Positions 1-64,000 of a stretch of DNA of 64,000 bases are shown one piece after another. How positions within the stretch are numbered: the first letter of the stretch is position 1; each line of letters begins with the position of its first letter. The notes under the pieces were generated by a model. That model was not told the DNA's origin. It saw nothing but the letters and a program-made list of their open reading frames with translations, and did no database searches. The position numbers and the translations under genes were made by a program. This DNA comes from Bacteroidota bacterium (GTDB taxonomy: Bacteria; Bacteroidota; Bacteroidia; 2-12-FULL-35-15): the NCBI GenBank assembly GCA_025963775.1, contig JAOQAD010000002.1, positions 29,203 through 93,202 of the forward strand, given 5' to 3'.

Positions 1-790
1 CAGGGCCCGTAAATAAAATTTCCTTCGCGAAAGCGGGAAGCATGGCCACTGCACCGCCGAAAAGAACAGCAAACAGGTCGAGCGACAATGCGCCAAGGAT
101 CAGCTGGTTGCTGAATACGAATTTGATCCCGGCAGATAAGCTCTGGCTCATGGTTTCCTTTTTTTCCTTTGCAGGGACAGGCTTGGAAGCAATGAAGATG
201 AAGGAAGTGATGGCGATAAAGATAAAAACAAGGTTCACCGTGTATGCTGCCGAATAGCTTACGGCGCAAATGAATCCCGCCATCACCGGGCCGATCACAG
301 CGCCGGTATGCCATACGCTGCTGTTCCAGGTGGCTGAATTTGCATACATCTCCCGCGGAACGATCTGCGACATGAATGCCGGAAATGCTGCAGAGATAAA
401 TCCCCTTACAATTCCAATGAAGCCGAATACAATGTAAATAGGGAAGGTGCCGTAATTTTTTATCACCATGGAGCCTTCCTGTGAAAAATAGAGCAGGGCA
501 GCAGTTGAAAACGTAAGCAGGCACATGGAAATTAAAATGATCCGCTTGCGGCTCACAACATCCGCCACATGTCCGGAGAACAGCGACACAAGAATAAAGG
601 GCAGCGCTTCCGCCAGGCAGATCATTCCGAGGGAAAGCTTATCGTTCGTGATGTTGTATACCTGCCAGCCTACGATCACGCTTTGCATCTGTATACCCAT
701 GGTCAGGAAAAAACGCGTGTTCAGAAAAAAAAGGAATTCTTTTATCCGCAGGGCTGCAAAAGGGTCGTGTTTCAGGTTTTTGGAAGTCAT
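1..790 (-). CDS. MFS transporter (N-terminal part; truncated by window edge)
   Basis: My own reverse-strand reading is open from the ATG at 790 to the edge (MTSKNLKHDPFAALRIKEFLFFLNTRFFLTMGIQMQSVIVGWQVYNIT...FSGHVADVVSRKRI), an MFS-like pattern with several hydrophobic segments. Absent from the ORF track because it has no stop in the window. Confidence 0.85.
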   Translation of the reverse strand, partial: MTSKNLKHDPFAALRIKEFLFFLNTRFFLTMGIQMQSVIVGWQVYNITNDKLSLGMICLAEALPFILVSLFSGHVADVVSRKRIILISMCLLTFSTAALLYFSQEGSMVIKNYGTFPIYIVFGFIGIVRGFISAAFPAFMSQIVPREMYANSATWNSSVWHTGAVIGPVMAGFICAVSYSAAYTVNLVFIFIAITSFIFIASKPVPAKEKKETMSQSLSAGIKFVFSNQLILGALSLDLFAVLFGGAVAMLPAFAKEILFTGP

Positions 791-801
791 GATCAGCGCT
801 G

Positions 802-809
802 CAAATTTA
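802..809 (-). promoter_or_regulatory. Bacteroidota -7 box TAAATTTG upstream of the MFS gene
   Basis: CAAATTTA on + strand; matches TAnnTTTG. Confidence 0.45.
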
Positions 810-860
810 CATTTTTATCCTGCAATAACATACCCGCAGCCAATGAATTCGACGGGCAGC

Positions 861-893
861 TTTGCGGTTGTATCAATAAATAGTTTATTTTTG
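861..893 (+). promoter_or_regulatory. Bacteroidota-type promoter: TTTG - 21 nt - TATTTTTG
   Basis: TTTG at 861-864 and TATTTTTG at 886-893, upstream of the ORF at 917. Confidence 0.5.
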
Positions 894-916
894 AATGAAC
901 ACAAAATAAATCCACC

Positions 917-1375
917 ATGAAAAAGATCCTTGTTTTTGCACTGGGCATATTTGCATTCAGCACTGTAAGTGTTGCGCAAACTATTGAAAAATCTGCTGTT
1001 CCGTCGGAGATCATGAATGTATTTAATGCTGCCTACATGAACCCTGAGGGCGTGAAGTGGGAAATGGACTATGATAATTACGTGGCCCGCTTCCAGAAGA
1101 ATAAAACAGAAATGATCGTGACGTATAATAAGGAAGGCAAATGGGTAATGACCGAAACGCCCGTTACTCATAAATCATTGCCGGCGGCTGTGAAATCCTG
1201 TCTTACCAAGCAATTCGACATCTACAAGGAAAATGACATTGAAAAGGTTGACAAGCCTGATGGTGTTTGCTACGAGATCGACATCGAATACAACCAGATG
1301 AACTACGAAGTGGTGATCGCGGAAAACGGTGAGCTCATCAAAAAGGAGCAGGTGAAGGAATATAAGAAGGATTAG
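917..1375 (+). CDS. secreted PepSY-like (DUF2874-type) protein
   Basis: Signal peptide MKKILVFALGIFAFSTVSVAQ; about 150 aa; PepSY-like beta pattern (VKWEMDYDNYVARFQKNKTEMIVTYNKEGKWV). Confidence 0.65.
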   Translation: MKKILVFALGIFAFSTVSVAQTIEKSAVPSEIMNVFNAAYMNPEGVKWEMDYDNYVARFQKNKTEMIVTYNKEGKWVMTETPVTHKSLPAAVKSCLTKQFDIYKENDIEKVDKPDGVCYEIDIEYNQMNYEVVIAENGELIKKEQVKEYKKD

Positions 1376-1428
1376 TATTTTAACGTAATTTCGGTCACTC
1401 CGTGCGCTTTTTTAACGCGGTTTTTGTC

Positions 1429-1449
1429 ATCCCGTGCCACGCACGGGAT
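1429..1449. repeat. intergenic palindrome ATCCCGTGC-CAC-GCACGGGAT
   Basis: Perfect 9-bp arms; related copies at 16296, 59610 and 59664. Confidence 0.8.
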
Positions 1450-1573
1450 CTCTCCGTAATCATGCTGCGTGCAAAAATCCTTTGCGAGTAATCTATCGTA
1501 CGTTCTCCCTTCGGCCCAGGGTAACAGCTCGAACTGGCATCATACAGTACGTCATCATAATCAATCATAAGCG

Positions 1574-1630
1574 TCGAAGACGATCATCCTGTTTATCATA
1601 AAAATCTGTGCAAATCAGCGTACCATTATA
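1574..1630. repeat. dispersed AT-rich repeat (CGATCATC...CATAAAAATCT...ATCnGCGTnCCATTAT)
   Basis: Aligns by eye with 24549-24604. Confidence 0.6.
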
Positions 1631-1757
1631 CACCGTTTGTCAAAGTTGCCTACCCACGTTCTCAAATCGCTCGAACTGAGAGCACGTATTGAATCTTTGG
1701 GCGCCGCATGATTGCCGGGGCCAGGCCCGGAATGACAGATACTCTCGGATGCCAGCA

Positions 1758-3203
1758 TCACTTGAACCTCTGATCACCTGAGCTCGTTGTTCCTTTGATC
1801 ATGATCGCTCCCTGTTTCAGCAACAGCCTTTTCTCTTCTTTGATCGTTTCAGTCCCGTTCTCCACGCATAATGAGCCGGAAACCGAATTGAGGTCATAGC
1901 TCATATCCTTTTTATCATTTGAAAAATTCATTTTGATATCGCCGGAAACGGTTTGAAGCTTTGATTCAGCAGTAAGGCGGTTGTTCTTCCCGGTAAGGTC
2001 GCCGGAACTCGTGTTGAGCGTAAGATCGCCTTTGCAATCGCTTACCGTAATATTTCCTGACACAGCACTTGCACGGATGTTGCCTTCAATGCCGCTCAGC
2101 ACCTGGTCGCCGGAAGAAGAGGAGAGGTTTGCATCGCCTTTTACATTTGCAAGATGAATGTTACCGGAAACAGACTGCGTGGTGTAAGTGCCTGTTATGC
2201 CTTCTACGAACTGATCGCCCGAGCTGCTGGACATTATCACATTTCCGTTACTGTTTTTACTTTTGATGTCGCCGGAAACGGAGCTAAGGTTGAGCGGACA
2301 AAAAGTATCATCTGTATTGATATCGCCCGAAGAAGTATGCACTTCCACCTGCTTTCCTTTTAAGCCGTTCAGCTTCACATTGCCGGATACATTGTGCACG
2401 ATCACTTCAGTTCCTTCCGGTACGGTGAGCGCCATCATGCCGCTTACCGTGAGGCTGCCAACGATCATGATGCCTTTATTGTTTTCCGATTCAATGTAGA
2501 TCTTTAAAGTAGAATCTTTTTTCTCTGTGATCACCTTGTATTTTGTGATCTTTGAATGCAAACCCTTTGCGCAGATCATGTGCTCTTCGTAAAACAATAC
2601 GGAAGACTGATTGTGCGCTTTTACCGACACATCAAAAAATCCGCCTTCAATTTCAATTTTATTGATCCCGTTGAAAATCGTATCCTTTTTTGTTGATGAG
2701 CTGTCGGAGGACTCATAGTTGACTGCTGTGGCAGGAACAGCTGCAACAGGTTGCGGGACTTCCGGCGCAGGAGTGGCTTCTACAGCAGGTATAGGTGGAA
2801 CCGGAGGCGCTTCCTGGAAGGGCAGTACCGGCCCGATGGTACTTTCAACTTTTATTTCTTTTATAGTGCCAATTGTTGCTTCTGCTGCCACCGGCAGGAT
2901 AGGGGATGTTGCTTCGATGGCTTCTTTGGCAGGGATTCCGGTAGTATCATGCTGTTCTGTTGTCGCGGCAATCATCGCCGGCTTTTCTGTTTTATTGTTC
3001 AGCAGGTAGGCAGATGCAATTACTGCAATGGTAGCGCCTGCGCCGAAAAATCCTTTCTTCAGCCAGGAGATCTTTTTCGGATTCGGGATGCTTGTTTGTG
3101 GCACAGCCAGCTGCAGGCTGATCGCAGACCAGAGGTCGGCAGGTTCATGTATATCCATTTGATTACGGTTTTCGCGGATGAATGCTTTGAGTGTATCTTC
3201 CAT
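1758..3203 (-). CDS. anti-sigma-like N-terminus plus TM segment plus DUF4097-type beta-repeat protein
   Basis: Start overlaps the end region of the ECF sigma gene; one TM segment (GFFGAGATIAVIASAYLL); repeated SSSGD/SVSGN motifs every ~20 aa. Confidence 0.75.
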   Translation of the reverse strand: MEDTLKAFIRENRNQMDIHEPADLWSAISLQLAVPQTSIPNPKKISWLKKGFFGAGATIAVIASAYLLNNKTEKPAMIAATTEQHDTTGIPAKEAIEATSPILPVAAEATIGTIKEIKVESTIGPVLPFQEAPPVPPIPAVEATPAPEVPQPVAAVPATAVNYESSDSSSTKKDTIFNGINKIEIEGGFFDVSVKAHNQSSVLFYEEHMICAKGLHSKITKYKVITEKKDSTLKIYIESENNKGIMIVGSLTVSGMMALTVPEGTEVIVHNVSGNVKLNGLKGKQVEVHTSSGDINTDDTFCPLNLSSVSGDIKSKNSNGNVIMSSSSGDQFVEGITGTYTTQSVSGNIHLANVKGDANLSSSSGDQVLSGIEGNIRASAVSGNITVSDCKGDLTLNTSSGDLTGKNNRLTAESKLQTVSGDIKMNFSNDKKDMSYDLNSVSGSLCVENGTETIKEEKRLLLKQGAIMIKGTTSSGDQRFK

Positions 3204-3204
3204 G

Positions 3205-3753
3205 TTACTTTTGTTCCTTTAAATAAGTACCGAGCTTTTTTCTTGCCCTCAGGTACTGCGATTTGGAGGTGCTTTCGGAGATGCCTAATTTTTCGGCGAT
3301 CATTCTATGACTGTAATCCTCAAATAAAAAAAGCGTGAGGATCACCCTGTAGCCGTCAGGAAGCCTGTCGATGGCTTTTTGCAGCGTCACAGCATCATAT
3401 TCAAATCCGTTTTCTTCCTCCGCTTCTTCTTCGGCAATGTCCAGCTCATCCACCTGGATGAAATTCTGCTTCTGCTTTTTCAGCGCATCCAGCGACCTGT
3501 TGATCACAATGCGCTTCAGCCAGCTGCCAAAAGAGCCTTTTTCTTCAAAGCTCCGGATGTGCCGGAAAGCTGCTACGAAACTTTCCTGGAGCACATCCTC
3601 GGCTTCATCCCTGTTGTTCAGGATCCGCATGCTTGCATTGAACATCGGTTTCGCATAAAGCCTGTACAGCTCACGGAAAGCTTTGTCGTCTCCCTTTTTA
3701 CATTGCTCCACCAGGTCGTGGTGCTCCGTGTTATGTTCTATTGCGATGATCAA
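3205..3753 (-). CDS. ECF-type RNA polymerase sigma factor
   Basis: Sigma-70 regions 2 and 4: RILNNRDEAEDVLQESFVAAFRHI; LPDGYRVILTLFLFEDYSHRMIAEKLGISESTSKSQYLRARKKL. Confidence 0.92.
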   Translation of the reverse strand: MIIAIEHNTEHHDLVEQCKKGDDKAFRELYRLYAKPMFNASMRILNNRDEAEDVLQESFVAAFRHIRSFEEKGSFGSWLKRIVINRSLDALKKQKQNFIQVDELDIAEEEAEEENGFEYDAVTLQKAIDRLPDGYRVILTLFLFEDYSHRMIAEKLGISESTSKSQYLRARKKLGTYLKEQK

Positions 3754-3810
3754 ATTCTGCAGCGTTTACTATAAAGACTGTGTTCTTTTAAAAAGTTGCA
3801 CCGGATTTCA

Positions 3811-3842
3811 AAAAAAAATCCCCGTGATGTTTTCACGGGGAT
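3811..3842 (-). terminator. Rho-independent terminator of gap
   Basis: ATCCCCGTGA-loop-TCACGGGGAT followed by a U-tract on the minus strand. Confidence 0.85.
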
Positions 3843-3873
3843 CTATAATACTCATTTTATAAAAGGAAATGTA

Positions 3874-5352
3874 TTAATAGTACACAAGCCTTCTTACTTC
3901 CGCAATGTATTTCGACAGGCGGATCACCTGGCGGGTGTAACCGTATTCGTTATCATACCATACATACAATACAATGTTCTTTTTGTCAGGGCCAACGATG
4001 GTTGCCTGGCTGTCGAAGACGGAAGGGCAGGGGTTGCCGATCACATCGGTGGACACAAGCTCATTGGAATTCATGTACTGGATCTGCTCCACCAGTGCGC
4101 CATTTAAAGCGGCATCCTTCACGATGTTGTTCACATCTTCTTTCGTCACTTCCTTTTCAATGGTCATGCTCAGGATGGCAAGCGATACGTTCGGGGTCGG
4201 AACACGCACGGAGTTCGCGGTGAATTTCCCTGAAAGCTGCGGCAATACTTTTTTGAGCGCGCTTTCTGCACCTGTTTCAGTGATGACCATGTTCAGCGCT
4301 GCAGAACGGCCGCGCCTGTATTTTTTATGATAGTTGTCGAGTAAATTCTGGTCGTTGGTGTAGGAGTGCACCGTTTCAATGTGTCCGCGTACAATTCCTA
4401 ATTTGTTATGTGTAACGTCCAGGATCGGCATAATGGCATTGGTGGTACAGCTTGCCGCAGAAAAGATCGTTTCAGCCTTGATGTCGATCGCTTTGTGGTT
4501 CACACCGTGAACAATGTTCGGAATGTCCTTGGCAGGAGCTGTAAGCAATACCTTTGAAATTCCTTTTGCCTTGAGGTGACGGCTTAATTCAGCCTTGTCA
4601 CGGAATACGCCGGTGTTATCGATCAGCAATGCATTCTCGATCCCGTAAGCCGTGTAATCCACATCCTCCGGGTTTTTCGCGTCGATCATATAAACGGTGT
4701 GCCCGTTGATGATGAGTGCTTTTTTATCGAGATCTTCAATGATGGTTCCAGGGAATTGTCCGTGCACCGAATCCGTACGCAGCAAATCCGCACGCTTGAT
4801 GATCTCTTCATCGCTGTTGCCGCGTGTAACAATTGCTTTTAAGCGCAATTGCTCGCCTTTCCCGGCCTGTGCGATCAGTTCTCTTGCAGCGAGGCGCCCG
4901 ATACGGCCGAAACCGAACAGGACCACATCTTTCGGAGTGATCGTATGTTTTGCACCTACAAATTCAGCCAGCTTATTCTTTAAGAAATCCCCTGAAGTTT
5001 TAAAATCGCCTTGTTCCTGCAGCCATTCGAATGCCAGCTTGCCGATATCGATCCGGGAAGGACAGAGCTCCATTTTACAGATCTCGTTCGCGATCATTAA
5101 GGTAGCTTCAACGGTAATGATCTTTCCTACCACATTTTTTGCATAATGATGAAGATTGATGATCTCGCTTGCGCTGCGGTCAACCAGCTGGTTCCTGAAC
5201 AGGATCAGCTCGATCGACTTTTCATACCACAGCTTCCCGATCGCGTTGATCAGGTCGAGGGCCGCTTTTTCATGGCCGATCCATTCATTCAGTTCTGCTT
5301 CATAAGAGCCTTTTGCTTTGCCTTTTGTAGGTTCCATCGTTTCAAGAGTCAT
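3874..5352 (-). CDS. gap: glyceraldehyde-3-phosphate dehydrogenase, long form with N-terminal extension
   Basis: Active site AASCTTNAIMPILD; NAD-binding FGFGRIGRLAARE begins about residue 145. Confidence 0.92.
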   Translation of the reverse strand: MTLETMEPTKGKAKGSYEAELNEWIGHEKAALDLINAIGKLWYEKSIELILFRNQLVDRSASEIINLHHYAKNVVGKIITVEATLMIANEICKMELCPSRIDIGKLAFEWLQEQGDFKTSGDFLKNKLAEFVGAKHTITPKDVVLFGFGRIGRLAARELIAQAGKGEQLRLKAIVTRGNSDEEIIKRADLLRTDSVHGQFPGTIIEDLDKKALIINGHTVYMIDAKNPEDVDYTAYGIENALLIDNTGVFRDKAELSRHLKAKGISKVLLTAPAKDIPNIVHGVNHKAIDIKAETIFSAASCTTNAIMPILDVTHNKLGIVRGHIETVHSYTNDQNLLDNYHKKYRRGRSAALNMVITETGAESALKKVLPQLSGKFTANSVRVPTPNVSLAILSMTIEKEVTKEDVNNIVKDAALNGALVEQIQYMNSNELVSTDVIGNPCPSVFDSQATIVGPDKKNIVLYVWYDNEYGYTRQVIRLSKYIAEVRRLVYY

Positions 5353-5403
5353 ATTATAGTTATAATTTAAGTTAGAAAATTATTAAATGAGACCGATTAA
5401 AAA

Positions 5404-5473
5404 TAAAAAAATTAACCGCACAAACAGCTTCCTTTTTTTCATTAGTTGTTAAGAAGCTATTTATGCGGTTAAT
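5404..5473 (-). terminator. long-stem terminator downstream of rpoD
   Basis: ATTAACCGCA..AGCTTC / GAAGCT..TGCGGTTAAT with U-tract on the minus strand. Confidence 0.75.
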
Positions 5474-5496
5474 TGACATCCCTGGGCTTTACCTGA

Positions 5497-6360
5497 TTAT
5501 CCTAAATAGGTTTTAAGTAATTTGCTGCGGGAATTATGACGTAATCTGCGGATCGCTTTTTCCTTGATCTGGCGAACACGCTCGCGGGTAAGGTCGAACT
5601 TTGCACCGATCTCTTCCAGCGTTAAGCCGTGGTTGATGCCGATCCCGAAGAATAATTTCACTACATCGCGTTCTCTTTCTGTTAATGTTGAAAGCGAACG
5701 TTCGATCTCGCGCTGTAAGGATTCGTTCAGCAGTCCGTTATCGGCACGCGGCGAGTCGTGGTTCACAAGCACGTCCAACAGGCTGTTCTCTTCACCGTTC
5801 ACGAAAGGTGCATCCATCGATACGTGGCGTCCGGAAACGCGCATGGTGTCTGCCACTTTATCCTGCGGCAACTCGAGGAGCTCGGATAATTCTTCTGCAC
5901 TCGGCTCACGCTCAAATTCCTGCTCCAGCTTGGAGAATGCTTTGTTGATCTTATTCAGGGAACCAACCTGATTCAAAGGTAAACGTACGATACGCGACTG
6001 TTCAGCCAAAGCCTGGAGGATCGATTGGCGGATCCACCATACGGCGTATGAAATGAATTTAAAACCGCGTGTTTCATCGAAACGCTTCGCAGCTTTGATA
6101 AGGCCTAAATTCCCTTCGTTGATCAGATCGGGAAGGCTTAAGCCCTGGTTTTGATATTGTTTGGCAACAGATACAACGAAACGAAGATTTGACTTGGTCA
6201 GTTTTTCCAAAGCAGCCTGGTCACCTTCCCTGATCTTCTTCGCTAAAATTACTTCTTCATCTGCATTGATCAACTCCTCACGCCCTATCTCCTGCAGGTA
6301 TTTGTCAAGAGATGCACTTTCGCGGTTGGTGATTGATTTGGTTATTTTGAGTTGTCTCAT
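5497..6360 (-). CDS. rpoD: primary RNA polymerase sigma factor (short Bacteroidota type)
   Basis: [72 protein letters not shown]; region 4 [29 protein letters not shown]. Confidence 0.96.
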
Positions 6361-6396
6361 TTTATAGGAGTGTTAAATTTCGATTAAAAATCGGTA

Positions 6397-6404
6397 CAAA
6401 GATA
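6397..6404 (-). promoter_or_regulatory. TATCTTTG -7 box of rpoD
   Basis: CAAAGATA on + strand, upstream of the rpoD start. Confidence 0.6.
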
Positions 6405-6497
6405 CTTTAAAACGCTGGATCATAGCATTTATTTTACATAAAATAACCTTTATAATTTATTGATTTTCAGTAATTTACAATATATTAGACCAAGTAC

Positions 6498-6527
6498 AAA
6501 AAAGCCTCTGTAAAGAGGCTTTTTTTG
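6498..6527 (-). terminator. terminator of htrA-type gene
   Basis: AAGCCTCT-GTAA-AGAGGCTT flanked by A- and T-tracts. Confidence 0.8.
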
Positions 6528-6561
6528 TCGATCAATACAATACAAGCCACAGCTTTGGCTT

Positions 6562-8025
6562 TTACATGCCGAAGCCATAGTAGGCTCTCATGCCATTCGG
6601 GTAAACACCTTCAATCAGCACGCCGCCTTTTTTTGTTTCCAGTGCAGCTTTTATGTCGTCAACGGAATTGATCTTCTTTTTGTCCACGCTGGTGATGATA
6701 AAGCCTTCACGGATGCCTGCGCTCAGCAATTTGCCGGCAGTAAGCTTATTGACACGAAGCCCGTTCTCAATGCCCAGTTTTTTCATATCGCCTGAATTGA
6801 TATCTTCGAATGTAGCGCCCAGCGTATTTACCACTTCCGCTTTCGGCTTCTCCACCACATCTGTATTTCCGTTCTTGTTCTTTAATACCAGCGGAATGAT
6901 CTTTTCCTGGTTGTTGCGTTTCAACGTAATGGTAACTTTGTTGCCCGGGCGGAAGCGGCTGATCTGCTCCTGCAGCTCAGGCACATTGTTCACATCCACT
7001 TCCCCCACTTTCGTGATCACATCGCCTTCCTTAATGCCTGCTTCTTCACCGGAACCGCCTGCGGAAAGCCCGTCAACATACACACCTTTAATTTCGTTAA
7101 TGCTTTTTTCACTTGCCAGCTTCGCATCCAGGTCGCGGATGCTCACACCGATGAATGCACGCTGCACCGCACCGAACTCAAGCAGGTCGGCAACAACTTT
7201 ACGCGCCATGTTCACAGGGATCGCAAAGGAGTAACCTGTGTAGGAGCCTGTGTTGGAAGCGATCGCGGAGTTGATCCCAACAAGCTCGCCTTTTGTATTC
7301 ACCAGCGCACCGCCGCTGTTGCCCGGGTTAACCGCAGCATCCGTCTGGATGAACGATTCAACAGGGAATTGTCCTTTTGCAGGATCATTGTCGAGAATGT
7401 TGATGCTTCTTCCTTTTGCACTTACAATTCCGGCTGTGACCGTGGATGTAAGATTGAAAGGATTACCAACCGCCAGCACCCATTCGCCCACTTTTACATT
7501 GTCGGAATTTCCGTAGCTCATGTAAGGCAGGTTGGTTTCCTTGATCTTCAGCAGGGCAAGGTCGGTGGTCGGGTCTTTCCCGATCACATCGGCAGTATAG
7601 GTACGCTTGTCATTCAGCGTGATCTCAATTTTATCAGCGCCGTCCACCACGTGATTGTTTGTTACGATGTAACCGTCCTGCGACACGATCACGCCCGAGC
7701 CTGTAGCCATGGGTGCTTCCTGGTGCTGCGGTGCGCGCTGCCCGAAGAAATCACGGAATGGGTCATAGGCATATGGATTTTGGCTCGTCTGGAGCGGGTA
7801 GGTTGTTTTTACATTCACTACCGCATGCACAGATTGTTCTGCAGCAGCAGTAAAATCGATGGATGCCTCAGGGCTTGCTGCCGGCATGTTCACATAGCTT
7901 ACAGGGGCTTTGTAAGCAAGCATGGATGCCTGTGTGGAAGAGCCGCCCTGCAATAAATGACTGACACCAAGCGATGTTAATCCCCCGATGCCTGCAATCG
8001 CAAATACACTCAATATCTTTTTCAT
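6562..8025 (-). CDS. Deg/HtrA-type serine protease with PDZ domain
   Basis: Catalytic motifs TNNHVV, TDLALLKI, GNSGGALV; signal peptide starts at the internal Met (8025) rather than ORF start 8085. Confidence 0.94.
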   Translation of the reverse strand: MKKILSVFAIAGIGGLTSLGVSHLLQGGSSTQASMLAYKAPVSYVNMPAASPEASIDFTAAAEQSVHAVVNVKTTYPLQTSQNPYAYDPFRDFFGQRAPQHQEAPMATGSGVIVSQDGYIVTNNHVVDGADKIEITLNDKRTYTADVIGKDPTTDLALLKIKETNLPYMSYGNSDNVKVGEWVLAVGNPFNLTSTVTAGIVSAKGRSINILDNDPAKGQFPVESFIQTDAAVNPGNSGGALVNTKGELVGINSAIASNTGSYTGYSFAIPVNMARKVVADLLEFGAVQRAFIGVSIRDLDAKLASEKSINEIKGVYVDGLSAGGSGEEAGIKEGDVITKVGEVDVNNVPELQEQISRFRPGNKVTITLKRNNQEKIIPLVLKNKNGNTDVVEKPKAEVVNTLGATFEDINSGDMKKLGIENGLRVNKLTAGKLLSAGIREGFIITSVDKKKINSVDDIKAALETKKGGVLIEGVYPNGMRAYYGFGM

Positions 8026-8202
8026 ATTATTGGTTGATTTTAAGGTTAAGAATAAATTGTTTTTTTGGATGCTGAAACAACACAAATTTTATTCCCATAT
8101 TGCTGTTAATACTTATTTTTAACAATAATTAACGGGATCTTAAAAGGTTGTTTAACTTTGTATCCGGTTGGATAAAAGTACTAAAAAACCGCAGAAAAAT
8201 CA

Positions 8203-8928
8203 ATGACTAATTTCAGGGAAAAAGCACAGGTTTTCATCATCGGACTTTCTATTGGCCTGTTGATCGCGGGAGCTTTTTTTATCCTGAAACTGGATGATTA
8301 TTTTAAGGAGCTGAACCTTTACAAAAAGGTCTCCCAGAGCTTTTCCTCAACTGAACAGGCTTCTGAAAGCACTGAAAAAACAGAGCAACCGGAGAAGCAG
8401 GAAAAGAAGCAGAACCAGAAGCCATCCAAAAACAAAACCGCAGTGTACAGCGATTCAGCAGCAGCGCCGGAAAAAAAAGAACTTGTGCCGGATGCTGATA
8501 CACTGAGAATGAAAGGCGATTCGGCAATTGCAATAATGGCAGCGGAAGATGACATTGTGGTCAGGAAAGACGAGCAGCTCATGACACGGACGCTGGATGT
8601 GTACAACCTGAACCCTACGGCCAGCAAGCAAAGCAGCAAAGATTCACTTTTGCAGAAAGTAAGCGGCATCAAGGATGACAAAGCGGGCAGCAAACAGATG
8701 TTCAACATTGAGCTTTGGGCATCCCCACTGAATTATAAAGGATACAAGATGAGCAAGTACAAGATCGTGCTGTATGGAATTCAATCGCTTGACAATGTAA
8801 AGCTGTACAAGCTGGATGATGTGATCTACCTGAAAAGCGCTGCAATGGTTTACCGCCTCGATTATGCCAGCGATTTCAAGCAGTACGAGCGCATTACCGA
8901 CGAACAGATCACCAATAAACTCAAATAA
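8203..8928 (+). CDS. hypothetical membrane-anchored protein
   Basis: N-terminal TM segment (VFIIGLSIGLLIAGAFFIL), charged linker, folded C-terminus. Confidence 0.75.
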   Translation: MTNFREKAQVFIIGLSIGLLIAGAFFILKLDDYFKELNLYKKVSQSFSSTEQASESTEKTEQPEKQEKKQNQKPSKNKTAVYSDSAAAPEKKELVPDADTLRMKGDSAIAIMAAEDDIVVRKDEQLMTRTLDVYNLNPTASKQSSKDSLLQKVSGIKDDKAGSKQMFNIELWASPLNYKGYKMSKYKIVLYGIQSLDNVKLYKLDDVIYLKSAAMVYRLDYASDFKQYERITDEQITNKLK

Positions 8929-8929
8929 T

Positions 8930-9715
8930 TTGTTACTCAACTTCTTCAAATACCAGGGCACCGGTAATGATTTTATCATTATCGACAACCGTACCTCCGT
9001 TTTCAACAGGGCTGATCATGCGCTGGTGGCAAAGCTTTGCGACAGGCGCTTTGGGATCGGTGCCGACGGATTGATGCTGCTGCAGCATGCGCAGGGCTAC
9101 GATTTTGAAATGGTGTATTACAATTCCGACGGAAGGGAAAGCAGCATGTGCGGAAACGGCGGAAGGTGCATTGTTGAGTTTGCGCGCTCAGTCGGACTGG
9201 TAAAGAACAAGGCTCTTTTCCTTGCAACGGACGGCGAGCATGAAGCACTGGTGAAGACCGGTGCCATCAGCCTGAGGATGAATAATGTCAGTAAAGTGGA
9301 AATGAACGCGGCCTATTCATTTTTGAATACCGGTTCCCCGCATTACGTGGCTTTTGTGAACGATGTGGAGAATTACAATGTGTTTGAAAAGGGAAAAGAG
9401 ATCCGCTACAACGAGCGTTTTAAAGAAGAAGGTACGAATGTGAATTTCGTGGAAAAAAAATACAATGATCTTTTCGTAAGGACATACGAACGCGGCGTGG
9501 AAGGAGAGACTTATTCCTGCGGAACGGGTGTAACAGCGGCAGCGTTGGTGGCTTCGCTGAAAAATGTGGCTACAGCCGATGCCTACTGCGATATCATCAC
9601 ACTGGGCGGAAAGCTGAAAGTAAGCTTTCAAAAGCATCCCGATCATTCCTTTACCGACATCTGGCTGGAAGGCCCTGCAAGCTTTGTATTTAAAGGCGAA
9701 ATAAATATTTCCTGA
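8930..9715 (+). CDS. dapF: diaminopimelate epimerase (probable TTG start)
   Basis: FFKYQGTGNDFIIIDNR; SSMCGNGGRC; ETYSCGTGVTAAALV. The ORF-track start at 8864 lies inside the preceding gene. Confidence 0.93.
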   Translation: MLLNFFKYQGTGNDFIIIDNRTSVFNRADHALVAKLCDRRFGIGADGLMLLQHAQGYDFEMVYYNSDGRESSMCGNGGRCIVEFARSVGLVKNKALFLATDGEHEALVKTGAISLRMNNVSKVEMNAAYSFLNTGSPHYVAFVNDVENYNVFEKGKEIRYNERFKEEGTNVNFVEKKYNDLFVRTYERGVEGETYSCGTGVTAAALVASLKNVATADAYCDIITLGGKLKVSFQKHPDHSFTDIWLEGPASFVFKGEINIS

Positions 9716-9722
9716 GATTTCC

Positions 9723-10301
9723 ATGCATAGATTGAATCCATACACATTAAACATAGATAAGGCTTTTCATGAAGATGAATTGCTGAAAGGCGTTTACCTT
9801 GTTGTGCTGCATGCCTCGCGGATCCCGCCGCACATCGGGCTGATCGCCGGAAAAAAATATCATTCGCTTACGATCAAAGGCCAGGAGACCGATCATTCCA
9901 TTGAAGCGCTGCTGAAGAATATCCGCATGCGGAAAATCCCTTCGCTGTTCATTAAGATCAAAGCGCATCCTGTATTCAGCAACGATTTCCTGAAAGAACA
10001 TTTTATCCAGGATGTGCAGCAGTTCCCGAAAGTGTCTGTTGGCGGGGCAACCTGCCTGAGCCCGGTTAAGCTGTTCTTTGAAAAGGCATACGAAGTTCCG
10101 CTAAGCAATGTAAATTATCTTTTTGAGCTGCTGCCGGAGCTGGAACAAAATAAGCTGGTTGAACAGGTTTCCGCTTTAAACAGCGGAGAAAGCACTTTTC
10201 AGCTGCCTGTGTACGACCTGCAGCAGATCCATTCCGAGATCAGGCTGGCAGAGCAGGAAGCGAAGCAGATAAAGCAATCATCATTAAAACAACAGGCATG
10301 A
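9723..10301 (+). CDS. hypothetical protein
   Basis: ORF between dapF and acetyltransferase, overlaps the next start by 4 nt. Confidence 0.75.
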   Translation: MHRLNPYTLNIDKAFHEDELLKGVYLVVLHASRIPPHIGLIAGKKYHSLTIKGQETDHSIEALLKNIRMRKIPSLFIKIKAHPVFSNDFLKEHFIQDVQQFPKVSVGGATCLSPVKLFFEKAYEVPLSNVNYLFELLPELEQNKLVEQVSALNSGESTFQLPVYDLQQIHSEIRLAEQEAKQIKQSSLKQQA

Positions 10302-10816
10302 AATTAAAAGGGCAGATGGTTACGCTGAGGGCATTGGAGCCGGAAGACATTGATGTGCTTTACAACTGGGAGAACGACCCGGAGAACTGGGCTGTGAGCA
10401 ATACGCAAACGCCTTTTTCGCGCTTTGTACTGGAGCAGTACATCACCACCGCTCATGTCGATATTTATTCCGCCAAGCAGTTGCGGCTGATGATCTGCGA
10501 CAAAGAAGGAAAAGCGGTTGGCAGCATCGACCTGTTCGATTTTGAGCCGAACCACCTGCGTGCAGGCGTAGGTATTCTCGTTGCCGATAAAACCGACAGA
10601 AGAAAAGGCTATGCTTCGGAAGCATTGGAATTACTGAGAAATTACTGCTTTGATATTTTAAACCTTCACCAGATCTATTGCAACATTACCACGGATAACG
10701 AATCAAGCATCCTGCTGTTCCAGAAACATGGCTTCCAGATCACCGGGATCAAAAAGCAGTGGATCCGCAGCGGAAGCGGTTACAAGGACGAATTGCTCCT
10801 GCAACTGATCCGCTAA
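10298..10816 (+). CDS. GNAT family N-acetyltransferase
   Basis: VTLRALEPEDIDVLYNWENDP; DRRKGYASEALELLRNYCFDILNLHQIYCNITTDNESSILLFQKHGF. Confidence 0.92.
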   Translation: MKLKGQMVTLRALEPEDIDVLYNWENDPENWAVSNTQTPFSRFVLEQYITTAHVDIYSAKQLRLMICDKEGKAVGSIDLFDFEPNHLRAGVGILVADKTDRRKGYASEALELLRNYCFDILNLHQIYCNITTDNESSILLFQKHGFQITGIKKQWIRSGSGYKDELLLQLIR

Positions 10817-10826
10817 ATCACCAATC

Positions 10827-12854
10827 ATGAGCCCGGGTTTAAAAAAAGTGATGTTGTTCCTGCTGCTGTCCGGCTTAGTGCTGGCCATGAGCTTTTGCGG
10901 GAACGACCATCCCGCTGCTGTTGCCACATCCGCGGAAGCGCCCGATCCTTACCTCAATCATTCTGACACTGCACATTATGTCGGTATGGCACAGTGTAAG
11001 CTTTGCCACCAATCGATTTACGATTCCTTCATTGAAACCGGCATGGGTAAAAGCTTTGATCATGCAAGCAAAGAGAAAAGCTCCGCAAAGTTTGACCAGC
11101 ATACGGTGATCTACGATAAGTATTCCGATTTTTATTATCATCCGTTCTGGGATGGCGACAGCCTGAAGATCATGGAATTCCGCCTGCAGGGAAAGGATAC
11201 GATCTATAAACGTATTGAAAGAGTTGATTACATTGTAGGATCCGGGCAGCATACTAATTCTCACATTCAAAGCGTGAACGGCTACCTGAACCAGATGCCG
11301 ATGACCTTTTACACGCAGAAAGGGCAGTGGGACCTGCCTCCCGGGTTTGAAGGCGGCTTCAATACGCGCTTTTCACGCAAGATCGGCCTGGAGTGCATGA
11401 GCTGCCACAATACCTTACCGGGATTTGTGGAAGGATCAGAAAATAAATTCTCGAGCGTTCCGGAAGGTGTTAATTGTGAGCGCTGTCACGGCCCGGGCAG
11501 CATCCATGTTCAGCAGCGATCTACGGGAAGTAAGATAGACACTTCGAAGTACATCGATTACTCGATCGTGAATCCCGGTAAGCTCAGTATTGAAAGGCAG
11601 TTCGATGTATGCCAGCGCTGCCATCTGCAGGGAAATGCCGTCCTGAAGGAAGGAAAATCCTTCTTCGATTTTAAGCCGGGTATGAAGCTTTCGGATTACA
11701 TGACCGTTTTCTTACCGCGCTATTCGGGCGCTGACAAGCAATTCATCATGGCATCGCATGCTGACAGGCTGAAGCAGAGCCAATGTTTTATCAAGTCATT
11801 GGACCAGTCGGATACGAATATGGCCTCTTTGCGTCCGTACAAAAATGCACTCACCTGTGTTACCTGCCACAACCCGCATGTGAGCGTGAAAGTAACCGGC
11901 AAGGAAGTGTTCAACAATGCCTGCAAAAATTGCCACAATACAAACACGCATAACGGGTTGTGCTCTGAAAAAAAAGAGCTGCGAAATAAGGTGCTGGACA
12001 ATTGTGTCAGCTGTCACATGCCGCGCTCAGGTTCCATCGACATTCCGCACGTAACCGTCCATGATCACTTCATCCGTAAACCCATGAAAGAGGAGGAAGT
12101 GGAGAAGGTGAAAGAATTTATCGGGCTGTATGCAGTGAATGAAAAAAATCCATCGGCGCTTACCAAAGCAAAAGCCTACATCCAGCAGTACGACAAGTTT
12201 GAATACAATCCAGTGTTCCTTGATTCGGCGGAAGCGCTGCTGAACAGCAAAGCCATTACCGACAAACAGCAAAGCTTTGAGCTGCGCGTTCATTTGTATT
12301 TCATGAAAAAGAATTACGCAGGGATCATCTCAGCGCTGAAGGCGATGGGCGAAGGTTATGCGGGCCGTGCATTCACCCACAAAAGCTGGGATAACAGCGA
12401 TGCATGGACGCTTTACAGGATCGGCGAAGCGTATTACAACAGTTCGGATCTTAACAATGCTTATACCTTTTACAAAAAGGCGGATGAGCTGGCGCCCTAC
12501 AATCCTGAGTTCGGAAATAAACTGGGTGCTGTACTGATGGCGCTGAACAGGATCCCGGAAGCTGTGAATGTATTTGAGTCGATTCTGAAAGAGAATCCTA
12601 AATTTGTACCCGCACTCACAAATCTTGGCTATGCGAATCTTGTCGCCGGCAAGGCACAGCAGGCGGAAATATTATACAAAAAAGCGCTGGCGCTGGATCC
12701 CGATTATGAGCCCCTGCTGATGAATGTGGCCGGGCTGAGGATCTATCGGCAGAACTATAAAGAAGCGGTTAAGATACTGGAAAAGGTGCTGAAGAAAAAC
12801 CCGGGAAATGAGCAGGCGAAGGGCGTATTGCTGAAATTAAAATCTGTCAACTAA
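10827..12854 (+). CDS. multiheme c-type cytochrome with C-terminal TPR repeats
   Basis: Seven CxxCH motifs (CKLCH, CMSCH, CERCH, CQRCH, CVTCH, CKNCH, CVSCH); TPR-like helices toward the C-terminus. Confidence 0.92.
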   Translation: MSPGLKKVMLFLLLSGLVLAMSFCGNDHPAAVATSAEAPDPYLNHSDTAHYVGMAQCKLCHQSIYDSFIETGMGKSFDHASKEKSSAKFDQHTVIYDKYSDFYYHPFWDGDSLKIMEFRLQGKDTIYKRIERVDYIVGSGQHTNSHIQSVNGYLNQMPMTFYTQKGQWDLPPGFEGGFNTRFSRKIGLECMSCHNTLPGFVEGSENKFSSVPEGVNCERCHGPGSIHVQQRSTGSKIDTSKYIDYSIVNPGKLSIERQFDVCQRCHLQGNAVLKEGKSFFDFKPGMKLSDYMTVFLPRYSGADKQFIMASHADRLKQSQCFIKSLDQSDTNMASLRPYKNALTCVTCHNPHVSVKVTGKEVFNNACKNCHNTNTHNGLCSEKKELRNKVLDNCVSCHMPRSGSIDIPHVTVHDHFIRKPMKEEEVEKVKEFIGLYAVNEKNPSALTKAKAYIQQYDKFEYNPVFLDSAEALLNSKAITDKQQSFELRVHLYFMKKNYAGIISALKAMGEGYAGRAFTHKSWDNSDAWTLYRIGEAYYNSSDLNNAYTFYKKADELAPYNPEFGNKLGAVLMALNRIPEAVNVFESILKENPKFVPALTNLGYANLVAGKAQQAEILYKKALALDPDYEPLLMNVAGLRIYRQNYKEAVKILEKVLKKNPGNEQAKGVLLKLKSVN

Positions 12855-12877
12855 AATCATGCGAAGCGTTTCGTAAC

Positions 12878-13939
12878 ATGGCAAAAAAGAAATCAAGTTC
12901 ATCCTTTTTTAAAAAGATGATTATTGCGATAGTGTTCATTCTTCTGCTTGCGGGCGGAATCGGCGGCTACTGGGCCTATGTGAACCTGTACCAGCCGAAC
13001 GTGAACCTGGGCGATAAAAAATCAACGATCATTTATATTCCTACGGGTTCCGATTTTGATGATGTGCTGCGCATACTGAACCAGAACAATGTGCTGAAGA
13101 ACCGCACATCTTTCGAATGGCTGGCAGAGAAGAAAAAATACAAGAATGCCGTAAAGCCCGGCAAATACCGAATCCTTGCGAAGATGAGCAACAATGCGCT
13201 GGTGAACCTGCTGAGAGCCGGCATCCAGGAGCCGATCGAAATTAATTTCAACGGGCTGCATACGGTGGACCAGCTGATTATGAGAGTGGGGCGGAGGATC
13301 GAAGCGGATTCAACGGAGTTGCTCGCCGCTGTTCATGACAATGCCTACCTTGATAAATACGGGTTCAACGAGGATAATGTACAGGCCTTGTTCATTCCGA
13401 ATACTTACGAATTTTACTGGAACACTTCCCTCGATGAGTTCTTTGAGCGCATGGCGAAAGAGTATAAAAAATTCTGGACGGATGAGCGCAAGCAGAAAGC
13501 AAAGAAGATCGGATATTCTCAAACAGAGATCGCTACGCTGGCTTCCATTGTGCAGTCGGAACAATGCTGCGACAACGAAGAGAAGAAAACTATCGCCGGG
13601 TTGTACATCAATCGCCTGAAGGCAGATATGGCTTTGCAGTCGGATCCTACAGTCATTTATGCGGTCGGTGATTTCACGATCCAGCGGGTATCAACAGAGC
13701 AAACGCGCATCGATTCGCCTTACAACACTTACATGAACAAAGGCCTGCCGCCGGGCCCGATCGCGTTCGCGCAGCAATCATCCATTGATGCCGTGCTGAA
13801 TTACGAGGACAATGATTACATCTATATGTGTGCGAAGGAAGACCTTTCCGGAAAGCATTATTTCGCAAAGACCTACGACCAGCATTGCGTGTATGCGAAG
13901 AAATACCGCGATGCGCTGAATGCGAGGAATATTCATTAA
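12878..13939 (+). CDS. mltG: endolytic transglycosylase MltG
   Basis: TM at N-terminus; ATLASIVQSEQCCDNEEKKTIAGLYINRLKADMALQSDPTVIYAVGD; DSPYNTYMNKGLPPGPI. Confidence 0.94.
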   Translation: MAKKKSSSSFFKKMIIAIVFILLLAGGIGGYWAYVNLYQPNVNLGDKKSTIIYIPTGSDFDDVLRILNQNNVLKNRTSFEWLAEKKKYKNAVKPGKYRILAKMSNNALVNLLRAGIQEPIEINFNGLHTVDQLIMRVGRRIEADSTELLAAVHDNAYLDKYGFNEDNVQALFIPNTYEFYWNTSLDEFFERMAKEYKKFWTDERKQKAKKIGYSQTEIATLASIVQSEQCCDNEEKKTIAGLYINRLKADMALQSDPTVIYAVGDFTIQRVSTEQTRIDSPYNTYMNKGLPPGPIAFAQQSSIDAVLNYEDNDYIYMCAKEDLSGKHYFAKTYDQHCVYAKKYRDALNARNIH

Positions 13940-14622
13940 ACCGGCATCCTTACAGGTTCCGGTTCGGGCCGGTTTTTAACATGTTCAGCCAGCTCCTTCT
14001 CAAATTCGTGAGCCCTTGTGAGCATGATGAGTGTTACAGTAACTGCAACCACGCCTACAATGCCTGATATGATCAGTGCCATTGTTGAATTCATAAGTCC
14101 GGGAACAGTATCGGTTGAGATGAAACGCAATGTAATGTTGGCTATGAGGTTGTTTGTCAGCCAAAAAGCCCACCACCAGCCTACGAGGGCAGAAGAAACA
14201 TTCAATTCACTGTTAGCCCCGTTTACCTGTTCCTGGCTTTCGTCCCAGATCTCACGCATGATCACGTATGGCCTCCCAAGATTCAGAAAAGGCACGAACC
14301 ATGCACCGATGGCCCATCCCGCAGTGTGATTCAATGTCCTGACCCCGAGCAGGTGCAGGTTCTTGTATGCCCTGTAAAACCAGGTGATGAATACGACCAT
14401 TGAAGCAAGCAGGGCAAGTGTGAGCAGTACGCTAAGCGTTACCTGGCGGATTGTGTTGCTGCTCGCATCTCCTGCACTAATCGCAATACCATTCAGGGCA
14501 TTTGACAACAGCCGGTATTGCATATAATTCGAATAAATGGAAATGATCTTTAATCCGAGGATCGAGTAAAAGATGATCTTCAGCGCTTTTGCAAGCGAGC
14601 TGTTTTTTAAAAGAGTAGTCAT
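13936..14622 (-). CDS. DUF4328-like multi-TM protein
   Basis: Several TM helices; WFYRAYKNLHLLGVRTLNHTAGWAIGAWFVPFLNLGRPYVIMREIW. Start chosen at Met 14622. Confidence 0.75.
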   Translation of the reverse strand: MTTLLKNSSLAKALKIIFYSILGLKIISIYSNYMQYRLLSNALNGIAISAGDASSNTIRQVTLSVLLTLALLASMVVFITWFYRAYKNLHLLGVRTLNHTAGWAIGAWFVPFLNLGRPYVIMREIWDESQEQVNGANSELNVSSALVGWWWAFWLTNNLIANITLRFISTDTVPGLMNSTMALIISGIVGVVAVTVTLIMLTRAHEFEKELAEHVKNRPEPEPVRMPV

Positions 14623-14749
14623 TGCATTAAGTTTAGTAGTGTTCCGTTTGCCGGACCGATGCCGCAAGATATGCAATAAAAGTATTTTTTTTGCCGGTTT
14701 TTGCAGGGAATATTGTAAACCGCAAGCCTTCATAATTTTCCAAAAAGAC

Positions 14750-14757
14750 TATCTTTG
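14750..14757 (+). promoter_or_regulatory. TATCTTTG -7 box
   Basis: 18 nt upstream of the phosphohexomutase start. Confidence 0.55.
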
Positions 14758-14775
14758 CAGCCTAACTAATCGGAT

Positions 14776-16182
14776 ATGACAAAGATCAAATTTGGAACAG
14801 ACGGATGGAGAGCCATCATCGCGAAAGATTTTACAGTTGAGAATGTTGCACGCGTTACGATCGCGACAGCGGAATGGGTGAAAAAGAATTTTGAAAAGCC
14901 TTCCGTGGTGGTTGGCCACGATTGCCGCTTTGCAGGCGAGCTGTTTGCTGAAACCACAGCAAAAGTGCTGGCGAATGCAGGCATCAAAGTTTTTCTTGCG
15001 AAAGATTTTGTTTCCACGCCAATGGTCTCTCTCGGCACCAAGCGCCTGAATGCCTCATTGGGCGTGATCATTACAGCTTCACACAACCCACCTTCCTACA
15101 ACGGCTATAAATTAAAAGGACATTTCGGCGGGCCGCTGCTGCCGGCTGACATTCAGAAAATAGAAGATATCATCCCGGATAAAAACAACATTGATGTGGA
15201 AAGCATATCGATCAGCGACCTTGTGAAAAAAGGAATGATCGAGTATGTCGACCTCGAAACAATGTACGTGGAGCACGTGGAGAAAAATTTCGATATGGAA
15301 GCGATCCGCAATACCAATATGAACTTCGCGTATGATGCGATGTTCGGTGCGGGCCAAAATGTAATGCGCAGGTTATTACCGGACATTACCTTTATGCACT
15401 GCGAGCATAATCCAGGCTTCGAAGGACAGGCGCCGGAGCCGATCCACAAGAACTTACAGCCATTCTCCTCGATGATCAAAGAGAGCGAAGATATCGACTG
15501 TGGGTTGGCGACAGACGGTGATGCCGACAGGATCGGGCTTTATAACGGCAAGGGAGAATTCGTTGATTCACATCATATCATCCTGTTGCTGATCAATTAT
15601 TTGGTGAGCCAGAAAAAATTCACAGGAAAGGTTGTGAATGCATTTTCGGTTACGCCGCGTGTGAAAAAAATGTGCGAGCATTACGGATTGGAATACCAGG
15701 TGGTGCAGATCGGCTTCAAGCACATTGCCGGGATTATGATCTCGGAAGATGTGTTGTTGGGCGGGGAAGAGAGCGGGGGCATCGCGATCAAAGGGCATAT
15801 TCCTGAGCGCGACGGGATCTGGATGGGATTAACGATCTGGGAATACATGGTAAAGTCAGGCAAAACGCTTGACCAGCTGATCGCGGAAGTGTATAAAATT
15901 GTGGGTGAATTCAAATTCGAGCGCAGTGATATGCACCTGGAAGAAGGATTGAAGAATGCGATCGTTGAAAACTGTAAGAACAATAAATACAAGGCATTCG
16001 GGCCTTATACCATCGACCGTGTTGAAACTATTGATGGCTGGAAATATTTCTTCAGCAATGGCGACTGGCTGATGATCCGCGCTTCGGGAACGGAGCCGGT
16101 GCTGCGTAATTATGCAGAATCAGAAACTACTGAAAAGGCATTTGCGATATTGAAAGCCGCAGAGAAAGAATTGCTGGGGTAA
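14776..16182 (+). CDS. alpha-D-phosphohexomutase (phosphoglucomutase/phosphomannomutase family)
   Basis: Catalytic serine loop TASHNPPSYNGYK; DGDADRIG; GEESGG; RASGTEPVLRNY. Confidence 0.93.
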   Translation: MTKIKFGTDGWRAIIAKDFTVENVARVTIATAEWVKKNFEKPSVVVGHDCRFAGELFAETTAKVLANAGIKVFLAKDFVSTPMVSLGTKRLNASLGVIITASHNPPSYNGYKLKGHFGGPLLPADIQKIEDIIPDKNNIDVESISISDLVKKGMIEYVDLETMYVEHVEKNFDMEAIRNTNMNFAYDAMFGAGQNVMRRLLPDITFMHCEHNPGFEGQAPEPIHKNLQPFSSMIKESEDIDCGLATDGDADRIGLYNGKGEFVDSHHIILLLINYLVSQKKFTGKVVNAFSVTPRVKKMCEHYGLEYQVVQIGFKHIAGIMISEDVLLGGEESGGIAIKGHIPERDGIWMGLTIWEYMVKSGKTLDQLIAEVYKIVGEFKFERSDMHLEEGLKNAIVENCKNNKYKAFGPYTIDRVETIDGWKYFFSNGDWLMIRASGTEPVLRNYAESETTEKAFAILKAAEKELLG

Positions 16183-16295
16183 TAGTTCAGAGTGCCTGGT
16201 TTGTAGTTGGTGGACGGTTGACCTGAATCTCCCGCACTGACAATGCACAATAGTTACTTTGAGTGAGAATCTGCATTTTTACCGGGACCACCGTC

Positions 16296-16317
16296 ATTCC
16301 GTGCCACGACACGGAAT
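16296..16317. repeat. intergenic palindrome ATTCCGTG-N6-CACGGAAT
   Basis: Perfect 8-bp arms, same family as 1429 and 59610. Confidence 0.75.
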
Positions 16318-16371
16318 CTCTCTCATAAGGTTAGGGGAATTCAGTAAGCTTTAGAACGTGGGGTGTTTTAG

Positions 16372-16405
16372 AATAAGATCCCTCGGGCAAGCTCGGGATG
16401 ACAAA
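16372..16405. repeat. AATAAGATCCCTCGGGCAAGCTCGGGATGACAAA repeat
   Basis: Near-identical copies at 24465 and 24620. Confidence 0.85.
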
Positions 16406-16435
16406 GTGCAGGTAAACAATTCGTTGCCCGTAAAC

Positions 16436-17770
16436 CTACGAATCGTGCCTTCTCGTCCTGATCTTCGCTTTTTTCCCTTTCAGCTTTTCACGCTGTGCAG
16501 GGCCGCCAAGGTTCACCTTTTGGTTCTTTAAGCTTTTCTCGTGGAATGCAGGCCCGGCTTCTGCCTTTTGTTTCTGGGCTTTCAGGTAGGCTTTGTCAAA
16601 TTTCGGCTTGGTTTCTTCCTCTTCAATGAGCATAGTGGAAAGCTTCACGCCTTCCGGAAGAGGCTCGTAATCCATTCCCTTGTTCATCATTTTTTCGATC
16701 ACATCCTGGTACTCCTGTTCTTTCTCATTCACGAAAGAGATCGCGATACCATCTTTGTTTGCGCGGCCTGTACGGCCGATCCTGTGGATGTAATCTTCCG
16801 GAACTTCCGGCATTTCAAAATTGATAACGTGCGTTACGTCCGAGATATCGAGTCCGCGCGCGGCCACATCCGAAGCGATGAGCACACGTACGCTGCCTTC
16901 CTTGAATTCCTTCAGGATCCTGATCCGGTGCGCCTGTGATTTGGCAGAGTGAATGATCCCGAATGTATTTGGGATCTTGGAGTTCATGTGATCGAGCAGC
17001 CTGTCGGCGATCCTGATCGTGTTTGTAAAGATCAGCACTTTGCTCAGCTCAGCATCATTGGTGATCAGATCCTCCAGCAAAGCAGCCTTCGAATAGAAAT
17101 TCGGGACGTGATACACCTTCTGAACGATCTTCTCCAGCGGGGTTCCGTGTGCAGCGATCTCGATCTTTTCAGGGCCGTTAAAATATTTTGTAAGCAGTTT
17201 TTCGATCTCCTCATTCATCGTTGCCGAAAAAAGAATGTTCTGGCGCTTTACAGGAAGTGTTTCGAGGAAGGTATTCAGTTGCTGCTGGAAGCCCAGTCCG
17301 AGGAGCTGATCCACTTCATCAAGCACGAGCTTCTGAATGGATTTTAAACGCAGGATGCCGGTCAGCACAAGATCGACCAGCCTTCCGGGCGTAGCAACGA
17401 GAATGTCGATGCCATTATACACCAATTGCTTTTGAGTGGTGATATTCGTTCCCCCGTAAATGCCTTCATAACGAATGCTGGAGTAGGTTGTGAGTTTTTT
17501 GATCTCTGCCACGATCTGCAATACAAGCTCACGCGTAGGTACCACGATCAGCACCCGCGGATGCTTCTGCTCCGAATAGCTCAGCTGGCGGAGGATCGGC
17601 AGGAGGTAAGCAAATGTTTTACCTGTACCTGTTTGTGCGATCCCAACCACATCTCGCCCCGACATGATCACAGGGAATGCTTTTTCCTGGATAGGAGTGG
17701 GATTGATGTACTGGAGGTCGTCCAGCGCATTCATTAAAGGGCGGTTCAGGTTGAGTTCTTCGAAGGTCAT
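16436..17770 (-). CDS. DEAD/DEAH-box RNA helicase
   Basis: Q motif, AQTGTGKT, VLDEVDQ (DEAD variant), SATMN, RIGRTGR. Confidence 0.94.
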   Translation of the reverse strand: MTFEELNLNRPLMNALDDLQYINPTPIQEKAFPVIMSGRDVVGIAQTGTGKTFAYLLPILRQLSYSEQKHPRVLIVVPTRELVLQIVAEIKKLTTYSSIRYEGIYGGTNITTQKQLVYNGIDILVATPGRLVDLVLTGILRLKSIQKLVLDEVDQLLGLGFQQQLNTFLETLPVKRQNILFSATMNEEIEKLLTKYFNGPEKIEIAAHGTPLEKIVQKVYHVPNFYSKAALLEDLITNDAELSKVLIFTNTIRIADRLLDHMNSKIPNTFGIIHSAKSQAHRIRILKEFKEGSVRVLIASDVAARGLDISDVTHVINFEMPEVPEDYIHRIGRTGRANKDGIAISFVNEKEQEYQDVIEKMMNKGMDYEPLPEGVKLSTMLIEEEETKPKFDKAYLKAQKQKAEAGPAFHEKSLKNQKVNLGGPAQREKLKGKKAKIRTRRHDS

Positions 17771-17787
17771 TTTAATAATATATACTG

Positions 17788-17795
17788 CAAAGATA
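17788..17795 (-). promoter_or_regulatory. TATCTTTG -7 box of helicase gene
   Basis: CAAAGATA on + strand, upstream of 17770. Confidence 0.55.
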
Positions 17796-17938
17796 GCTTA
17801 ATTTCCCCGGTTTTATAACAAACACGGCACTTTTACGGCATTTTGGCCCAACCGGCGATCAAAAATGACCGCTCACCGAATTTAAAATTTCCGGCGCCCT
17901 TCCCAAAGTAATTTTACTTCGAATTAAAAAACATAAAA

Positions 17939-18190
17939 ATGAAAAAGTCTGTTTTAATCGGTTTGTTGATAGCCATCGGCTCAACTTCCATCATTTCCTG
18001 TAAAAAGGATTATTACTGCCAGTGCAAAAAGGTGTATACAAACAGCAACGGCTCCACGAGCACGTATGACGATGATGTGTACACGTTCAGGGATACAAGG
18101 GCACGTGCAGAAAGCAAATGTACCAATGAGGAAGGGACAGGCTCTGACCTTGTCGGCGGAAGCTATTCAAGAGAGTGCGAGATCAAATAA
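17939..18190 (+). CDS. small lipoprotein, Cys-rich
   Basis: MKKSVLIGLLIAIGSTSIISC lipobox-like; five further Cys residues. Confidence 0.65.
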   Translation: MKKSVLIGLLIAIGSTSIISCKKDYYCQCKKVYTNSNGSTSTYDDDVYTFRDTRARAESKCTNEEGTGSDLVGGSYSRECEIK

Positions 18191-18221
18191 TCAGTGATTA
18201 AGGGTGATATGCAATTGTTTT

Positions 18222-18956
18222 TCAGGAGTTCCTGGAGGCAATTGCATATTTATATCCGCCAAATGCATCGCTGATCCCGTAAGCGGGAAAGCCAAGCTCT
18301 TTGCAGGCTGCATCGCCATAGAGAAAATTAAAGATAATATCGTAGCGCTCCGAATCTTTATGCTGTATGTAAAACTGCTCAAGTGATGCAAAATCGCATT
18401 CCGGTGCTTTTTTCCTAAAACTTTTTCCTGCTGCAAATCGTTCCTGTGCAATGTGTTGTGCGAGGGTTTGCGGTTTCGGTGCATTCAGCCAATACAGCGT
18501 TCTCAGGCAATATTCCAGCGTCCGTGTTTTTACCAGTTCTTCAGAGAAGGTTTCGCTGGTCCAGAAAAGCGGTGTGCAGAAATTCCGTGTAATGAGCGCA
18601 TTCAGTTTGAACTTACTGTCGTAATCCGTCGTATAACGGTTCGTCCATGCACCTTTCAGGTCATCTGCCACAGCAATGGAAACCTTAAATGTGGAAGGCA
18701 ATTTATTATCGATCCGTCCATTGATCTCCGAAAGGCTTTCCTTCATCAATTCTTCAGCATTCAGCTTCTTTAATTCTTCCAGCTTTTCGAGCAGATGCTC
18801 TTTACCCATCGGGTTGAAATTCCCGACAGGAACCACCATATCCTCTTTTGTAGTTCCCTGGAGTATGTTAAGGTACTCCCGGAACCGCTCCATTGAACGG
18901 GGTTTGCCATACAGGTCGATCATGGTATCGAGAAGAGGAGAGAGGATGAAGGGCAT
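18222..18956 (-). CDS. hypothetical protein
   Basis: 244-aa ORF in the minus-strand gene run. Confidence 0.75.
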   Translation of the reverse strand: MPFILSPLLDTMIDLYGKPRSMERFREYLNILQGTTKEDMVVPVGNFNPMGKEHLLEKLEELKKLNAEELMKESLSEINGRIDNKLPSTFKVSIAVADDLKGAWTNRYTTDYDSKFKLNALITRNFCTPLFWTSETFSEELVKTRTLEYCLRTLYWLNAPKPQTLAQHIAQERFAAGKSFRKKAPECDFASLEQFYIQHKDSERYDIIFNFLYGDAACKELGFPAYGISDAFGGYKYAIASRNS

Positions 18957-18974
18957 GGTGTTATATCAGTATCA

Positions 18975-19481
18975 TCAGCTTGCGTCCTGATTAGCAGCCG
19001 GCAGGAAAGAAAGATCGATGGCGTATTTTTTCATGTTGTCCGGATCGTAATACACATCGATGGTGTTTGACTTATTGATAAAATGTGTGGGATCGAACCA
19101 GATGTTTTTACTTTTGAAAATGTGGATACCTGCAGTGGCCGGATCTTTCCACTCACAGGTGATCACGTAAGGATTGTTTTTGTTGACGGTGACCATCATG
19201 TTCTTATTAATGGAAACGAGCTTAGCGCGAAGTAACTGGCCGTTCTCCCGCAGCCATTTTTCTCTTTTTGCTTTTGCAGCGGATATGATCGACCATACGG
19301 TAACAATGAGGATGTCCATTAAGCCGAGCGCCATAAAAATAACGGGCTGCATGTAATCCGCATCAGTTTTTCCAGCGCTGGGGCCGGAGTAGGTCTGAAA
19401 GGCGATCACGGCACCGATGCAGAAAAAGATGGCGCCGAATCCGAAAATGGCGAAGCGTACAATTCTTAATTGTTTTTCCAT
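18975..19481 (-). CDS. hypothetical protein with two TM helices
   Basis: Two N-terminal hydrophobic segments, soluble C-terminus. Confidence 0.75.
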   Translation of the reverse strand: MEKQLRIVRFAIFGFGAIFFCIGAVIAFQTYSGPSAGKTDADYMQPVIFMALGLMDILIVTVWSIISAAKAKREKWLRENGQLLRAKLVSINKNMMVTVNKNNPYVITCEWKDPATAGIHIFKSKNIWFDPTHFINKSNTIDVYYDPDNMKKYAIDLSFLPAANQDAS

Positions 19482-19491
19482 GATGGTTTTA

Positions 19492-20073
19492 CTAATGGTT
19501 TTTTATGTTCTGCTCAATGTTCCTGTCGGGCATCCACCATAACACAGCCACACAAAGATAAAGGATCCCCGAGATCAGCGGATGGATAAAAGCCGCCGGG
19601 ATTGCAAGTGTGTAGAGCAATGCAGAAAGCATTCCCTTTTTGCCCTGCTTTTTTAAGGGCCCATAGAGAGCGGGATCATGGGAATGAGTCTTCATGATCA
19701 TCTTTAAAAGGATAAAATAAGCGATGCCGCACATGTCTAATAAAACAGCATAGACGGCAACAGCAATCCTGTCGAAATTTGTTTCGCCCATCCATTCAGT
19801 GGCAAAAGGCACGAGTGAAAGCCAGAAAAGCAAATGCATGTTTGCCCAGAGCATCTTGCTGTTTACCTGCTCTACCGCATGGATCAGGTGATGATGATTT
19901 CCCCAGTAGATTCCGATCATAATGAAGCTCATGAGGTAACAGGTGAGGACCGGGAATAAGGGTTTAATATCCACCCAGCTGGTACTGTGTGGAATCTTTA
20001 GCTGCAACACCATGATCGTGATGATGATCGCGATCACACCGTCGCTGAATGCTTCAAGCCTTGTCTTTGTCAT
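19492..20073 (-). CDS. TMEM175/DUF1211-type membrane protein (putative K+ channel family)
   Basis: TKTRLEAFSDGVIAIIITIMVLQLKIP, the characteristic RxxxFSD first helix. Confidence 0.88.
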   Translation of the reverse strand: MTKTRLEAFSDGVIAIIITIMVLQLKIPHSTSWVDIKPLFPVLTCYLMSFIMIGIYWGNHHHLIHAVEQVNSKMLWANMHLLFWLSLVPFATEWMGETNFDRIAVAVYAVLLDMCGIAYFILLKMIMKTHSHDPALYGPLKKQGKKGMLSALLYTLAIPAAFIHPLISGILYLCVAVLWWMPDRNIEQNIKNH

Positions 20074-20076
20074 TTT

Positions 20077-20514
20077 TTAAACGATCTGCTTTTTTATTTC
20101 CGATGCAAGCCTGTCGAGCTCCGTCCGTTCAGTAGGCGCATAATATTTTTCGCTGAAGCGAAATCCGAAACCATCGGCTTTGAAGCGCGGGAATACATGC
20201 AAATGTGCATGGAACACTTCCTGTCCGGCTGCTTCGCCATCTGCTAAAAGATAATTCACGCCTTCGCAGGGAATGCTGCTTTTCTTCAATGCTTCGTTGA
20301 TCTTTATTCCTATTTTGAACATGTATGCTCCGGCATCATCATGTGAATGATCGATATACGGGATGTGCTCTTTCGGGATCACGAGCACATGTCCCGGGTT
20401 CACAGGCTGCAGGTCCATGATCGCGATGACCGTTTCATCTTCATACACAATGCTTGCTTCCAGCTTTCGTTCGATGATCCTGCAAAAAATACAATCTGTT
20501 TTATCTTCTTTCAT
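20077..20514 (-). CDS. HIT family hydrolase
   Basis: CIFCRIIERKLEASIVYED; histidine triad HAHLHVFPR. Confidence 0.93.
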   Translation of the reverse strand: MKEDKTDCIFCRIIERKLEASIVYEDETVIAIMDLQPVNPGHVLVIPKEHIPYIDHSHDDAGAYMFKIGIKINEALKKSSIPCEGVNYLLADGEAAGQEVFHAHLHVFPRFKADGFGFRFSEKYYAPTERTELDRLASEIKKQIV

Positions 20515-20526
20515 GTGGTGAATGGG

Positions 20527-21738
20527 TTATTCAATGTGCACGACAAGCCCTTTCAGGTATTCGCCTTCGGGATGAAAAATATTTACGCAATGGTCGGGCG
20601 GCTGTGAAAGGTGGTGCAGCACACGTACATTCCTTCCAGCTTCAATGGCTGCAGCCATTACGGTTGAGTTGAATGTGTTCTTGTCCACCACCTGCGAGCA
20701 GGAAAATGTAAACAGCAATCCACCCGGTTTGATCTGCCTGATCGCTTCATAATTCAAACGTTTGTATCCCATCACTGCATTGTGCTTCACATTCTGGTGC
20801 TTTGCAAATGCAGGAGGGTCCAATACAATAATGTCATAGGTATTCTCGCGGTGCTTCAGGAATTCGAAGGTATCCATTGCAAAGGAGGAATGATTTTTAA
20901 TCCCGTTCAGCTCAATGTTACGGTCGGTCAATTCAATAGCTTTTTTGGAAATGTCGGTAGAGTGCACTTCTTTTGCTCCTTCAGCAGCGGCATATACAGA
21001 GAACCCACCGGAATAGCAAAAGGTGTTGAGTACCACTTTATCTTTCGAGTAGCTGCCCAGTAATTTACGGTTCTCACGCTGATCGAGGAAGAAGCCGGTC
21101 TTTTGCCCGCCTTCAAAATCAATGTAAAATTTATTGTTGTTCTCCAATGCGATCGTTTCCACTGTTGCCTGCTCATTCTTCCAGAGATAGCCGTTTGGCG
21201 CTTTAATGGCAGCCTGCTTCGGCATCGTGTCCTCGCTTTTATCATACACCGCGATAAGGGTATCGCCATAAATTTCCCGCAGGCAATCCACCAGCAGCGG
21301 CTTGATCAGGTGCATCCCGATGGAATGGCTTTGAAATACTGCCGTGCCGTTGTAATAATCGATCACCAAACCGGGCAGGCCGTCGCCTTCGCCGAAGAAC
21401 AGCCGGTAGCAGTTGGTGGAAGGATTGTTTACGAGATGCAGTTGTTTCCTGAAATCGTAAGCTTTCTGCAATTTGCTTTTCCAGAATTCGCGGTCGGGGG
21501 TCACTTCCGTGTACGAAAACATCCTGATCGCGATGGAGCCGATCTGATAATGGCCCATGCCGAGCAATTCATTTTGAGAAGTATACACTTCCACCACATC
21601 GCCTTCGCGCAGGTCATCGCCTTCGTAATCGGGCGGCAGACTGATCTTTTTGATCGCGCCGGAAAACACCCAGGGATGAAAACGTTTTAAGCTATGGTCT
21701 TTTCCGCTGTGGAGCGTTACTTTGATGTATTCGGGCAT
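20527..21738 (-). CDS. class I SAM-dependent rRNA methyltransferase (RlmI-like) with PUA domain
   Basis: HPWVFSGAIKKI; VLNTFCYSGGFSVYAAAEGAKEVHSTDIS; VLDPPAFAK. Confidence 0.9.
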   Translation of the reverse strand: MPEYIKVTLHSGKDHSLKRFHPWVFSGAIKKISLPPDYEGDDLREGDVVEVYTSQNELLGMGHYQIGSIAIRMFSYTEVTPDREFWKSKLQKAYDFRKQLHLVNNPSTNCYRLFFGEGDGLPGLVIDYYNGTAVFQSHSIGMHLIKPLLVDCLREIYGDTLIAVYDKSEDTMPKQAAIKAPNGYLWKNEQATVETIALENNNKFYIDFEGGQKTGFFLDQRENRKLLGSYSKDKVVLNTFCYSGGFSVYAAAEGAKEVHSTDISKKAIELTDRNIELNGIKNHSSFAMDTFEFLKHRENTYDIIVLDPPAFAKHQNVKHNAVMGYKRLNYEAIRQIKPGGLLFTFSCSQVVDKNTFNSTVMAAAIEAGRNVRVLHHLSQPPDHCVNIFHPEGEYLKGLVVHIE

Positions 21739-21821
21739 AAATGATCTACTAATTACGAATTAATACTAATCTGCAAATCTCTGTTTGCTAAGGGCGAATT
21801 TACGAATAATTTGCGGAGCAA

Positions 21822-21850
21822 TTCCCCTTCTTCCGGGAGGGGGCAGGGAT
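21822..21850. repeat. imperfect intergenic palindrome CCCCTTCTTCCGGGAGGGGG
   Basis: GC-rich hairpin in AT-rich intergenic space. Confidence 0.45.
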
Positions 21851-21871
21851 GGTAATACAACTTGAAAAAAA

Positions 21872-22480
21872 TCAGATATTAATAATAAACCTGTACGGCC
21901 ATTGTGCATGATCGCCTGCATAATCAACGCCAACGCGTGGGCCCGCGATGATGTCTTTTTTATGGATCTTCAGTCCGCGGTCCTCTATCCAGATCACTTT
22001 CCCGGTAAGGTCGAGCCCGGTATGCTTTGTTTTAATGCCCAATGCCTGCGATACGGTTCCGGGGCCGCCGGCAATTTTATTCTTTTTATCTTTTTGAAGA
22101 ATGTCTATAGCTTTCCCTTTTCCGCTCATGTTGCGGCGTTCAAGAATAGTCTCGAGTCCGTCTGCAGGTTTGATCGCGCGGATCAGCACGGCATGCGGCG
22201 TATCCCTGAAATTGGTCACCACGTTGAACAGGTGATGAATACCGTAACACAGGTAAACATAGCTTACGCCGCCATCTGCAAACATGATCTCGGTGCGGTT
22301 GGTCCGCCGGTTGCCGAATGCATGCGAAGCTTTGTCGATCTCACCGGCGTAGGCTTCTGTTTCGGTGATGATGCCGCTGGTAAGCTTTCCGTCGATCTTT
22401 GTACAGAGGTGTTTTCCAAGCAGGTCTTTTGCAACCTGCACCACATCTTCATGGAGGTAAAAATCTTTTTCCAGTTTCAT
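21872..22480 (-). CDS. DNA-3-methyladenine glycosylase (AAG/MPG family)
   Basis: [73 protein letters not shown]. Confidence 0.94.
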   Translation of the reverse strand: [202 protein letters not shown]

Positions 22481-22513
22481 CGGTATAATACAGTTTAAAT
22501 AGTCGTGCCAGCC

Positions 22514-24418
22514 TTAGCACAGGAGAAGCCGGTTCTCATCATCATATTTCAGAAGGTCATTGTCGATCATCAGTTGGATCGTATGGATGATCTTATTCTC
22601 ATTGCTTCCAATCACCGCATCCACCAGGTGTTTCAGGTCGAGTGGGTGCACGGCAAGTAATTCCTTTATCTGCAGGCTGATGCTTTCATATTCATCGGTA
22701 TGCAGCACTGTTTTGTTTTCTTCGAGGCATACATCGCAGTGATTGCAGCGGTATGCAGCACCTTCACCGAAATAAGAGAGCAGGAGCTGGCTGCGGCAGC
22801 GGTGAGTGCTTTCTGCGTAGTGCAGGACAGATTGCATCCGTTCCATTGCTCGCTTTTTCAGCATGGAAAAATTCTCCTTCGAGAGGCTTAAAATTTTTGC
22901 ATCCACGCGGGGCTGAAGGAAAGTAAGCTGCGGAAGCTCCGTTTGCGGCGCATAGGTGAGAAGCTTCATCTGCTGCAGGTAATTCAAACGCTTCACCACT
23001 TCATCCTTGCTGATGGATGCTTTTTTAGCAAGGTCGTATTCGCTGATCTTTACAAAACTATCGAAAAGCCCTGAATAGGAGCGGAGCAGGAGCTTGATGA
23101 AGAGGTCCAGCTTCGGGTTGGAGATCTGGAATTTATAAAGGTCTTCCCGGTTCATGTCAAGCTTGATCCGGGAAGGCTGAAAAACAGCATCCGTAAGAGA
23201 AATATAGCCTTCGCGCTCAATGAATTTCAAGCTGTTGAACACGGTGATGGCCTGTAATTTATAAGTATCGCACAGATCCGCGATGTTGAAATCATAGGTG
23301 CTGCCTGCACCGGAACCGATCGGGATCTGGTAGTAATTCGCGAGTGCCTGGTAGGTCTGGCGGATCTCTTCCAGTTCAGGAAAGCTTGTTTCCACATTCC
23401 GCTGCAGCTCGATCTTATCGCCGGGATTGTATAAAAGAATCGCAAATGCTTTCTGTTCATCCCTTCCGGCACGGCCTGCTTCCTGGAAATAAGCCTCCAG
23501 TGAATCGGGCAGGTCCATGTGCACTACGAAGCGCACATCCGGCTTGTCGATGCCCATTCCGAATGCATTGGTGCAGACAATGATCCTCGTTTTATCCCGG
23601 ATCCAGTTGCTTTGCTTCTGGTCACGCATTTTTCCATCGAGGCCTGCATGATAAAAATCTGCGGAGATCTTATGACTGATGAGATAAGAAGCGATCTCCT
23701 GTGTTTTTTTCCGGTTCCTCACATACACGATCCCGGTTCCTTTTACGCTGTTGGCGATCTTTACAAGCCTTGCCAGCTTGTCTTCTTCGTATAACACAAC
23801 ATAAGCAAGGTTCTTTCTTTCAAAGCTTTTCTGAAGTGCGTTCTCTTTTTTGAACAGGAGTTTTTGCTGGATGTCTTTCACCACTTCAGGCGTGGCGGTA
23901 GCTGTTAAGGCAAGCACGGGAATTCCCGGGAGCAGCTCGCGCAGCTCAGCGATCTTCAGGTAGCTCGGGCGGAAATCGTATCCCCACTGTGAGATGCAAT
24001 GCGATTCATCGATCGCGATCAGGTTCACCTTCATTTTCAGCAGGCGTGCCTTCACGATCTCTGTTTCCAGCCTTTCCGGCGATAAGTAAAGAAACCGGAT
24101 ATTGCCGTGAACACAATTGTCAAGCGCAATGTCGATCTCCCGCTTGTGCATGGCCGATGTGATCGCGATGGCTTTTATATTCCTTTGCACCAGGTTCTCC
24201 ACCTGGTCTTTCATCAGTGCGATGAGCGGCGATACCACGATGCAGATGCCTTCCTTCGCAAGGGCAGGCACCTGGAAGCAGATGGATTTTCCACCACCCG
24301 TTGGCAGAAGCGCAAGCGTATCTTTCCCGCTCAGCACGGAATTGATGATCTCTTCCTGCAAAGGGCGAAAGGTCTTGAAACCCCAGTGTTTTTCTAATAT
24401 GTCGTGGATCGCAGCCAT
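22514..24418 (-). CDS. RecQ family ATP-dependent DNA helicase
   Basis: LLPTGGGKSICFQVPAL, IDESHCISQWGYDFRPSY, QEAGRAGRD, Cys-rich Zn module CRSQLLLSYFGEGAAYRCNHCDVC. Start at 24418 (MAAIHDIL) because upstream ORF codons read through an intergenic repeat. Confidence 0.94.
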   Translation of the reverse strand: MAAIHDILEKHWGFKTFRPLQEEIINSVLSGKDTLALLPTGGGKSICFQVPALAKEGICIVVSPLIALMKDQVENLVQRNIKAIAITSAMHKREIDIALDNCVHGNIRFLYLSPERLETEIVKARLLKMKVNLIAIDESHCISQWGYDFRPSYLKIAELRELLPGIPVLALTATATPEVVKDIQQKLLFKKENALQKSFERKNLAYVVLYEEDKLARLVKIANSVKGTGIVYVRNRKKTQEIASYLISHKISADFYHAGLDGKMRDQKQSNWIRDKTRIIVCTNAFGMGIDKPDVRFVVHMDLPDSLEAYFQEAGRAGRDEQKAFAILLYNPGDKIELQRNVETSFPELEEIRQTYQALANYYQIPIGSGAGSTYDFNIADLCDTYKLQAITVFNSLKFIEREGYISLTDAVFQPSRIKLDMNREDLYKFQISNPKLDLFIKLLLRSYSGLFDSFVKISEYDLAKKASISKDEVVKRLNYLQQMKLLTYAPQTELPQLTFLQPRVDAKILSLSKENFSMLKKRAMERMQSVLHYAESTHRCRSQLLLSYFGEGAAYRCNHCDVCLEENKTVLHTDEYESISLQIKELLAVHPLDLKHLVDAVIGSNENKIIHTIQLMIDNDLLKYDDENRLLLC

Positions 24419-24464
24419 GGTGACGGACAGCGAATTTACGAAAATAATGGGAGGTTCGGGATCG

Positions 24465-24496
24465 AATAAGATCCCTCGGGCAAGCTCGGGATGACA
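24465..24496. repeat. AATAAGATCCCTCGGGCAAGCTCGGGATGACAGA repeat
   Basis: Same family as 16372 and 24620. Confidence 0.85.
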
Positions 24497-24548
24497 GAGC
24501 ATTGCGGCAAAGCCATAACAGTATCAAATCATAATTTTATCATAGATC

Positions 24549-24604
24549 GCGAAGCGATCATCATTTAAAGCATAAAAATCTTAGGAGATCTGCGTTCCAT
24601 TATG
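24549..24604. repeat. dispersed AT-rich repeat
   Basis: Aligns with 1574-1630. Confidence 0.6.
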
Positions 24605-24619
24605 CACAGCTTTGCAACG

Positions 24620-24652
24620 AATAAGATCCCTCGGGCAAGCTCAGGATGACAA
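24620..24652. repeat. AATAAGATCCCTCGGGCAAGCTCAGGATGACAAA repeat
   Basis: Direct-orientation copy of 24465-24496. Confidence 0.85.
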
Positions 24653-24669
24653 ACAGCTCAACGTGAGAT

Positions 24670-25164
24670 TTAAAAGCTGAAAAACGGCAGCTTCAAACTC
24701 TTCGGTGGCTTCACTCTTCCTTCGTTAACAGCCTTGCGGTACTCGAGCAGCCATTCCACGGCTTTCTCTTCCGATTTAACAACCTTATAGGCCACCTTCG
24801 GCTTATAGAATTTAAAATAAAAATCCGCCAGCAGCTGGTAGGCGAGATTGTCTGCGACCACTGCAATTGCCATAAAAGGCTGGAGAGGCTCCACGCGGAT
24901 GGAATATACTTTTGCTTCTTTGGTGAAATTAACATGGCTCTGCGCCTTGAAGATAAAGAGCGTTTTTACATCATTCGTAAGCTCCTGGTATGCATTGAAG
25001 AGCTCTTTTTTTTCGGGGACGTCAATGATCGATCCGTTTAAATAATTGACCCTGATGATCCCGGAACTATCTAATGTAAGCTCAGCAAAGGGCAGGTGCA
25101 ATGTTTTTACAATCGTAACATGCATAAAGGTGGAGTAGCTAAATGTGGTTTCGGGAACGAACAT
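24670..25164 (-). CDS. hypothetical STAS/SpoIIAA-like small protein
   Basis: Alternating beta/alpha pattern, GIIRVNYLNGSIIDVPEKKELFNAYQEL; start uncertain (25188, 25164 or 25125). Confidence 0.65.
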   Translation of the reverse strand: MFVPETTFSYSTFMHVTIVKTLHLPFAELTLDSSGIIRVNYLNGSIIDVPEKKELFNAYQELTNDVKTLFIFKAQSHVNFTKEAKVYSIRVEPLQPFMAIAVVADNLAYQLLADFYFKFYKPKVAYKVVKSEEKAVEWLLEYRKAVNEGRVKPPKSLKLPFFSF

Positions 25165-25277
25165 AACAGAATAATCCGAACAAGGCAAGCCTGTGCCGGA
25201 ATTTTATAACGACCATTAAAAACGGAAAATCATATCCGTGTTTATAAGTTGTATGCCTGAAATTTTAGTAAGATTCG

Positions 25278-27302
25278 TTATTTTTCACGGAACAGTTTTT
25301 CGAGGGCGAACATCTCATCGCGCAGGCGTGCCGCTTCCGCGAAGTTGAATTCTTTCGCCGCCACTTCCATTGCTTTGCGTGTTTTTGTGATGGCTTTCTG
25401 CAGTTCCTCCTTGCTCATGTACTGTACCACCGGGTCGGCAGCGTAATTGATCTGCTCATTTTCAACATACGGCCTTGCCAGCTCGCCTTTTGCATCCACC
25501 ACAACGGTCGTTTGCCCAAGGATCGAAGCTCTTGTTTTATTGAGTGAAGTTGGAACGAGGTTATGTTCCAGGTTATAGGCGATCTGTTTTTTTCTCCTGC
25601 GTTCGGTCTCATCGATGGTTCGTCTCATTGAATCAGTGATCTTGTCTGCGTACATGATCACCCTTCCGTTGATGTTACGCGCTGCACGTCCTGCAGTCTG
25701 CGTCAGTGCGCGATCCGAACGGAGGAAGCCTTCCTTGTCCGCATCGAGGATCGCAACGAGTGAAACCTCCGGAAGGTCAAGCCCTTCCCGCAACAGGTTG
25801 ATCCCGATCAATACGTCAAATTTTCCCAGGCGGAGGTCACGCAGGATCTCCACACGCTCCAGCGTATCCACATCGGAGTGGATGTAGCGGCAGCGGATGC
25901 CGATGTTCAGCATGTATTTGTTCAACTCTTCAGCCATGCGTTTTGTCAGCGTGGTCACCAGTACGCGCTCATCACGCTTGGCAACTTTTTCCACTTCTTC
26001 CAGCAGGTCATCAATCTGGTTGATGCTCGGCCGCACTTCTATGATCGGGTCCAGCAACCCTGTCGGGCGGATCAGCTGCTCTGCTACAATTCCTTCCGAA
26101 CGCTGCAATTCATATTCAGCCGGGGTTGCGCTCACATAGATCACCTGGTGGATCAGTGTTTCAAATTCATCGTATTTCAAAGGACGGTTGTCCATCGCGG
26201 CAGGAAGCCTGAACCCGTATTCCACAAGATTTTCCTTGCGGGAGCGGTCGCCGCCGTACATCGCGCGGATCTGCGGAATGGTCACATGGCTTTCATCGAT
26301 CACCATTAAAAAATCATCCGGGAAATAATCGAGCAGGCAGAAAGGCCTTGAGCCGGGCAGGCGGCCGTCGAAGTAGCGTGAATAATTTTCGATGCCGGAG
26401 CAGTAGCCCAGTTCGCGCATCATCTCGAGATCGTATGTAACACGGTCTTCAAGGCGTTTTGCTTCAAGGTGTTTTCCGAGCTCCTTGAAATAATCCACCT
26501 GCTTCACCATGTCCTCCTGGATCTGCCAGATCGCGCCTTTCATGGTTTCCGGGCTGGTTACGAAAATGTTCGCCGGATAAATATTTACAGCATCGAGGCT
26601 GTCGATCTTTTTTCCTGTGTTCGTTTCAAAATATTCGATCTCTTCGATCTCATCATCAAAGAAGGTTACGCGCAATGAATGATCCGCGTAAGCGAGGTTG
26701 ATATCCACCACATCGCCTTTCACACGGAAGTTCCCACGGAGAAAATCGCCGGTGGTCCTTGAATACAGGCCTTCCACAAGCCTGTGCAGGAATTTGTTCC
26801 TGCTGATGATCTCGCCTTTTTCAATATGAAGCACATTGCTCCTGAATGATGTAGGGTTCCCGATACCATAAATGCAGGAAACGGAAGAAACCACGATCAC
26901 ATCCCGCCTGCCGGAAAGCAGGGCAGAAGTGGTGCTGAGGCGCAGCTTCTCGATCTCGTCATTGATCGCGAGGTCTTTTTCAATGTAGGTATTGGAGCTC
27001 GGAATGAAGGCTTCCGGCTGGTAATAATCGTAATAGCTGACAAAATATTCCACGGAATTCTGCGGGAAGAACTGCTTGAACTCCCCGTACAGCTGGGCTG
27101 CCAGCGTTTTGTTGTGACTGAGGATCAGTGTTGGTTTTCCTGTCTGCTGGATCACGTTGGCAATGGAAAATGTTTTTCCGGAGCCTGTTACCCCCAGTAA
27201 GGTTTGGGCAGGCAGGTCCTGGTTAACGCCTTCCACCAGCTGTTTGATGGCTGAGGGCTGATCGCCGGTTGGCTGAAAGTCTGATATGATTTTGAATTCC
27301 AT
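25278..27302 (-). CDS. uvrB: excinuclease ABC subunit B
   Basis: LLGVTGSGKTFSIANVI; YFVSYYDYYQPEAFIPSSNTYIEKD; INLLREGLDLPEVSLVAILDADKEGFLRS; C-terminal UVR motif. Confidence 0.98.
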   Translation of the reverse strand: MEFKIISDFQPTGDQPSAIKQLVEGVNQDLPAQTLLGVTGSGKTFSIANVIQQTGKPTLILSHNKTLAAQLYGEFKQFFPQNSVEYFVSYYDYYQPEAFIPSSNTYIEKDLAINDEIEKLRLSTTSALLSGRRDVIVVSSVSCIYGIGNPTSFRSNVLHIEKGEIISRNKFLHRLVEGLYSRTTGDFLRGNFRVKGDVVDINLAYADHSLRVTFFDDEIEEIEYFETNTGKKIDSLDAVNIYPANIFVTSPETMKGAIWQIQEDMVKQVDYFKELGKHLEAKRLEDRVTYDLEMMRELGYCSGIENYSRYFDGRLPGSRPFCLLDYFPDDFLMVIDESHVTIPQIRAMYGGDRSRKENLVEYGFRLPAAMDNRPLKYDEFETLIHQVIYVSATPAEYELQRSEGIVAEQLIRPTGLLDPIIEVRPSINQIDDLLEEVEKVAKRDERVLVTTLTKRMAEELNKYMLNIGIRCRYIHSDVDTLERVEILRDLRLGKFDVLIGINLLREGLDLPEVSLVAILDADKEGFLRSDRALTQTAGRAARNINGRVIMYADKITDSMRRTIDETERRRKKQIAYNLEHNLVPTSLNKTRASILGQTTVVVDAKGELARPYVENEQINYAADPVVQYMSKEELQKAITKTRKAMEVAAKEFNFAEAARLRDEMFALEKLFREK

Positions 27303-27309
27303 TCGGCTG

Positions 27310-27317
27310 CAAAGATA
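27310..27317 (-). promoter_or_regulatory. TATCTTTG -7 box of uvrB, 7 nt from start codon
   Basis: CAAAGATA on + strand. Confidence 0.55.
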
Positions 27318-27357
27318 CCGATTTTAGGCGGAAAGAGCGAGCGGTGACGAAAAAAAA

Positions 27358-28017
27358 TCAGCTGAGAATATCAAAACGGAGGAACAGAAAATAAGACATG
27401 CTGCTGTAGTTGGCATTTTTACCGATGTTGCGGGAAACATTATAAGCAAGCCGGTAATTTGTACCCAGCCCGATGTAGGCATTCTGTTCCTGGCGCTTGC
27501 TGTTCAACCGGAAAACAAAGTTTAATCCGGGCGCAAAAATATAAAAGTCATTCCCGTTAACAAATGCCGGAATAGCAAAAGAATCCTGCTTCCATACAAG
27601 CGGAAGGTTCGTTTTTAAAGGGATCTCCATTCTCAGTCGTTCCTGCAGCACCACTCCGAACATCATTTCAAAGTTGAGGAACACACAATTGCGAAAAGCT
27701 TCGGGGGCAGGAAGGGAATCCAGAGGGTGGTCAATCTTATGAAGTGCGAAATCCACACCGCAATGCCCGCCTATCATCAAGCGGCGGCCCGTGCCCTGCA
27801 ATCCAAGCCCGGATGTACCGCCATGAAAATAATTTCCAAGCATGTTGAAACTGGAATAGCCCACATCAAAGTACCAGGATTCGTATTCCCTTTTATTGGC
27901 TTGGTAAAGCAGGCTTTTCGGAACTGAACCTGGATGTAAATTCTCCAATGGACGGAAGTTGCCGCCAAAAGATGAGAAGGAGGAAAATATCAAAACAGAG
28001 AAGAGTAGCGTTCTCAT
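27358..28017 (-). CDS. hypothetical secreted/outer-membrane protein
   Basis: Signal peptide MRTLLFSVLIFSSFSSFGG; beta-rich pattern ending in aromatic residues. Confidence 0.65.
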   Translation of the reverse strand: MRTLLFSVLIFSSFSSFGGNFRPLENLHPGSVPKSLLYQANKREYESWYFDVGYSSFNMLGNYFHGGTSGLGLQGTGRRLMIGGHCGVDFALHKIDHPLDSLPAPEAFRNCVFLNFEMMFGVVLQERLRMEIPLKTNLPLVWKQDSFAIPAFVNGNDFYIFAPGLNFVFRLNSKRQEQNAYIGLGTNYRLAYNVSRNIGKNANYSSMSYFLFLRFDILS

Positions 28018-28060
28018 GTTGCTTGTTCCGGATTGATCTGTTTGATAAATCTACGAAATT

Positions 28061-28825
28061 TTATTTGTTCCAGGTCCTCCAGGCTTCTTCTGCCTGTTGT
28101 TTCAGCATCGACAGCCCGTTTACAACAGAGGCGCCCTGCGCTTTTCCGCGTTTCATAAATTCTGTTTCGGCCGGATTGTAAACAAGGTCATATAATAAAT
28201 GGGATGCGGCAATGTATTGATAAGGAATTTCCGGTGCTGCATGTACATCCGGGAACATTCCTACCGGTGTTGTATTTACAATAAGTTTGAATGCACGGAT
28301 GATGTATTCGTTCAGCTCATCATACGAAAATACCTTTTCGCTTTTCGCGGAAGATTTATCCCTCGTCACAAAATAACAATCGATCCCGATCTCTTTCAGC
28401 ACATGATGCACCGCTTTGGAAGCACCGCCGGTGCCAAGGATCAAAGCCCGCTCATGCTGCGTTTCAAGAAAAGGCTTGATGGATTGCCGGAAGCCATACA
28501 CATCCGTATTGTAGCCTGTTAAGTGGGAAGGCTGGAGGCCGGAGGCTGCTGAGATTTTAATACAGTTGACGGCTCCAACAGCTTTTGCCGTTTCATCGAG
28601 TTCGTCCAGGTACGGGATCACGCTTTCTTTGTAAGGGATGGTTACATTCAGCCCACAGAGCCCGGGATTATCCTTTATGAGCTGCGGAAGCTGGCTGATG
28701 TCAGTGATCGGGTACAATTCATATTCGCAATCTGTCCTGTTCTCTTTTTCAAACTTTTCAGTGAAGTATGCTTTGGAAAAGGAGTGGGAGAGAGGATAGC
28801 CGATGAGTCCGTATTTTTTCTGCAT
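28061..28825 (-). CDS. aroE: shikimate dehydrogenase
   Basis: YGLIGYPLSHSFSKAYF; GLNVTIPYKESVI; GAVNCIK; LILGTGGASKAV. Confidence 0.94.
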   Translation of the reverse strand: MQKKYGLIGYPLSHSFSKAYFTEKFEKENRTDCEYELYPITDISQLPQLIKDNPGLCGLNVTIPYKESVIPYLDELDETAKAVGAVNCIKISAASGLQPSHLTGYNTDVYGFRQSIKPFLETQHERALILGTGGASKAVHHVLKEIGIDCYFVTRDKSSAKSEKVFSYDELNEYIIRAFKLIVNTTPVGMFPDVHAAPEIPYQYIAASHLLYDLVYNPAETEFMKRGKAQGASVVNGLSMLKQQAEEAWRTWNK

Positions 28826-28828
28826 GTT

Positions 28829-29974
28829 TTATTTACTGTAAGGGCGGTTAAAGAACTGCTTTTTAAACCATAATTCAAAAGCGGGATCAAGAAATTCGTA
28901 TTCGCCGTTCATCTCGTGGATAAGGTCGCTGTTGATGAGGATCTGTTTGTTCTTGCTGACATTCCGCGGGGTACCCAATTGATAATCCTGCATCACCGCA
29001 GTGCTGGTAAATTTCGTTTCTTCTTTTGCAACGGCCTTTAATAAGTTGATCTGCGTGTTGCTCAGGTTTTCCACTTCGTTCTGGTACAAAGGCGTGTTCG
29101 CCTGGATCAGCTCCTTCAGTGCTGCTTCTATTTCTGCATTCCCGGCCTTTCTTTGTGTAAGGTTCCATGTGTAATGCGCCAGCTGCTGCACATACCAGGA
29201 GTGGTTCTTCATCAGCTGCGGAATGCGCGCTGCAACCTCTTCCGGGATCTGCTTCCCCGAGCTGCCGAAGCTTTTGCAGATGAAGCTGATCCATTTTGCT
29301 GTATCGATCTTCTGCAATAAAAGAATGTCGCCGAAGCGGTAAAAAGGCTTGGACACGTTGTTGAAAATGTCCGTCATCATGTGGCGCTTGCTGCCGTACA
29401 GGCAATAGGTAACGGAATGATGGCGCTGCCAGCAGGCGCGCATCTTCTTTTCAAAATCGGTGTAGGAAGAGAAGTTGGAGATGTTCTGGAACTCATCGAG
29501 GCAGATGATGAAGCGGATGCCTTTCTTCTTCGCAATGGATTCGGGAAGGTCGAGCACTTCCTGGCTGTGTTTTTTAAGCTCCTTCCAGTCGAAGCTCAGG
29601 CTGAAATCCGTTTCTTCAAAGCCCATGCTGAATTTTGGTACCAGCTTTTTGAAAAATTCCTTTCCTGTATTGATCCATTCCTGCCACCTGGTGGAGGAGG
29701 CTTTGAGGACTTCCCTTGCAAATAATTCAAGGAATTCCTCTTCGCTGCTCACCGAAAAAAGGTCGATGATCACGGTTTTTGTCTTCTTTTCCTTTTTGCC
29801 GATCTCGCGGATCACCTTTTCCACGAGCGATGATTTACCCCAGCGGCGCGGGGAAATGATCATGGTGTTGATACCGTTGAGCAGGTTGCTCTTCAGCTTT
29901 TCTGTTTCCTTTTCCCTGTTGGTGAAGGAATGTGTGCTGACCGTGGTACCGTAAATAAATGGAGAGTCTTTCAT
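28829..29974 (-). CDS. AAA ATPase of the archaeal-ATPase (PF01637-like, STAND/MNS) type with C-terminal winged-helix-like region
   Basis: Walker A SPRRWGKSSL; Walker B RFIICLDEFQN; YGSKRHMM sensor-like motif; C-terminal INLLKAVAKEETKFTSTAVMQDYQL...LINSDLIHEMNGEYEFLDPAFELWFKK. Confidence 0.9.
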   Translation of the reverse strand: MKDSPFIYGTTVSTHSFTNREKETEKLKSNLLNGINTMIISPRRWGKSSLVEKVIREIGKKEKKTKTVIIDLFSVSSEEEFLELFAREVLKASSTRWQEWINTGKEFFKKLVPKFSMGFEETDFSLSFDWKELKKHSQEVLDLPESIAKKKGIRFIICLDEFQNISNFSSYTDFEKKMRACWQRHHSVTYCLYGSKRHMMTDIFNNVSKPFYRFGDILLLQKIDTAKWISFICKSFGSSGKQIPEEVAARIPQLMKNHSWYVQQLAHYTWNLTQRKAGNAEIEAALKELIQANTPLYQNEVENLSNTQINLLKAVAKEETKFTSTAVMQDYQLGTPRNVSKNKQILINSDLIHEMNGEYEFLDPAFELWFKKQFFNRPYSK

Positions 29975-30035
29975 GTATAAATTTTATACTTAATGGTATT
30001 ATACCACATGGTATAATACCCAAAGGTATAAAATA
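29975..30035. promoter_or_regulatory. array of GGTATWATACC palindromes (probable operator or iteron array)
   Basis: GTATAAATTTTATAC 29975-29989, GGTATTATACC 29995-30005, GGTATAATACC 30010-30020, half-site GGTATAAAATA 30025-30035. Confidence 0.75.
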
Positions 30036-30059
30036 TTTCGATTCCTTAAAAAAACAATT

Positions 30060-30473
30060 TTACAATTCCCGGAGCAGGCGCTGGATCAGCTCTGTTTTAA
30101 AATGCCGGTTGATGGAATAGTTGACCTCTGTTTCGGTCACGGCCTGGTAAATCGACAATGCTCCTGTATACTTTGAAGCAGCGGCGGGACTGTGCTCCGC
30201 GCTTTCAAACAGCAGGTCTGCGATCAGTTCGAGCTGTACATTACTGAGCTTTTTCTCAGCTACAAGAAAGGGAAGGAGTTTGTTTGCCGGAAGGGCAGTA
30301 AGCATTTCAAGGTCAATGCCGAGCTCCGTCCTTAGGGTTTGATTGGTCACGTTCACAGCATCGTTCAGCTGGCCTTTTGATTTCAGTCCCAGCAGGTCGG
30401 ACACAGCCTTTGCCAGCACCTTGCCCAGTTTGTCGATCTCTTTCTTTATGTAATCTTCCTGTGGCATGTGCAA
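30060..30473 (-). CDS. hypothetical helical protein
   Basis: 137-aa helix-rich ORF (DYIKKEIDKLGKVLAKAVSDLLGL...), family not recognised with confidence. Confidence 0.7.
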   Translation of the reverse strand: MHMPQEDYIKKEIDKLGKVLAKAVSDLLGLKSKGQLNDAVNVTNQTLRTELGIDLEMLTALPANKLLPFLVAEKKLSNVQLELIADLLFESAEHSPAAASKYTGALSIYQAVTETEVNYSINRHFKTELIQRLLREL

Positions 30474-30488
30474 AAATTTAAGGAATGA

Positions 30489-31148
30489 TCAGGCTTTTGT
30501 TTTCCTCGATCTCCATACGCCAATAATGATCGGCAGCACGGAGATAAAGATGATCAGCAGGCAAACGAGGTCGATGTGCTCACGGATGAGGTCCACTTCG
30601 CCCAGCAGGTAGCCTGCAGTGGTAAGGCTGCAGATCCAGAGGATGCCGCCGAAGATATCATAGGGAAGAAATTTTTTGTAGCTCATTTCGCCAACTCCCG
30701 CGGCAAAAGGAGCAAAGGTCCTTACAAACGGGACAAAGCGCGCCATGATGATAGCTTTGGTGCCATGCTTTGCATAAAATTCATGGGTTTTGTCGAGGTA
30801 TTCTTTTTTTACCAGGGGCTTTCCGCGGAAGCGCAGGTTGAAGATCTTCAGCCCGATCTTTCTCCCGATCCAGTAATTGCAGTTATCGCCGGCAATTGCC
30901 GCGATGCTGAGCAGGACAAAAAGATACCAGATGTTCAGGTGCCCGATGTCGGAATGAATAAGCTGGTTGCCCGGGTTGGCGATGAGCCCGGCAGTGAACA
31001 ATAAGGAATCTCCCGGGAGGAAAGGCATGGCCACAAGGCCCGTTTCAATGAAAATAACAATGAACAGCACAATGTAAATGGCTGTGCCGTAGCTGGCGAT
31101 GAGCCATTCGAAATCCCTCTCGAAAATATGCCTGAAAAGTTCTACCAT
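30489..31148 (-). CDS. DedA family membrane protein
   Basis: FIETGLVAMPFLPGDSLLFTAGLIA; ARFVPFVRTFAPFAAGVGEMSYKKFLPYDIFGGILW. Confidence 0.94.
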   Translation of the reverse strand: MVELFRHIFERDFEWLIASYGTAIYIVLFIVIFIETGLVAMPFLPGDSLLFTAGLIANPGNQLIHSDIGHLNIWYLFVLLSIAAIAGDNCNYWIGRKIGLKIFNLRFRGKPLVKKEYLDKTHEFYAKHGTKAIIMARFVPFVRTFAPFAAGVGEMSYKKFLPYDIFGGILWICSLTTAGYLLGEVDLIREHIDLVCLLIIFISVLPIIIGVWRSRKTKA

Positions 31149-31202
31149 AAAATTGGTAAATTAGGAATTAGGTGATTGGTAAATTAGGTACTTATCAGCG
31201 TA

Positions 31203-31517
31203 CTAATACTTTGTAAGCGAAGGGTCGATCTCGTTCGCCCAGGCAATGATGCCTCCTTTTAAGTTATAAACGTTGTTATAGCCCTGTGTTTCCAGCGCCT
31301 GGCAGATCGCGCCGGAACGGGCGCCGCTGCGGCAGTGGATCACCACTTGTTTGTCCTTTGAGATCTTGCCCAGGTTGTCCATCACATCTCCCATCGGGAT
31401 GTGCTCCCCGCCGATCTCACTGATCTCCAGCTCATGTGTTTCACGGACATCGATCAATTGAAAATCCGCTTTTTCATCTTTCATTTTTTTTAACTCGGAT
31501 ACGGTTACTTCTTTCAT
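31203..31517 (-). CDS. single-domain rhodanese-like protein
   Basis: LIDVRETHELEISEI; active-site loop HCRSGARSG. Confidence 0.92.
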   Translation of the reverse strand: MKEVTVSELKKMKDEKADFQLIDVRETHELEISEIGGEHIPMGDVMDNLGKISKDKQVVIHCRSGARSGAICQALETQGYNNVYNLKGGIIAWANEIDPSLTKY

Positions 31518-31574
31518 ATTACCTGCTAATTACTAATTTATACGAATTTACTAATTACGAATCTGTGTGCGGGT

Positions 31575-31600
31575 CATTTCGAGCGGAGTCGAGAAAGTGC
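31575..31600. repeat. TCATTTCGAGCGGAGTCGAGAAAGT repeat unit
   Basis: Related to TCAGTTCGAGCGAAGCCGAGAACG at 46550. Confidence 0.55.
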
Positions 31601-31661
31601 GTGGGACTATTAGTTTTAACCGTCTACAAACTCCTGACTACAAACTACAAACTACAAACTA

Positions 31662-32447
31662 TTACCCTTCCTGTTTCTGCTTCAACTCCGCCGGCAAATA
31701 GCTGAAGAATGTATCGCCGCGAAGGCCCAAACGAAGCGTTTCCAGCGGGATAACGTCATCATAGGCAATGTTCCCGAGGTTGGCATTTGCCCCCAGCAAT
31801 TTGAGGAACCATACCTGCTGTGATTTCTGCGGTGCTTCCCAGAGGATATCATCTTTCTTCACTTTTGCGAGGATCTTGTTGATCAGCAAGGTGTGTGCAT
31901 TTCCGTTTGCACGGTAAATACCAACGTTGCCGCTTTCACGCGCTTCCGCGATCACTTTCCAGGAGCCGGCCTGCAGCTCCTTGTTCATCATGGAAACCCA
32001 CATGGCAGGGTGAATGATCAAGCCTGCTTCCTTCGAGCCCACTTCGGAAAGTACTGTGAAGTTCTTGGAAAGTTTATTGATGTACTCGCATTTCTTATCA
32101 TGAGGCATTACGATGGAACCATCGGAAACCTCGGCGCAATCCAGCTTTAAGCGATCGATCAGCTTCATGTAATCATCGAACATGTTGCGCACGATGAATG
32201 CCTCGAACAAAGTACCTCCAAGGTAGATCTTCATTCCCGCTTCCTTATACAATTTTATTTTATCTTCCAGTCCTTTGGTGAGATAAGAAGTCCCGAATCC
32301 AAGCTTGATGATATCCGTGTAATCGCTGTTGGCTGAAATAAAATCCTCCGCCTGGCGAATGCTTAATCCTTTATCCATCATCATGGTAAGTCCACTGTTC
32401 CGTGGTTTTGCCGGGCGCTCAGGAATATGAGGTAATGTGTAATTCAT
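31662..32447 (-). CDS. phosphosulfolactate synthase (ComA) family protein
   Basis: RNSGLTMMMDKGLSIRQAEDFI...DIIKLGFGTSYL...LYKEAGMKIYLGGTLFEAF...AEVSDGSIVMPHDKK...LSEVGSKEAG. Confidence 0.88.
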   Translation of the reverse strand: MNYTLPHIPERPAKPRNSGLTMMMDKGLSIRQAEDFISANSDYTDIIKLGFGTSYLTKGLEDKIKLYKEAGMKIYLGGTLFEAFIVRNMFDDYMKLIDRLKLDCAEVSDGSIVMPHDKKCEYINKLSKNFTVLSEVGSKEAGLIIHPAMWVSMMNKELQAGSWKVIAEARESGNVGIYRANGNAHTLLINKILAKVKKDDILWEAPQKSQQVWFLKLLGANANLGNIAYDDVIPLETLRLGLRGDTFFSYLPAELKQKQEG

Positions 32448-32448
32448 A

Positions 32449-33861
32449 CTATTTTTTATAGGATTCAATTAAGTCTGTGATACTTGCGTTCCCTTTGAGG
32501 TCGGGAAGATACTCAAATAATTCATTGTGCTTTTCATAATCCAGGGCAAGCGCTCCCTGCAAAAAGCTGAGGGCTTCCTGTTTCTGCCCGATGCTCATCA
32601 GGCAGGCAGCTATGCGGTATTGCAGCGCTGCATTCTGAGGATGGTGTTTGATACCTTCCGCCAACACTTCCAGCGAGCCGTTCTTATTTTCCTGCTCAAA
32701 TAAAAGATTGGCATAATCCAGCCAGATCTCCGCATTGGTAGGATCAAGGTCGATCACTTTTTTGAAGGATTCTTCCGCATCCTCGTAAAACTGCATTTTT
32801 TGCTGCAGCTCGCCGTAGATGTACCAGAATTCGGCATTTTCCTTTTCCAGCTCAAGCGCTTTCTTCACATAGTGCATGCCTTCATGCGTTTTTTCCTGCG
32901 CATCCAGCACAATGCCGATCCCCAGCCATGCATCCGATAGTTGTGAATTCAGCTTGATGGCCTTGTTATAATAGATCAGGGCGTGGTCGTAATCTTCCTT
33001 TTTCTCATAACATTCGCCGATGTAGTAAAAAGTGATCGCATCCGGCTCTTCCACTTTCAGCGTTTCCTTGTACACGTCAATGGCTTCATCGAGGCGGTTC
33101 AGGTTGGCAAGGGAATTCGCCTTGTTAAAATATGCCGAAGCGAAATCCTCCTGGATCGCAATGGCATAATCGTAAGCATCGATGGCTTTTTCAAACAGCC
33201 CGAGGCGGTTGTAGGCCACCCCGAGGTTGAACCAGGCTGTGGCAGTGTAGGGGTGTTTATCGGTGAAATCGGTATAGTATTTTACGCTTTCTTCCGATTG
33301 TCCGTTCAGCTCGTAGCAAAAGGCGAGCTCATATAGCGCCGCTTCATTCTCCGGGTTTGCCGCAATTGCTTTCTTCAGGTAATAAATGGCATCGTCGAAT
33401 TTGGCGGTGTTCTCAAATTCAAAGGCCATGGCGAGATAGATCTCATCCAGCTCTTCCGCATTATCCGCAGCTTTCTTGTAATTTTCGATCGCCTGCTCGG
33501 TAAGTCCCATCTGGCTGTAGATGCTTCCTTTGGTCATGTAAAGCTCCGGGTTGGAAGGCTCCATGCTTTCAACAAAGGAAAGGATCTCGAGGGCTTTCTG
33601 GCTTTGGTTGGATGCCGCCAGGATCTGTGCCTTGCGCAGGAAAAACACGGTGGAGAAGGGGTATTGCCCGATCGCGTATTCAATTACCTGTAAGGACTTC
33701 TTGGGATTGTTCTTGTCGATATAATAATCAATAATGTCTTCAAATTCTTCCGAATCAAAAAAATACTGCTTGTCATTCTGGATCATCTCCTCAAAGCGGT
33801 CCACCAGCAGGAGGATGTGTTGTGCTCCTTTATGTTCATTTTCCCCGAATTCTTCGCTCAT
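32449..33861 (-). CDS. TPR repeat protein
   Basis: More than ten TPR-like helix pairs. Confidence 0.93.
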   Translation of the reverse strand: MSEEFGENEHKGAQHILLLVDRFEEMIQNDKQYFFDSEEFEDIIDYYIDKNNPKKSLQVIEYAIGQYPFSTVFFLRKAQILAASNQSQKALEILSFVESMEPSNPELYMTKGSIYSQMGLTEQAIENYKKAADNAEELDEIYLAMAFEFENTAKFDDAIYYLKKAIAANPENEAALYELAFCYELNGQSEESVKYYTDFTDKHPYTATAWFNLGVAYNRLGLFEKAIDAYDYAIAIQEDFASAYFNKANSLANLNRLDEAIDVYKETLKVEEPDAITFYYIGECYEKKEDYDHALIYYNKAIKLNSQLSDAWLGIGIVLDAQEKTHEGMHYVKKALELEKENAEFWYIYGELQQKMQFYEDAEESFKKVIDLDPTNAEIWLDYANLLFEQENKNGSLEVLAEGIKHHPQNAALQYRIAACLMSIGQKQEALSFLQGALALDYEKHNELFEYLPDLKGNASITDLIESYKK

Positions 33862-34026
33862 CTCTCTTGGATTTAGTTACAACAAAACAACAATCCAGCT
33901 GATAAATTGTTGCTTTTCAAATTTTAGCGAAAGTAATAAAAATTGAACTATAAATCCCATATTATTTTTAACAGCATTTGGTTGATTGTTTCATCCCGAT
34001 TTTTACGGAATAAGCCCCGGAAATCG

Positions 34027-34034
34027 TATCTTTG
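34027..34034 (+). promoter_or_regulatory. TATCTTTG -7 box upstream of glmM-like gene
   Basis: TAnnTTTG match 44 nt before the start; AGGAGGAAAG precedes ATG. Confidence 0.55.
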
Positions 34035-34078
34035 TACCCTTAAAATTGGAAACTTAATACAGGAGGAAAGAAAGAAGT

Positions 34079-35515
34079 ATGGCCTTAATCAAATCAATAT
34101 CAGGCATCAGGGGAACGATCGGCGGGAAACCCGGGGAAGGCTTAAGCCCTTTGGACGTTGTTAAATTCACATCAGCCTATGCGGCATGGCTTTCGGCCAG
34201 GAAAGGCCCGGGCCAGAAGCTGAAAGTGGTGGTAGGAAGGGATGCACGCATTTCGGGGGAGATGGTCAACAACCTGGTAATGGGGACCTTACAGGGAATG
34301 GGAGTGAATATCGTGGACATTGGATTGTCGACCACGCCAACCGTGGAGATAGCTGTTCCGGAAGAGCAGGCCGATGGCGGGATCATTCTCACCGCAAGCC
34401 ATAATCCGAAACAATGGAATGCCTTGAAGCTGCTCAACGAAAAAGGGGAATTCATCAGCGAAAAAGACGGTGAGGACCTGTTGAAGATCGCGGAAAGCGA
34501 AGGATATACCTTTGCAGATGTGAATTCACTGGGAAAGATTACGAAAAACGACACGTATTTTCAAAAGCATATCGACAAGATCCTTGCGCTGAAGCTGGTG
34601 GATGTACCTGCTATTAAAGCGGCGAAGTTCAAAGTGGTGATCGACTGTGTGAACTCAACCGGGGGCATCGTGCTTCCGCAATTGCTGGCTGCACTGGGTG
34701 TGGACAACGTAGTGAAATTATACTGCGAGCCTACCGGCGAATTTCCTCATAACCCGGAACCATTGCCTGAGAACCTGAGGGATATTTCAAAGGCCGTTGT
34801 AAAGGAAAAAGCACATGTAGGAATTGTGGTGGATCCCGATGTGGACCGCCTGGCGCTTGTATGTGAGGACGGGGAAATGTTCGGGGAAGAATACACGCTG
34901 GTTGCCGTTGCAGAATATGTTTTGAACAAACGCACGCCGGCAGAGAAAGCTGCGGGTAAAAAGGGTGCTACCGTTTCTAACCTGTCATCAACCCGTGCCT
35001 TGCGCGATGTGACCGAGAAGCATGGCGGAACTTATCATGCATCGGCAGTAGGCGAAGTGAACGTGGTGAAGATGATGAAGGAAACAAAGGCGATCATTGG
35101 CGGAGAAGGCAACGGTGGGATCATCCTTCCTGAATTGCATTACGGCCGCGATGCACTTGTTGGGATCGCGATATTTTTGTCGCACCTGGCCAAATACGGA
35201 AAGACCTGCTCAATGCTGCGCTCCACGTATCCCGATTATCACATTTCCAAGAACAAGATCGAACTTACGGCGGAGATCAGCGTGGACAGAATTTTAGAAG
35301 GTGTTCAGCAGAAATATAAAAAGCAGCCGATCAACCTGGTGGATGGTGTAAAGATCGAATTCGACAAGGAATGGGTGCATCTGCGCAAATCCAATACAGA
35401 ACCGATCATCCGCATTTATTCGGAAAGTGAAAGCGAAACCACTGCGGATAACCTTGCCAAAAAGATCATGGCAGACATCCGTGAATTGATAAAAATGCAG
35501 CAAATTGCAGTTTGA
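34079..35515 (+). CDS. glmM: phosphohexomutase, probable phosphoglucosamine mutase
   Basis: ISGIRGTIGGKPGEGLSPLDVVKF; TASHNPKQWNALK; DPDVDRLALV; GEGNGG; RKSNTEPIIRIYSES. Confidence 0.88.
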   Translation: MALIKSISGIRGTIGGKPGEGLSPLDVVKFTSAYAAWLSARKGPGQKLKVVVGRDARISGEMVNNLVMGTLQGMGVNIVDIGLSTTPTVEIAVPEEQADGGIILTASHNPKQWNALKLLNEKGEFISEKDGEDLLKIAESEGYTFADVNSLGKITKNDTYFQKHIDKILALKLVDVPAIKAAKFKVVIDCVNSTGGIVLPQLLAALGVDNVVKLYCEPTGEFPHNPEPLPENLRDISKAVVKEKAHVGIVVDPDVDRLALVCEDGEMFGEEYTLVAVAEYVLNKRTPAEKAAGKKGATVSNLSSTRALRDVTEKHGGTYHASAVGEVNVVKMMKETKAIIGGEGNGGIILPELHYGRDALVGIAIFLSHLAKYGKTCSMLRSTYPDYHISKNKIELTAEISVDRILEGVQQKYKKQPINLVDGVKIEFDKEWVHLRKSNTEPIIRIYSESESETTADNLAKKIMADIRELIKMQQIAV

Positions 35516-35574
35516 TGATTTTACAGGGATTTATAATTTCGCAATAGATCTGTACCATTTAAGATTAGAAAAGC

Positions 35575-36720
35575 ATGAAAATTTATTTAGACAACGCAGC
35601 AACCACCGCCCTCGACAAAGAAGTGTTAGAGGCGATGCTTCCATACATGACCGAGCATTTCGGCAATCCTTCCTCCACACATGGCTTCGGGCGTAAAACC
35701 CGTGCGGCCATTGAAGGCGCCCGCAAGTCGGTGGCAAAATCGCTGAACGTTTCTCCTTCCGAAATATTCTTTACTTCCGGGGGCACCGAAGCCGATAACC
35801 AGGCCATCCGCTGCAGCGTGCATGACATGGGCATCAAGCATGCGATCACCACGCGCATTGAGCATCATGCCGTGCTGCATACACTGGAAGCGCTGGCAGA
35901 TGCAGGCACCATAAAGCTGAGCTTTGTGAACCTTACTCCGAACGGACATGTGGATTTAAAACATCTCGATCAATTACTAAGTGAGAATGAGCGTACGCTG
36001 GTGTCGCTGATGCATGCGAACAACGAGATCGGGAACCTGCTGCCATTGAAGGAAGTAGGGGAGATCTGTGAAAAACACAATGCGGTGTTCCATTCGGATA
36101 CCGTGCAGACCATGGGACATTACCAGATGGACCTGCAGAAAGTGAAAGTGCATTTCATTACCTGCGCTGCCCATAAATTCCACGGGCCAAAAGGCGTTGG
36201 ATTTTTATACGTGAACGGAAATGTGACGATCAACCCGCTGATCTACGGCGGCTCACAGGAGCGCAACATGCGTGGCGGTACAGAGAACCTGTACGGCATC
36301 ATTGGCCTTGCCAAAGCGCTGGAGATCGCCAACCGCGACCTGGAGCAGCATCAGAAACACATTATGGAGCTGAAAAAATACATGGTGGAGCAGCTGAAAG
36401 AAGCCATTCCCGGCGTTGAGTTCAACGGCTCCTGCCTCGATAATTGCCTGTACACTGTTTTAAGCGTCCGCTTTCCCAAAACCGATAACGCCGAAATGCT
36501 GCTATTCAACCTTGATATTGCAGGAATTGCAGCCTCCGGCGGAAGCGCATGCACCAGCGGCAGCGAGCAGGGATCGCACGTGCTGAGAGGCATTGGCGCT
36601 GATGTGACCTGTCCCTCGGTCCGTTTTTCTTTCTGCAAGCACAATACAAAAGAGGAGATCGATTATACGGTTTCGAAGCTGAAGGATTTGTTTGCCGTGA
36701 AGGAGATGGTGAGTAAGTAA
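35575..36720 (+). CDS. cysteine desulfurase
   Basis: IYLDNAATTALDKEV; FTSGGTEADNQAIR; HKFHGPKGVGFLYV; ASGGSACTSGSEQGSHVL. Confidence 0.95.
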   Translation: MKIYLDNAATTALDKEVLEAMLPYMTEHFGNPSSTHGFGRKTRAAIEGARKSVAKSLNVSPSEIFFTSGGTEADNQAIRCSVHDMGIKHAITTRIEHHAVLHTLEALADAGTIKLSFVNLTPNGHVDLKHLDQLLSENERTLVSLMHANNEIGNLLPLKEVGEICEKHNAVFHSDTVQTMGHYQMDLQKVKVHFITCAAHKFHGPKGVGFLYVNGNVTINPLIYGGSQERNMRGGTENLYGIIGLAKALEIANRDLEQHQKHIMELKKYMVEQLKEAIPGVEFNGSCLDNCLYTVLSVRFPKTDNAEMLLFNLDIAGIAASGGSACTSGSEQGSHVLRGIGADVTCPSVRFSFCKHNTKEEIDYTVSKLKDLFAVKEMVSK

Positions 36721-36723
36721 TAC

Positions 36724-36820
36724 TTGTCATTCTGAACGTAGCGCAGCGTAGTGAAGAATCTTCTTTCGGTGATCGGGGTGTGAATGGTGAAGATCCATTC
36801 GCTCCGCTCAGGATGACAAA
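36724..36820. repeat. intergenic inverted repeat TTGTCATTCTGA ... TCAGGATGACAA
   Basis: Inverted ends in the convergent gap between cysteine desulfurase and histidine kinase. Confidence 0.65.
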
Positions 36821-36846
36821 ACGTGATGGCTTTGCCGGAACAATTG

Positions 36847-38091
36847 CTACATCGGCAGCACCTGCTCAAATTTCAATTCGAACTTCGTCCCGTTATTCAC
36901 GCTGAATTTAAAATCCCCGTCGAGCTGCTCCGAGAGCGACTGAATCACCACCATACCTAAGGATTCACCTTCCTTGTAATCCGTTTTCAATCCCACGCCA
37001 TTATCTTTTACAATCAGGCGGAGCATGTTCCCGATGCTGGTGAATTCAATGTCGATCACACCGTTCGTGCGGCCTTCAAAGGCATACTTGTAACAATTGG
37101 TCAGCAGCTCATTTAATATCAATCCGCAGGGAATGGCTGTATTTACATTCAGCTGGATGTTGCTGATGTGCGTATTTACGATCACTGAATTGGAAACGGT
37201 AGGATAGGAGTACTGAATTTCATCGATCAGCTCTTTCGTATATTTCGCAAAATCAACATCCGTCATGTTATCGCTTTTGTAAAGCCGGTCGTGGATCAGC
37301 GCCATCGACTTTACGCGGTTCTTGCTTTCGAGCAGGATGTTCCTTGCATCCTCATTTTCCACCGTGCTGATCTGCAGGTTGAACAGGCTTGCAATGATCG
37401 CCAGGTTGTTCTTTACGCGGTGATGGATCTCCGCCAGTAAAATATCCTTTTCCGACAAGGCATGCTTGATGGCCTGTTCCGTGGCTTTGCGCTCATTGAG
37501 GCGCTGCTCGAACACTTTGCTTTCGCGGATGTTGTTGGAAATGGTGAGGTACATGAAAAAGCCGATGGCGGCAGAGCTGCACATGAGGTTGAAAAAGAAC
37601 ATCTGGTAGCGCGCTTCATCGGTGAGCACCGGGGATGCGAACAGCCTGTAATGCGTAGAGAGATTGATAAGAAGAAAGGTAAGCGGCAATGCAAGATGAA
37701 AGGCCAGCAGCTTTTTTTCCTTGAAGTCGTGCACAAAAGCAATGGCAAGGATCAGCGGAAAATGGTACAGGAAAGTGCCCGAGAGCAGCCCGGAATACGA
37801 ATCAAAAAAGAAGATGATCGTGGAAATGGTAATCAGCAGGAAAGAGGTGGCAAGGCGGTGATAGCCCGCGCTGTTCACCCAGAACACCATAAGGCACAGA
37901 AATGCATAAAACTCTATGATAATGGCCGAATACGGATCACCGAGAAAGTAATTGTTGAGGCCGCTGAAAAGGCAGATAAAAAATGTGATGAAGCAGAACT
38001 GGTTGGTCAACGCAATGCGCCTGATCAGCTTGTCGTCATAAACTGGCCTTACCCCGATAAAAGACAATGAGTTCCAGAAGCGCTTGAACAT
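36847..38091 (-). CDS. sensor histidine kinase (HisKA_2-type) with multi-TM N-terminus
   Basis: LLAEIHHRVKNNLAIIASLFNLQ; NELLTNCYKYAF; DNGVGL; several TM helices. Confidence 0.93.
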   Translation of the reverse strand: MFKRFWNSLSFIGVRPVYDDKLIRRIALTNQFCFITFFICLFSGLNNYFLGDPYSAIIIEFYAFLCLMVFWVNSAGYHRLATSFLLITISTIIFFFDSYSGLLSGTFLYHFPLILAIAFVHDFKEKKLLAFHLALPLTFLLINLSTHYRLFASPVLTDEARYQMFFFNLMCSSAAIGFFMYLTISNNIRESKVFEQRLNERKATEQAIKHALSEKDILLAEIHHRVKNNLAIIASLFNLQISTVENEDARNILLESKNRVKSMALIHDRLYKSDNMTDVDFAKYTKELIDEIQYSYPTVSNSVIVNTHISNIQLNVNTAIPCGLILNELLTNCYKYAFEGRTNGVIDIEFTSIGNMLRLIVKDNGVGLKTDYKEGESLGMVVIQSLSEQLDGDFKFSVNNGTKFELKFEQVLPM

Positions 38092-38206
38092 AAATGCAGG
38101 TTAGAAAGTTTAAACTTAATAATTTTTTCAGAAGGGCATCATTTTTTTTCCAAAACAATTAGTTATTAAGCCCGACGACATTTATATTTACCCTATCAAT
38201 AAATCA

Positions 38207-38977
38207 TTGCGAAAAATGCAGGTTACATTCTTAGGTACAGGAACATCACAAGGCATTCCCATCATTGCCTGTCCCTGCGAAGTGTGCAACTCGCATAACC
38301 CGAAGGATAACCGCCTGCGCTCTTCCGTGATGATCACCGAGCAGGGAAAGAATTTTGTGATCGATACCGGCCCTGACTTTCGCCAGCAGATGCTGCGGGA
38401 AAATGTGAAGACGATGGAAGCGGTACTTTTTACGCATGAGCACAAGGACCATACAGCCGGTTTTGATGACATCCGCGCTTTTAATTTTATCCTGAAAAAA
38501 AAAATGGATGTGTATGCCTCGCAGCGTGTGCAGGATGCCATCCGCCGGGAATTCGCCTATATTTTCAGCGATTTCAAATATCCCGGCATTCCTGAAGTGG
38601 AGATGCATCTGATCGGCAATGAGCCTTTCCGCATTGCAGGCCTTGAGTTTATCCCGATCGACGTGATGCATTACAAGCTGCCTGTTGTCGGTTTCCGTTG
38701 CGGGGATTTTACCTACATTACCGATGCGAATTTTATTTCCGGTAAGGAAAAAGAAAAGATCAGGAACTCGAAAGTGCTTGTATTGAATGCACTCCGGAGG
38801 GAAGAGCATATTTCTCATTTTACATTGCAGCAGGCCATTGAGCTGGTGGAGGAGCTGAAGCCGGAAATGGCGTATTTCACGCACATCAGCCACCAGCTTG
38901 GATTGCATGCCGAAGTGGAGAAGGAGCTGCCTGGTAATATCCGCCTGGCTTATGATGGATTGAAGATAGAAATCTAA
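38207..38977 (+). CDS. MBL-fold metallohydrolase (PhnP-like)
   Basis: FLGTGTSQGIP; FTHEHKDHTAGFDDIR (HxHxDH); YFTHISHQLG. Confidence 0.93.
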   Translation: MRKMQVTFLGTGTSQGIPIIACPCEVCNSHNPKDNRLRSSVMITEQGKNFVIDTGPDFRQQMLRENVKTMEAVLFTHEHKDHTAGFDDIRAFNFILKKKMDVYASQRVQDAIRREFAYIFSDFKYPGIPEVEMHLIGNEPFRIAGLEFIPIDVMHYKLPVVGFRCGDFTYITDANFISGKEKEKIRNSKVLVLNALRREEHISHFTLQQAIELVEELKPEMAYFTHISHQLGLHAEVEKELPGNIRLAYDGLKIEI

Positions 38978-39844
38978 ATGACGACACAGATCCCGATACA
39001 TGACCTCGTTGAAACGGATGATACCTCCTGCAGGATCATTGCGCTGAACGTGCCTTCGGACTATTCCACCAACGAAGCGCACCGCCACAGCTATTACGAG
39101 CTGCTGCTCTTCACCAGCGGCAGCGGAAAGCACATGATCGATTTTGATGTACATGAGATCGGGCCGCAGAGCATTCATTTTGTTGCGGCCGGACAGGTGC
39201 ACGCACTTAAGCGCAGCATGGACACCAAAGGCTACGTGATCGCCTTCTCCAAAGAGTTCATGTTCCTGAACTCCACCGATACCAATGTGCTGAACGATTT
39301 TCCCGCATTCAATAAAACCGCGCATCCCGTACTTCCCCTTCCGGGAAGCTTGTTCCCGGAGCTGCAGGCGCTGGTGAAAAGCATGGAGGCAGAATTCAGC
39401 GGCAGCAATCCTTTTCGTGATAAAATGCTGGGCGCTTTTATTTCTATCCTTCTCCTGAAATGCAGGAGCCACATGCAAAGCAGCGCAGGCGGAAAAGCAG
39501 ATGCCAATACACAGCAACTGCTTCTAAGGTTCAATGCCCTGCTCGAAGAGAAATTTATCACACTGCACAAGGTGAATGAGTATGCCGAGCTGATGAACGT
39601 TTCAGCCAACCACCTGAGCGAAAGCATCAAGAAGCTCACCGGTAAAACGGCAGGGGAGCAGATCCAGGACAGGCTGGTGCTTGAAGCGAAGCGCCTGTTG
39701 CTGCATTCAGCCATCACCGCAAAAGAGATCGCCTATCATCTCAATTTCAGCGATCCCTCTTATTTCAGCCGTTTTTTCAAAACAAATACGGGCATGGCAC
39801 CCGAGGAATTCAGAAAGCAGAGCCGCGAAAAGTACCAGCAATAA
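38978..39844 (+). CDS. AraC family transcriptional regulator
   Basis: Cupin-like N-terminus (HRHSYYELLLFTSGSGKH); tandem HTH ending IAYHLNFSDPSYFSRFFKTNTGMAPEEFRK. Confidence 0.95.
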   Translation: MTTQIPIHDLVETDDTSCRIIALNVPSDYSTNEAHRHSYYELLLFTSGSGKHMIDFDVHEIGPQSIHFVAAGQVHALKRSMDTKGYVIAFSKEFMFLNSTDTNVLNDFPAFNKTAHPVLPLPGSLFPELQALVKSMEAEFSGSNPFRDKMLGAFISILLLKCRSHMQSSAGGKADANTQQLLLRFNALLEEKFITLHKVNEYAELMNVSANHLSESIKKLTGKTAGEQIQDRLVLEAKRLLLHSAITAKEIAYHLNFSDPSYFSRFFKTNTGMAPEEFRKQSREKYQQ

Positions 39845-39906
39845 CGTGATTTGTAATTGCTGCTAAAGGAATTTAACTGTACTTTTGGCCTATAAATTTC
39901 TCTAAA

Positions 39907-40743
39907 ATGAAAAAAACTACACGATTTGTTTTATCAATCTTTGCGGTGACGGCAGGATTAATTGCCACTGATGCGCTCACAACGAATGTCCACGGTGATT
40001 CAGCAGGAGCGCCTGCTTCACGCACGGGATCTCCTGCAGACGGCGCCAACTGCACCGCCTGCCACACAGGAACCGCGGCGACTACTCTGGCGGGACTGAT
40101 CACATCCACTATTCCTGCTACAGGATATGTTCCCGGGCAAACATACACTGTTACAGCAAGCATTACACAGGTGGGGAAAACAAAATTCGGCTTCGAAATT
40201 TCCCCGCAAACTACAACCGGTGTGAAAAAAGGAACACTGGTCGTGACGAACGCTACCGCCACAAAACTTGTCGGCAGCGGAAAATACATTACCCATAAAT
40301 CAACGGGAACGGCATTCTCATCCGGCACTGCAACATGGACATTCGACTGGACTGCACCTGCTGCGGGCAGCGGCAGCTTCACGTTTTACGGCGCTTTCAA
40401 TATTACCAACAGCAGCAATACCAACAGCGGGGATATTATCAAACTTTCTACGCTGGCAGTTACTGAAGACCTTTCTACAGGAATTGCTGATAAGCTTTCG
40501 CTGGATAACCAGATCAACGTATTTCCGAACCCGGTGGAGGACAGGCTGAACATCAGCAGCACTTCTGCAGACATTACAGAGGCTACTGTTAGCATCATCA
40601 ATGTACAGGGACAACTGGTGAGAATGGTGGATCATTTCCAGCTCAACTCATACATCGGTGTGGAGGAGCTGCCAAAAGGCTTTTACATCCTGAAAGTTGA
40701 AACGGAGCAGGGAATTGCAGTGAAGAAGATTTTGAAGCGGTAG
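39907..40743 (+). CDS. secreted protein with single CxxCH heme motif and T9SS C-terminal sorting domain
   Basis: SPADGANCTACHTG; C-terminal INVFPNPVEDRLNI...LPKGFYILKVETEQGIAVKKILKR. Confidence 0.88.
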   Translation: MKKTTRFVLSIFAVTAGLIATDALTTNVHGDSAGAPASRTGSPADGANCTACHTGTAATTLAGLITSTIPATGYVPGQTYTVTASITQVGKTKFGFEISPQTTTGVKKGTLVVTNATATKLVGSGKYITHKSTGTAFSSGTATWTFDWTAPAAGSGSFTFYGAFNITNSSNTNSGDIIKLSTLAVTEDLSTGIADKLSLDNQINVFPNPVEDRLNISSTSADITEATVSIINVQGQLVRMVDHFQLNSYIGVEELPKGFYILKVETEQGIAVKKILKR

Positions 40744-40769
40744 TGTGTGTCAGTGCCCTTCCGGCGAAA

Positions 40770-40799
40770 GTATCGAGAACAGGCCTACTTCTCGATACT
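40770..40799. repeat. inverted repeat GTATCGAGAA-N10-TTCTCGATAC
   Basis: 10-bp arms in convergent intergenic gap. Confidence 0.65.
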
Positions 40800-40848
40800 C
40801 TCCCTTCAGTCGAACTCGAAGTGACTTTAAAAATCAGAATAAGCGAAA

Positions 40849-40880
40849 CAAAAATGCGGATCAACAATCCGCATTTTTTA
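40849..40880. terminator. bidirectional terminator between T9SS-cargo gene and folP
   Basis: AAAATGCGGAT-CAACA-ATCCGCATTTT. Confidence 0.8.
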
Positions 40881-41715
40881 TTTTCTGAACAAGCGTCAGC
40901 ACTTCTTTTGCTTCTTTAACATCGTGCACGCGGATGATTTTTGCTCCTTTCTGCAGCGCGATCGTATTTAAAACTGTTGTTCCGTTAAGTGCATCTTTCG
41001 ATTTGATATTCAGAATCTTATTAACAATTGATTTCCGGGAAATGCCGACCAGCAGCGGCGCATTTAATTCACTGAATTTTTCGAGGTTCCGGAACAGCTC
41101 CAGATTGTGCTCCGTTGTTTTTCCGAAGCCGAATCCCGGATCGAGGATCACTTTTTTAAGGCCGAGGCTGTTCAGCTGCTTCAGCCTTGCTTCGAGGAAT
41201 TCATACACTTCTTTCACAACATCGGTGTAAACCGGCTGCTCCTGCATGTTTTGGGGTGTTCCCTGTATGTGCATGAGAATGTACGGCACATTCAGCCGGG
41301 CAGCGGTTTCAAACATCCTGTCATCCAGCGTGCCGCCCGAAATATCGTTGATGATGTCCGCACCGCAATCCACCGCCTTTTCAGCGATTGCAGCACGGAA
41401 GGTATCCACGGAGATCAGGCTTTCGGGATAATGCTTCCGGAGGGAAGACACCACTTTGAGCAGCCGCGCGGATTCCTCCGCTTCACTGATATGCTCAGCC
41501 CCGGGCCGGGTAGAGCAGGCGCCAACATCAATTATATCTGCTCCTTCCTCCAGCATTTTCCCCGCATGCTCCAGCCACTGGCTCTCCTGCGTGTATTTTC
41601 CGCCGTCGAAAAAAGAGTCCGGCGTTACATTTAAAATACCCATTATCATCGGGTTAGGCTTTTGGTCAAAAATCCGCTCTGTTTTCAGAGAAAAAAATGT
41701 ATCTTGTGCGCTCAT
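40861..41715 (-). CDS. folP: dihydropteroate synthase
   Basis: MGILNVTPDSFFDGGKY; DVGACSTRPGAE; ILDPGFGFGKTTEHNLEL; VGISRKS; VHDVKE. Start at Met 41715. Confidence 0.95.
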   Translation of the reverse strand: MSAQDTFFSLKTERIFDQKPNPMIMGILNVTPDSFFDGGKYTQESQWLEHAGKMLEEGADIIDVGACSTRPGAEHISEAEESARLLKVVSSLRKHYPESLISVDTFRAAIAEKAVDCGADIINDISGGTLDDRMFETAARLNVPYILMHIQGTPQNMQEQPVYTDVVKEVYEFLEARLKQLNSLGLKKVILDPGFGFGKTTEHNLELFRNLEKFSELNAPLLVGISRKSIVNKILNIKSKDALNGTTVLNTIALQKGAKIIRVHDVKEAKEVLTLVQKIKNADC

Positions 41716-41809
41716 TAATGAGATTTGTTGATTTATTGAAATAGAGAATTGTTGAATTGAATGGCTAAATCCCAAATTCTCCAGATCTCCACTTCTCTGA
41801 TTTTTTATT

Positions 41810-42346
41810 ATGAATAAGACATCTACGCAATACGATACGGCAATAAATTCCTGCAAAGATATTTTTATTAAAAAAATGAAAGATTACGGAACTGCCTGGC
41901 GTGTGCTGCGCACCAGTTCCATTACCGATCAGATCTTCATCAAGGCACAGCGTATCCGCAACATCGAGGATAAAGGTACTCAAAAAATCATCGACGATAT
42001 CCGTTCCGAATACATCGGCATCATCAATTACTCCATCATTGGCCTTATCCAGCTTGCATTGAAGAACGACAGCCGCATGGAGCTTCCTGCGGATGAAGTG
42101 AGCAAGCTGTTCGACAAGCATTCCGATGAAGCAAAAAGCCTGATGGAGAACAAAAATCACGATTACGGCGAAGCATGGCGCGACATGAGGGTAAGCTCGC
42201 TCACCGACCTGATCCTGATGAAGATCCTGCGCATCAAGCAGATCGAGGATAACAAAGGCGAAACCATTATCTCGGAAGGGATCGATGCCAATTTCCACGA
42301 CATGATCAATTATTCCGTGTTTGCACTGATAAAACTAAGCGAATAA
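41810..42346 (+). CDS. DUF1599-type protein
   Basis: Two repeats: FIKKMKDYGTAWRVLRTSSITDQIFIKAQRI and LMENKNHDYGEAWRDMRVSSLTDLILMKILRI. Confidence 0.85.
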   Translation: MNKTSTQYDTAINSCKDIFIKKMKDYGTAWRVLRTSSITDQIFIKAQRIRNIEDKGTQKIIDDIRSEYIGIINYSIIGLIQLALKNDSRMELPADEVSKLFDKHSDEAKSLMENKNHDYGEAWRDMRVSSLTDLILMKILRIKQIEDNKGETIISEGIDANFHDMINYSVFALIKLSE

Positions 42347-42348
42347 AC

Positions 42349-43461
42349 ATGAAGATCATAACTGCCTTTTGCCGTATTGTAGTCGGATTGCTGTTCATCT
42401 TTTCCGGCTTTATCAAAGCCAATGATACACTCGGCTTTTCCTACAAGCTGGTGGAATATTTCGAAGTGTTCCATGCCAATTTCATGGTGCCGGCTGCTCT
42501 TCCGCTGGCTATTTTCATCTGCATCTTTGAGATCATCCTCGGCTTTACGCTGCTGATGGGCGCAAGAAGAAAGCTCACACTCTGGCTGCTCTTGCTGATG
42601 ATCGTGTTCTTCACCTTCCTCACCTTCTATTCCGCATACTTCGATGTAGTGAAGGAATGCGGCTGCTTCGGCGATTTCCTGCACCTCACGCCATGGCAAT
42701 CGTTCACAAAAGACCTTGTACTGCTGGTGCTGATCATAGTGCTGTTCATCGGTAAGGATTACATCAATCCCATCTTTAACCCGCGCATGGAGAATGCGCT
42801 GCTGATCATTATCCTCGCGGTTACGACGGCATTCCCGCTGTACACGTACAATTACCTGCCGGTGATCGATTTCCGCGCTTATGCCATCGGGAAGAACATC
42901 CCGGAGCAGAGCAAAGGCGTACCGGATGAGCTGAAATATTTTTACAAGCTGAAGGACAAAAAAACAGGCGAGATCAAAGAGGTTGACAAATGGCCGGAGA
43001 ACTGGGACCAGGTGTATGATTACGTTGACAGCAGGACAGAAGTCACCAAAAAAGGGATCGACCCGAAGATCAAGGATTTCACCATCACCGGTATGGACGG
43101 AGGGGATTATACGCAGGATATCGTGGAGAATCCGGACTATAACTTTCTGCTGATCGCCTACGACCTGGAAAAAGCTAACAAAGATGTGTTCGGAAAAATA
43201 AATGACTTTGCCGCATTGTGTAAAAGCGACAGTGTTACATTTGTGGTGCTGACCTCATCTACTCCGGATGCGATCGAAAAATTCAAAAAAGAGACAAACG
43301 TGAGCATCCCTTTTTATACGACAGACGGAACGGTGCTGAAGACAATGATCCGCTCAAACCCGGGACTGATGATGCTGAAAGGCGGAACGGTGATCGACAT
43401 GTGGCATTTTCATTCATTCCCCTCGTACAGCGATGTGAAGGAAAAATATTTTAAGAAGTAA
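42349..43461 (+). CDS. DoxX-like membrane protein with C-terminal thioredoxin-like domain (BT_3928-type)
   Basis: 4-TM N-terminus (FCRIVVGLLFIFSGFIKANDTLGFSYKLVEYFE); C-terminal alpha/beta region ending MLKGGTVIDMWHFHSFPS. Confidence 0.86.
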   Translation: MKIITAFCRIVVGLLFIFSGFIKANDTLGFSYKLVEYFEVFHANFMVPAALPLAIFICIFEIILGFTLLMGARRKLTLWLLLLMIVFFTFLTFYSAYFDVVKECGCFGDFLHLTPWQSFTKDLVLLVLIIVLFIGKDYINPIFNPRMENALLIIILAVTTAFPLYTYNYLPVIDFRAYAIGKNIPEQSKGVPDELKYFYKLKDKKTGEIKEVDKWPENWDQVYDYVDSRTEVTKKGIDPKIKDFTITGMDGGDYTQDIVENPDYNFLLIAYDLEKANKDVFGKINDFAALCKSDSVTFVVLTSSTPDAIEKFKKETNVSIPFYTTDGTVLKTMIRSNPGLMMLKGGTVIDMWHFHSFPSYSDVKEKYFKK

Positions 43462-43464
43462 ACG

Positions 43465-44544
43465 GTGGCAAAATTTATAATCAAGCGCTTGATATACGGA
43501 TTCCTGGTTTTACTGGGAGTGATCACGGTTGTCTTCCTGCTTTTTAATGTGCTTCCCGGCGATCCGGCAAGGATGATGCTCGGGCAGCGTGCCGACCAGG
43601 CTTCCATTGATGCTATCAATAAAGACCTGGGCCGCGACAAATCACTTACCACCCAGTTCATCATGTACCTGAATGACCTTTCGCCGCTTTCGGTGCACGA
43701 CCCGGTGGACAAGGACCATTACCTGTACCTGAACCCGGATAAGTATTCATCCTACACCAAATTATTCCCGGTTTCCTCCACCAAGGTGCTTATCCTCAAA
43801 TATCCGTACCTCCGGAGGTCGTACATCACCAAGCGGAAAGTTTCCGACATCATTAAAGACACGATGCCGGCAACGGTGGTGCTTGCCTTTTCCGCGATCA
43901 CATTCGGTGCATTTTTCGGGATCCTGCTCGGGATCTGGGCTGCCATCAAAAAGAATTCCTGGTTCGACAAGAGCTCGCTCGTGTTTGCCATCTTCGGAAT
44001 GGCGCTGCCATCCTTCTTTATCGGTTTGATCATCTCCTGGTTCTTCGGCTACATCCTCCGCGATTATACGGGACTCAACCACCAGGGATCGCTCTATTAC
44101 ATCGATGATTTCGGTGACCAGAAGCTGGTGCTGAAAAACTTATTGCTGCCAACACTTACCCTTGGTTTGCGCCCGCTTGCCATCATCATCCAGCTTACCC
44201 GCGGCTCGCTGCTCGATGTCCTGTCGCAGGATTACATCCGTACTGCCACCGCCAAAGGGCTCAGCTTCTACAAAGTGGTGTTCAAGCATGCGCTCAAAAA
44301 TGCGCTGAACCCGGTGATCACCGCCATATCCGGATGGTTTGCAGGCCTCATGGCTGGCGCCGTTTTTGTGGAAAGGGTATTTAACTGGCGCGGGATCGGG
44401 AATGAAGTGGTGGATGCCCTCGAGAAAAATGACCTTCCGGTTGTAATGGGCGCCACGCTTGTATTTGCCGTAGTATTCGTTTTTATCAACATCACTGTTG
44501 ACATTGTGTATGGCATCCTGGATCCGCGCGTGAGGGTGCAATAA
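43465..44544 (+). CDS. ABC transporter permease (DppB/OppB-like; GTG start)
   Basis: FIIKRLIYGFLVLLGVITVVFLLFNVLPGDPA; DYIRTATAKGLSFYKVVFKHALKNALNPVI (EAA loop). Confidence 0.93.
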   Translation: MAKFIIKRLIYGFLVLLGVITVVFLLFNVLPGDPARMMLGQRADQASIDAINKDLGRDKSLTTQFIMYLNDLSPLSVHDPVDKDHYLYLNPDKYSSYTKLFPVSSTKVLILKYPYLRRSYITKRKVSDIIKDTMPATVVLAFSAITFGAFFGILLGIWAAIKKNSWFDKSSLVFAIFGMALPSFFIGLIISWFFGYILRDYTGLNHQGSLYYIDDFGDQKLVLKNLLLPTLTLGLRPLAIIIQLTRGSLLDVLSQDYIRTATAKGLSFYKVVFKHALKNALNPVITAISGWFAGLMAGAVFVERVFNWRGIGNEVVDALEKNDLPVVMGATLVFAVVFVFINITVDIVYGILDPRVRVQ

Positions 44545-44567
44545 TTTACTCCTTTTAGTATTCTTCA

Positions 44568-45530
44568 ATGAAAAAGTTAGTTAGTTCGGGGATCGTATTT
44601 TTAACTGTGGTGTGCAGCGCTTTCGCGCAAAGCTCCGCGAAATATACAGAGCTGGCCCGAGAGGCCAAAAGCCTTTTCGAAAGCAAACAATACAGGCGCT
44701 CCGCAGAAACATACACCAAAGCCTTCCGCGCAAACGGCTGGAAAGCATACCGTGCCGACCGCTACAATGCGGCCTGCGCATGGACACTCGCGGGAAACAG
44801 GGATTCGGCATTCTACCAGTTGTTCAGGGTGGCGGATGCCTTTAAGTATGATAATTACGACCGCATTTCCACCGATTCGGTGCTCACTTCGCTCAACAAG
44901 GATGCGCGCTGGGGACAGCTGCTGAACATTGTGAAGCAGAACATCGGCATGGAAGAGGCAAAGCTGAACAAGGCGCTGCTGAAGCTGATGGACAGCGTTT
45001 ACCACGATGACCAGGCCTACCGTTTCCAGCAGATCAGCGTGTATAAGGAATTTGGGTATTCATCACCGGAAGGAAAAAACATCAGGAAAACCATTCATGA
45101 AAAAGATTCACTGAACGAGATCATCGTCAGCGGACTGCTTGATAAGTACGGCTGGATCGGGAAAGAAGTAGTGGGTACCAATGGCAATGCAACACTCGGT
45201 TTGGTGCTGCAGCATTCTTCGCTTGCCACGCAGCTGAAATACCTGCCCATGATGCGGGAAGCGGTGAAGACAAAAAAAGCGGATCCGTATGACCTTGCCA
45301 TGCTGGAAGACCTCGTATTGGCCAGGCAGGGGAAAAAGCAATTGTATGGAAGCTCTATTGTAAGCGTGGAAGGAAAGAAATATTATGTTTCCCCGATGGA
45401 AGATCCGGCGAATGTTGACAAGCGAAGGGCTGAGCTGGGATTGGGCACGCTGGATGAATACCTCCGGAACTGGGGCATCCGCTGGGACATTAAAAAGTAT
45501 GAAGAAGACCTGAAGCTTTACGAAAAGTAA
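44568..45530 (+). CDS. secreted TPR-like hypothetical protein
   Basis: Signal peptide MKKLVSSGIVFLTVVCSAFAQ; TPR-like AKSLFESKQYRRSAETYTKAFRAN. Confidence 0.75.
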   Translation: MKKLVSSGIVFLTVVCSAFAQSSAKYTELAREAKSLFESKQYRRSAETYTKAFRANGWKAYRADRYNAACAWTLAGNRDSAFYQLFRVADAFKYDNYDRISTDSVLTSLNKDARWGQLLNIVKQNIGMEEAKLNKALLKLMDSVYHDDQAYRFQQISVYKEFGYSSPEGKNIRKTIHEKDSLNEIIVSGLLDKYGWIGKEVVGTNGNATLGLVLQHSSLATQLKYLPMMREAVKTKKADPYDLAMLEDLVLARQGKKQLYGSSIVSVEGKKYYVSPMEDPANVDKRRAELGLGTLDEYLRNWGIRWDIKKYEEDLKLYEK

Positions 45531-45560
45531 TCCATTATTAATTCTTTAAAACAGCAGCAC

Positions 45561-46313
45561 ATGAGAAGAAAGATCGTTGCAGGCAACTGGAAAATGAACA
45601 AGGACCTTCAACAGGGCATGAACCTGGTAGAGGAAGTGCTTTCACTTTCATCCCCGGAAGATGTGCTGAAGATCTTTGCAGCACCTTTTATTCACATCAC
45701 TTCAGCGATTGAAAAAGTAAAAGGCAAAAACGATTATGCCGTTGCAGCGCAAAACTGCCATCACCTCGAATGCGGCGCTTACACAGGCGAAGTATCAGCA
45801 GAAATGATCAGCTCGGCAGGTGCAGGATATGTGATCATCGGGCATTCCGAAAGAAGGAATTATTTCAATGAAACAACATCCGTCCTCACACAAAAAGTAA
45901 ACATCGCGCTTGCCAATAATTTAATCCCGATTTTTTGCGTGGGTGAAAACCTCGAGCACCGCAATGCCAACCAGCATCTCGAGATCGTAAGGCAGCAATT
46001 GAAAGAAGCGCTGTATCATTTATCAGCAGCCGATTTCAGCAGGCTCATTATCGCCTACGAACCTGTATGGGCAATCGGTACCGGCGTAACTGCCACCAGC
46101 CACCAGGCGCAGGGCATGCATAATTTTATCCGTTCCGAGATCAATAAAAAATACGGAAAGGAAATTTCCGAAAACACTTCTGTTTTATATGGTGGCAGCT
46201 GCAATGCTGAAAATGCAAAGGAATTGTTCTCCTGCCTGGATGTGGATGGCGGACTTGTTGGAGGAGCATCACTCAAGGCTGCAGACTTTGTAGCGATCGC
46301 TAACTCATTTTAA
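45561..46313 (+). CDS. tpiA: triose-phosphate isomerase
   Basis: IVAGNWKMNKD; IIGHSERR; AYEPVWAIGTG; YGGSCNAENA. Confidence 0.98.
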   Translation: MRRKIVAGNWKMNKDLQQGMNLVEEVLSLSSPEDVLKIFAAPFIHITSAIEKVKGKNDYAVAAQNCHHLECGAYTGEVSAEMISSAGAGYVIIGHSERRNYFNETTSVLTQKVNIALANNLIPIFCVGENLEHRNANQHLEIVRQQLKEALYHLSAADFSRLIIAYEPVWAIGTGVTATSHQAQGMHNFIRSEINKKYGKEISENTSVLYGGSCNAENAKELFSCLDVDGGLVGGASLKAADFVAIANSF

Positions 46314-46549
46314 AAATACGGATCGCTGATTAGTTCGAATTTATGAATAGGAGTGTCATTGCGAGGAGACACGCCGAATCAATCTCATTCAACGAATAAC
46401 GAATCATTACGAATGTATACGAATTACGAATTGGTGTACGGTTGCGCGTTGTCAGGCGGAGGGTTAAAACGTCGAAGAGTGTGCGCAAGCCGGCCCAGAT
46501 GGTTCGACAGGCTCAACATGACAACGCGCAAAATATTGCTTCGGCTGAG

Positions 46550-46632
46550 TCAGTTCGAGCGAAGCCGAGAACGCGGGTTGACTACATAATACGTTTAAGC
46601 TTACACACGTTCTCGACTTCGCTCGAACTGAC
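46550..46632. repeat. long intergenic inverted repeat TCAGTTCGAGCGAAGCCGAGAACG ... CGTTCTCGACTTCGCTCGAACTGA
   Basis: 24-nt arms, essentially one mismatch, ~35-nt spacer. Confidence 0.85.
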
Positions 46633-46711
46633 ATCACACAGATTCGTAAATTAGTATACGTTCGTATTTGTACCATCTGAAATCACCAATCTAATACACT
46701 GATCAACAAAA

Positions 46712-47548
46712 ATGAACTACATAGAACTCACCGTAACAGTAGAACCTAAAGAACAGGGCAGCGATGTGCTCATTGCGCAGCTTTCCGAGCTCGATTACGA
46801 AAGCTTCGTGGAGAATGAAAAGGGTTTCTGCGCTTACATACAGGAGCAGCATTACGATGAAAGCAGGCTGAACCTGGCTTTGTCGCTGTACGCCGACTTC
46901 TTCAAAATAAGCCATACCTCGAAAACAATCCCGCAACAAAACTGGAACAAAGAGTGGGAGAGCAGCTTTCAGCCGATAGAGGTGGATGGCAAATGCTATA
47001 TCCGCGCACCATTTCATCCTGCAAAGGAAGGCTTCATTTACGATGTGATCATTGAGCCGAAAATGTCGTTTGGCACCGGGCATCACCACACCACCCAGCT
47101 GATGATCCGGAAATTAATGTTATTAAATGTTAAAAACAGCTCGCTGCTCGACATGGGCTGCGGTACCGGCGTACTCGCGATCGTCGCCTCCATGATGGGC
47201 GCCGGCCCCATAATGGCGGTAGATATCGACGAATGGAGCTATGAGAACACCATTGAGAATTTGGAGAAAAATAATATCAACAAGGTGCTTGTTCATAAAG
47301 GCAACGCGGAAATTTTGCAGAAAAAAATATTTCATACTATATTAGCGAATATCAATAAAAATGTACTGCTGGCCGATCTGCCCGTGTATGTTCAATCGCT
47401 CGAAAAAGGAGGAAACCTGATTTTAAGCGGCTTTTTTGAGACTGACATCACAGAACTAAGTCTTAAAGCAACTGAACTTGGATTAAAATTTGAAGACAAG
47501 GCTGTTAGCGAGCAATGGACCATGCTGCATTTTATCAAACCCGCTTAA
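46712..47548 (+). CDS. prmA: ribosomal protein L11 methyltransferase
   Basis: MSFGTGHHHTTQLMI; LLDMGCGTGVLAIVASMMG; ILANINKNVLL. Confidence 0.95.
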   Translation: MNYIELTVTVEPKEQGSDVLIAQLSELDYESFVENEKGFCAYIQEQHYDESRLNLALSLYADFFKISHTSKTIPQQNWNKEWESSFQPIEVDGKCYIRAPFHPAKEGFIYDVIIEPKMSFGTGHHHTTQLMIRKLMLLNVKNSSLLDMGCGTGVLAIVASMMGAGPIMAVDIDEWSYENTIENLEKNNINKVLVHKGNAEILQKKIFHTILANINKNVLLADLPVYVQSLEKGGNLILSGFFETDITELSLKATELGLKFEDKAVSEQWTMLHFIKPA

Positions 47549-47555
47549 TATCACT

Positions 47556-50500
47556 ATGAAAAAAATAACATTTCTTTTTTTACTTTTTGTAAGCCTTTTA
47601 TCCTCGCAAAAAGCAGCAGCCCAATTAAACCCGATCAAACAATTCTCCGAAGACCCCATCAAGTTCCTCGATGAGGTAAAAACCATGTTCGAGGCCACCA
47701 ACATGGACAAGAAGGAGGTCAAGGAATACATGGAAGCTTTCACGCTCACCTGGAACAGCCCTGAGTACACCGGCAACCTGAAAAAAGCCACCTACGACTG
47801 CTTTAACCTCATGGTGAAAAGGAAGATCCGCATCCTTCCAGAATACAAAAGTTACCTGAATTCGGTGATGAACTTCGCCATCTCCAAACAAAGTGAAGAT
47901 CACTTCCTCAGCTGGCAGGAATGTGTGAACAAGATCCTGAATGCAAAGATCCTGAAGAATTATTCCGATTACCTGCAGATGAGCGAAAACCTCTTTGCTT
48001 CCAACACCTTCTACAAATCGGCAGTAGTGGAATATTCCTCCTCCAACAACAAATACATTTTCGAGTACGACAGCGTTCCGAAAGTGATTTTTCCAAGCCT
48101 GAACCTGCGCTGCTACAACAACCAGCACGACAGCGGCATTGTGTACAACACGCGAGGCATATATTATCCGTACAAGGGAGTTTTCATCGGTGAAACCGGA
48201 AAAGTGAACTGGAAGCGTGCCGGCCTGGATGAGAATACGGTTTGGGCAGAATTAAAAAAATACCAGGTGACCTTAAAGACCAGCGGGTTTACAGCAGATT
48301 CCGTAACCTTTTACAATAAAAATTATTTTCAAAAGCCTTTGGTCGGACAGCTTACAGAAAAGGTTGTTTCCGAAAGGGAAGGCAACATTTCTTACCCGCG
48401 CTTTGATTCCTACAGCAAGCGGATGCAGATCCCGAACATTGCCAAGGATGTGGATTACGATGGCGGATTTCTCCAGCGGGGCCCGAAATTCCTCGGTTCC
48501 GGCAGCAAGGAGGAAGATGCAAAGCTGATCTTTAAGAGAGAAGGCAAAGTGGTGCTCATCGTTGGTGCGAAGCTGATCGGTGTGGCGAAGGAAAAGCTGA
48601 CTGCAGAAACAGCCAACATTAAAATTTATTTTGACAAGGATTCCATCACGCATCCCAGCGTGAACATGAAATTTATGGTGGATGAACGTACATTGTCGCT
48701 GATCCGCACCAACGACGGGGTTTCCAAATCTCCTTTCCTCAATACATTCCACATGGTAGATATGTATTTTGAAGAGCTTGCCTGGAAGATCGATGATCCG
48801 AAGATCGACCTGCGGATGCTTGTCGGGAACTCGCAGGAAGATGCGATGTTCGAGTCGGCAAACTATTTCCGTGGCGACAGGTATGAAGCCGTGCAGGGCA
48901 TTGATGCGATCAACCCCTTGTTCCAGATGCGCGAATTTGTAGTGAAAAAGAATGGAGACAACCGCAGGTTCTACGGTGCTGAGTATGCAAAGTATGTGAA
49001 GTTTCCGCTGAAGGATATGCAGCCGGTGCTGGTGCGTCTTTCGGCACTGGGCTTCATTACTTACGATATCGAGGATGATGAAGTGAACGTGAATGAAAAA
49101 TTGTTCACTTACATTTCTGCGAAAGCAGGGCATGTGGACAATGACGTGATCCAGTTCCCTTCCGTAGTGAGGAATGCAAGTAATGCAAGCATTAACCTGC
49201 TGAATTACGACATGACCATTTTCGGTGTGAAGCAGGTGTACATGAGCGATTCACAAAGCGTGGTGATCTATCCGAAAGAACAGAAGATCATACTGAAAAA
49301 AAACAGGGATTTCTCCTTTGCAGGTGTGGTGCATGCAGGCCGTTTCGATTTCTTCGGAAAGGAATTCTCATTCGATTACAACAAATTTATCATCAACCTG
49401 AAGAATGTGGATTCACTCAGGCTGACCGTAAAATCGCGTGAGCCGGATGCTTACGGCGAATACCCGCTTGTGAAGGTGAAGACGGTGGTGGAGCACATCG
49501 ACGGTGACCTTGAGATCGATAATCCCGCGAACAAGTCGGGCCGGAAGCCATTCCCGCAGTACCCGATCTTCAACAGCTTCAAGGATTCCTATGCCTATTA
49601 TGATAAGAAGACCATCCAGAACGGGAAATACCCGAAGGACAAATTTTATTTCCACCTCGAGCCTTTCACGATCGACAGTTTGGACAACTTTACCAATGAA
49701 GGACTGAACTTCAAGGGAGAGTTCGTGTCGGCCGGGATCTTTCCGACCATCAAAGAATCACTGACCCTCCAGAACGATTATTCGCTTGGCTTTATCACCC
49801 AAGCACCTGCAGCCGGCTATCCGCTGTACGGAGGGAAGGGAAGCTTTAACAGCGCGGTGAAGCTGAGCAACCAGGGATTGCGGGGTGATGGTTCCATCAA
49901 TTATGTAACATCGGTCACGAAGTCAAAGGACTTTATATTCTATCCTGATTCCACAAATGCTATTGCCCAGACGTTTGATGTGAAAGAGCAGACGATCAAG
50001 CCGGAGTTTCCTCAGATCCATGGCGACAGCGTGAAAATGCACTGGATGCCACAAAAGGATGTTATGACAGTGTTCAACAGCAAGGTGAAAAAATTTCAGG
50101 CTTTTAACGGGCAATCAGAGTTCAGCGGACATCTTTCACTGACGCCAAAACAATTGTTAGGTAGTGGTGTGGCCGATTTTAGCGGTGCTAAATTAGATGC
50201 CAAGCTGGCCAAATTCACTGCCACCATATTGCAATCTGATAGCGCCAGCTTCACCCTAAAAGCCATGGATGCTGCTGGTGTAGCGCTCGCGACGAACAAT
50301 GTAAACGCAAAAATTGATTTTGCAAAGCGGTTCGGTGAGTTTAAATCGAATGGCAAAACGTCGCCTGTATTATTCCCGGTAAATCAGTACTTGTGCTACA
50401 TGGATAATTTTAAGTGGTTCATGGACGAGAACAGCATCGAGCTCGGCGCCAGTAAGCAGGCCTCCCAGAAGGCTGCGAACGAGGATGTCGACCTGACAGG

Positions 50501-52037
50501 GCCACAATGGATCTCTACTCACCCGAAGCAGGATTCACTGGCCTTTTATTCTCCGGCTGCAAAGGTGGACCTGAAAAAGAATATTATTTCTGCAAAAGAG
50601 GTCAAATATATTAACGTGGCGGATGCCCGTATCTATCCTGACAAAGGTGACGTGATCATCGACAAGGATGCTGTGATCCATACACTTCTCAATGCAAAGA
50701 TCATCGCGAATGCCGTTACCAAGTATCACAGCCTTTACAATTGTACCGTGAATGTATTTGCAAGGAAAAGTTACGCAGGCTCCGGCTATTATGATTACAT
50801 AGATGAGATCAAGACCAAGCAAACCTTCTATTTCAGCAACGTAAGCATTGATACCACGTTCCAGACCTATGCAGAAACAAACATCCCGGATTCAAGCAAA
50901 TTCCGTCTGAGCCCTAATTTTGAATACAAGGGAAAAGTGAAACTGAAAGCAAGCAACCAGTTCCTTGTATTTGACGGAACAGCCCGTATTTCCCACGATT
51001 GCGCAGGTATTCCGAAAGTATGGTTCAGGTTTGAATCGGAGATCAACCCGAACAATATTTACATCCCGGTCGACAGCCTTCCGAAAGACGGGGCAGGCAA
51101 GCCACTCGCTGCTTCACTGATGGTGACCACGGATTCAACGCATTTCTATTCGGCCTTTCTTTCACCGAAGGAATCAACCAACGACCCTTATGTATTGCCG
51201 GCAACAGGCTTCCTGTTCTTCGACAAGGCAACACGCGAATACCGCATCTCTAACAAGGAGAAACTGGTGGAGCGCTCCTTACCGGGAAATTACCTGAGCT
51301 TAAACACTGCGCAGTGCAAAGTGTATGGTGAAGGTAAGATCGACCTGGGCGGTGATTTCGGACAGGTGAAGGTGCAATCGTACGGAAGTGCCATTCATTA
51401 CCTTATCCCGGATTCCGTTTCATTCGACATGCTGATGACCACCGATTTCTTCTTCGATGACGGAGCGCTGGATAAAATGTCGGATGCGATCGTGAACTTC
51501 GCAGACCTGAAACCGACCGACTTTTCACGTCCCGTATTTGAAAAAGGAATGCGCGAGATGCTCGGCAAGGAGCAGGCGGATAAGCTTATCTCCCAGCTGA
51601 ACTTATACGGCTCTTACAAAAAATTCCCGGATGAGCTGAAAAAGACGATCTTCTTCACCGACCTGAAAATGAAGTGGAACAAGGATACACGTTCGTACAC
51701 TTCTAATGGTAAGATCGGGATCGGCAACATGGGCAAAACGCAGATCAACAAATATGTGGACGGCAGGGTAGAACTGGTGAAAAAACGCGGCGGCGACATC
51801 CTCAATATTTACATCCAGCTGGATGATAACAACTGGTATTACTTCAATTATACCAGGGGAACCATGCTGGCCGTTTCATCGAACGAGGCATTCAATACTG
51901 CACTGAAGGAGCTGAAGCAGGAAAAACGTGAAAAGGCCGGCGACAAGGATAAAAAAGAACCGAATTATTATTTCAACATTTGTCCTCCGAGCAAAAAAGT
52001 GCAGTTCTTACGTAAAACGCAAAGTGCAGAAGAATAG
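47556..52037 (+). CDS. very large secreted protein of unknown function (1493 aa)
   Basis: Signal peptide MKKITFLFLLFVSLLSSQKAAAQ at internal Met 47556; uninterrupted ORF. Confidence 0.88.
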   Translation: MKKITFLFLLFVSLLSSQKAAAQLNPIKQFSEDPIKFLDEVKTMFEATNMDKKEVKEYMEAFTLTWNSPEYTGNLKKATYDCFNLMVKRKIRILPEYKSYLNSVMNFAISKQSEDHFLSWQECVNKILNAKILKNYSDYLQMSENLFASNTFYKSAVVEYSSSNNKYIFEYDSVPKVIFPSLNLRCYNNQHDSGIVYNTRGIYYPYKGVFIGETGKVNWKRAGLDENTVWAELKKYQVTLKTSGFTADSVTFYNKNYFQKPLVGQLTEKVVSEREGNISYPRFDSYSKRMQIPNIAKDVDYDGGFLQRGPKFLGSGSKEEDAKLIFKREGKVVLIVGAKLIGVAKEKLTAETANIKIYFDKDSITHPSVNMKFMVDERTLSLIRTNDGVSKSPFLNTFHMVDMYFEELAWKIDDPKIDLRMLVGNSQEDAMFESANYFRGDRYEAVQGIDAINPLFQMREFVVKKNGDNRRFYGAEYAKYVKFPLKDMQPVLVRLSALGFITYDIEDDEVNVNEKLFTYISAKAGHVDNDVIQFPSVVRNASNASINLLNYDMTIFGVKQVYMSDSQSVVIYPKEQKIILKKNRDFSFAGVVHAGRFDFFGKEFSFDYNKFIINLKNVDSLRLTVKSREPDAYGEYPLVKVKTVVEHIDGDLEIDNPANKSGRKPFPQYPIFNSFKDSYAYYDKKTIQNGKYPKDKFYFHLEPFTIDSLDNFTNEGLNFKGEFVSAGIFPTIKESLTLQNDYSLGFITQAPAAGYPLYGGKGSFNSAVKLSNQGLRGDGSINYVTSVTKSKDFIFYPDSTNAIAQTFDVKEQTIKPEFPQIHGDSVKMHWMPQKDVMTVFNSKVKKFQAFNGQSEFSGHLSLTPKQLLGSGVADFSGAKLDAKLAKFTATILQSDSASFTLKAMDAAGVALATNNVNAKIDFAKRFGEFKSNGKTSPVLFPVNQYLCYMDNFKWFMDENSIELGASKQASQKAANEDVDLTGPQWISTHPKQDSLAFYSPAAKVDLKKNIISAKEVKYINVADARIYPDKGDVIIDKDAVIHTLLNAKIIANAVTKYHSLYNCTVNVFARKSYAGSGYYDYIDEIKTKQTFYFSNVSIDTTFQTYAETNIPDSSKFRLSPNFEYKGKVKLKASNQFLVFDGTARISHDCAGIPKVWFRFESEINPNNIYIPVDSLPKDGAGKPLAASLMVTTDSTHFYSAFLSPKESTNDPYVLPATGFLFFDKATREYRISNKEKLVERSLPGNYLSLNTAQCKVYGEGKIDLGGDFGQVKVQSYGSAIHYLIPDSVSFDMLMTTDFFFDDGALDKMSDAIVNFADLKPTDFSRPVFEKGMREMLGKEQADKLISQLNLYGSYKKFPDELKKTIFFTDLKMKWNKDTRSYTSNGKIGIGNMGKTQINKYVDGRVELVKKRGGDILNIYIQLDDNNWYYFNYTRGTMLAVSSNEAFNTALKELKQEKREKAGDKDKKEPNYYFNICPPSKKVQFLRKTQSAEE

Positions 52038-52040
52038 AAA

Positions 52041-52700
52041 TTGATAACGACATTACATATAATGCTGTTGCTTGGGGCCTATTTACTGGGCTCCATTCCA
52101 ACCGCCGTCTGGATAGGGAAATATTTCTATAAGATAGATGTCCGCGAGTATGGCAGCGGAAACGCCGGCGCCACCAACACCTTTCGCGTGCTTGGCAAAA
52201 GGGCCGGTATTCCCGTATTGCTGATCGATGTGCTGAAAGGCTTTGCAGCTGTGAACCTTGCTTATTTAAGCAATTACACGCCGCACAGCAATCAGTTCAC
52301 CAACCTGCAGCTGGTATTGGGCATCGCATCGCTCATCGGCCACATCTTCCCGATCTTCGCTTCCTTCAGGGGCGGGAAGGGGATCGCGACCCTGCTCGGG
52401 ATCGTCCTCGCGGTGCACCTGTTCGGGGCACTGAGCGCCATGTGCATTTTTATTATTGTGCTGCTGGTATCCAGTTATGTTTCCCTCAGCTCCATGGTTG
52501 CAGCGGTGATGTTCCCTGTGATCGTGATCCTCGTGTTCAAGGAAAGAGTGCCTTCCCTTGTGATCTTCTCCATCCTCATCGCCATCATGGTGCTCATTAC
52601 GCATCAGAAGAACATTGAACGGCTTCTGCGAAGGGAAGAGTCGAAAGCGAAGATCATCAAAAAAAAGAAAAAGGTGGAAAAACCTGCGCAGACAGAATAA
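52041..52700 (+). CDS. plsY: acyl-phosphate:glycerol-3-phosphate acyltransferase
   Basis: LGSIPTAVWIGKYF; DVREYGSGNAGATNTFRVLGKRAG; FPIFASFRGGKGIATLLG; TTG start. Confidence 0.96.
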   Translation: MITTLHIMLLLGAYLLGSIPTAVWIGKYFYKIDVREYGSGNAGATNTFRVLGKRAGIPVLLIDVLKGFAAVNLAYLSNYTPHSNQFTNLQLVLGIASLIGHIFPIFASFRGGKGIATLLGIVLAVHLFGALSAMCIFIIVLLVSSYVSLSSMVAAVMFPVIVILVFKERVPSLVIFSILIAIMVLITHQKNIERLLRREESKAKIIKKKKKVEKPAQTE

Positions 52701-52780
52701 ACCGGCTATCCGGCCGTTCAAAGCAAATGCCTTTAACTTAATTTGGGAATTCAGCCCTGTCATAAATCTTATTTTTGTCC

Positions 52781-53554
52781 ATGCATTATCGTACTAAAAG
52801 CTTTTTTTGTTTTTCCCGGTTTACCCGGATAGCTTTGATTGCGTTCATTTTGCTTAGCTCTTCTGTTTTACGTTCTCAAACTCCAGTCACCATTTCGGGG
52901 CAGGCTTTCGATAAGGACAATGCTTTTCTTCCGCTGATCAGGATGATGGTGATCAACAAGCGCACGAACCAGGGCGTGTTTGCCGGCACGGATGGAAAAT
53001 TTTCCATCAACGTCTATCAAACAGACACACTGCTTTTTTCTGTGATCGGTTACAACACTAAAAAGGTTTGCCTGAAGGATTCTGTGATGAAAAAGCAATA
53101 CTACATTGAAGTGGAAATGCAGAAGCTGCAATATACACTGAAGGAAATAAGCGTGTTCGGGACGAGGAGCCTGGGCGATATCGACAAGGACATCGCGAAG
53201 CTGGATTCTACAAGAAGGTCAAGATATTACCAGGACATCAACGGGTTTGAAAGTCCGATCACATACCTGTACGAGCGTTTCAGCAAATTCGGAAGATCAA
53301 AGCAAAAAGTGGCGGAGTGGGAGAACGAGGATCTGAAACGGGATATTCTTAAAGATCTGTTCAGGCTCTATGTGAAGAACGAGATCATCGACCTGAGCGA
53401 GGAAGAGTTTGATGCATTCATTGTGTATTGCAACCTGAGCGAGGAGTTCATTAAAACGGCATCGCAGTTTGAGCTTGTGATGGCGATCAAAGGGAAATAT
53501 GAGGCATTTTCGGCAGGAAAAGATTATTATACGCCACACGAAAAGAGGTGGTAA
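52781..53554 (+). CDS. secreted carboxypeptidase-regulatory-like (CarbopepD_reg-type) domain protein
   Basis: Signal peptide; TISGQAFDKDNAFLPLIRMMVINKRTNQGVFAGTDGKFSINVYQTDTLLFSVIGYNT. Confidence 0.8.
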   Translation: MHYRTKSFFCFSRFTRIALIAFILLSSSVLRSQTPVTISGQAFDKDNAFLPLIRMMVINKRTNQGVFAGTDGKFSINVYQTDTLLFSVIGYNTKKVCLKDSVMKKQYYIEVEMQKLQYTLKEISVFGTRSLGDIDKDIAKLDSTRRSRYYQDINGFESPITYLYERFSKFGRSKQKVAEWENEDLKRDILKDLFRLYVKNEIIDLSEEEFDAFIVYCNLSEEFIKTASQFELVMAIKGKYEAFSAGKDYYTPHEKRW

Positions 53555-53692
53555 TTTCGATTCACCAGCCCCGGCCCCTTGGGAGCATTTGAGCAGAATG
53601 TTAAAATCAGTAGTTCTATTAAGATTTTTGCAGGATCAGCTCCCTCCTTCCAGGAGGGTTGGGTGGTAAAGAATCAAAGTTGTTCCAACAAA

Positions 53693-53720
53693 AAAATCCC
53701 GGGTCACCCTGGGATTTTCT
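53693..53720 (-). terminator. terminator hairpin AAATCCC-GGGTCACCC-TGGGATTT
   Basis: Palindrome with A/T tracts downstream of the minus-strand gene. Confidence 0.75.
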
Positions 53721-53727
53721 TTTTCCT

Positions 53728-54159
53728 TTATCCTCTTCCTCCGACTACAACACCATATTTTACTTTCAGCTTATCATCGTATTCATCGGCATACCAGCCA
53801 ACGCGGTTGATGGTGGCGGCAGCTTCTTTCTGTTCCAGTCCATCCACTTCGCGGATGAGCTTCACATACACCCAGTCCTTGAATTTCACAAAAGCCACAC
53901 CGTACAGCGTGTAGTTGAGCTCCATCAGCTCCTGGTAAAAAGCTTCCGTGTTTGTTGCAGGCACCTGCATTACCGGCGCCAGCACCTGGAAATACGCACG
54001 GCCTTCGCTTTCAATATTCCATACATCGATCCAAACGGATGCCGATCCTTTTTTCAGGCTCCATTGCCCGGCTTGTTCCCCGCGGCAGATGGCGGGATCA
54101 ACACCAAGGTCCCTGATACAGTTCTCCACCATATCAAAATAATACTGTAAATTTTCCAT
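53728..54159 (-). CDS. YbjN-like small protein
   Basis: AYFQVLAPVMQVPATNTEAFYQELMELNYTLYGVAFVKFKDWVYVKLIREVDGL; start at Met 54159. Confidence 0.72.
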   Translation of the reverse strand: MENLQYYFDMVENCIRDLGVDPAICRGEQAGQWSLKKGSASVWIDVWNIESEGRAYFQVLAPVMQVPATNTEAFYQELMELNYTLYGVAFVKFKDWVYVKLIREVDGLEQKEAAATINRVGWYADEYDDKLKVKYGVVVGGRG

Positions 54160-54306
54160 GATACATGTTTTAAGGGTTATGACTAAAATCGTTCTAACAA
54201 ATATAAAATAATTTTCCTCTTTTCCCACTTATACTCCGAAACCTTAGATTGCCGGAATTTTTGAAAACGACATTTGCGTTCATCTTTTATTTTAGCGCGA
54301 TTTTTT

Positions 54307-56406
54307 ATGAAGATCTGGAACCAGGCGCCTCTTGTACGATTGATCATTCCCTTTATTGCAGGGATCATCGCCGCTATTTACCTTCCGCTGAATGATGGCT
54401 GTTTTGCATTGATCATGGCGCCGTATTTTATTTTTATTGCTGCTGTTACTTTTATTCCTTCACTGAAAATTTCGTATAAACGTTCCTGGGCTTTCGGCCT
54501 CGTGATCAACATTTTATTGTTTGCGCTCGGGTACCGGATCACGATCGGTAATACGGAAAAATTCGCCGCTTCGCATTTTTCAAAATTTGTAAACGGAAAA
54601 ACAATTGTCCTTGCAAAGCTGCTGCAATCGCCGCTGGAAAAAGAGCGCTCTTATAAAATGGTGGTGGAGGTCAGCCTGCTGAAAAATGGAGAAGAATGGA
54701 AAGAAGTGAGCGGGAAAGCGATGCTCTACCTGGAGAAAGACCCGCGTGCTGCAGCTTTAAAGTATGGCGATGAGATCATTGTGCAAGGCATCTTCAATGA
54801 AATTCCCGGGCCGCAGAACCCCGGAGAGTTCGATTACAAGCAGTTTCTTTCCTTTCACAATGTGTATGAGCAATGCAGCGCTGATGAGCATCACTGGCTT
54901 CCGACAGGCAGCAATTCCGGGAACATCATCCTGCGTTCTTCCTATGCGCTGCGCGACCGGTTGCTGGACATACTGAAAGACGATCACATTGAAGGGGAGG
55001 AATTTGCTGTTGGAGCAGCACTGATGCTGGGCTATTCCGACAAACTGGATGCAGAGATCCTTTCTGCGTATTCTGGCACAGGCGCCCTGCATGTGCTTTC
55101 CGTTTCAGGCCTGCATGTGGCCATTGTGTATGTGGTGTTCAACTGGCTGCTGTTCTTTCTTGATAAAGTAAAACGCGGGAACATCATAAAAGCCGTGATT
55201 CTCATCCTGCTCCTCTGGTTCTATTCCGCGCTTACCGGGCTTTCTCCTTCGGTGCTGCGTGCAGCCACTATGTTCAGCTTCATCATCATCGCCAAAGCAT
55301 TTAACCGCTACACCAACATTTACAATACGCTTGCAGCTTCCGCATTTGTACTGCTTGCATTCAATCCTTTTCTCATCATGGAAGTCGGTTTCCAGCTTTC
55401 TTACATTGCCGTGATCGGTATTGTTTACCTGCAGCCGAAGATCTATGGCTTGTTTGAGCCGGAGAACAAGCTCATTGAGCAGGCCTGGACGATCACCGCC
55501 GTTTCCATTGCAGCGCAGATCGCGACCTTTCCGCTCGGGCTGTATTATTTTCACCAGTTCCCCAATTACTTCCTTTTATCGAATTTCATCGTGATCCCGG
55601 TTTCCACAGTCATCATTTACCTGGGGATCGGGCTGTTTGCATTTACCGGAGTTCCGGTGATCTCTGCTTATCTCGCCGCAGGATTCAGCAAAAGCGTATG
55701 GCTGCTCAATGCTTCTGTAAAAATGATCGGGAACTGGCCTTATGCCCTGCAGGAAGGCATTTCCATTACAGCCCGGGAAACATGGCTGCTGTACGCGATG
55801 ATCCTGTTCTTCATTTATTATTTTACCCGCCCCAAAGTGAACTATTTATTCTGTGCACTGTCTGTTGCAGTAGTGCTCTTGTGCTCACAGGCGATCGAGC
55901 AGGAACGGGAATACGGGCAGCATAGGATGATCGTTTACAACATCGCAAAAACAAGCGCGGTCGATTTTATTGATGCCCAAAGCAATGTGCTTTTAACAGA
56001 TCCTTCATTTGCTCAAAATGAAAGTGCATTGTCCTTCCACATCAAACAGAACTGGTGGAAGCTCGGGATCAACCGGCCGGTGATCGTTACAGGAAACTTT
56101 CGTTCGGAGCACCTGTTCATTCAAAACAATTGCATCCAGTTCAATGAAAAGAAGGTCGTGATCGTTAGAGGAAGAGAAGAAATGGATAAAAAATGGAAAC
56201 AGCCGCTGAAAGTTGATTTTCTTATTGTTTCGAAAAATCTGAAAATGGATATTGCGGAACTGCTGAAAAATTATGATCCGGAACAGATCATTTTCGATTC
56301 ATCCAACTCGAACTACAGGCTTGAAAAATGGAAAAAGGAATGTATCGCAATGTCGCGTAATTATTATTCCGTAAAGGATTCAGGCGCTTTTGAAGCGGAC
56401 CTCTGA
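54307..56406 (+). CDS. ComEC/Rec2 family competence protein
   Basis: Multi-TM; LHVLSVSGLHVAIVY; FYSALTGLSPSVLRAATMF; NP-rich helix FNPFLIMEVGFQLSYIAVIGI. Confidence 0.92.
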   Translation: MKIWNQAPLVRLIIPFIAGIIAAIYLPLNDGCFALIMAPYFIFIAAVTFIPSLKISYKRSWAFGLVINILLFALGYRITIGNTEKFAASHFSKFVNGKTIVLAKLLQSPLEKERSYKMVVEVSLLKNGEEWKEVSGKAMLYLEKDPRAAALKYGDEIIVQGIFNEIPGPQNPGEFDYKQFLSFHNVYEQCSADEHHWLPTGSNSGNIILRSSYALRDRLLDILKDDHIEGEEFAVGAALMLGYSDKLDAEILSAYSGTGALHVLSVSGLHVAIVYVVFNWLLFFLDKVKRGNIIKAVILILLLWFYSALTGLSPSVLRAATMFSFIIIAKAFNRYTNIYNTLAASAFVLLAFNPFLIMEVGFQLSYIAVIGIVYLQPKIYGLFEPENKLIEQAWTITAVSIAAQIATFPLGLYYFHQFPNYFLLSNFIVIPVSTVIIYLGIGLFAFTGVPVISAYLAAGFSKSVWLLNASVKMIGNWPYALQEGISITARETWLLYAMILFFIYYFTRPKVNYLFCALSVAVVLLCSQAIEQEREYGQHRMIVYNIAKTSAVDFIDAQSNVLLTDPSFAQNESALSFHIKQNWWKLGINRPVIVTGNFRSEHLFIQNNCIQFNEKKVVIVRGREEMDKKWKQPLKVDFLIVSKNLKMDIAELLKNYDPEQIIFDSSNSNYRLEKWKKECIAMSRNYYSVKDSGAFEADL

Positions 56407-56408
56407 AT

Positions 56409-57368
56409 TTATCTGAACACATCCCAGATCACCTTTCCATTTGCAGAAGGCATTTTGAAGCGCATCAGTTCGGCAACAGTATTGGCAATATCAACCTGGT
56501 CGTAATGCAAGGTGCTTACATAATTCTGTTTAAAGTCCGGCCCGATCGCGAAAAACTCAATGTGCTTGCAGCCTTCGCACATATCGGTATGCGAAACAAA
56601 TCCATCAAGATGTCCCGCAGTGTGACGGCCGTGGTCATTGGTAACGATCAGTGTTGTCTGATCCCTGTAAAAAGGATCGCTCTGCAGCAATTGCCAGATG
56701 CGGTAAATGTAATTATCCGTATCAAGTATTCCCTGCAGGTAAGCAGCTGAATCATTGGCATGCCCGGCAGCATCCGGCTGTTTGAAATTGATCAGCGTCA
56801 TTCGGGGATGGTTGCCTGAAAAGATTCCCTTTGCATTCATGAACGTGGTAGAGTCTTCGCGATAGCCGGTTCCTAATCCTGAAATCCCGCAATCGGTCAT
56901 CGGGCGGTATTGTCCCTGCCAGGCAGGCTCAACACAATCGGATAAAATTGCCAGTTTGTCCTTCGTCGTAATGACCCATGCCTCCGAAGCGGGATGCTGC
57001 GAAGTTTTCAGCCAGTATTGAAAAATGGATGGATGCTGCGGATATTCCAGTCCGCTGTTATTAATGTTCTGGTACACGCCGGTGGTTATCGCCGAATGGC
57101 CCGCGTTGGTAAAACAATAGCCGTTGTTATAGAAATTAGAGCAGAATACACCGCCTTCCTGCAGGAGCTGGTAGCGGTGCGGAATGTATTCCTTTGATTC
57201 AAGGCCCCAGGTTTCGGTGTACCGCGCGCCATCCACTACAATAATGACCACGTTTTTGGTCTTGTAGGCCGGCCCTGTGGGAATTGCAGGGTCTTTGCTG
57301 CAGCCGAAATAAATGGATGCAAAGCCGGTAAACAGTACTAACAGCGCTATTTTCATTTGGAGCTTCAT
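56409..57368 (-). CDS. alkaline phosphatase superfamily lipoprotein
   Basis: NVVIIVVDGARYTETWG; NAGHSAITTGVYQ; TLIVTNDHGRHTAGH; lipobox FASIYFGC. Confidence 0.9.
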   Translation of the reverse strand: MKLQMKIALLVLFTGFASIYFGCSKDPAIPTGPAYKTKNVVIIVVDGARYTETWGLESKEYIPHRYQLLQEGGVFCSNFYNNGYCFTNAGHSAITTGVYQNINNSGLEYPQHPSIFQYWLKTSQHPASEAWVITTKDKLAILSDCVEPAWQGQYRPMTDCGISGLGTGYREDSTTFMNAKGIFSGNHPRMTLINFKQPDAAGHANDSAAYLQGILDTDNYIYRIWQLLQSDPFYRDQTTLIVTNDHGRHTAGHLDGFVSHTDMCEGCKHIEFFAIGPDFKQNYVSTLHYDQVDIANTVAELMRFKMPSANGKVIWDVFR

Positions 57369-57373
57369 TCTAA

Positions 57374-57381
57374 CAAAGTTA
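57374..57381 (-). promoter_or_regulatory. TAACTTTG -7 box, 5 nt from start at 57368
   Basis: CAAAGTTA on + strand. Confidence 0.5.
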
Positions 57382-57393
57382 AGAAATTAGATT

Positions 57394-57401
57394 TAAATTT
57401 G
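57394..57401 (+). promoter_or_regulatory. TAAATTTG -7 box, 4 nt from start at 57406
   Basis: TAnnTTTG match. Confidence 0.5.
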
Positions 57402-57405
57402 CAGA

Positions 57406-58437
57406 ATGAAATTCAAGATAGGTGATAAGGTAAGGTTCCTGAATGAAAAAGGAGAGGGGACGGTCACAAAGATCATCAATAAAACAACGGTAGGCGTTAC
57501 CATCGAGGAAGGATTTGAAATTCCGGTAGTGATCTCTGAGCTGGTCACCATTTTTGACGAGGCCGATATAAAGCCCGTATATCTAAAAGAACCTGCAGAG
57601 CAGCCTGTTCCAAGCTATACAAGCATTTCCGAAACAAGAAAAGAAACGCCCAAAGGCATTTACCTGGCCTTGTCTCCCGAAAGGGCAAACGACATCAGCC
57701 ATTCCGATTTCAATCTCTGGCTGATCAATCATACCGTATTTCATGTGGTGTACGTAACCTCTTTTTTGAAAAGCAAAGGCTACGAACTGTTGGATAAAGG
57801 CGAGCTGAAGCCATTCGAATCGAAGCTGATCGAAACCATCGACAGGAAGAACACCGACCTGCTTTCTACTGTGAAGGTGGATGCGCTGTTGTTTGATGAA
57901 ACCAAGCCTTTCGAGCACCAGTCGCCAGTTTCCGAGATCATCAGGATCAAAGCGGTGAAGCTGTATAAAGAAAATGCTTTTATAGAAAACGATTTTATCC
58001 CTGAAAAATGCCTGCTGGTAAACGTCACCGATTTTCAGCAGGACCTTTATTTTCAAAAGCCGGGAGCTTCCGAAACAGATCTTTCTAAATTACTGTTTCA
58101 GAAAAGAAGCGGCACAAGTCCGGGCAAAACTTCCAAGCCGCACCGCATCAACAATGCTTCTTTCGAGATGGAGATCGATCTCCACATCGAGGAGCTGATC
58201 GATAATTACGGCGGCATGAGCAATGCCGAGATCGTGATCGTTCAGCTGCGGCATTTCCAGCAGGCGCTGGATAAAGCCATCAATGAGCATTACAGGAGCC
58301 TTACGGTGATCCATGGAGTGGGCAACGGGCGCTTAAAACAGGAGGTGCGCGCGATCCTTACTTCTATGAAGATGCGTTTTCACGATGCATCCTATTCCAA
58401 ATACGGCTTTGGTGCAACGGAGATTGTGATTGGTTGA
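57406..58437 (+). CDS. DUF2027 + Smr domain protein
   Basis: KIGDKVRFLNEKGEGTVTKI; C-terminal Smr EIDLHIEELIDNY...VIHGVGNGRLKQEVRAIL. Confidence 0.92.
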   Translation: MKFKIGDKVRFLNEKGEGTVTKIINKTTVGVTIEEGFEIPVVISELVTIFDEADIKPVYLKEPAEQPVPSYTSISETRKETPKGIYLALSPERANDISHSDFNLWLINHTVFHVVYVTSFLKSKGYELLDKGELKPFESKLIETIDRKNTDLLSTVKVDALLFDETKPFEHQSPVSEIIRIKAVKLYKENAFIENDFIPEKCLLVNVTDFQQDLYFQKPGASETDLSKLLFQKRSGTSPGKTSKPHRINNASFEMEIDLHIEELIDNYGGMSNAEIVIVQLRHFQQALDKAINEHYRSLTVIHGVGNGRLKQEVRAILTSMKMRFHDASYSKYGFGATEIVIG

Positions 58438-58450
58438 ATTGTTTTGCTTT

Positions 58451-58588
58451 ACACACCCCTAACCCCTCTCAAGAGGGGAATGGACGCTGCTAACTTGGCG
58501 AATATACTTCTGAATTATATTATTCGTAATACTATAATTTTTATATGAGCACTCACAATTCCCCTCTTGAGAGGGGTTAGGGGTGTGT
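58451..58588. mobile_element. MITE-like element with perfect 30-nt terminal inverted repeats
   Basis: ACACACCCCTAACCCCTCTCAAGAGGGGAA (58451-58480) and its exact reverse complement (58559-58588); AT-rich interior; no ORF. Confidence 0.65.
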
Positions 58589-58636
58589 TATCCAACATCA
58601 ATAGAACAGCGCTTTCATAAACCACCTTATTTTCAC

Positions 58637-58644
58637 TACCTTTG
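58637..58644 (+). promoter_or_regulatory. TACCTTTG -7 box of rnpB
   Basis: TAnnTTTG immediately upstream of the RNase P RNA P1 stem. Confidence 0.65.
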
Positions 58645-58648
58645 CAGC

Positions 58649-59052
58649 GCAAGTTGTTCTATCGCTGCCCTTCCTGCAAAGGAAGGGGAGAGGAAAGTCC
58701 GGGCAACACAGAGCATCCCACTTCCTAACAGGAAGGCTTTTCCGCAAGGAAGGGACAGAATAGTGCCACAGAGAATAACCACCGGGAAGCGGACTTGTTC
58801 TGCTTCCCGGAAAGGGTGAAAACGTGAGGTAAGAGCTCACGATAGCAGCTGGCAACAGTTGTTAGGGGTAAACCTTGGGAGTTGAAAGATCAAATAAGTC
58901 ACGCTTTTGAAGCTGCTCGCTTTAATTTTTCCGCTTGCGGAAGGATGGCGTGACGGGTAGATTGCTAAAGCCATCCGGTGACGGCTGGTTTAGATAAATG
59001 ATAGAAGCCTTTCCGCTTGCGGGAAGGAACAGAACCCGGCTTACAAACTTGC
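58649..59052 (+). ncRNA. rnpB: RNase P RNA, bacterial type A
   Basis: Conserved GAGAGGAAAGTCCGGGC, ACAGAATAGTGCC, GGGTAGATTGCTAAAGCC, ACAGAACCCGGCTTAC; P1 closure GCAAGTT/AACTTGC. Confidence 0.95.
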
Positions 59053-59226
59053 TTTTTATTTTCTTTCCTGGTGGGTAATAACCCCCATTTTGTCAAACAC
59101 CGTGTTTTTACACATTTTTTCCTGTCTTTTTTATTCTTAATTAGTGTGCTGTATGATTGGATTCGTTCAGCTGGAGGAGTTCGAAAATCCATCAAGAGAG
59201 TAGACAGACTACTAAAGACAAACAAC

Positions 59227-59556
59227 ATGAAAAAACTACTGACGATTGCTTTTCTTTTTTGCATGCTGCTCACCACAAAGGTGACAAATGCACAATCTCA
59301 AAATGAGAATGCCCTTATTGGCAGGGCCCGCGGCGCGGCGCATGAATGCCTGCAGGCAGCGCGCGAACCCGGCTATGAATTTATCGGGCAAAGCCAGACT
59401 ACCAGCATTTGTTTTGCCGGAGGCTTTCTGACCACTGTTACATTTTACAAAGTTCCGGTTTGCCACGATGAGCCATGTCCAAGGCCTATTGCTGTTCCTG
59501 TAGCAGAAGTGAACTTCGGCTGCGACGGACAGATCCTTAGCGTAACATGTAAATAG
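59227..59556 (+). CDS. small secreted Cys-containing protein
   Basis: Signal peptide MKKLLTIAFLFCMLLTTKVTNAQ; mature region with six Cys. Confidence 0.65.
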   Translation: MKKLLTIAFLFCMLLTTKVTNAQSQNENALIGRARGAAHECLQAAREPGYEFIGQSQTTSICFAGGFLTTVTFYKVPVCHDEPCPRPIAVPVAEVNFGCDGQILSVTCK

Positions 59557-59574
59557 AATATTCTTTAGAATAGA

Positions 59575-59600
59575 AAATCCCGCTCCGGCGGGATTTTTTT
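59575..59600 (+). terminator. terminator AAATCCCGC-TCCG-GCGGGATTT
   Basis: Perfect hairpin followed by T-tract. Confidence 0.85.
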
Positions 59601-59609
59601 GTTGCTGTC

Positions 59610-59631
59610 ATCCCGTGCTCCGACACGGGAT
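59610..59631. repeat. palindrome ATCCCGTG-CTCCGA-CACGGGAT
   Basis: Member of the same family as 1429; inverted partner at 59664. Confidence 0.8.
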
Positions 59632-59663
59632 CTGCCTGATGAGAACCTGCTGACATTTATGGG

Positions 59664-59685
59664 ATCCCGTGTCGTGGCACGGGAT
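59664..59685. repeat. palindrome ATCCCGTG-TCGTGG-CACGGGAT
   Basis: Inverted partner of 59610; outer GTCATCCC/GGGATGAC ends. Confidence 0.8.
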
Positions 59686-59714
59686 GACGATTCAAAATGA
59701 TGTTATAAAATAAA

Positions 59715-60992
59715 TCAGTAATTGTATTTATCGCCCCATCTCTTCTTTAAAAAATCCCGCAATTCCTTTTCCCGTGCATTGTTTCCGGGCTCGTAGAATT
59801 TCATTCCTTTCACCGCATCCGGTAAATATTCCTGTGCCGAAAAATTATTATCATAGCCATGGCTGTACTGGTATTCCTTTCCATAGCCGATGTCCTTCAT
59901 GAGCTTTGTGGGTGCATTGCGCAGGTGCAGTGGAACAGGCTGGTCGCCTTTCTGCTGAACGGCCTGCATGGCTTCGTTGATGGCCATGTAGGAAGCATTG
60001 CTTTTTGCAGAAGTGGCAAGGTAGATCACCGTTTGTGATAAAATGATCCTCGATTCCGGGAAGCCGATCACGTTCACTGCCTGGAAACAGTTATTGGCGA
60101 TCACCAGCGCAGTCGGATTGGCATTGCCGATATCTTCCGAAGCAAGGATCAATAACCTTCTTGCAATAAAGGAAGGGTCTTCGCCGCCTTCGATCATCCG
60201 CGCAAGCCAGTATACAGCGGCATTCGGGTCGCTTCCGCGGATGGATTTGATGAACGCGGAGATAATGTCGTAATGATTCTCTCCCGCTTTATCATAAAGG
60301 GCAATATTCTGCTGAACAATGCCTGTTACTTTTTCATTCGTGATCTCGATCTCATCGCCGCCAATGGTATTAACCACCAGCTCGAACACATTCAGCAGCT
60401 TCCTGCCATCGCCGCCGGAAAGCCTCAACAACGCTTCATTTTCGGTGATCGTGATCTTTTTTGTTTTTAGAACGGAATCTGTTCTGATCGCAAGATCGAG
60501 CATGGAAAGCAGGTCGTCCTTGTCGAGATGTTTGAGAATATATACCTGGCATCGCGAGAGCAATGCGGAGATCACTTCGAAGGAAGGATTTTCGGTGGTT
60601 GCACCGATGAGCGTTACCGTGCCTTTTTCAACGGCCCCTAACAGGGAATCCTGCTGCGATTTACTGAAGCGGTGGATCTCATCAATGAAGAGGATCGGGT
60701 TGGCCTGGACGAACATCCCGGTACCTTTTGCCTTGTCGATCACATCGCGGATATCCTTTACGCCCGAATTGATCGCGCTCAGTGCATAGAACGGGCGCTT
60801 CAGCTGGTGTGCGATGATATTCGCCAGTGTTGTTTTACCAACTCCCGGAGGCCCCCACAGAATGATGGAAGGGAGAATATTGGAAGCGATGGCATTGCGC
60901 AGGATAGCACCTTCACCCACAATGTGCTTCTGCCCAATGTAGTTGTCCAGGCTGGTTGGCCGCATTCTTTCTGCTAAAGGTGCTAAACTCAT
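59715..60992 (-). CDS. rarA: replication-associated recombination protein A (RarA/MgsA-type AAA ATPase)
   Basis: LAERMRPTSLDNYIGQKHIVGEGAILR; LWGPPGVGKTTLANIIA; FIDEIHRFSKSQQDSLLGAVEKG. Confidence 0.96.
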   Translation of the reverse strand: MSLAPLAERMRPTSLDNYIGQKHIVGEGAILRNAIASNILPSIILWGPPGVGKTTLANIIAHQLKRPFYALSAINSGVKDIRDVIDKAKGTGMFVQANPILFIDEIHRFSKSQQDSLLGAVEKGTVTLIGATTENPSFEVISALLSRCQVYILKHLDKDDLLSMLDLAIRTDSVLKTKKITITENEALLRLSGGDGRKLLNVFELVVNTIGGDEIEITNEKVTGIVQQNIALYDKAGENHYDIISAFIKSIRGSDPNAAVYWLARMIEGGEDPSFIARRLLILASEDIGNANPTALVIANNCFQAVNVIGFPESRIILSQTVIYLATSAKSNASYMAINEAMQAVQQKGDQPVPLHLRNAPTKLMKDIGYGKEYQYSHGYDNNFSAQEYLPDAVKGMKFYEPGNNAREKELRDFLKKRWGDKYNY

Positions 60993-60996
60993 GTTT

Positions 60997-61362
60997 TTAT
61001 TTCATGCCGGTGTTGATCCAGCATTCTATCTTGTTAATGGTAGGCAGATCAAGCGGCCATCCGTTCGGAGGCATCTGGTCATAACCAACCTGGTGCTTTA
61101 TTGTTCCCAGTAAATAACCGTTCCCGGCAGCCTTCTTCACAGAAGCTATATCATAAAAATTATACCCGGCCTTCATATTCTCATTATGGCAGCTTGTACA
61201 ATTTTGTTCCATGATCGGGCGGATATCCTTTTCATACGTATATGCCGTAGTGGAACAATCGAGTGGGGCAGGGGGCGGAGTTGCCGCTGTCGGGGTCTTT
61301 GTTGTTTTGCAGGCCAGCAGTACCACTGCAAGCGCCACCGCTGTAAAAATGATCTTTTTCAT
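60997..61362 (-). CDS. small c-type cytochrome-like lipoprotein
   Basis: Lipobox VVLLAC; EQNCTSCHNENMKAG heme motif; start at Met 61362. Confidence 0.82.
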   Translation of the reverse strand: MKKIIFTAVALAVVLLACKTTKTPTAATPPPAPLDCSTTAYTYEKDIRPIMEQNCTSCHNENMKAGYNFYDIASVKKAAGNGYLLGTIKHQVGYDQMPPNGWPLDLPTINKIECWINTGMK

Positions 61363-61363
61363 A

Positions 61364-62278
61364 TTATCTGTTTTGTAATTCTTTTGCTTTTGTTTCTTTG
61401 TTCCATCCGGCCGGTTTTTTATGCTTCCATCTTCTGTGGCTCCAGAGCCAGTATTCGGGCTGGTTGCGGATATCCTGCTCGAGCATTTTTGTTGCTTTTT
61501 CGGTGATCTCGCCATAAGCGGTCTCAAGCGGCTTGTCCGTCACCTCAAAAAATTCGAAGCTGTAATGTCCCCTTTTTTCCTTGTTGATGCGGCCGTACAC
61601 AACCGGGTAATTGTATTCCCTGGCATATTTTTCCGCACCGAACAGCACGCCGGTTTCCTGGTTCAGGAATTCCATCCAGTAGCAGTTATCGGGATTGGAT
61701 GGTGATTGGTCAATCGCAAAAATAGTGGCTGTTAAATTATTGATCTCTTCATCAAACACTTTTTTCACATCACGTGTGGAGATCATGTACAAGCCGTATT
61801 TGCTGCGGGTATTCCGCATCTTCTCATCAAAATATTTATTGGACAGCGGCTTGTAGATCCCGATCGCTTTGTGCTTGATCAGCGCATCCACGGCAACAGC
61901 AAAGATCTCCCAATTGTTGTAATGCCCGCCGGCAATGATCACGCTGCGGCCCTGCTCATAGTATTTATCGATCAGCTCCGGGTTCTTAAAGATCACGCGC
62001 TTCGCTACCTGCTTTTCCGAAATGGTGAATGTCTTCAGGCTTTCGAGGGTCAGGTCGCAGAAGTGATGATAGAATTTTTTGCAGATCACGATGTGCTCTT
62101 TTTCTGTTTTCTCCGGGAAGGAACGCTGAATGTTACCAAGAATCACCTTCTTCCGGTAACCGGTAACGTGATAAAAGATCACATACAGGAAATCCGACAG
62201 CGCATACAGCACAGGGAAGGGGAGCGAAGATATGGGAAGAATAACAAGATAGTAGAGCAGGCGGTTGACGATGTTCAT
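61364..62278 (-). CDS. lysophospholipid/lipid A acyltransferase (LpxL-like)
   Basis: SVIIAGGHYNNWEIFAVAV; IFAIDQSPSN; PEYWLWSHRRWKHKKP. Confidence 0.92.
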   Translation of the reverse strand: MNIVNRLLYYLVILPISSLPFPVLYALSDFLYVIFYHVTGYRKKVILGNIQRSFPEKTEKEHIVICKKFYHHFCDLTLESLKTFTISEKQVAKRVIFKNPELIDKYYEQGRSVIIAGGHYNNWEIFAVAVDALIKHKAIGIYKPLSNKYFDEKMRNTRSKYGLYMISTRDVKKVFDEEINNLTATIFAIDQSPSNPDNCYWMEFLNQETGVLFGAEKYAREYNYPVVYGRINKEKRGHYSFEFFEVTDKPLETAYGEITEKATKMLEQDIRNQPEYWLWSHRRWKHKKPAGWNKETKAKELQNR

Positions 62279-62435
62279 AGGGTCTGTGTTGCGGAAGACC
62301 GGCAAAGCAGAATAATTCCCTGCTATTACTAAGTTTTCCGTAAATTATTTTCAAAAAACAAAGATAAAGTATAGTTTTACAAAGTCATTTCTATTTGTGG
62401 CAAAAAAGTTGATTGTTTACACACAAAAAATAAAT

Positions 62436-62876
62436 ATGAAAAAGATCACTACTATTAAAGCACTCCTTTTCGCAGCAGCACTGCTGATCGTATCCACTGT
62501 TTCTGCCCAGAAGAACAAGTTCCTTGAAGGCAAAAAATACACTGTCCAGTTCTATGAAATGAAGCCGGCCGGCAGGGGCAAAGCGCTTCCAAGCAATTTC
62601 CTGATCAAAGGCGGAAAAGTGGAAAGTGACCTGATGTACGAAAAAATGACGCTTGGGCCTGCAGCTTATAAAGTAACGCTTGATACAACTTACACCGAAG
62701 ATGAAACGGAAATTCACATGGTGAAGCTGGAAGCAGAGCTGAAGGATGAGAAGAATGAATACAAATGGGAAGTGACTGTGAGCAATTACGATGTTGAAGG
62801 AACCTGCGTGCAGACTAAAAGCGGAGTGGAGAAGAAGCGGTATGAGTTTGCAGGGGCTGAGAAAACAAAGAAATAA
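62436..62876 (+). CDS. hypothetical secreted protein
   Basis: Signal peptide MKKITTIKALLFAAALLIVSTVSAQ. Confidence 0.75.
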   Translation: MKKITTIKALLFAAALLIVSTVSAQKNKFLEGKKYTVQFYEMKPAGRGKALPSNFLIKGGKVESDLMYEKMTLGPAAYKVTLDTTYTEDETEIHMVKLEAELKDEKNEYKWEVTVSNYDVEGTCVQTKSGVEKKRYEFAGAEKTKK

Positions 62877-62898
62877 TAATGATGCAATGCTAAAATGA

Positions 62899-62927
62899 AA
62901 GCCTTTCCGGATGGAAGGGCTTTTTTA
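62899..62927 (+). terminator. terminator GCCTTTCC-GGAT-GGAAGGGC + T-tract
   Basis: Hairpin followed by TTTTTT. Confidence 0.8.
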
Positions 62928-63101
62928 TTTCCTGTTGGTATTTGTTGGTAAAAATTAAGTATGTCGGCCTTGTTTATTTCTCGCTTTATAATAAATTAAC
63001 ATAGCCTTATACAAATCGTATGTACGAAACACTTCAAAGAAGCCAGAAAATATGGAAGGCTGGTTTGAAAAAGGATCAACAACCGCACGCCAAAAATAGC
63101 A

Positions 63102-63692
63102 TCAGTTTGCCTCGAATAATTTAACTGAACGGTGGACGGATGAGATCCCGCTTTTTTCAGTATAACTGAATTCGGTGATGATCACCACATTTTTTTGCAC
63201 AGGATCCTTTTCTATATAATCATCTTCGCTGCCATAAACGGCAAAGGATTTCAGGGCTTCTGCCCATTTTTCCTTCACAAAGGAATAAAGACTGCAATTG
63301 GACCATTCCCCCGCGTCGCCATAAGGGACAACGGAGAATTCTTCCGTTCCATTATCATCAAGATCTCCCTGATTCATTAGCTTGCCTCCGTACAGATCTT
63401 TTCCAAGTTCGACCCGGGGCAACATTTTATTAGAAAAAGCAATTGCACAATTTCCGGGACCTGAATCATCATGCTCTGTCCAGGCATATTCCTGTTTTCC
63501 GTCACCATTAAAATCACCTTTAACAGAATCCCCACGGATCAGATTAACGGACTGTGCCTGAACGGAGGTTGTATCAGCTTTTTCCGGCTGAAAAATTTGG
63601 CCTGTGCCTGGCTCGTGCCCGGAACAATTTGCGAACAAAGCAATGCAGGCAAACAGTATCAATGGCTGGTATAGAAAGATCCTTGTTTTCAT
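63102..63692 (-). CDS. hypothetical lipoprotein with FG-GAP/VCBS-like motif
   Basis: Lipobox LFANC; GDSVKGDFNGDGKQEYAWTEHDDSG; DLDDNGTEEFSV. Confidence 0.78.
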   Translation of the reverse strand: MKTRIFLYQPLILFACIALFANCSGHEPGTGQIFQPEKADTTSVQAQSVNLIRGDSVKGDFNGDGKQEYAWTEHDDSGPGNCAIAFSNKMLPRVELGKDLYGGKLMNQGDLDDNGTEEFSVVPYGDAGEWSNCSLYSFVKEKWAEALKSFAVYGSEDDYIEKDPVQKNVVIITEFSYTEKSGISSVHRSVKLFEAN

Positions 63693-63754
63693 TCGGCAAT
63701 TATTGATTTATAAATATAAAACAATAATTGCGGGATACAAGTAATTAGAACGGC

Positions 63755-63797
63755 AAAAAAAATCCCGCCATCTTTGAACAGGGCGGGATCTTTTTGT
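63755..63797 (-). terminator. terminator downstream of clpC
   Basis: ATCCCGCC-loop-GGCGGGAT with U-tract on minus strand. Confidence 0.85.
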
Positions 63798-63813
63798 TTT
63801 TTGATTCTATCGA

Positions 63814-64000
63814 TTACAAATCTTCTTTTTTAGACTTCTTTGCTTTCGGTTCTTTCGGCTTGCTGATCTTGATCATGATCTCCTGTTTCTCTTTGTCAAA
63901 GTTCACTTCGATCACATCTCCTTCAGATAGGCTTGATTTGATGATCTCTTCTGCCAGCGGATCTTCCAGGTATTTCTGGATAGCGCGTTTCAGCGGACGT
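63814..64000 (-). CDS. clpC: ATP-dependent Clp protease ATP-binding subunit ClpC (C-terminal end only)
   Basis: Own reverse translation from the edge: RPLKRAIQKYLEDPLAEEIIKSSLSEGDVIEVNFDKEKQEIMIKISKPKEPKAKKSKKEDL*. Confidence 0.85.
   Translation of the reverse strand, partial: RPLKRAIQKYLEDPLAEEIIKSSLSEGDVIEVNFDKEKQEIMIKISKPKEPKAKKSKKEDL

Follow-up and report, generated by a model that had tools for sequence, protein, structure and literature searches.

The window (the whole stretch of DNA analysed here, 64,000 nucleotides) contains a gene for a solo ATPase on the minus strand, with an aroE-like gene behind it and a set of tandem inverted repeats in front of its start codon. The features are listed below in window coordinates.

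28061..28825, minus strand: aroE-like gene, shikimate dehydrogenase (named from sequence), a few bases past the ATPase stop codon; order kept in other carriers of the genus
28829..29974, minus strand: solo AAA+/winged-helix ATPase of 381 aa, ATPase_2/AAA_14-like (open reading frame, Pfam and fold match)
28850..29065, minus strand: predicted C-terminal winged helix, residues ~304-375 (AlphaFold2, pLDDT mostly > 90)
28931..28969, minus strand: predicted recognition helix, residues 336-348, with R337 and K341 sharing one face (model and residue-base covariation)
28952-28954, minus strand: K341 codon, within the recognition-helix segment
29976-29990, no strand, centre 29983: palindrome GTATAAATTTTATAC, imperfectly phased, adjoining the start codon and overlapping dyad 3; not conserved in relatives (sequence and alignment)
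29986..29999, no strand: putative operator dyad 3, ATACT-TAAT-GGTAT, nearest the ATPase gene (sequence, dyad scan and family register)
30001..30014, no strand: putative operator dyad 2, ATACC-ACAT-GGTAT (sequence, dyad scan and family register)
30016..30029, no strand: putative operator dyad 1, ATACC-CAAA-GGTAT, farthest from the ATPase gene (sequence, dyad scan and family register)
30021..30028, minus strand: predicted Bacteroidota -7 box TACCTTTG (TAnnTTTG), inside dyad 1 (consensus match)

The repeat unit is a 14-bp dyad, ATACY-N4-GGTAT, which together with a 1-bp linker gives a period of 15 bp; each half-site is 5 bp long. Three such dyads occupy positions 29986-30029, just upstream of the minus-strand ATPase gene, and the 62 bp preceding the start codon read ATATTTTATACCTTTGGGTATTATACCATGTGGTATAATACCATTAAGTATAAAATTTATAC-ATG on that strand. 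The palindromes GGTATTATACC (29995-30005, centre 30000) and GGTATAATACC (30010-30020, centre 30015) are exact, and a half-site GGTAT lies at 30025-30029. These two centres agree with the original prediction, which had placed the palindrome nearest the gene at about 29982; the centre of that one is at 29983, and the proposed spacings of 18, 15 and 15 are 17, 15 and 15 when measured. The in-phase element within the GTATAAATTTTATAC stretch is the half-site ATACT at 29986-29990.

The window was scanned for three tandem units of a 5-mer, N4 and the reverse-complement 5-mer at a 15-bp period (maximum score 30). The array at 29986 scored 29; elsewhere in the 64 kb, the highest independent score was 23. 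Among 100 dinucleotide shuffles of the window the top score was 25, and among 3000 shuffles of the local 400 bp it was 24. The array in the window is thus real and far beyond chance.

The domains of the ATPase were named from predicted secondary structure and fold matches. Its AlphaFold2 model (mean pLDDT 91.7) consists of an AAA+ core, a lid and the C-terminal winged helix that had been suspected from the sequence and is now predicted with high confidence. Foldseek retrieved 2qen (E 5e-16) and 2fna (E 2e-13) with a TM score of ~0.7, both sharing the AAA+ core and C-terminal winged helix, followed by Orc1/Cdc6 proteins; the profile match to 2fna had an E of 8.5e-17. In Pfam, AAA_14 was matched at E 2.8e-6 and ATPase_2 (PF01637) at E 6.6e-6, the latter below its curated cut-off (26.5 vs 33.2 bits); all 29 aligned homologues match ATPase_2 at E < 0.01 and several are above the cut-off. 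All 29 homologues share R43, R44, G46, K47 and the stretch DEFQ without variation. The dN/dS of ~0.04 between close relatives indicates that the ATPase is under strong purifying selection.

Arrays across the ATPase family

Of 198 relatives, 48 had homologues of the ATPase, and many named genomes, almost exclusively Bacteroidota or Ignavibacteria, had them as well. Upstream DNA was read for ~140 homologues, with start codons assigned by rule and half-sites extracted automatically, and 99 non-redundant homologues were used in a period test. The best upstream self-match was exactly 15 bp in 82 of the 99 and 30 bp in a further six. The 15-bp peak was absent from shuffles and from 307 neighbour-gene upstreams subjected to the same test. 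About one tenth of the homologues had no clear array by the automatic test. A 14-bp period was confined to a distant protein clade (N-terminus NPF...GY...FCDRE), where 13 of 15 members peaked at 14 bp because the spacer is N3 rather than N4. Nearly the whole sampled family therefore has private arrays, and the lead is wider than had been thought; orthologues lacking the motif, which would have spoken against the original prediction, are not the pattern found, as the orthologues carry the array.

Complete dyads of the ATACC-N4-GGTAT type begin and end 72 of 88 family arrays, compared with a single array that has GGTATWATACC-type dyads at both ends, which shows that the GGTATWATACC palindromes are junctions between neighbouring units. 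The earlier choice of GGTATWATACC as the repeating unit was hence half a unit off. Array size was four, six or eight half-sites in 19, 46 and 7 of the 88, corresponding to two to four dyads. Half-sites vary from member to member (ATACC, TAACA, TTACA, TAATA, TAACC, TTACC, ATACT, AAACA, ATACA and others), and the ATACC type tracks the protein across host families. In genomes with several copies, the intact copies read differ in half-sites or spacers, a difference that by itself is not significant with the present sample.

Several arrays deserve separate mention. Two Bacteroides fragilis loci (L070 and L072), from a genetically tractable genus, have a clear array of ATTATACATTGATGT repeats. A member of the 14-bp clade (L191, G450:C60) has an unusually long array, with about six ACGTA-type units, well over the two to four dyads that are usual. 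Visual inspection of six plasmid homologues from other phyla revealed no clear array, with one possible exception: an apparent 14-bp repeat, AATACTAAACTCTA, lies upstream of a distant homologue on a Vibrio plasmid (L205), which implies that the arrangement may extend beyond Bacteroidota.

The motif was also searched for in whole genomes. In the genome of origin (3.3 Mb searched, 65% complete), the tandem pattern occurred at the ATPase only, plus one match with two mismatches elsewhere; two other exact GGTATWATACC sites were both inside long open reading frames. In each of the seven genus carriers searched, an intact tandem array stood solely before the ATPase gene, and the four genus genomes without the gene (L151, L157, L168 and L172) had no intact array anywhere. 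The search for further motif clusters that had been proposed thus found the array to be unique to the ATPase promoter in the seven carriers, and in neither carriers nor non-carriers of the genus was the motif equally common at unrelated promoters. A regulon was rejected, as no further arrays were present in the seven carrier genomes.

Probable recognition of the half-site by the winged helix

In an unbiased scan, every column of the protein was scored for its association with half-site bases 1, 2, 4 and 5. Residue 341 ranked first in the whole protein for base 5 (normalised score 0.64, next 0.25), and it also came first for base 4 (0.46). Residue 337 was the top column for base 1 (0.42), and residues 321 and 335 were the top columns for base 2 (0.40 and 0.36). 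The recognition-helix region (334-350) had a mean score of 0.35, compared with 0.08-0.10 outside the winged helix. The relationship at residue 341 is simple: Lys341 goes with C/T at base 5 in 46 of 46 arrays and Arg341 with A in 24 of 24, and the rule was seen within several half-site backgrounds (ATAC-, TTAC-, TAAC-, AAAC- and TCAC-). Eleven of the 99 15-bp-call arrays departed from the register rule; the scan was run without them, and they were re-examined later. Among well-formed arrays outside the scan, including those of the 14-bp clade, Lys occurred with C/T in 9/9 and Arg with A in 7/8; the residue-to-base code therefore largely holds in held-out arrays.

The changes were also counted on a phylogenetic tree (one tree, parsimony) built from the AAA+ and lid part alone, with the winged helix excluded. 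The class of residue 341 changed ten times and that of base 5 nine times, with eight changes on the same branch (p ~2e-11). The two residue-only changes were single tips, one a protein cut at a contig end (L052) and the other a shortened copy on a long branch (L095). The counts for base 1 were weaker than for base 5 and again pointed to helix residues 336 and 337; those for base 2 were also weaker and did not single out the recognition helix.

That the array is read by the ATPase itself is indicated chiefly by the covariation between residue 341 and base 5. Self-targeting, as originally proposed, is strongly supported by the orthologue arrays, their exclusivity and this covariation, and we consider it very probable that the ATPase binds its own array directly. 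Covariation and exclusivity together point to the recognition of its own operator that is expected of an autoregulated transcription factor.

Promoter position and regulation

TAnnTTTG is the -7 consensus of Bacteroidota promoters. Such a box was present in 78 of 88 family upstreams compared with 85 of 307 control upstreams, and in the alignment of close relatives TTTTATACCTTTG is nearly invariant. The array overlaps the box in 28 of the 78 cases and ends within 25 bp upstream of it in 39 (67 together); ten boxes are upstream of the array. In the clade of the window, the array covers the -7 box and extends downstream over the predicted transcription start.

This arrangement bears on whether the palindromes might function at the RNA level, as a hairpin of the 5' UTR. 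The strand does fold well (-21.9 kcal/mol, z -4.5), as any tandem palindrome would. However, the array of many homologues precedes the -7 box and would be missing from the transcript, the central pair is mismatched (A/A) in most relatives, the number of units varies, and no Rfam family scored above threshold. A hairpin would not be expected to covary with a DNA-recognition helix either. An RNA element was rejected on these grounds (array position, mismatch, unit-number variation, fold context and Rfam), and we regard it as scarcely credible.

A second question is the direction of control. STAND-type regulators often activate their own genes, and the ATPase might bind the array and activate its own gene as a positive feedback switch. 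The 39 arrays that end at most 25 bp upstream of the -7 box would allow contact with the polymerase. An activator, too, could sit near a promoter, and this counts against repression, as do the ten boxes upstream of the array. In addition, IniR, a fold relative with an SSO1545-like ATPase domain, binds and induces the iniBAC promoter (PMC5760070). On the other hand, the array of the window clade covers the predicted start, a position from which activators seldom work, and activation seems unlikely to us, if the least unlikely of the alternatives.

Repression is the better match to the site position. Occupancy of an array that spans the -7 element and the predicted start should block RNA polymerase, and we think it reasonably likely that the ATPase represses its own gene. 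The winged helix would read 5-bp half-sites (ATACC in the window) in inverted pairs, probably as one dimer on each 14-bp dyad, with the three neighbouring dimers, 15 bp apart, bridged by AAA+ contacts. Occupancy would then limit the ATPase to a low level that it sets itself. Cooperativity might be set by the AAA+ domain, and ATP state or a ligand could release or tighten binding. Taken as a full explanation, the private operator of the ATPase has a probability of about 0.8 in our estimate; the array, its exclusivity, its co-inheritance with the gene, the fixed spacing and the residue-base covariation are the supported parts of it.

Gene history, possible roles and known systems

In the genus carriers examined, the ATPase gene is directly upstream of aroE. 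The ATPase stop and the aroE-like gene are only a few bases apart (28825-28829), so aroE expression in this genus may be set by the array as well, and the two genes are possibly co-transcribed. Non-carriers retain relics at the same place: a decayed array in L151 and L168, and an array with a truncated ATPase remnant upstream of the aroE position in L172. Vertical descent with repeated loss fits these relics, and the array appears to decay once the ATPase is lost, as none of the four non-carriers has an intact one. The fourth non-carrier (L157, G019) looks different: it has lost the ATPase, and what is left of the array, itself partly decayed, directly abuts the start codon of aroE, as though aroE had come under the former ATPase promoter.

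The identities of ATPase and AroE were 75% vs 53% for G102, 69% vs 45% for G084 and, by contrast, 47% vs 56% for G132. Copies in some other families are unusually similar, which suggests that the array-ATPase pair has likely been transferred between families. No conserved neighbour (toxin, antitoxin or other partner) was found family-wide. A mobile cassette was rejected in view of the genus relics and the lack of a conserved transposase or integrase partner, and phage or plasmid cargo was rejected since homologues are rare on plasmid and phage records.

These observations also bear on the idea that an Orc/Cdc6-like ATPase uses the array as an iteron-, origin- or partition-like site of nucleation or maintenance, or that a mobile cassette lands there, with gene control being secondary. 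The fold similarity to Orc1/Cdc6 proteins, the repeated loss of the ATPase and the other-family copies that are more similar than AroE of the same genomes agree with it. However, this is a solo chromosomal gene that is often lost, it has no conserved replication partner and is rare on plasmids and phages, and the array is always at the promoter of the gene itself. We consider such a role very improbable.

In four loci of another genus of the same phylum (L136, L137, L140 and L143, genus g138), open reading frames of 1300-1900 aa fuse the ATPase/winged-helix module with a TIR and an NTPase-like region, and AT-rich repeats of ~14 bp are present upstream. PADLOC listed a ThsB-like TIR match at the L137 fusion. 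TIR fusions in such very distant relatives, together with this match, hint at a role in immune-type signalling, as a lead only. The ATPase of the window itself had a weak 56-residue PADLOC match to the candidate family PDC-S01 (23.2 bits) and no convincing whole-protein match to a known anti-phage defence family. It is conceivable, if rather doubtful, that the array is a scaffold for a defined oligomer of an immune-like STAND ATPase, with several mutually orthogonal copies, and that disturbed occupancy (for example by invading DNA) would be the signal sensed.

Returning to the private operator, a large uncharacterised ATPase family gains a testable DNA target. The target of each member can be read from its own upstream DNA, which provides ready substrates and predictions; single mutations such as K341R should re-target the ATPase, and distinct ATPase-operator pairs might be used in Bacteroides genetics. 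For the widespread solo ATPase_2-type ATPases, no function was found described in the open-access literature, and we likewise found no described DNA target for this ATPase, in line with the original prediction.

The best structure and profile matches are the archaeal ATPase_2 proteins SSO1545 (2fna) and PABY2304 (2qen), which have the same overall fold, an AAA+ core with an RRxGK Walker A and a C-terminal winged helix, at only ~18% identity; no DNA target of either was found described in the open-access literature. Orc1/Cdc6 initiators also combine AAA+ and winged-helix domains and bind repeated origin boxes. Here, by comparison, the boxes stand at the promoter of the gene itself without origin context, and the gene is dispensable, having been lost in several genomes of the genus, unlike an essential initiator. 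Phage CI, TetR-like and antitoxin repressors have private palindromic operators over their own promoters, and their operators and recognition helices coevolve. The system described here resembles them in both respects and differs in that the binder is an AAA+ ATPase and the dyads are contiguous, with a clade-fixed period of 15 or 14 bp. The mycobacterial signal-transduction ATPase IniR (818 aa) combines an SSO1545-like AAA+ ATPase domain with a MalT-like sensor domain and a LuxR-type (SdiA-like) DNA-binding domain and regulates transcription (PMC5760070). It differs from the ATPase of the window in that it controls iniBAC and is not described as acting on itself only (PMC5760070).
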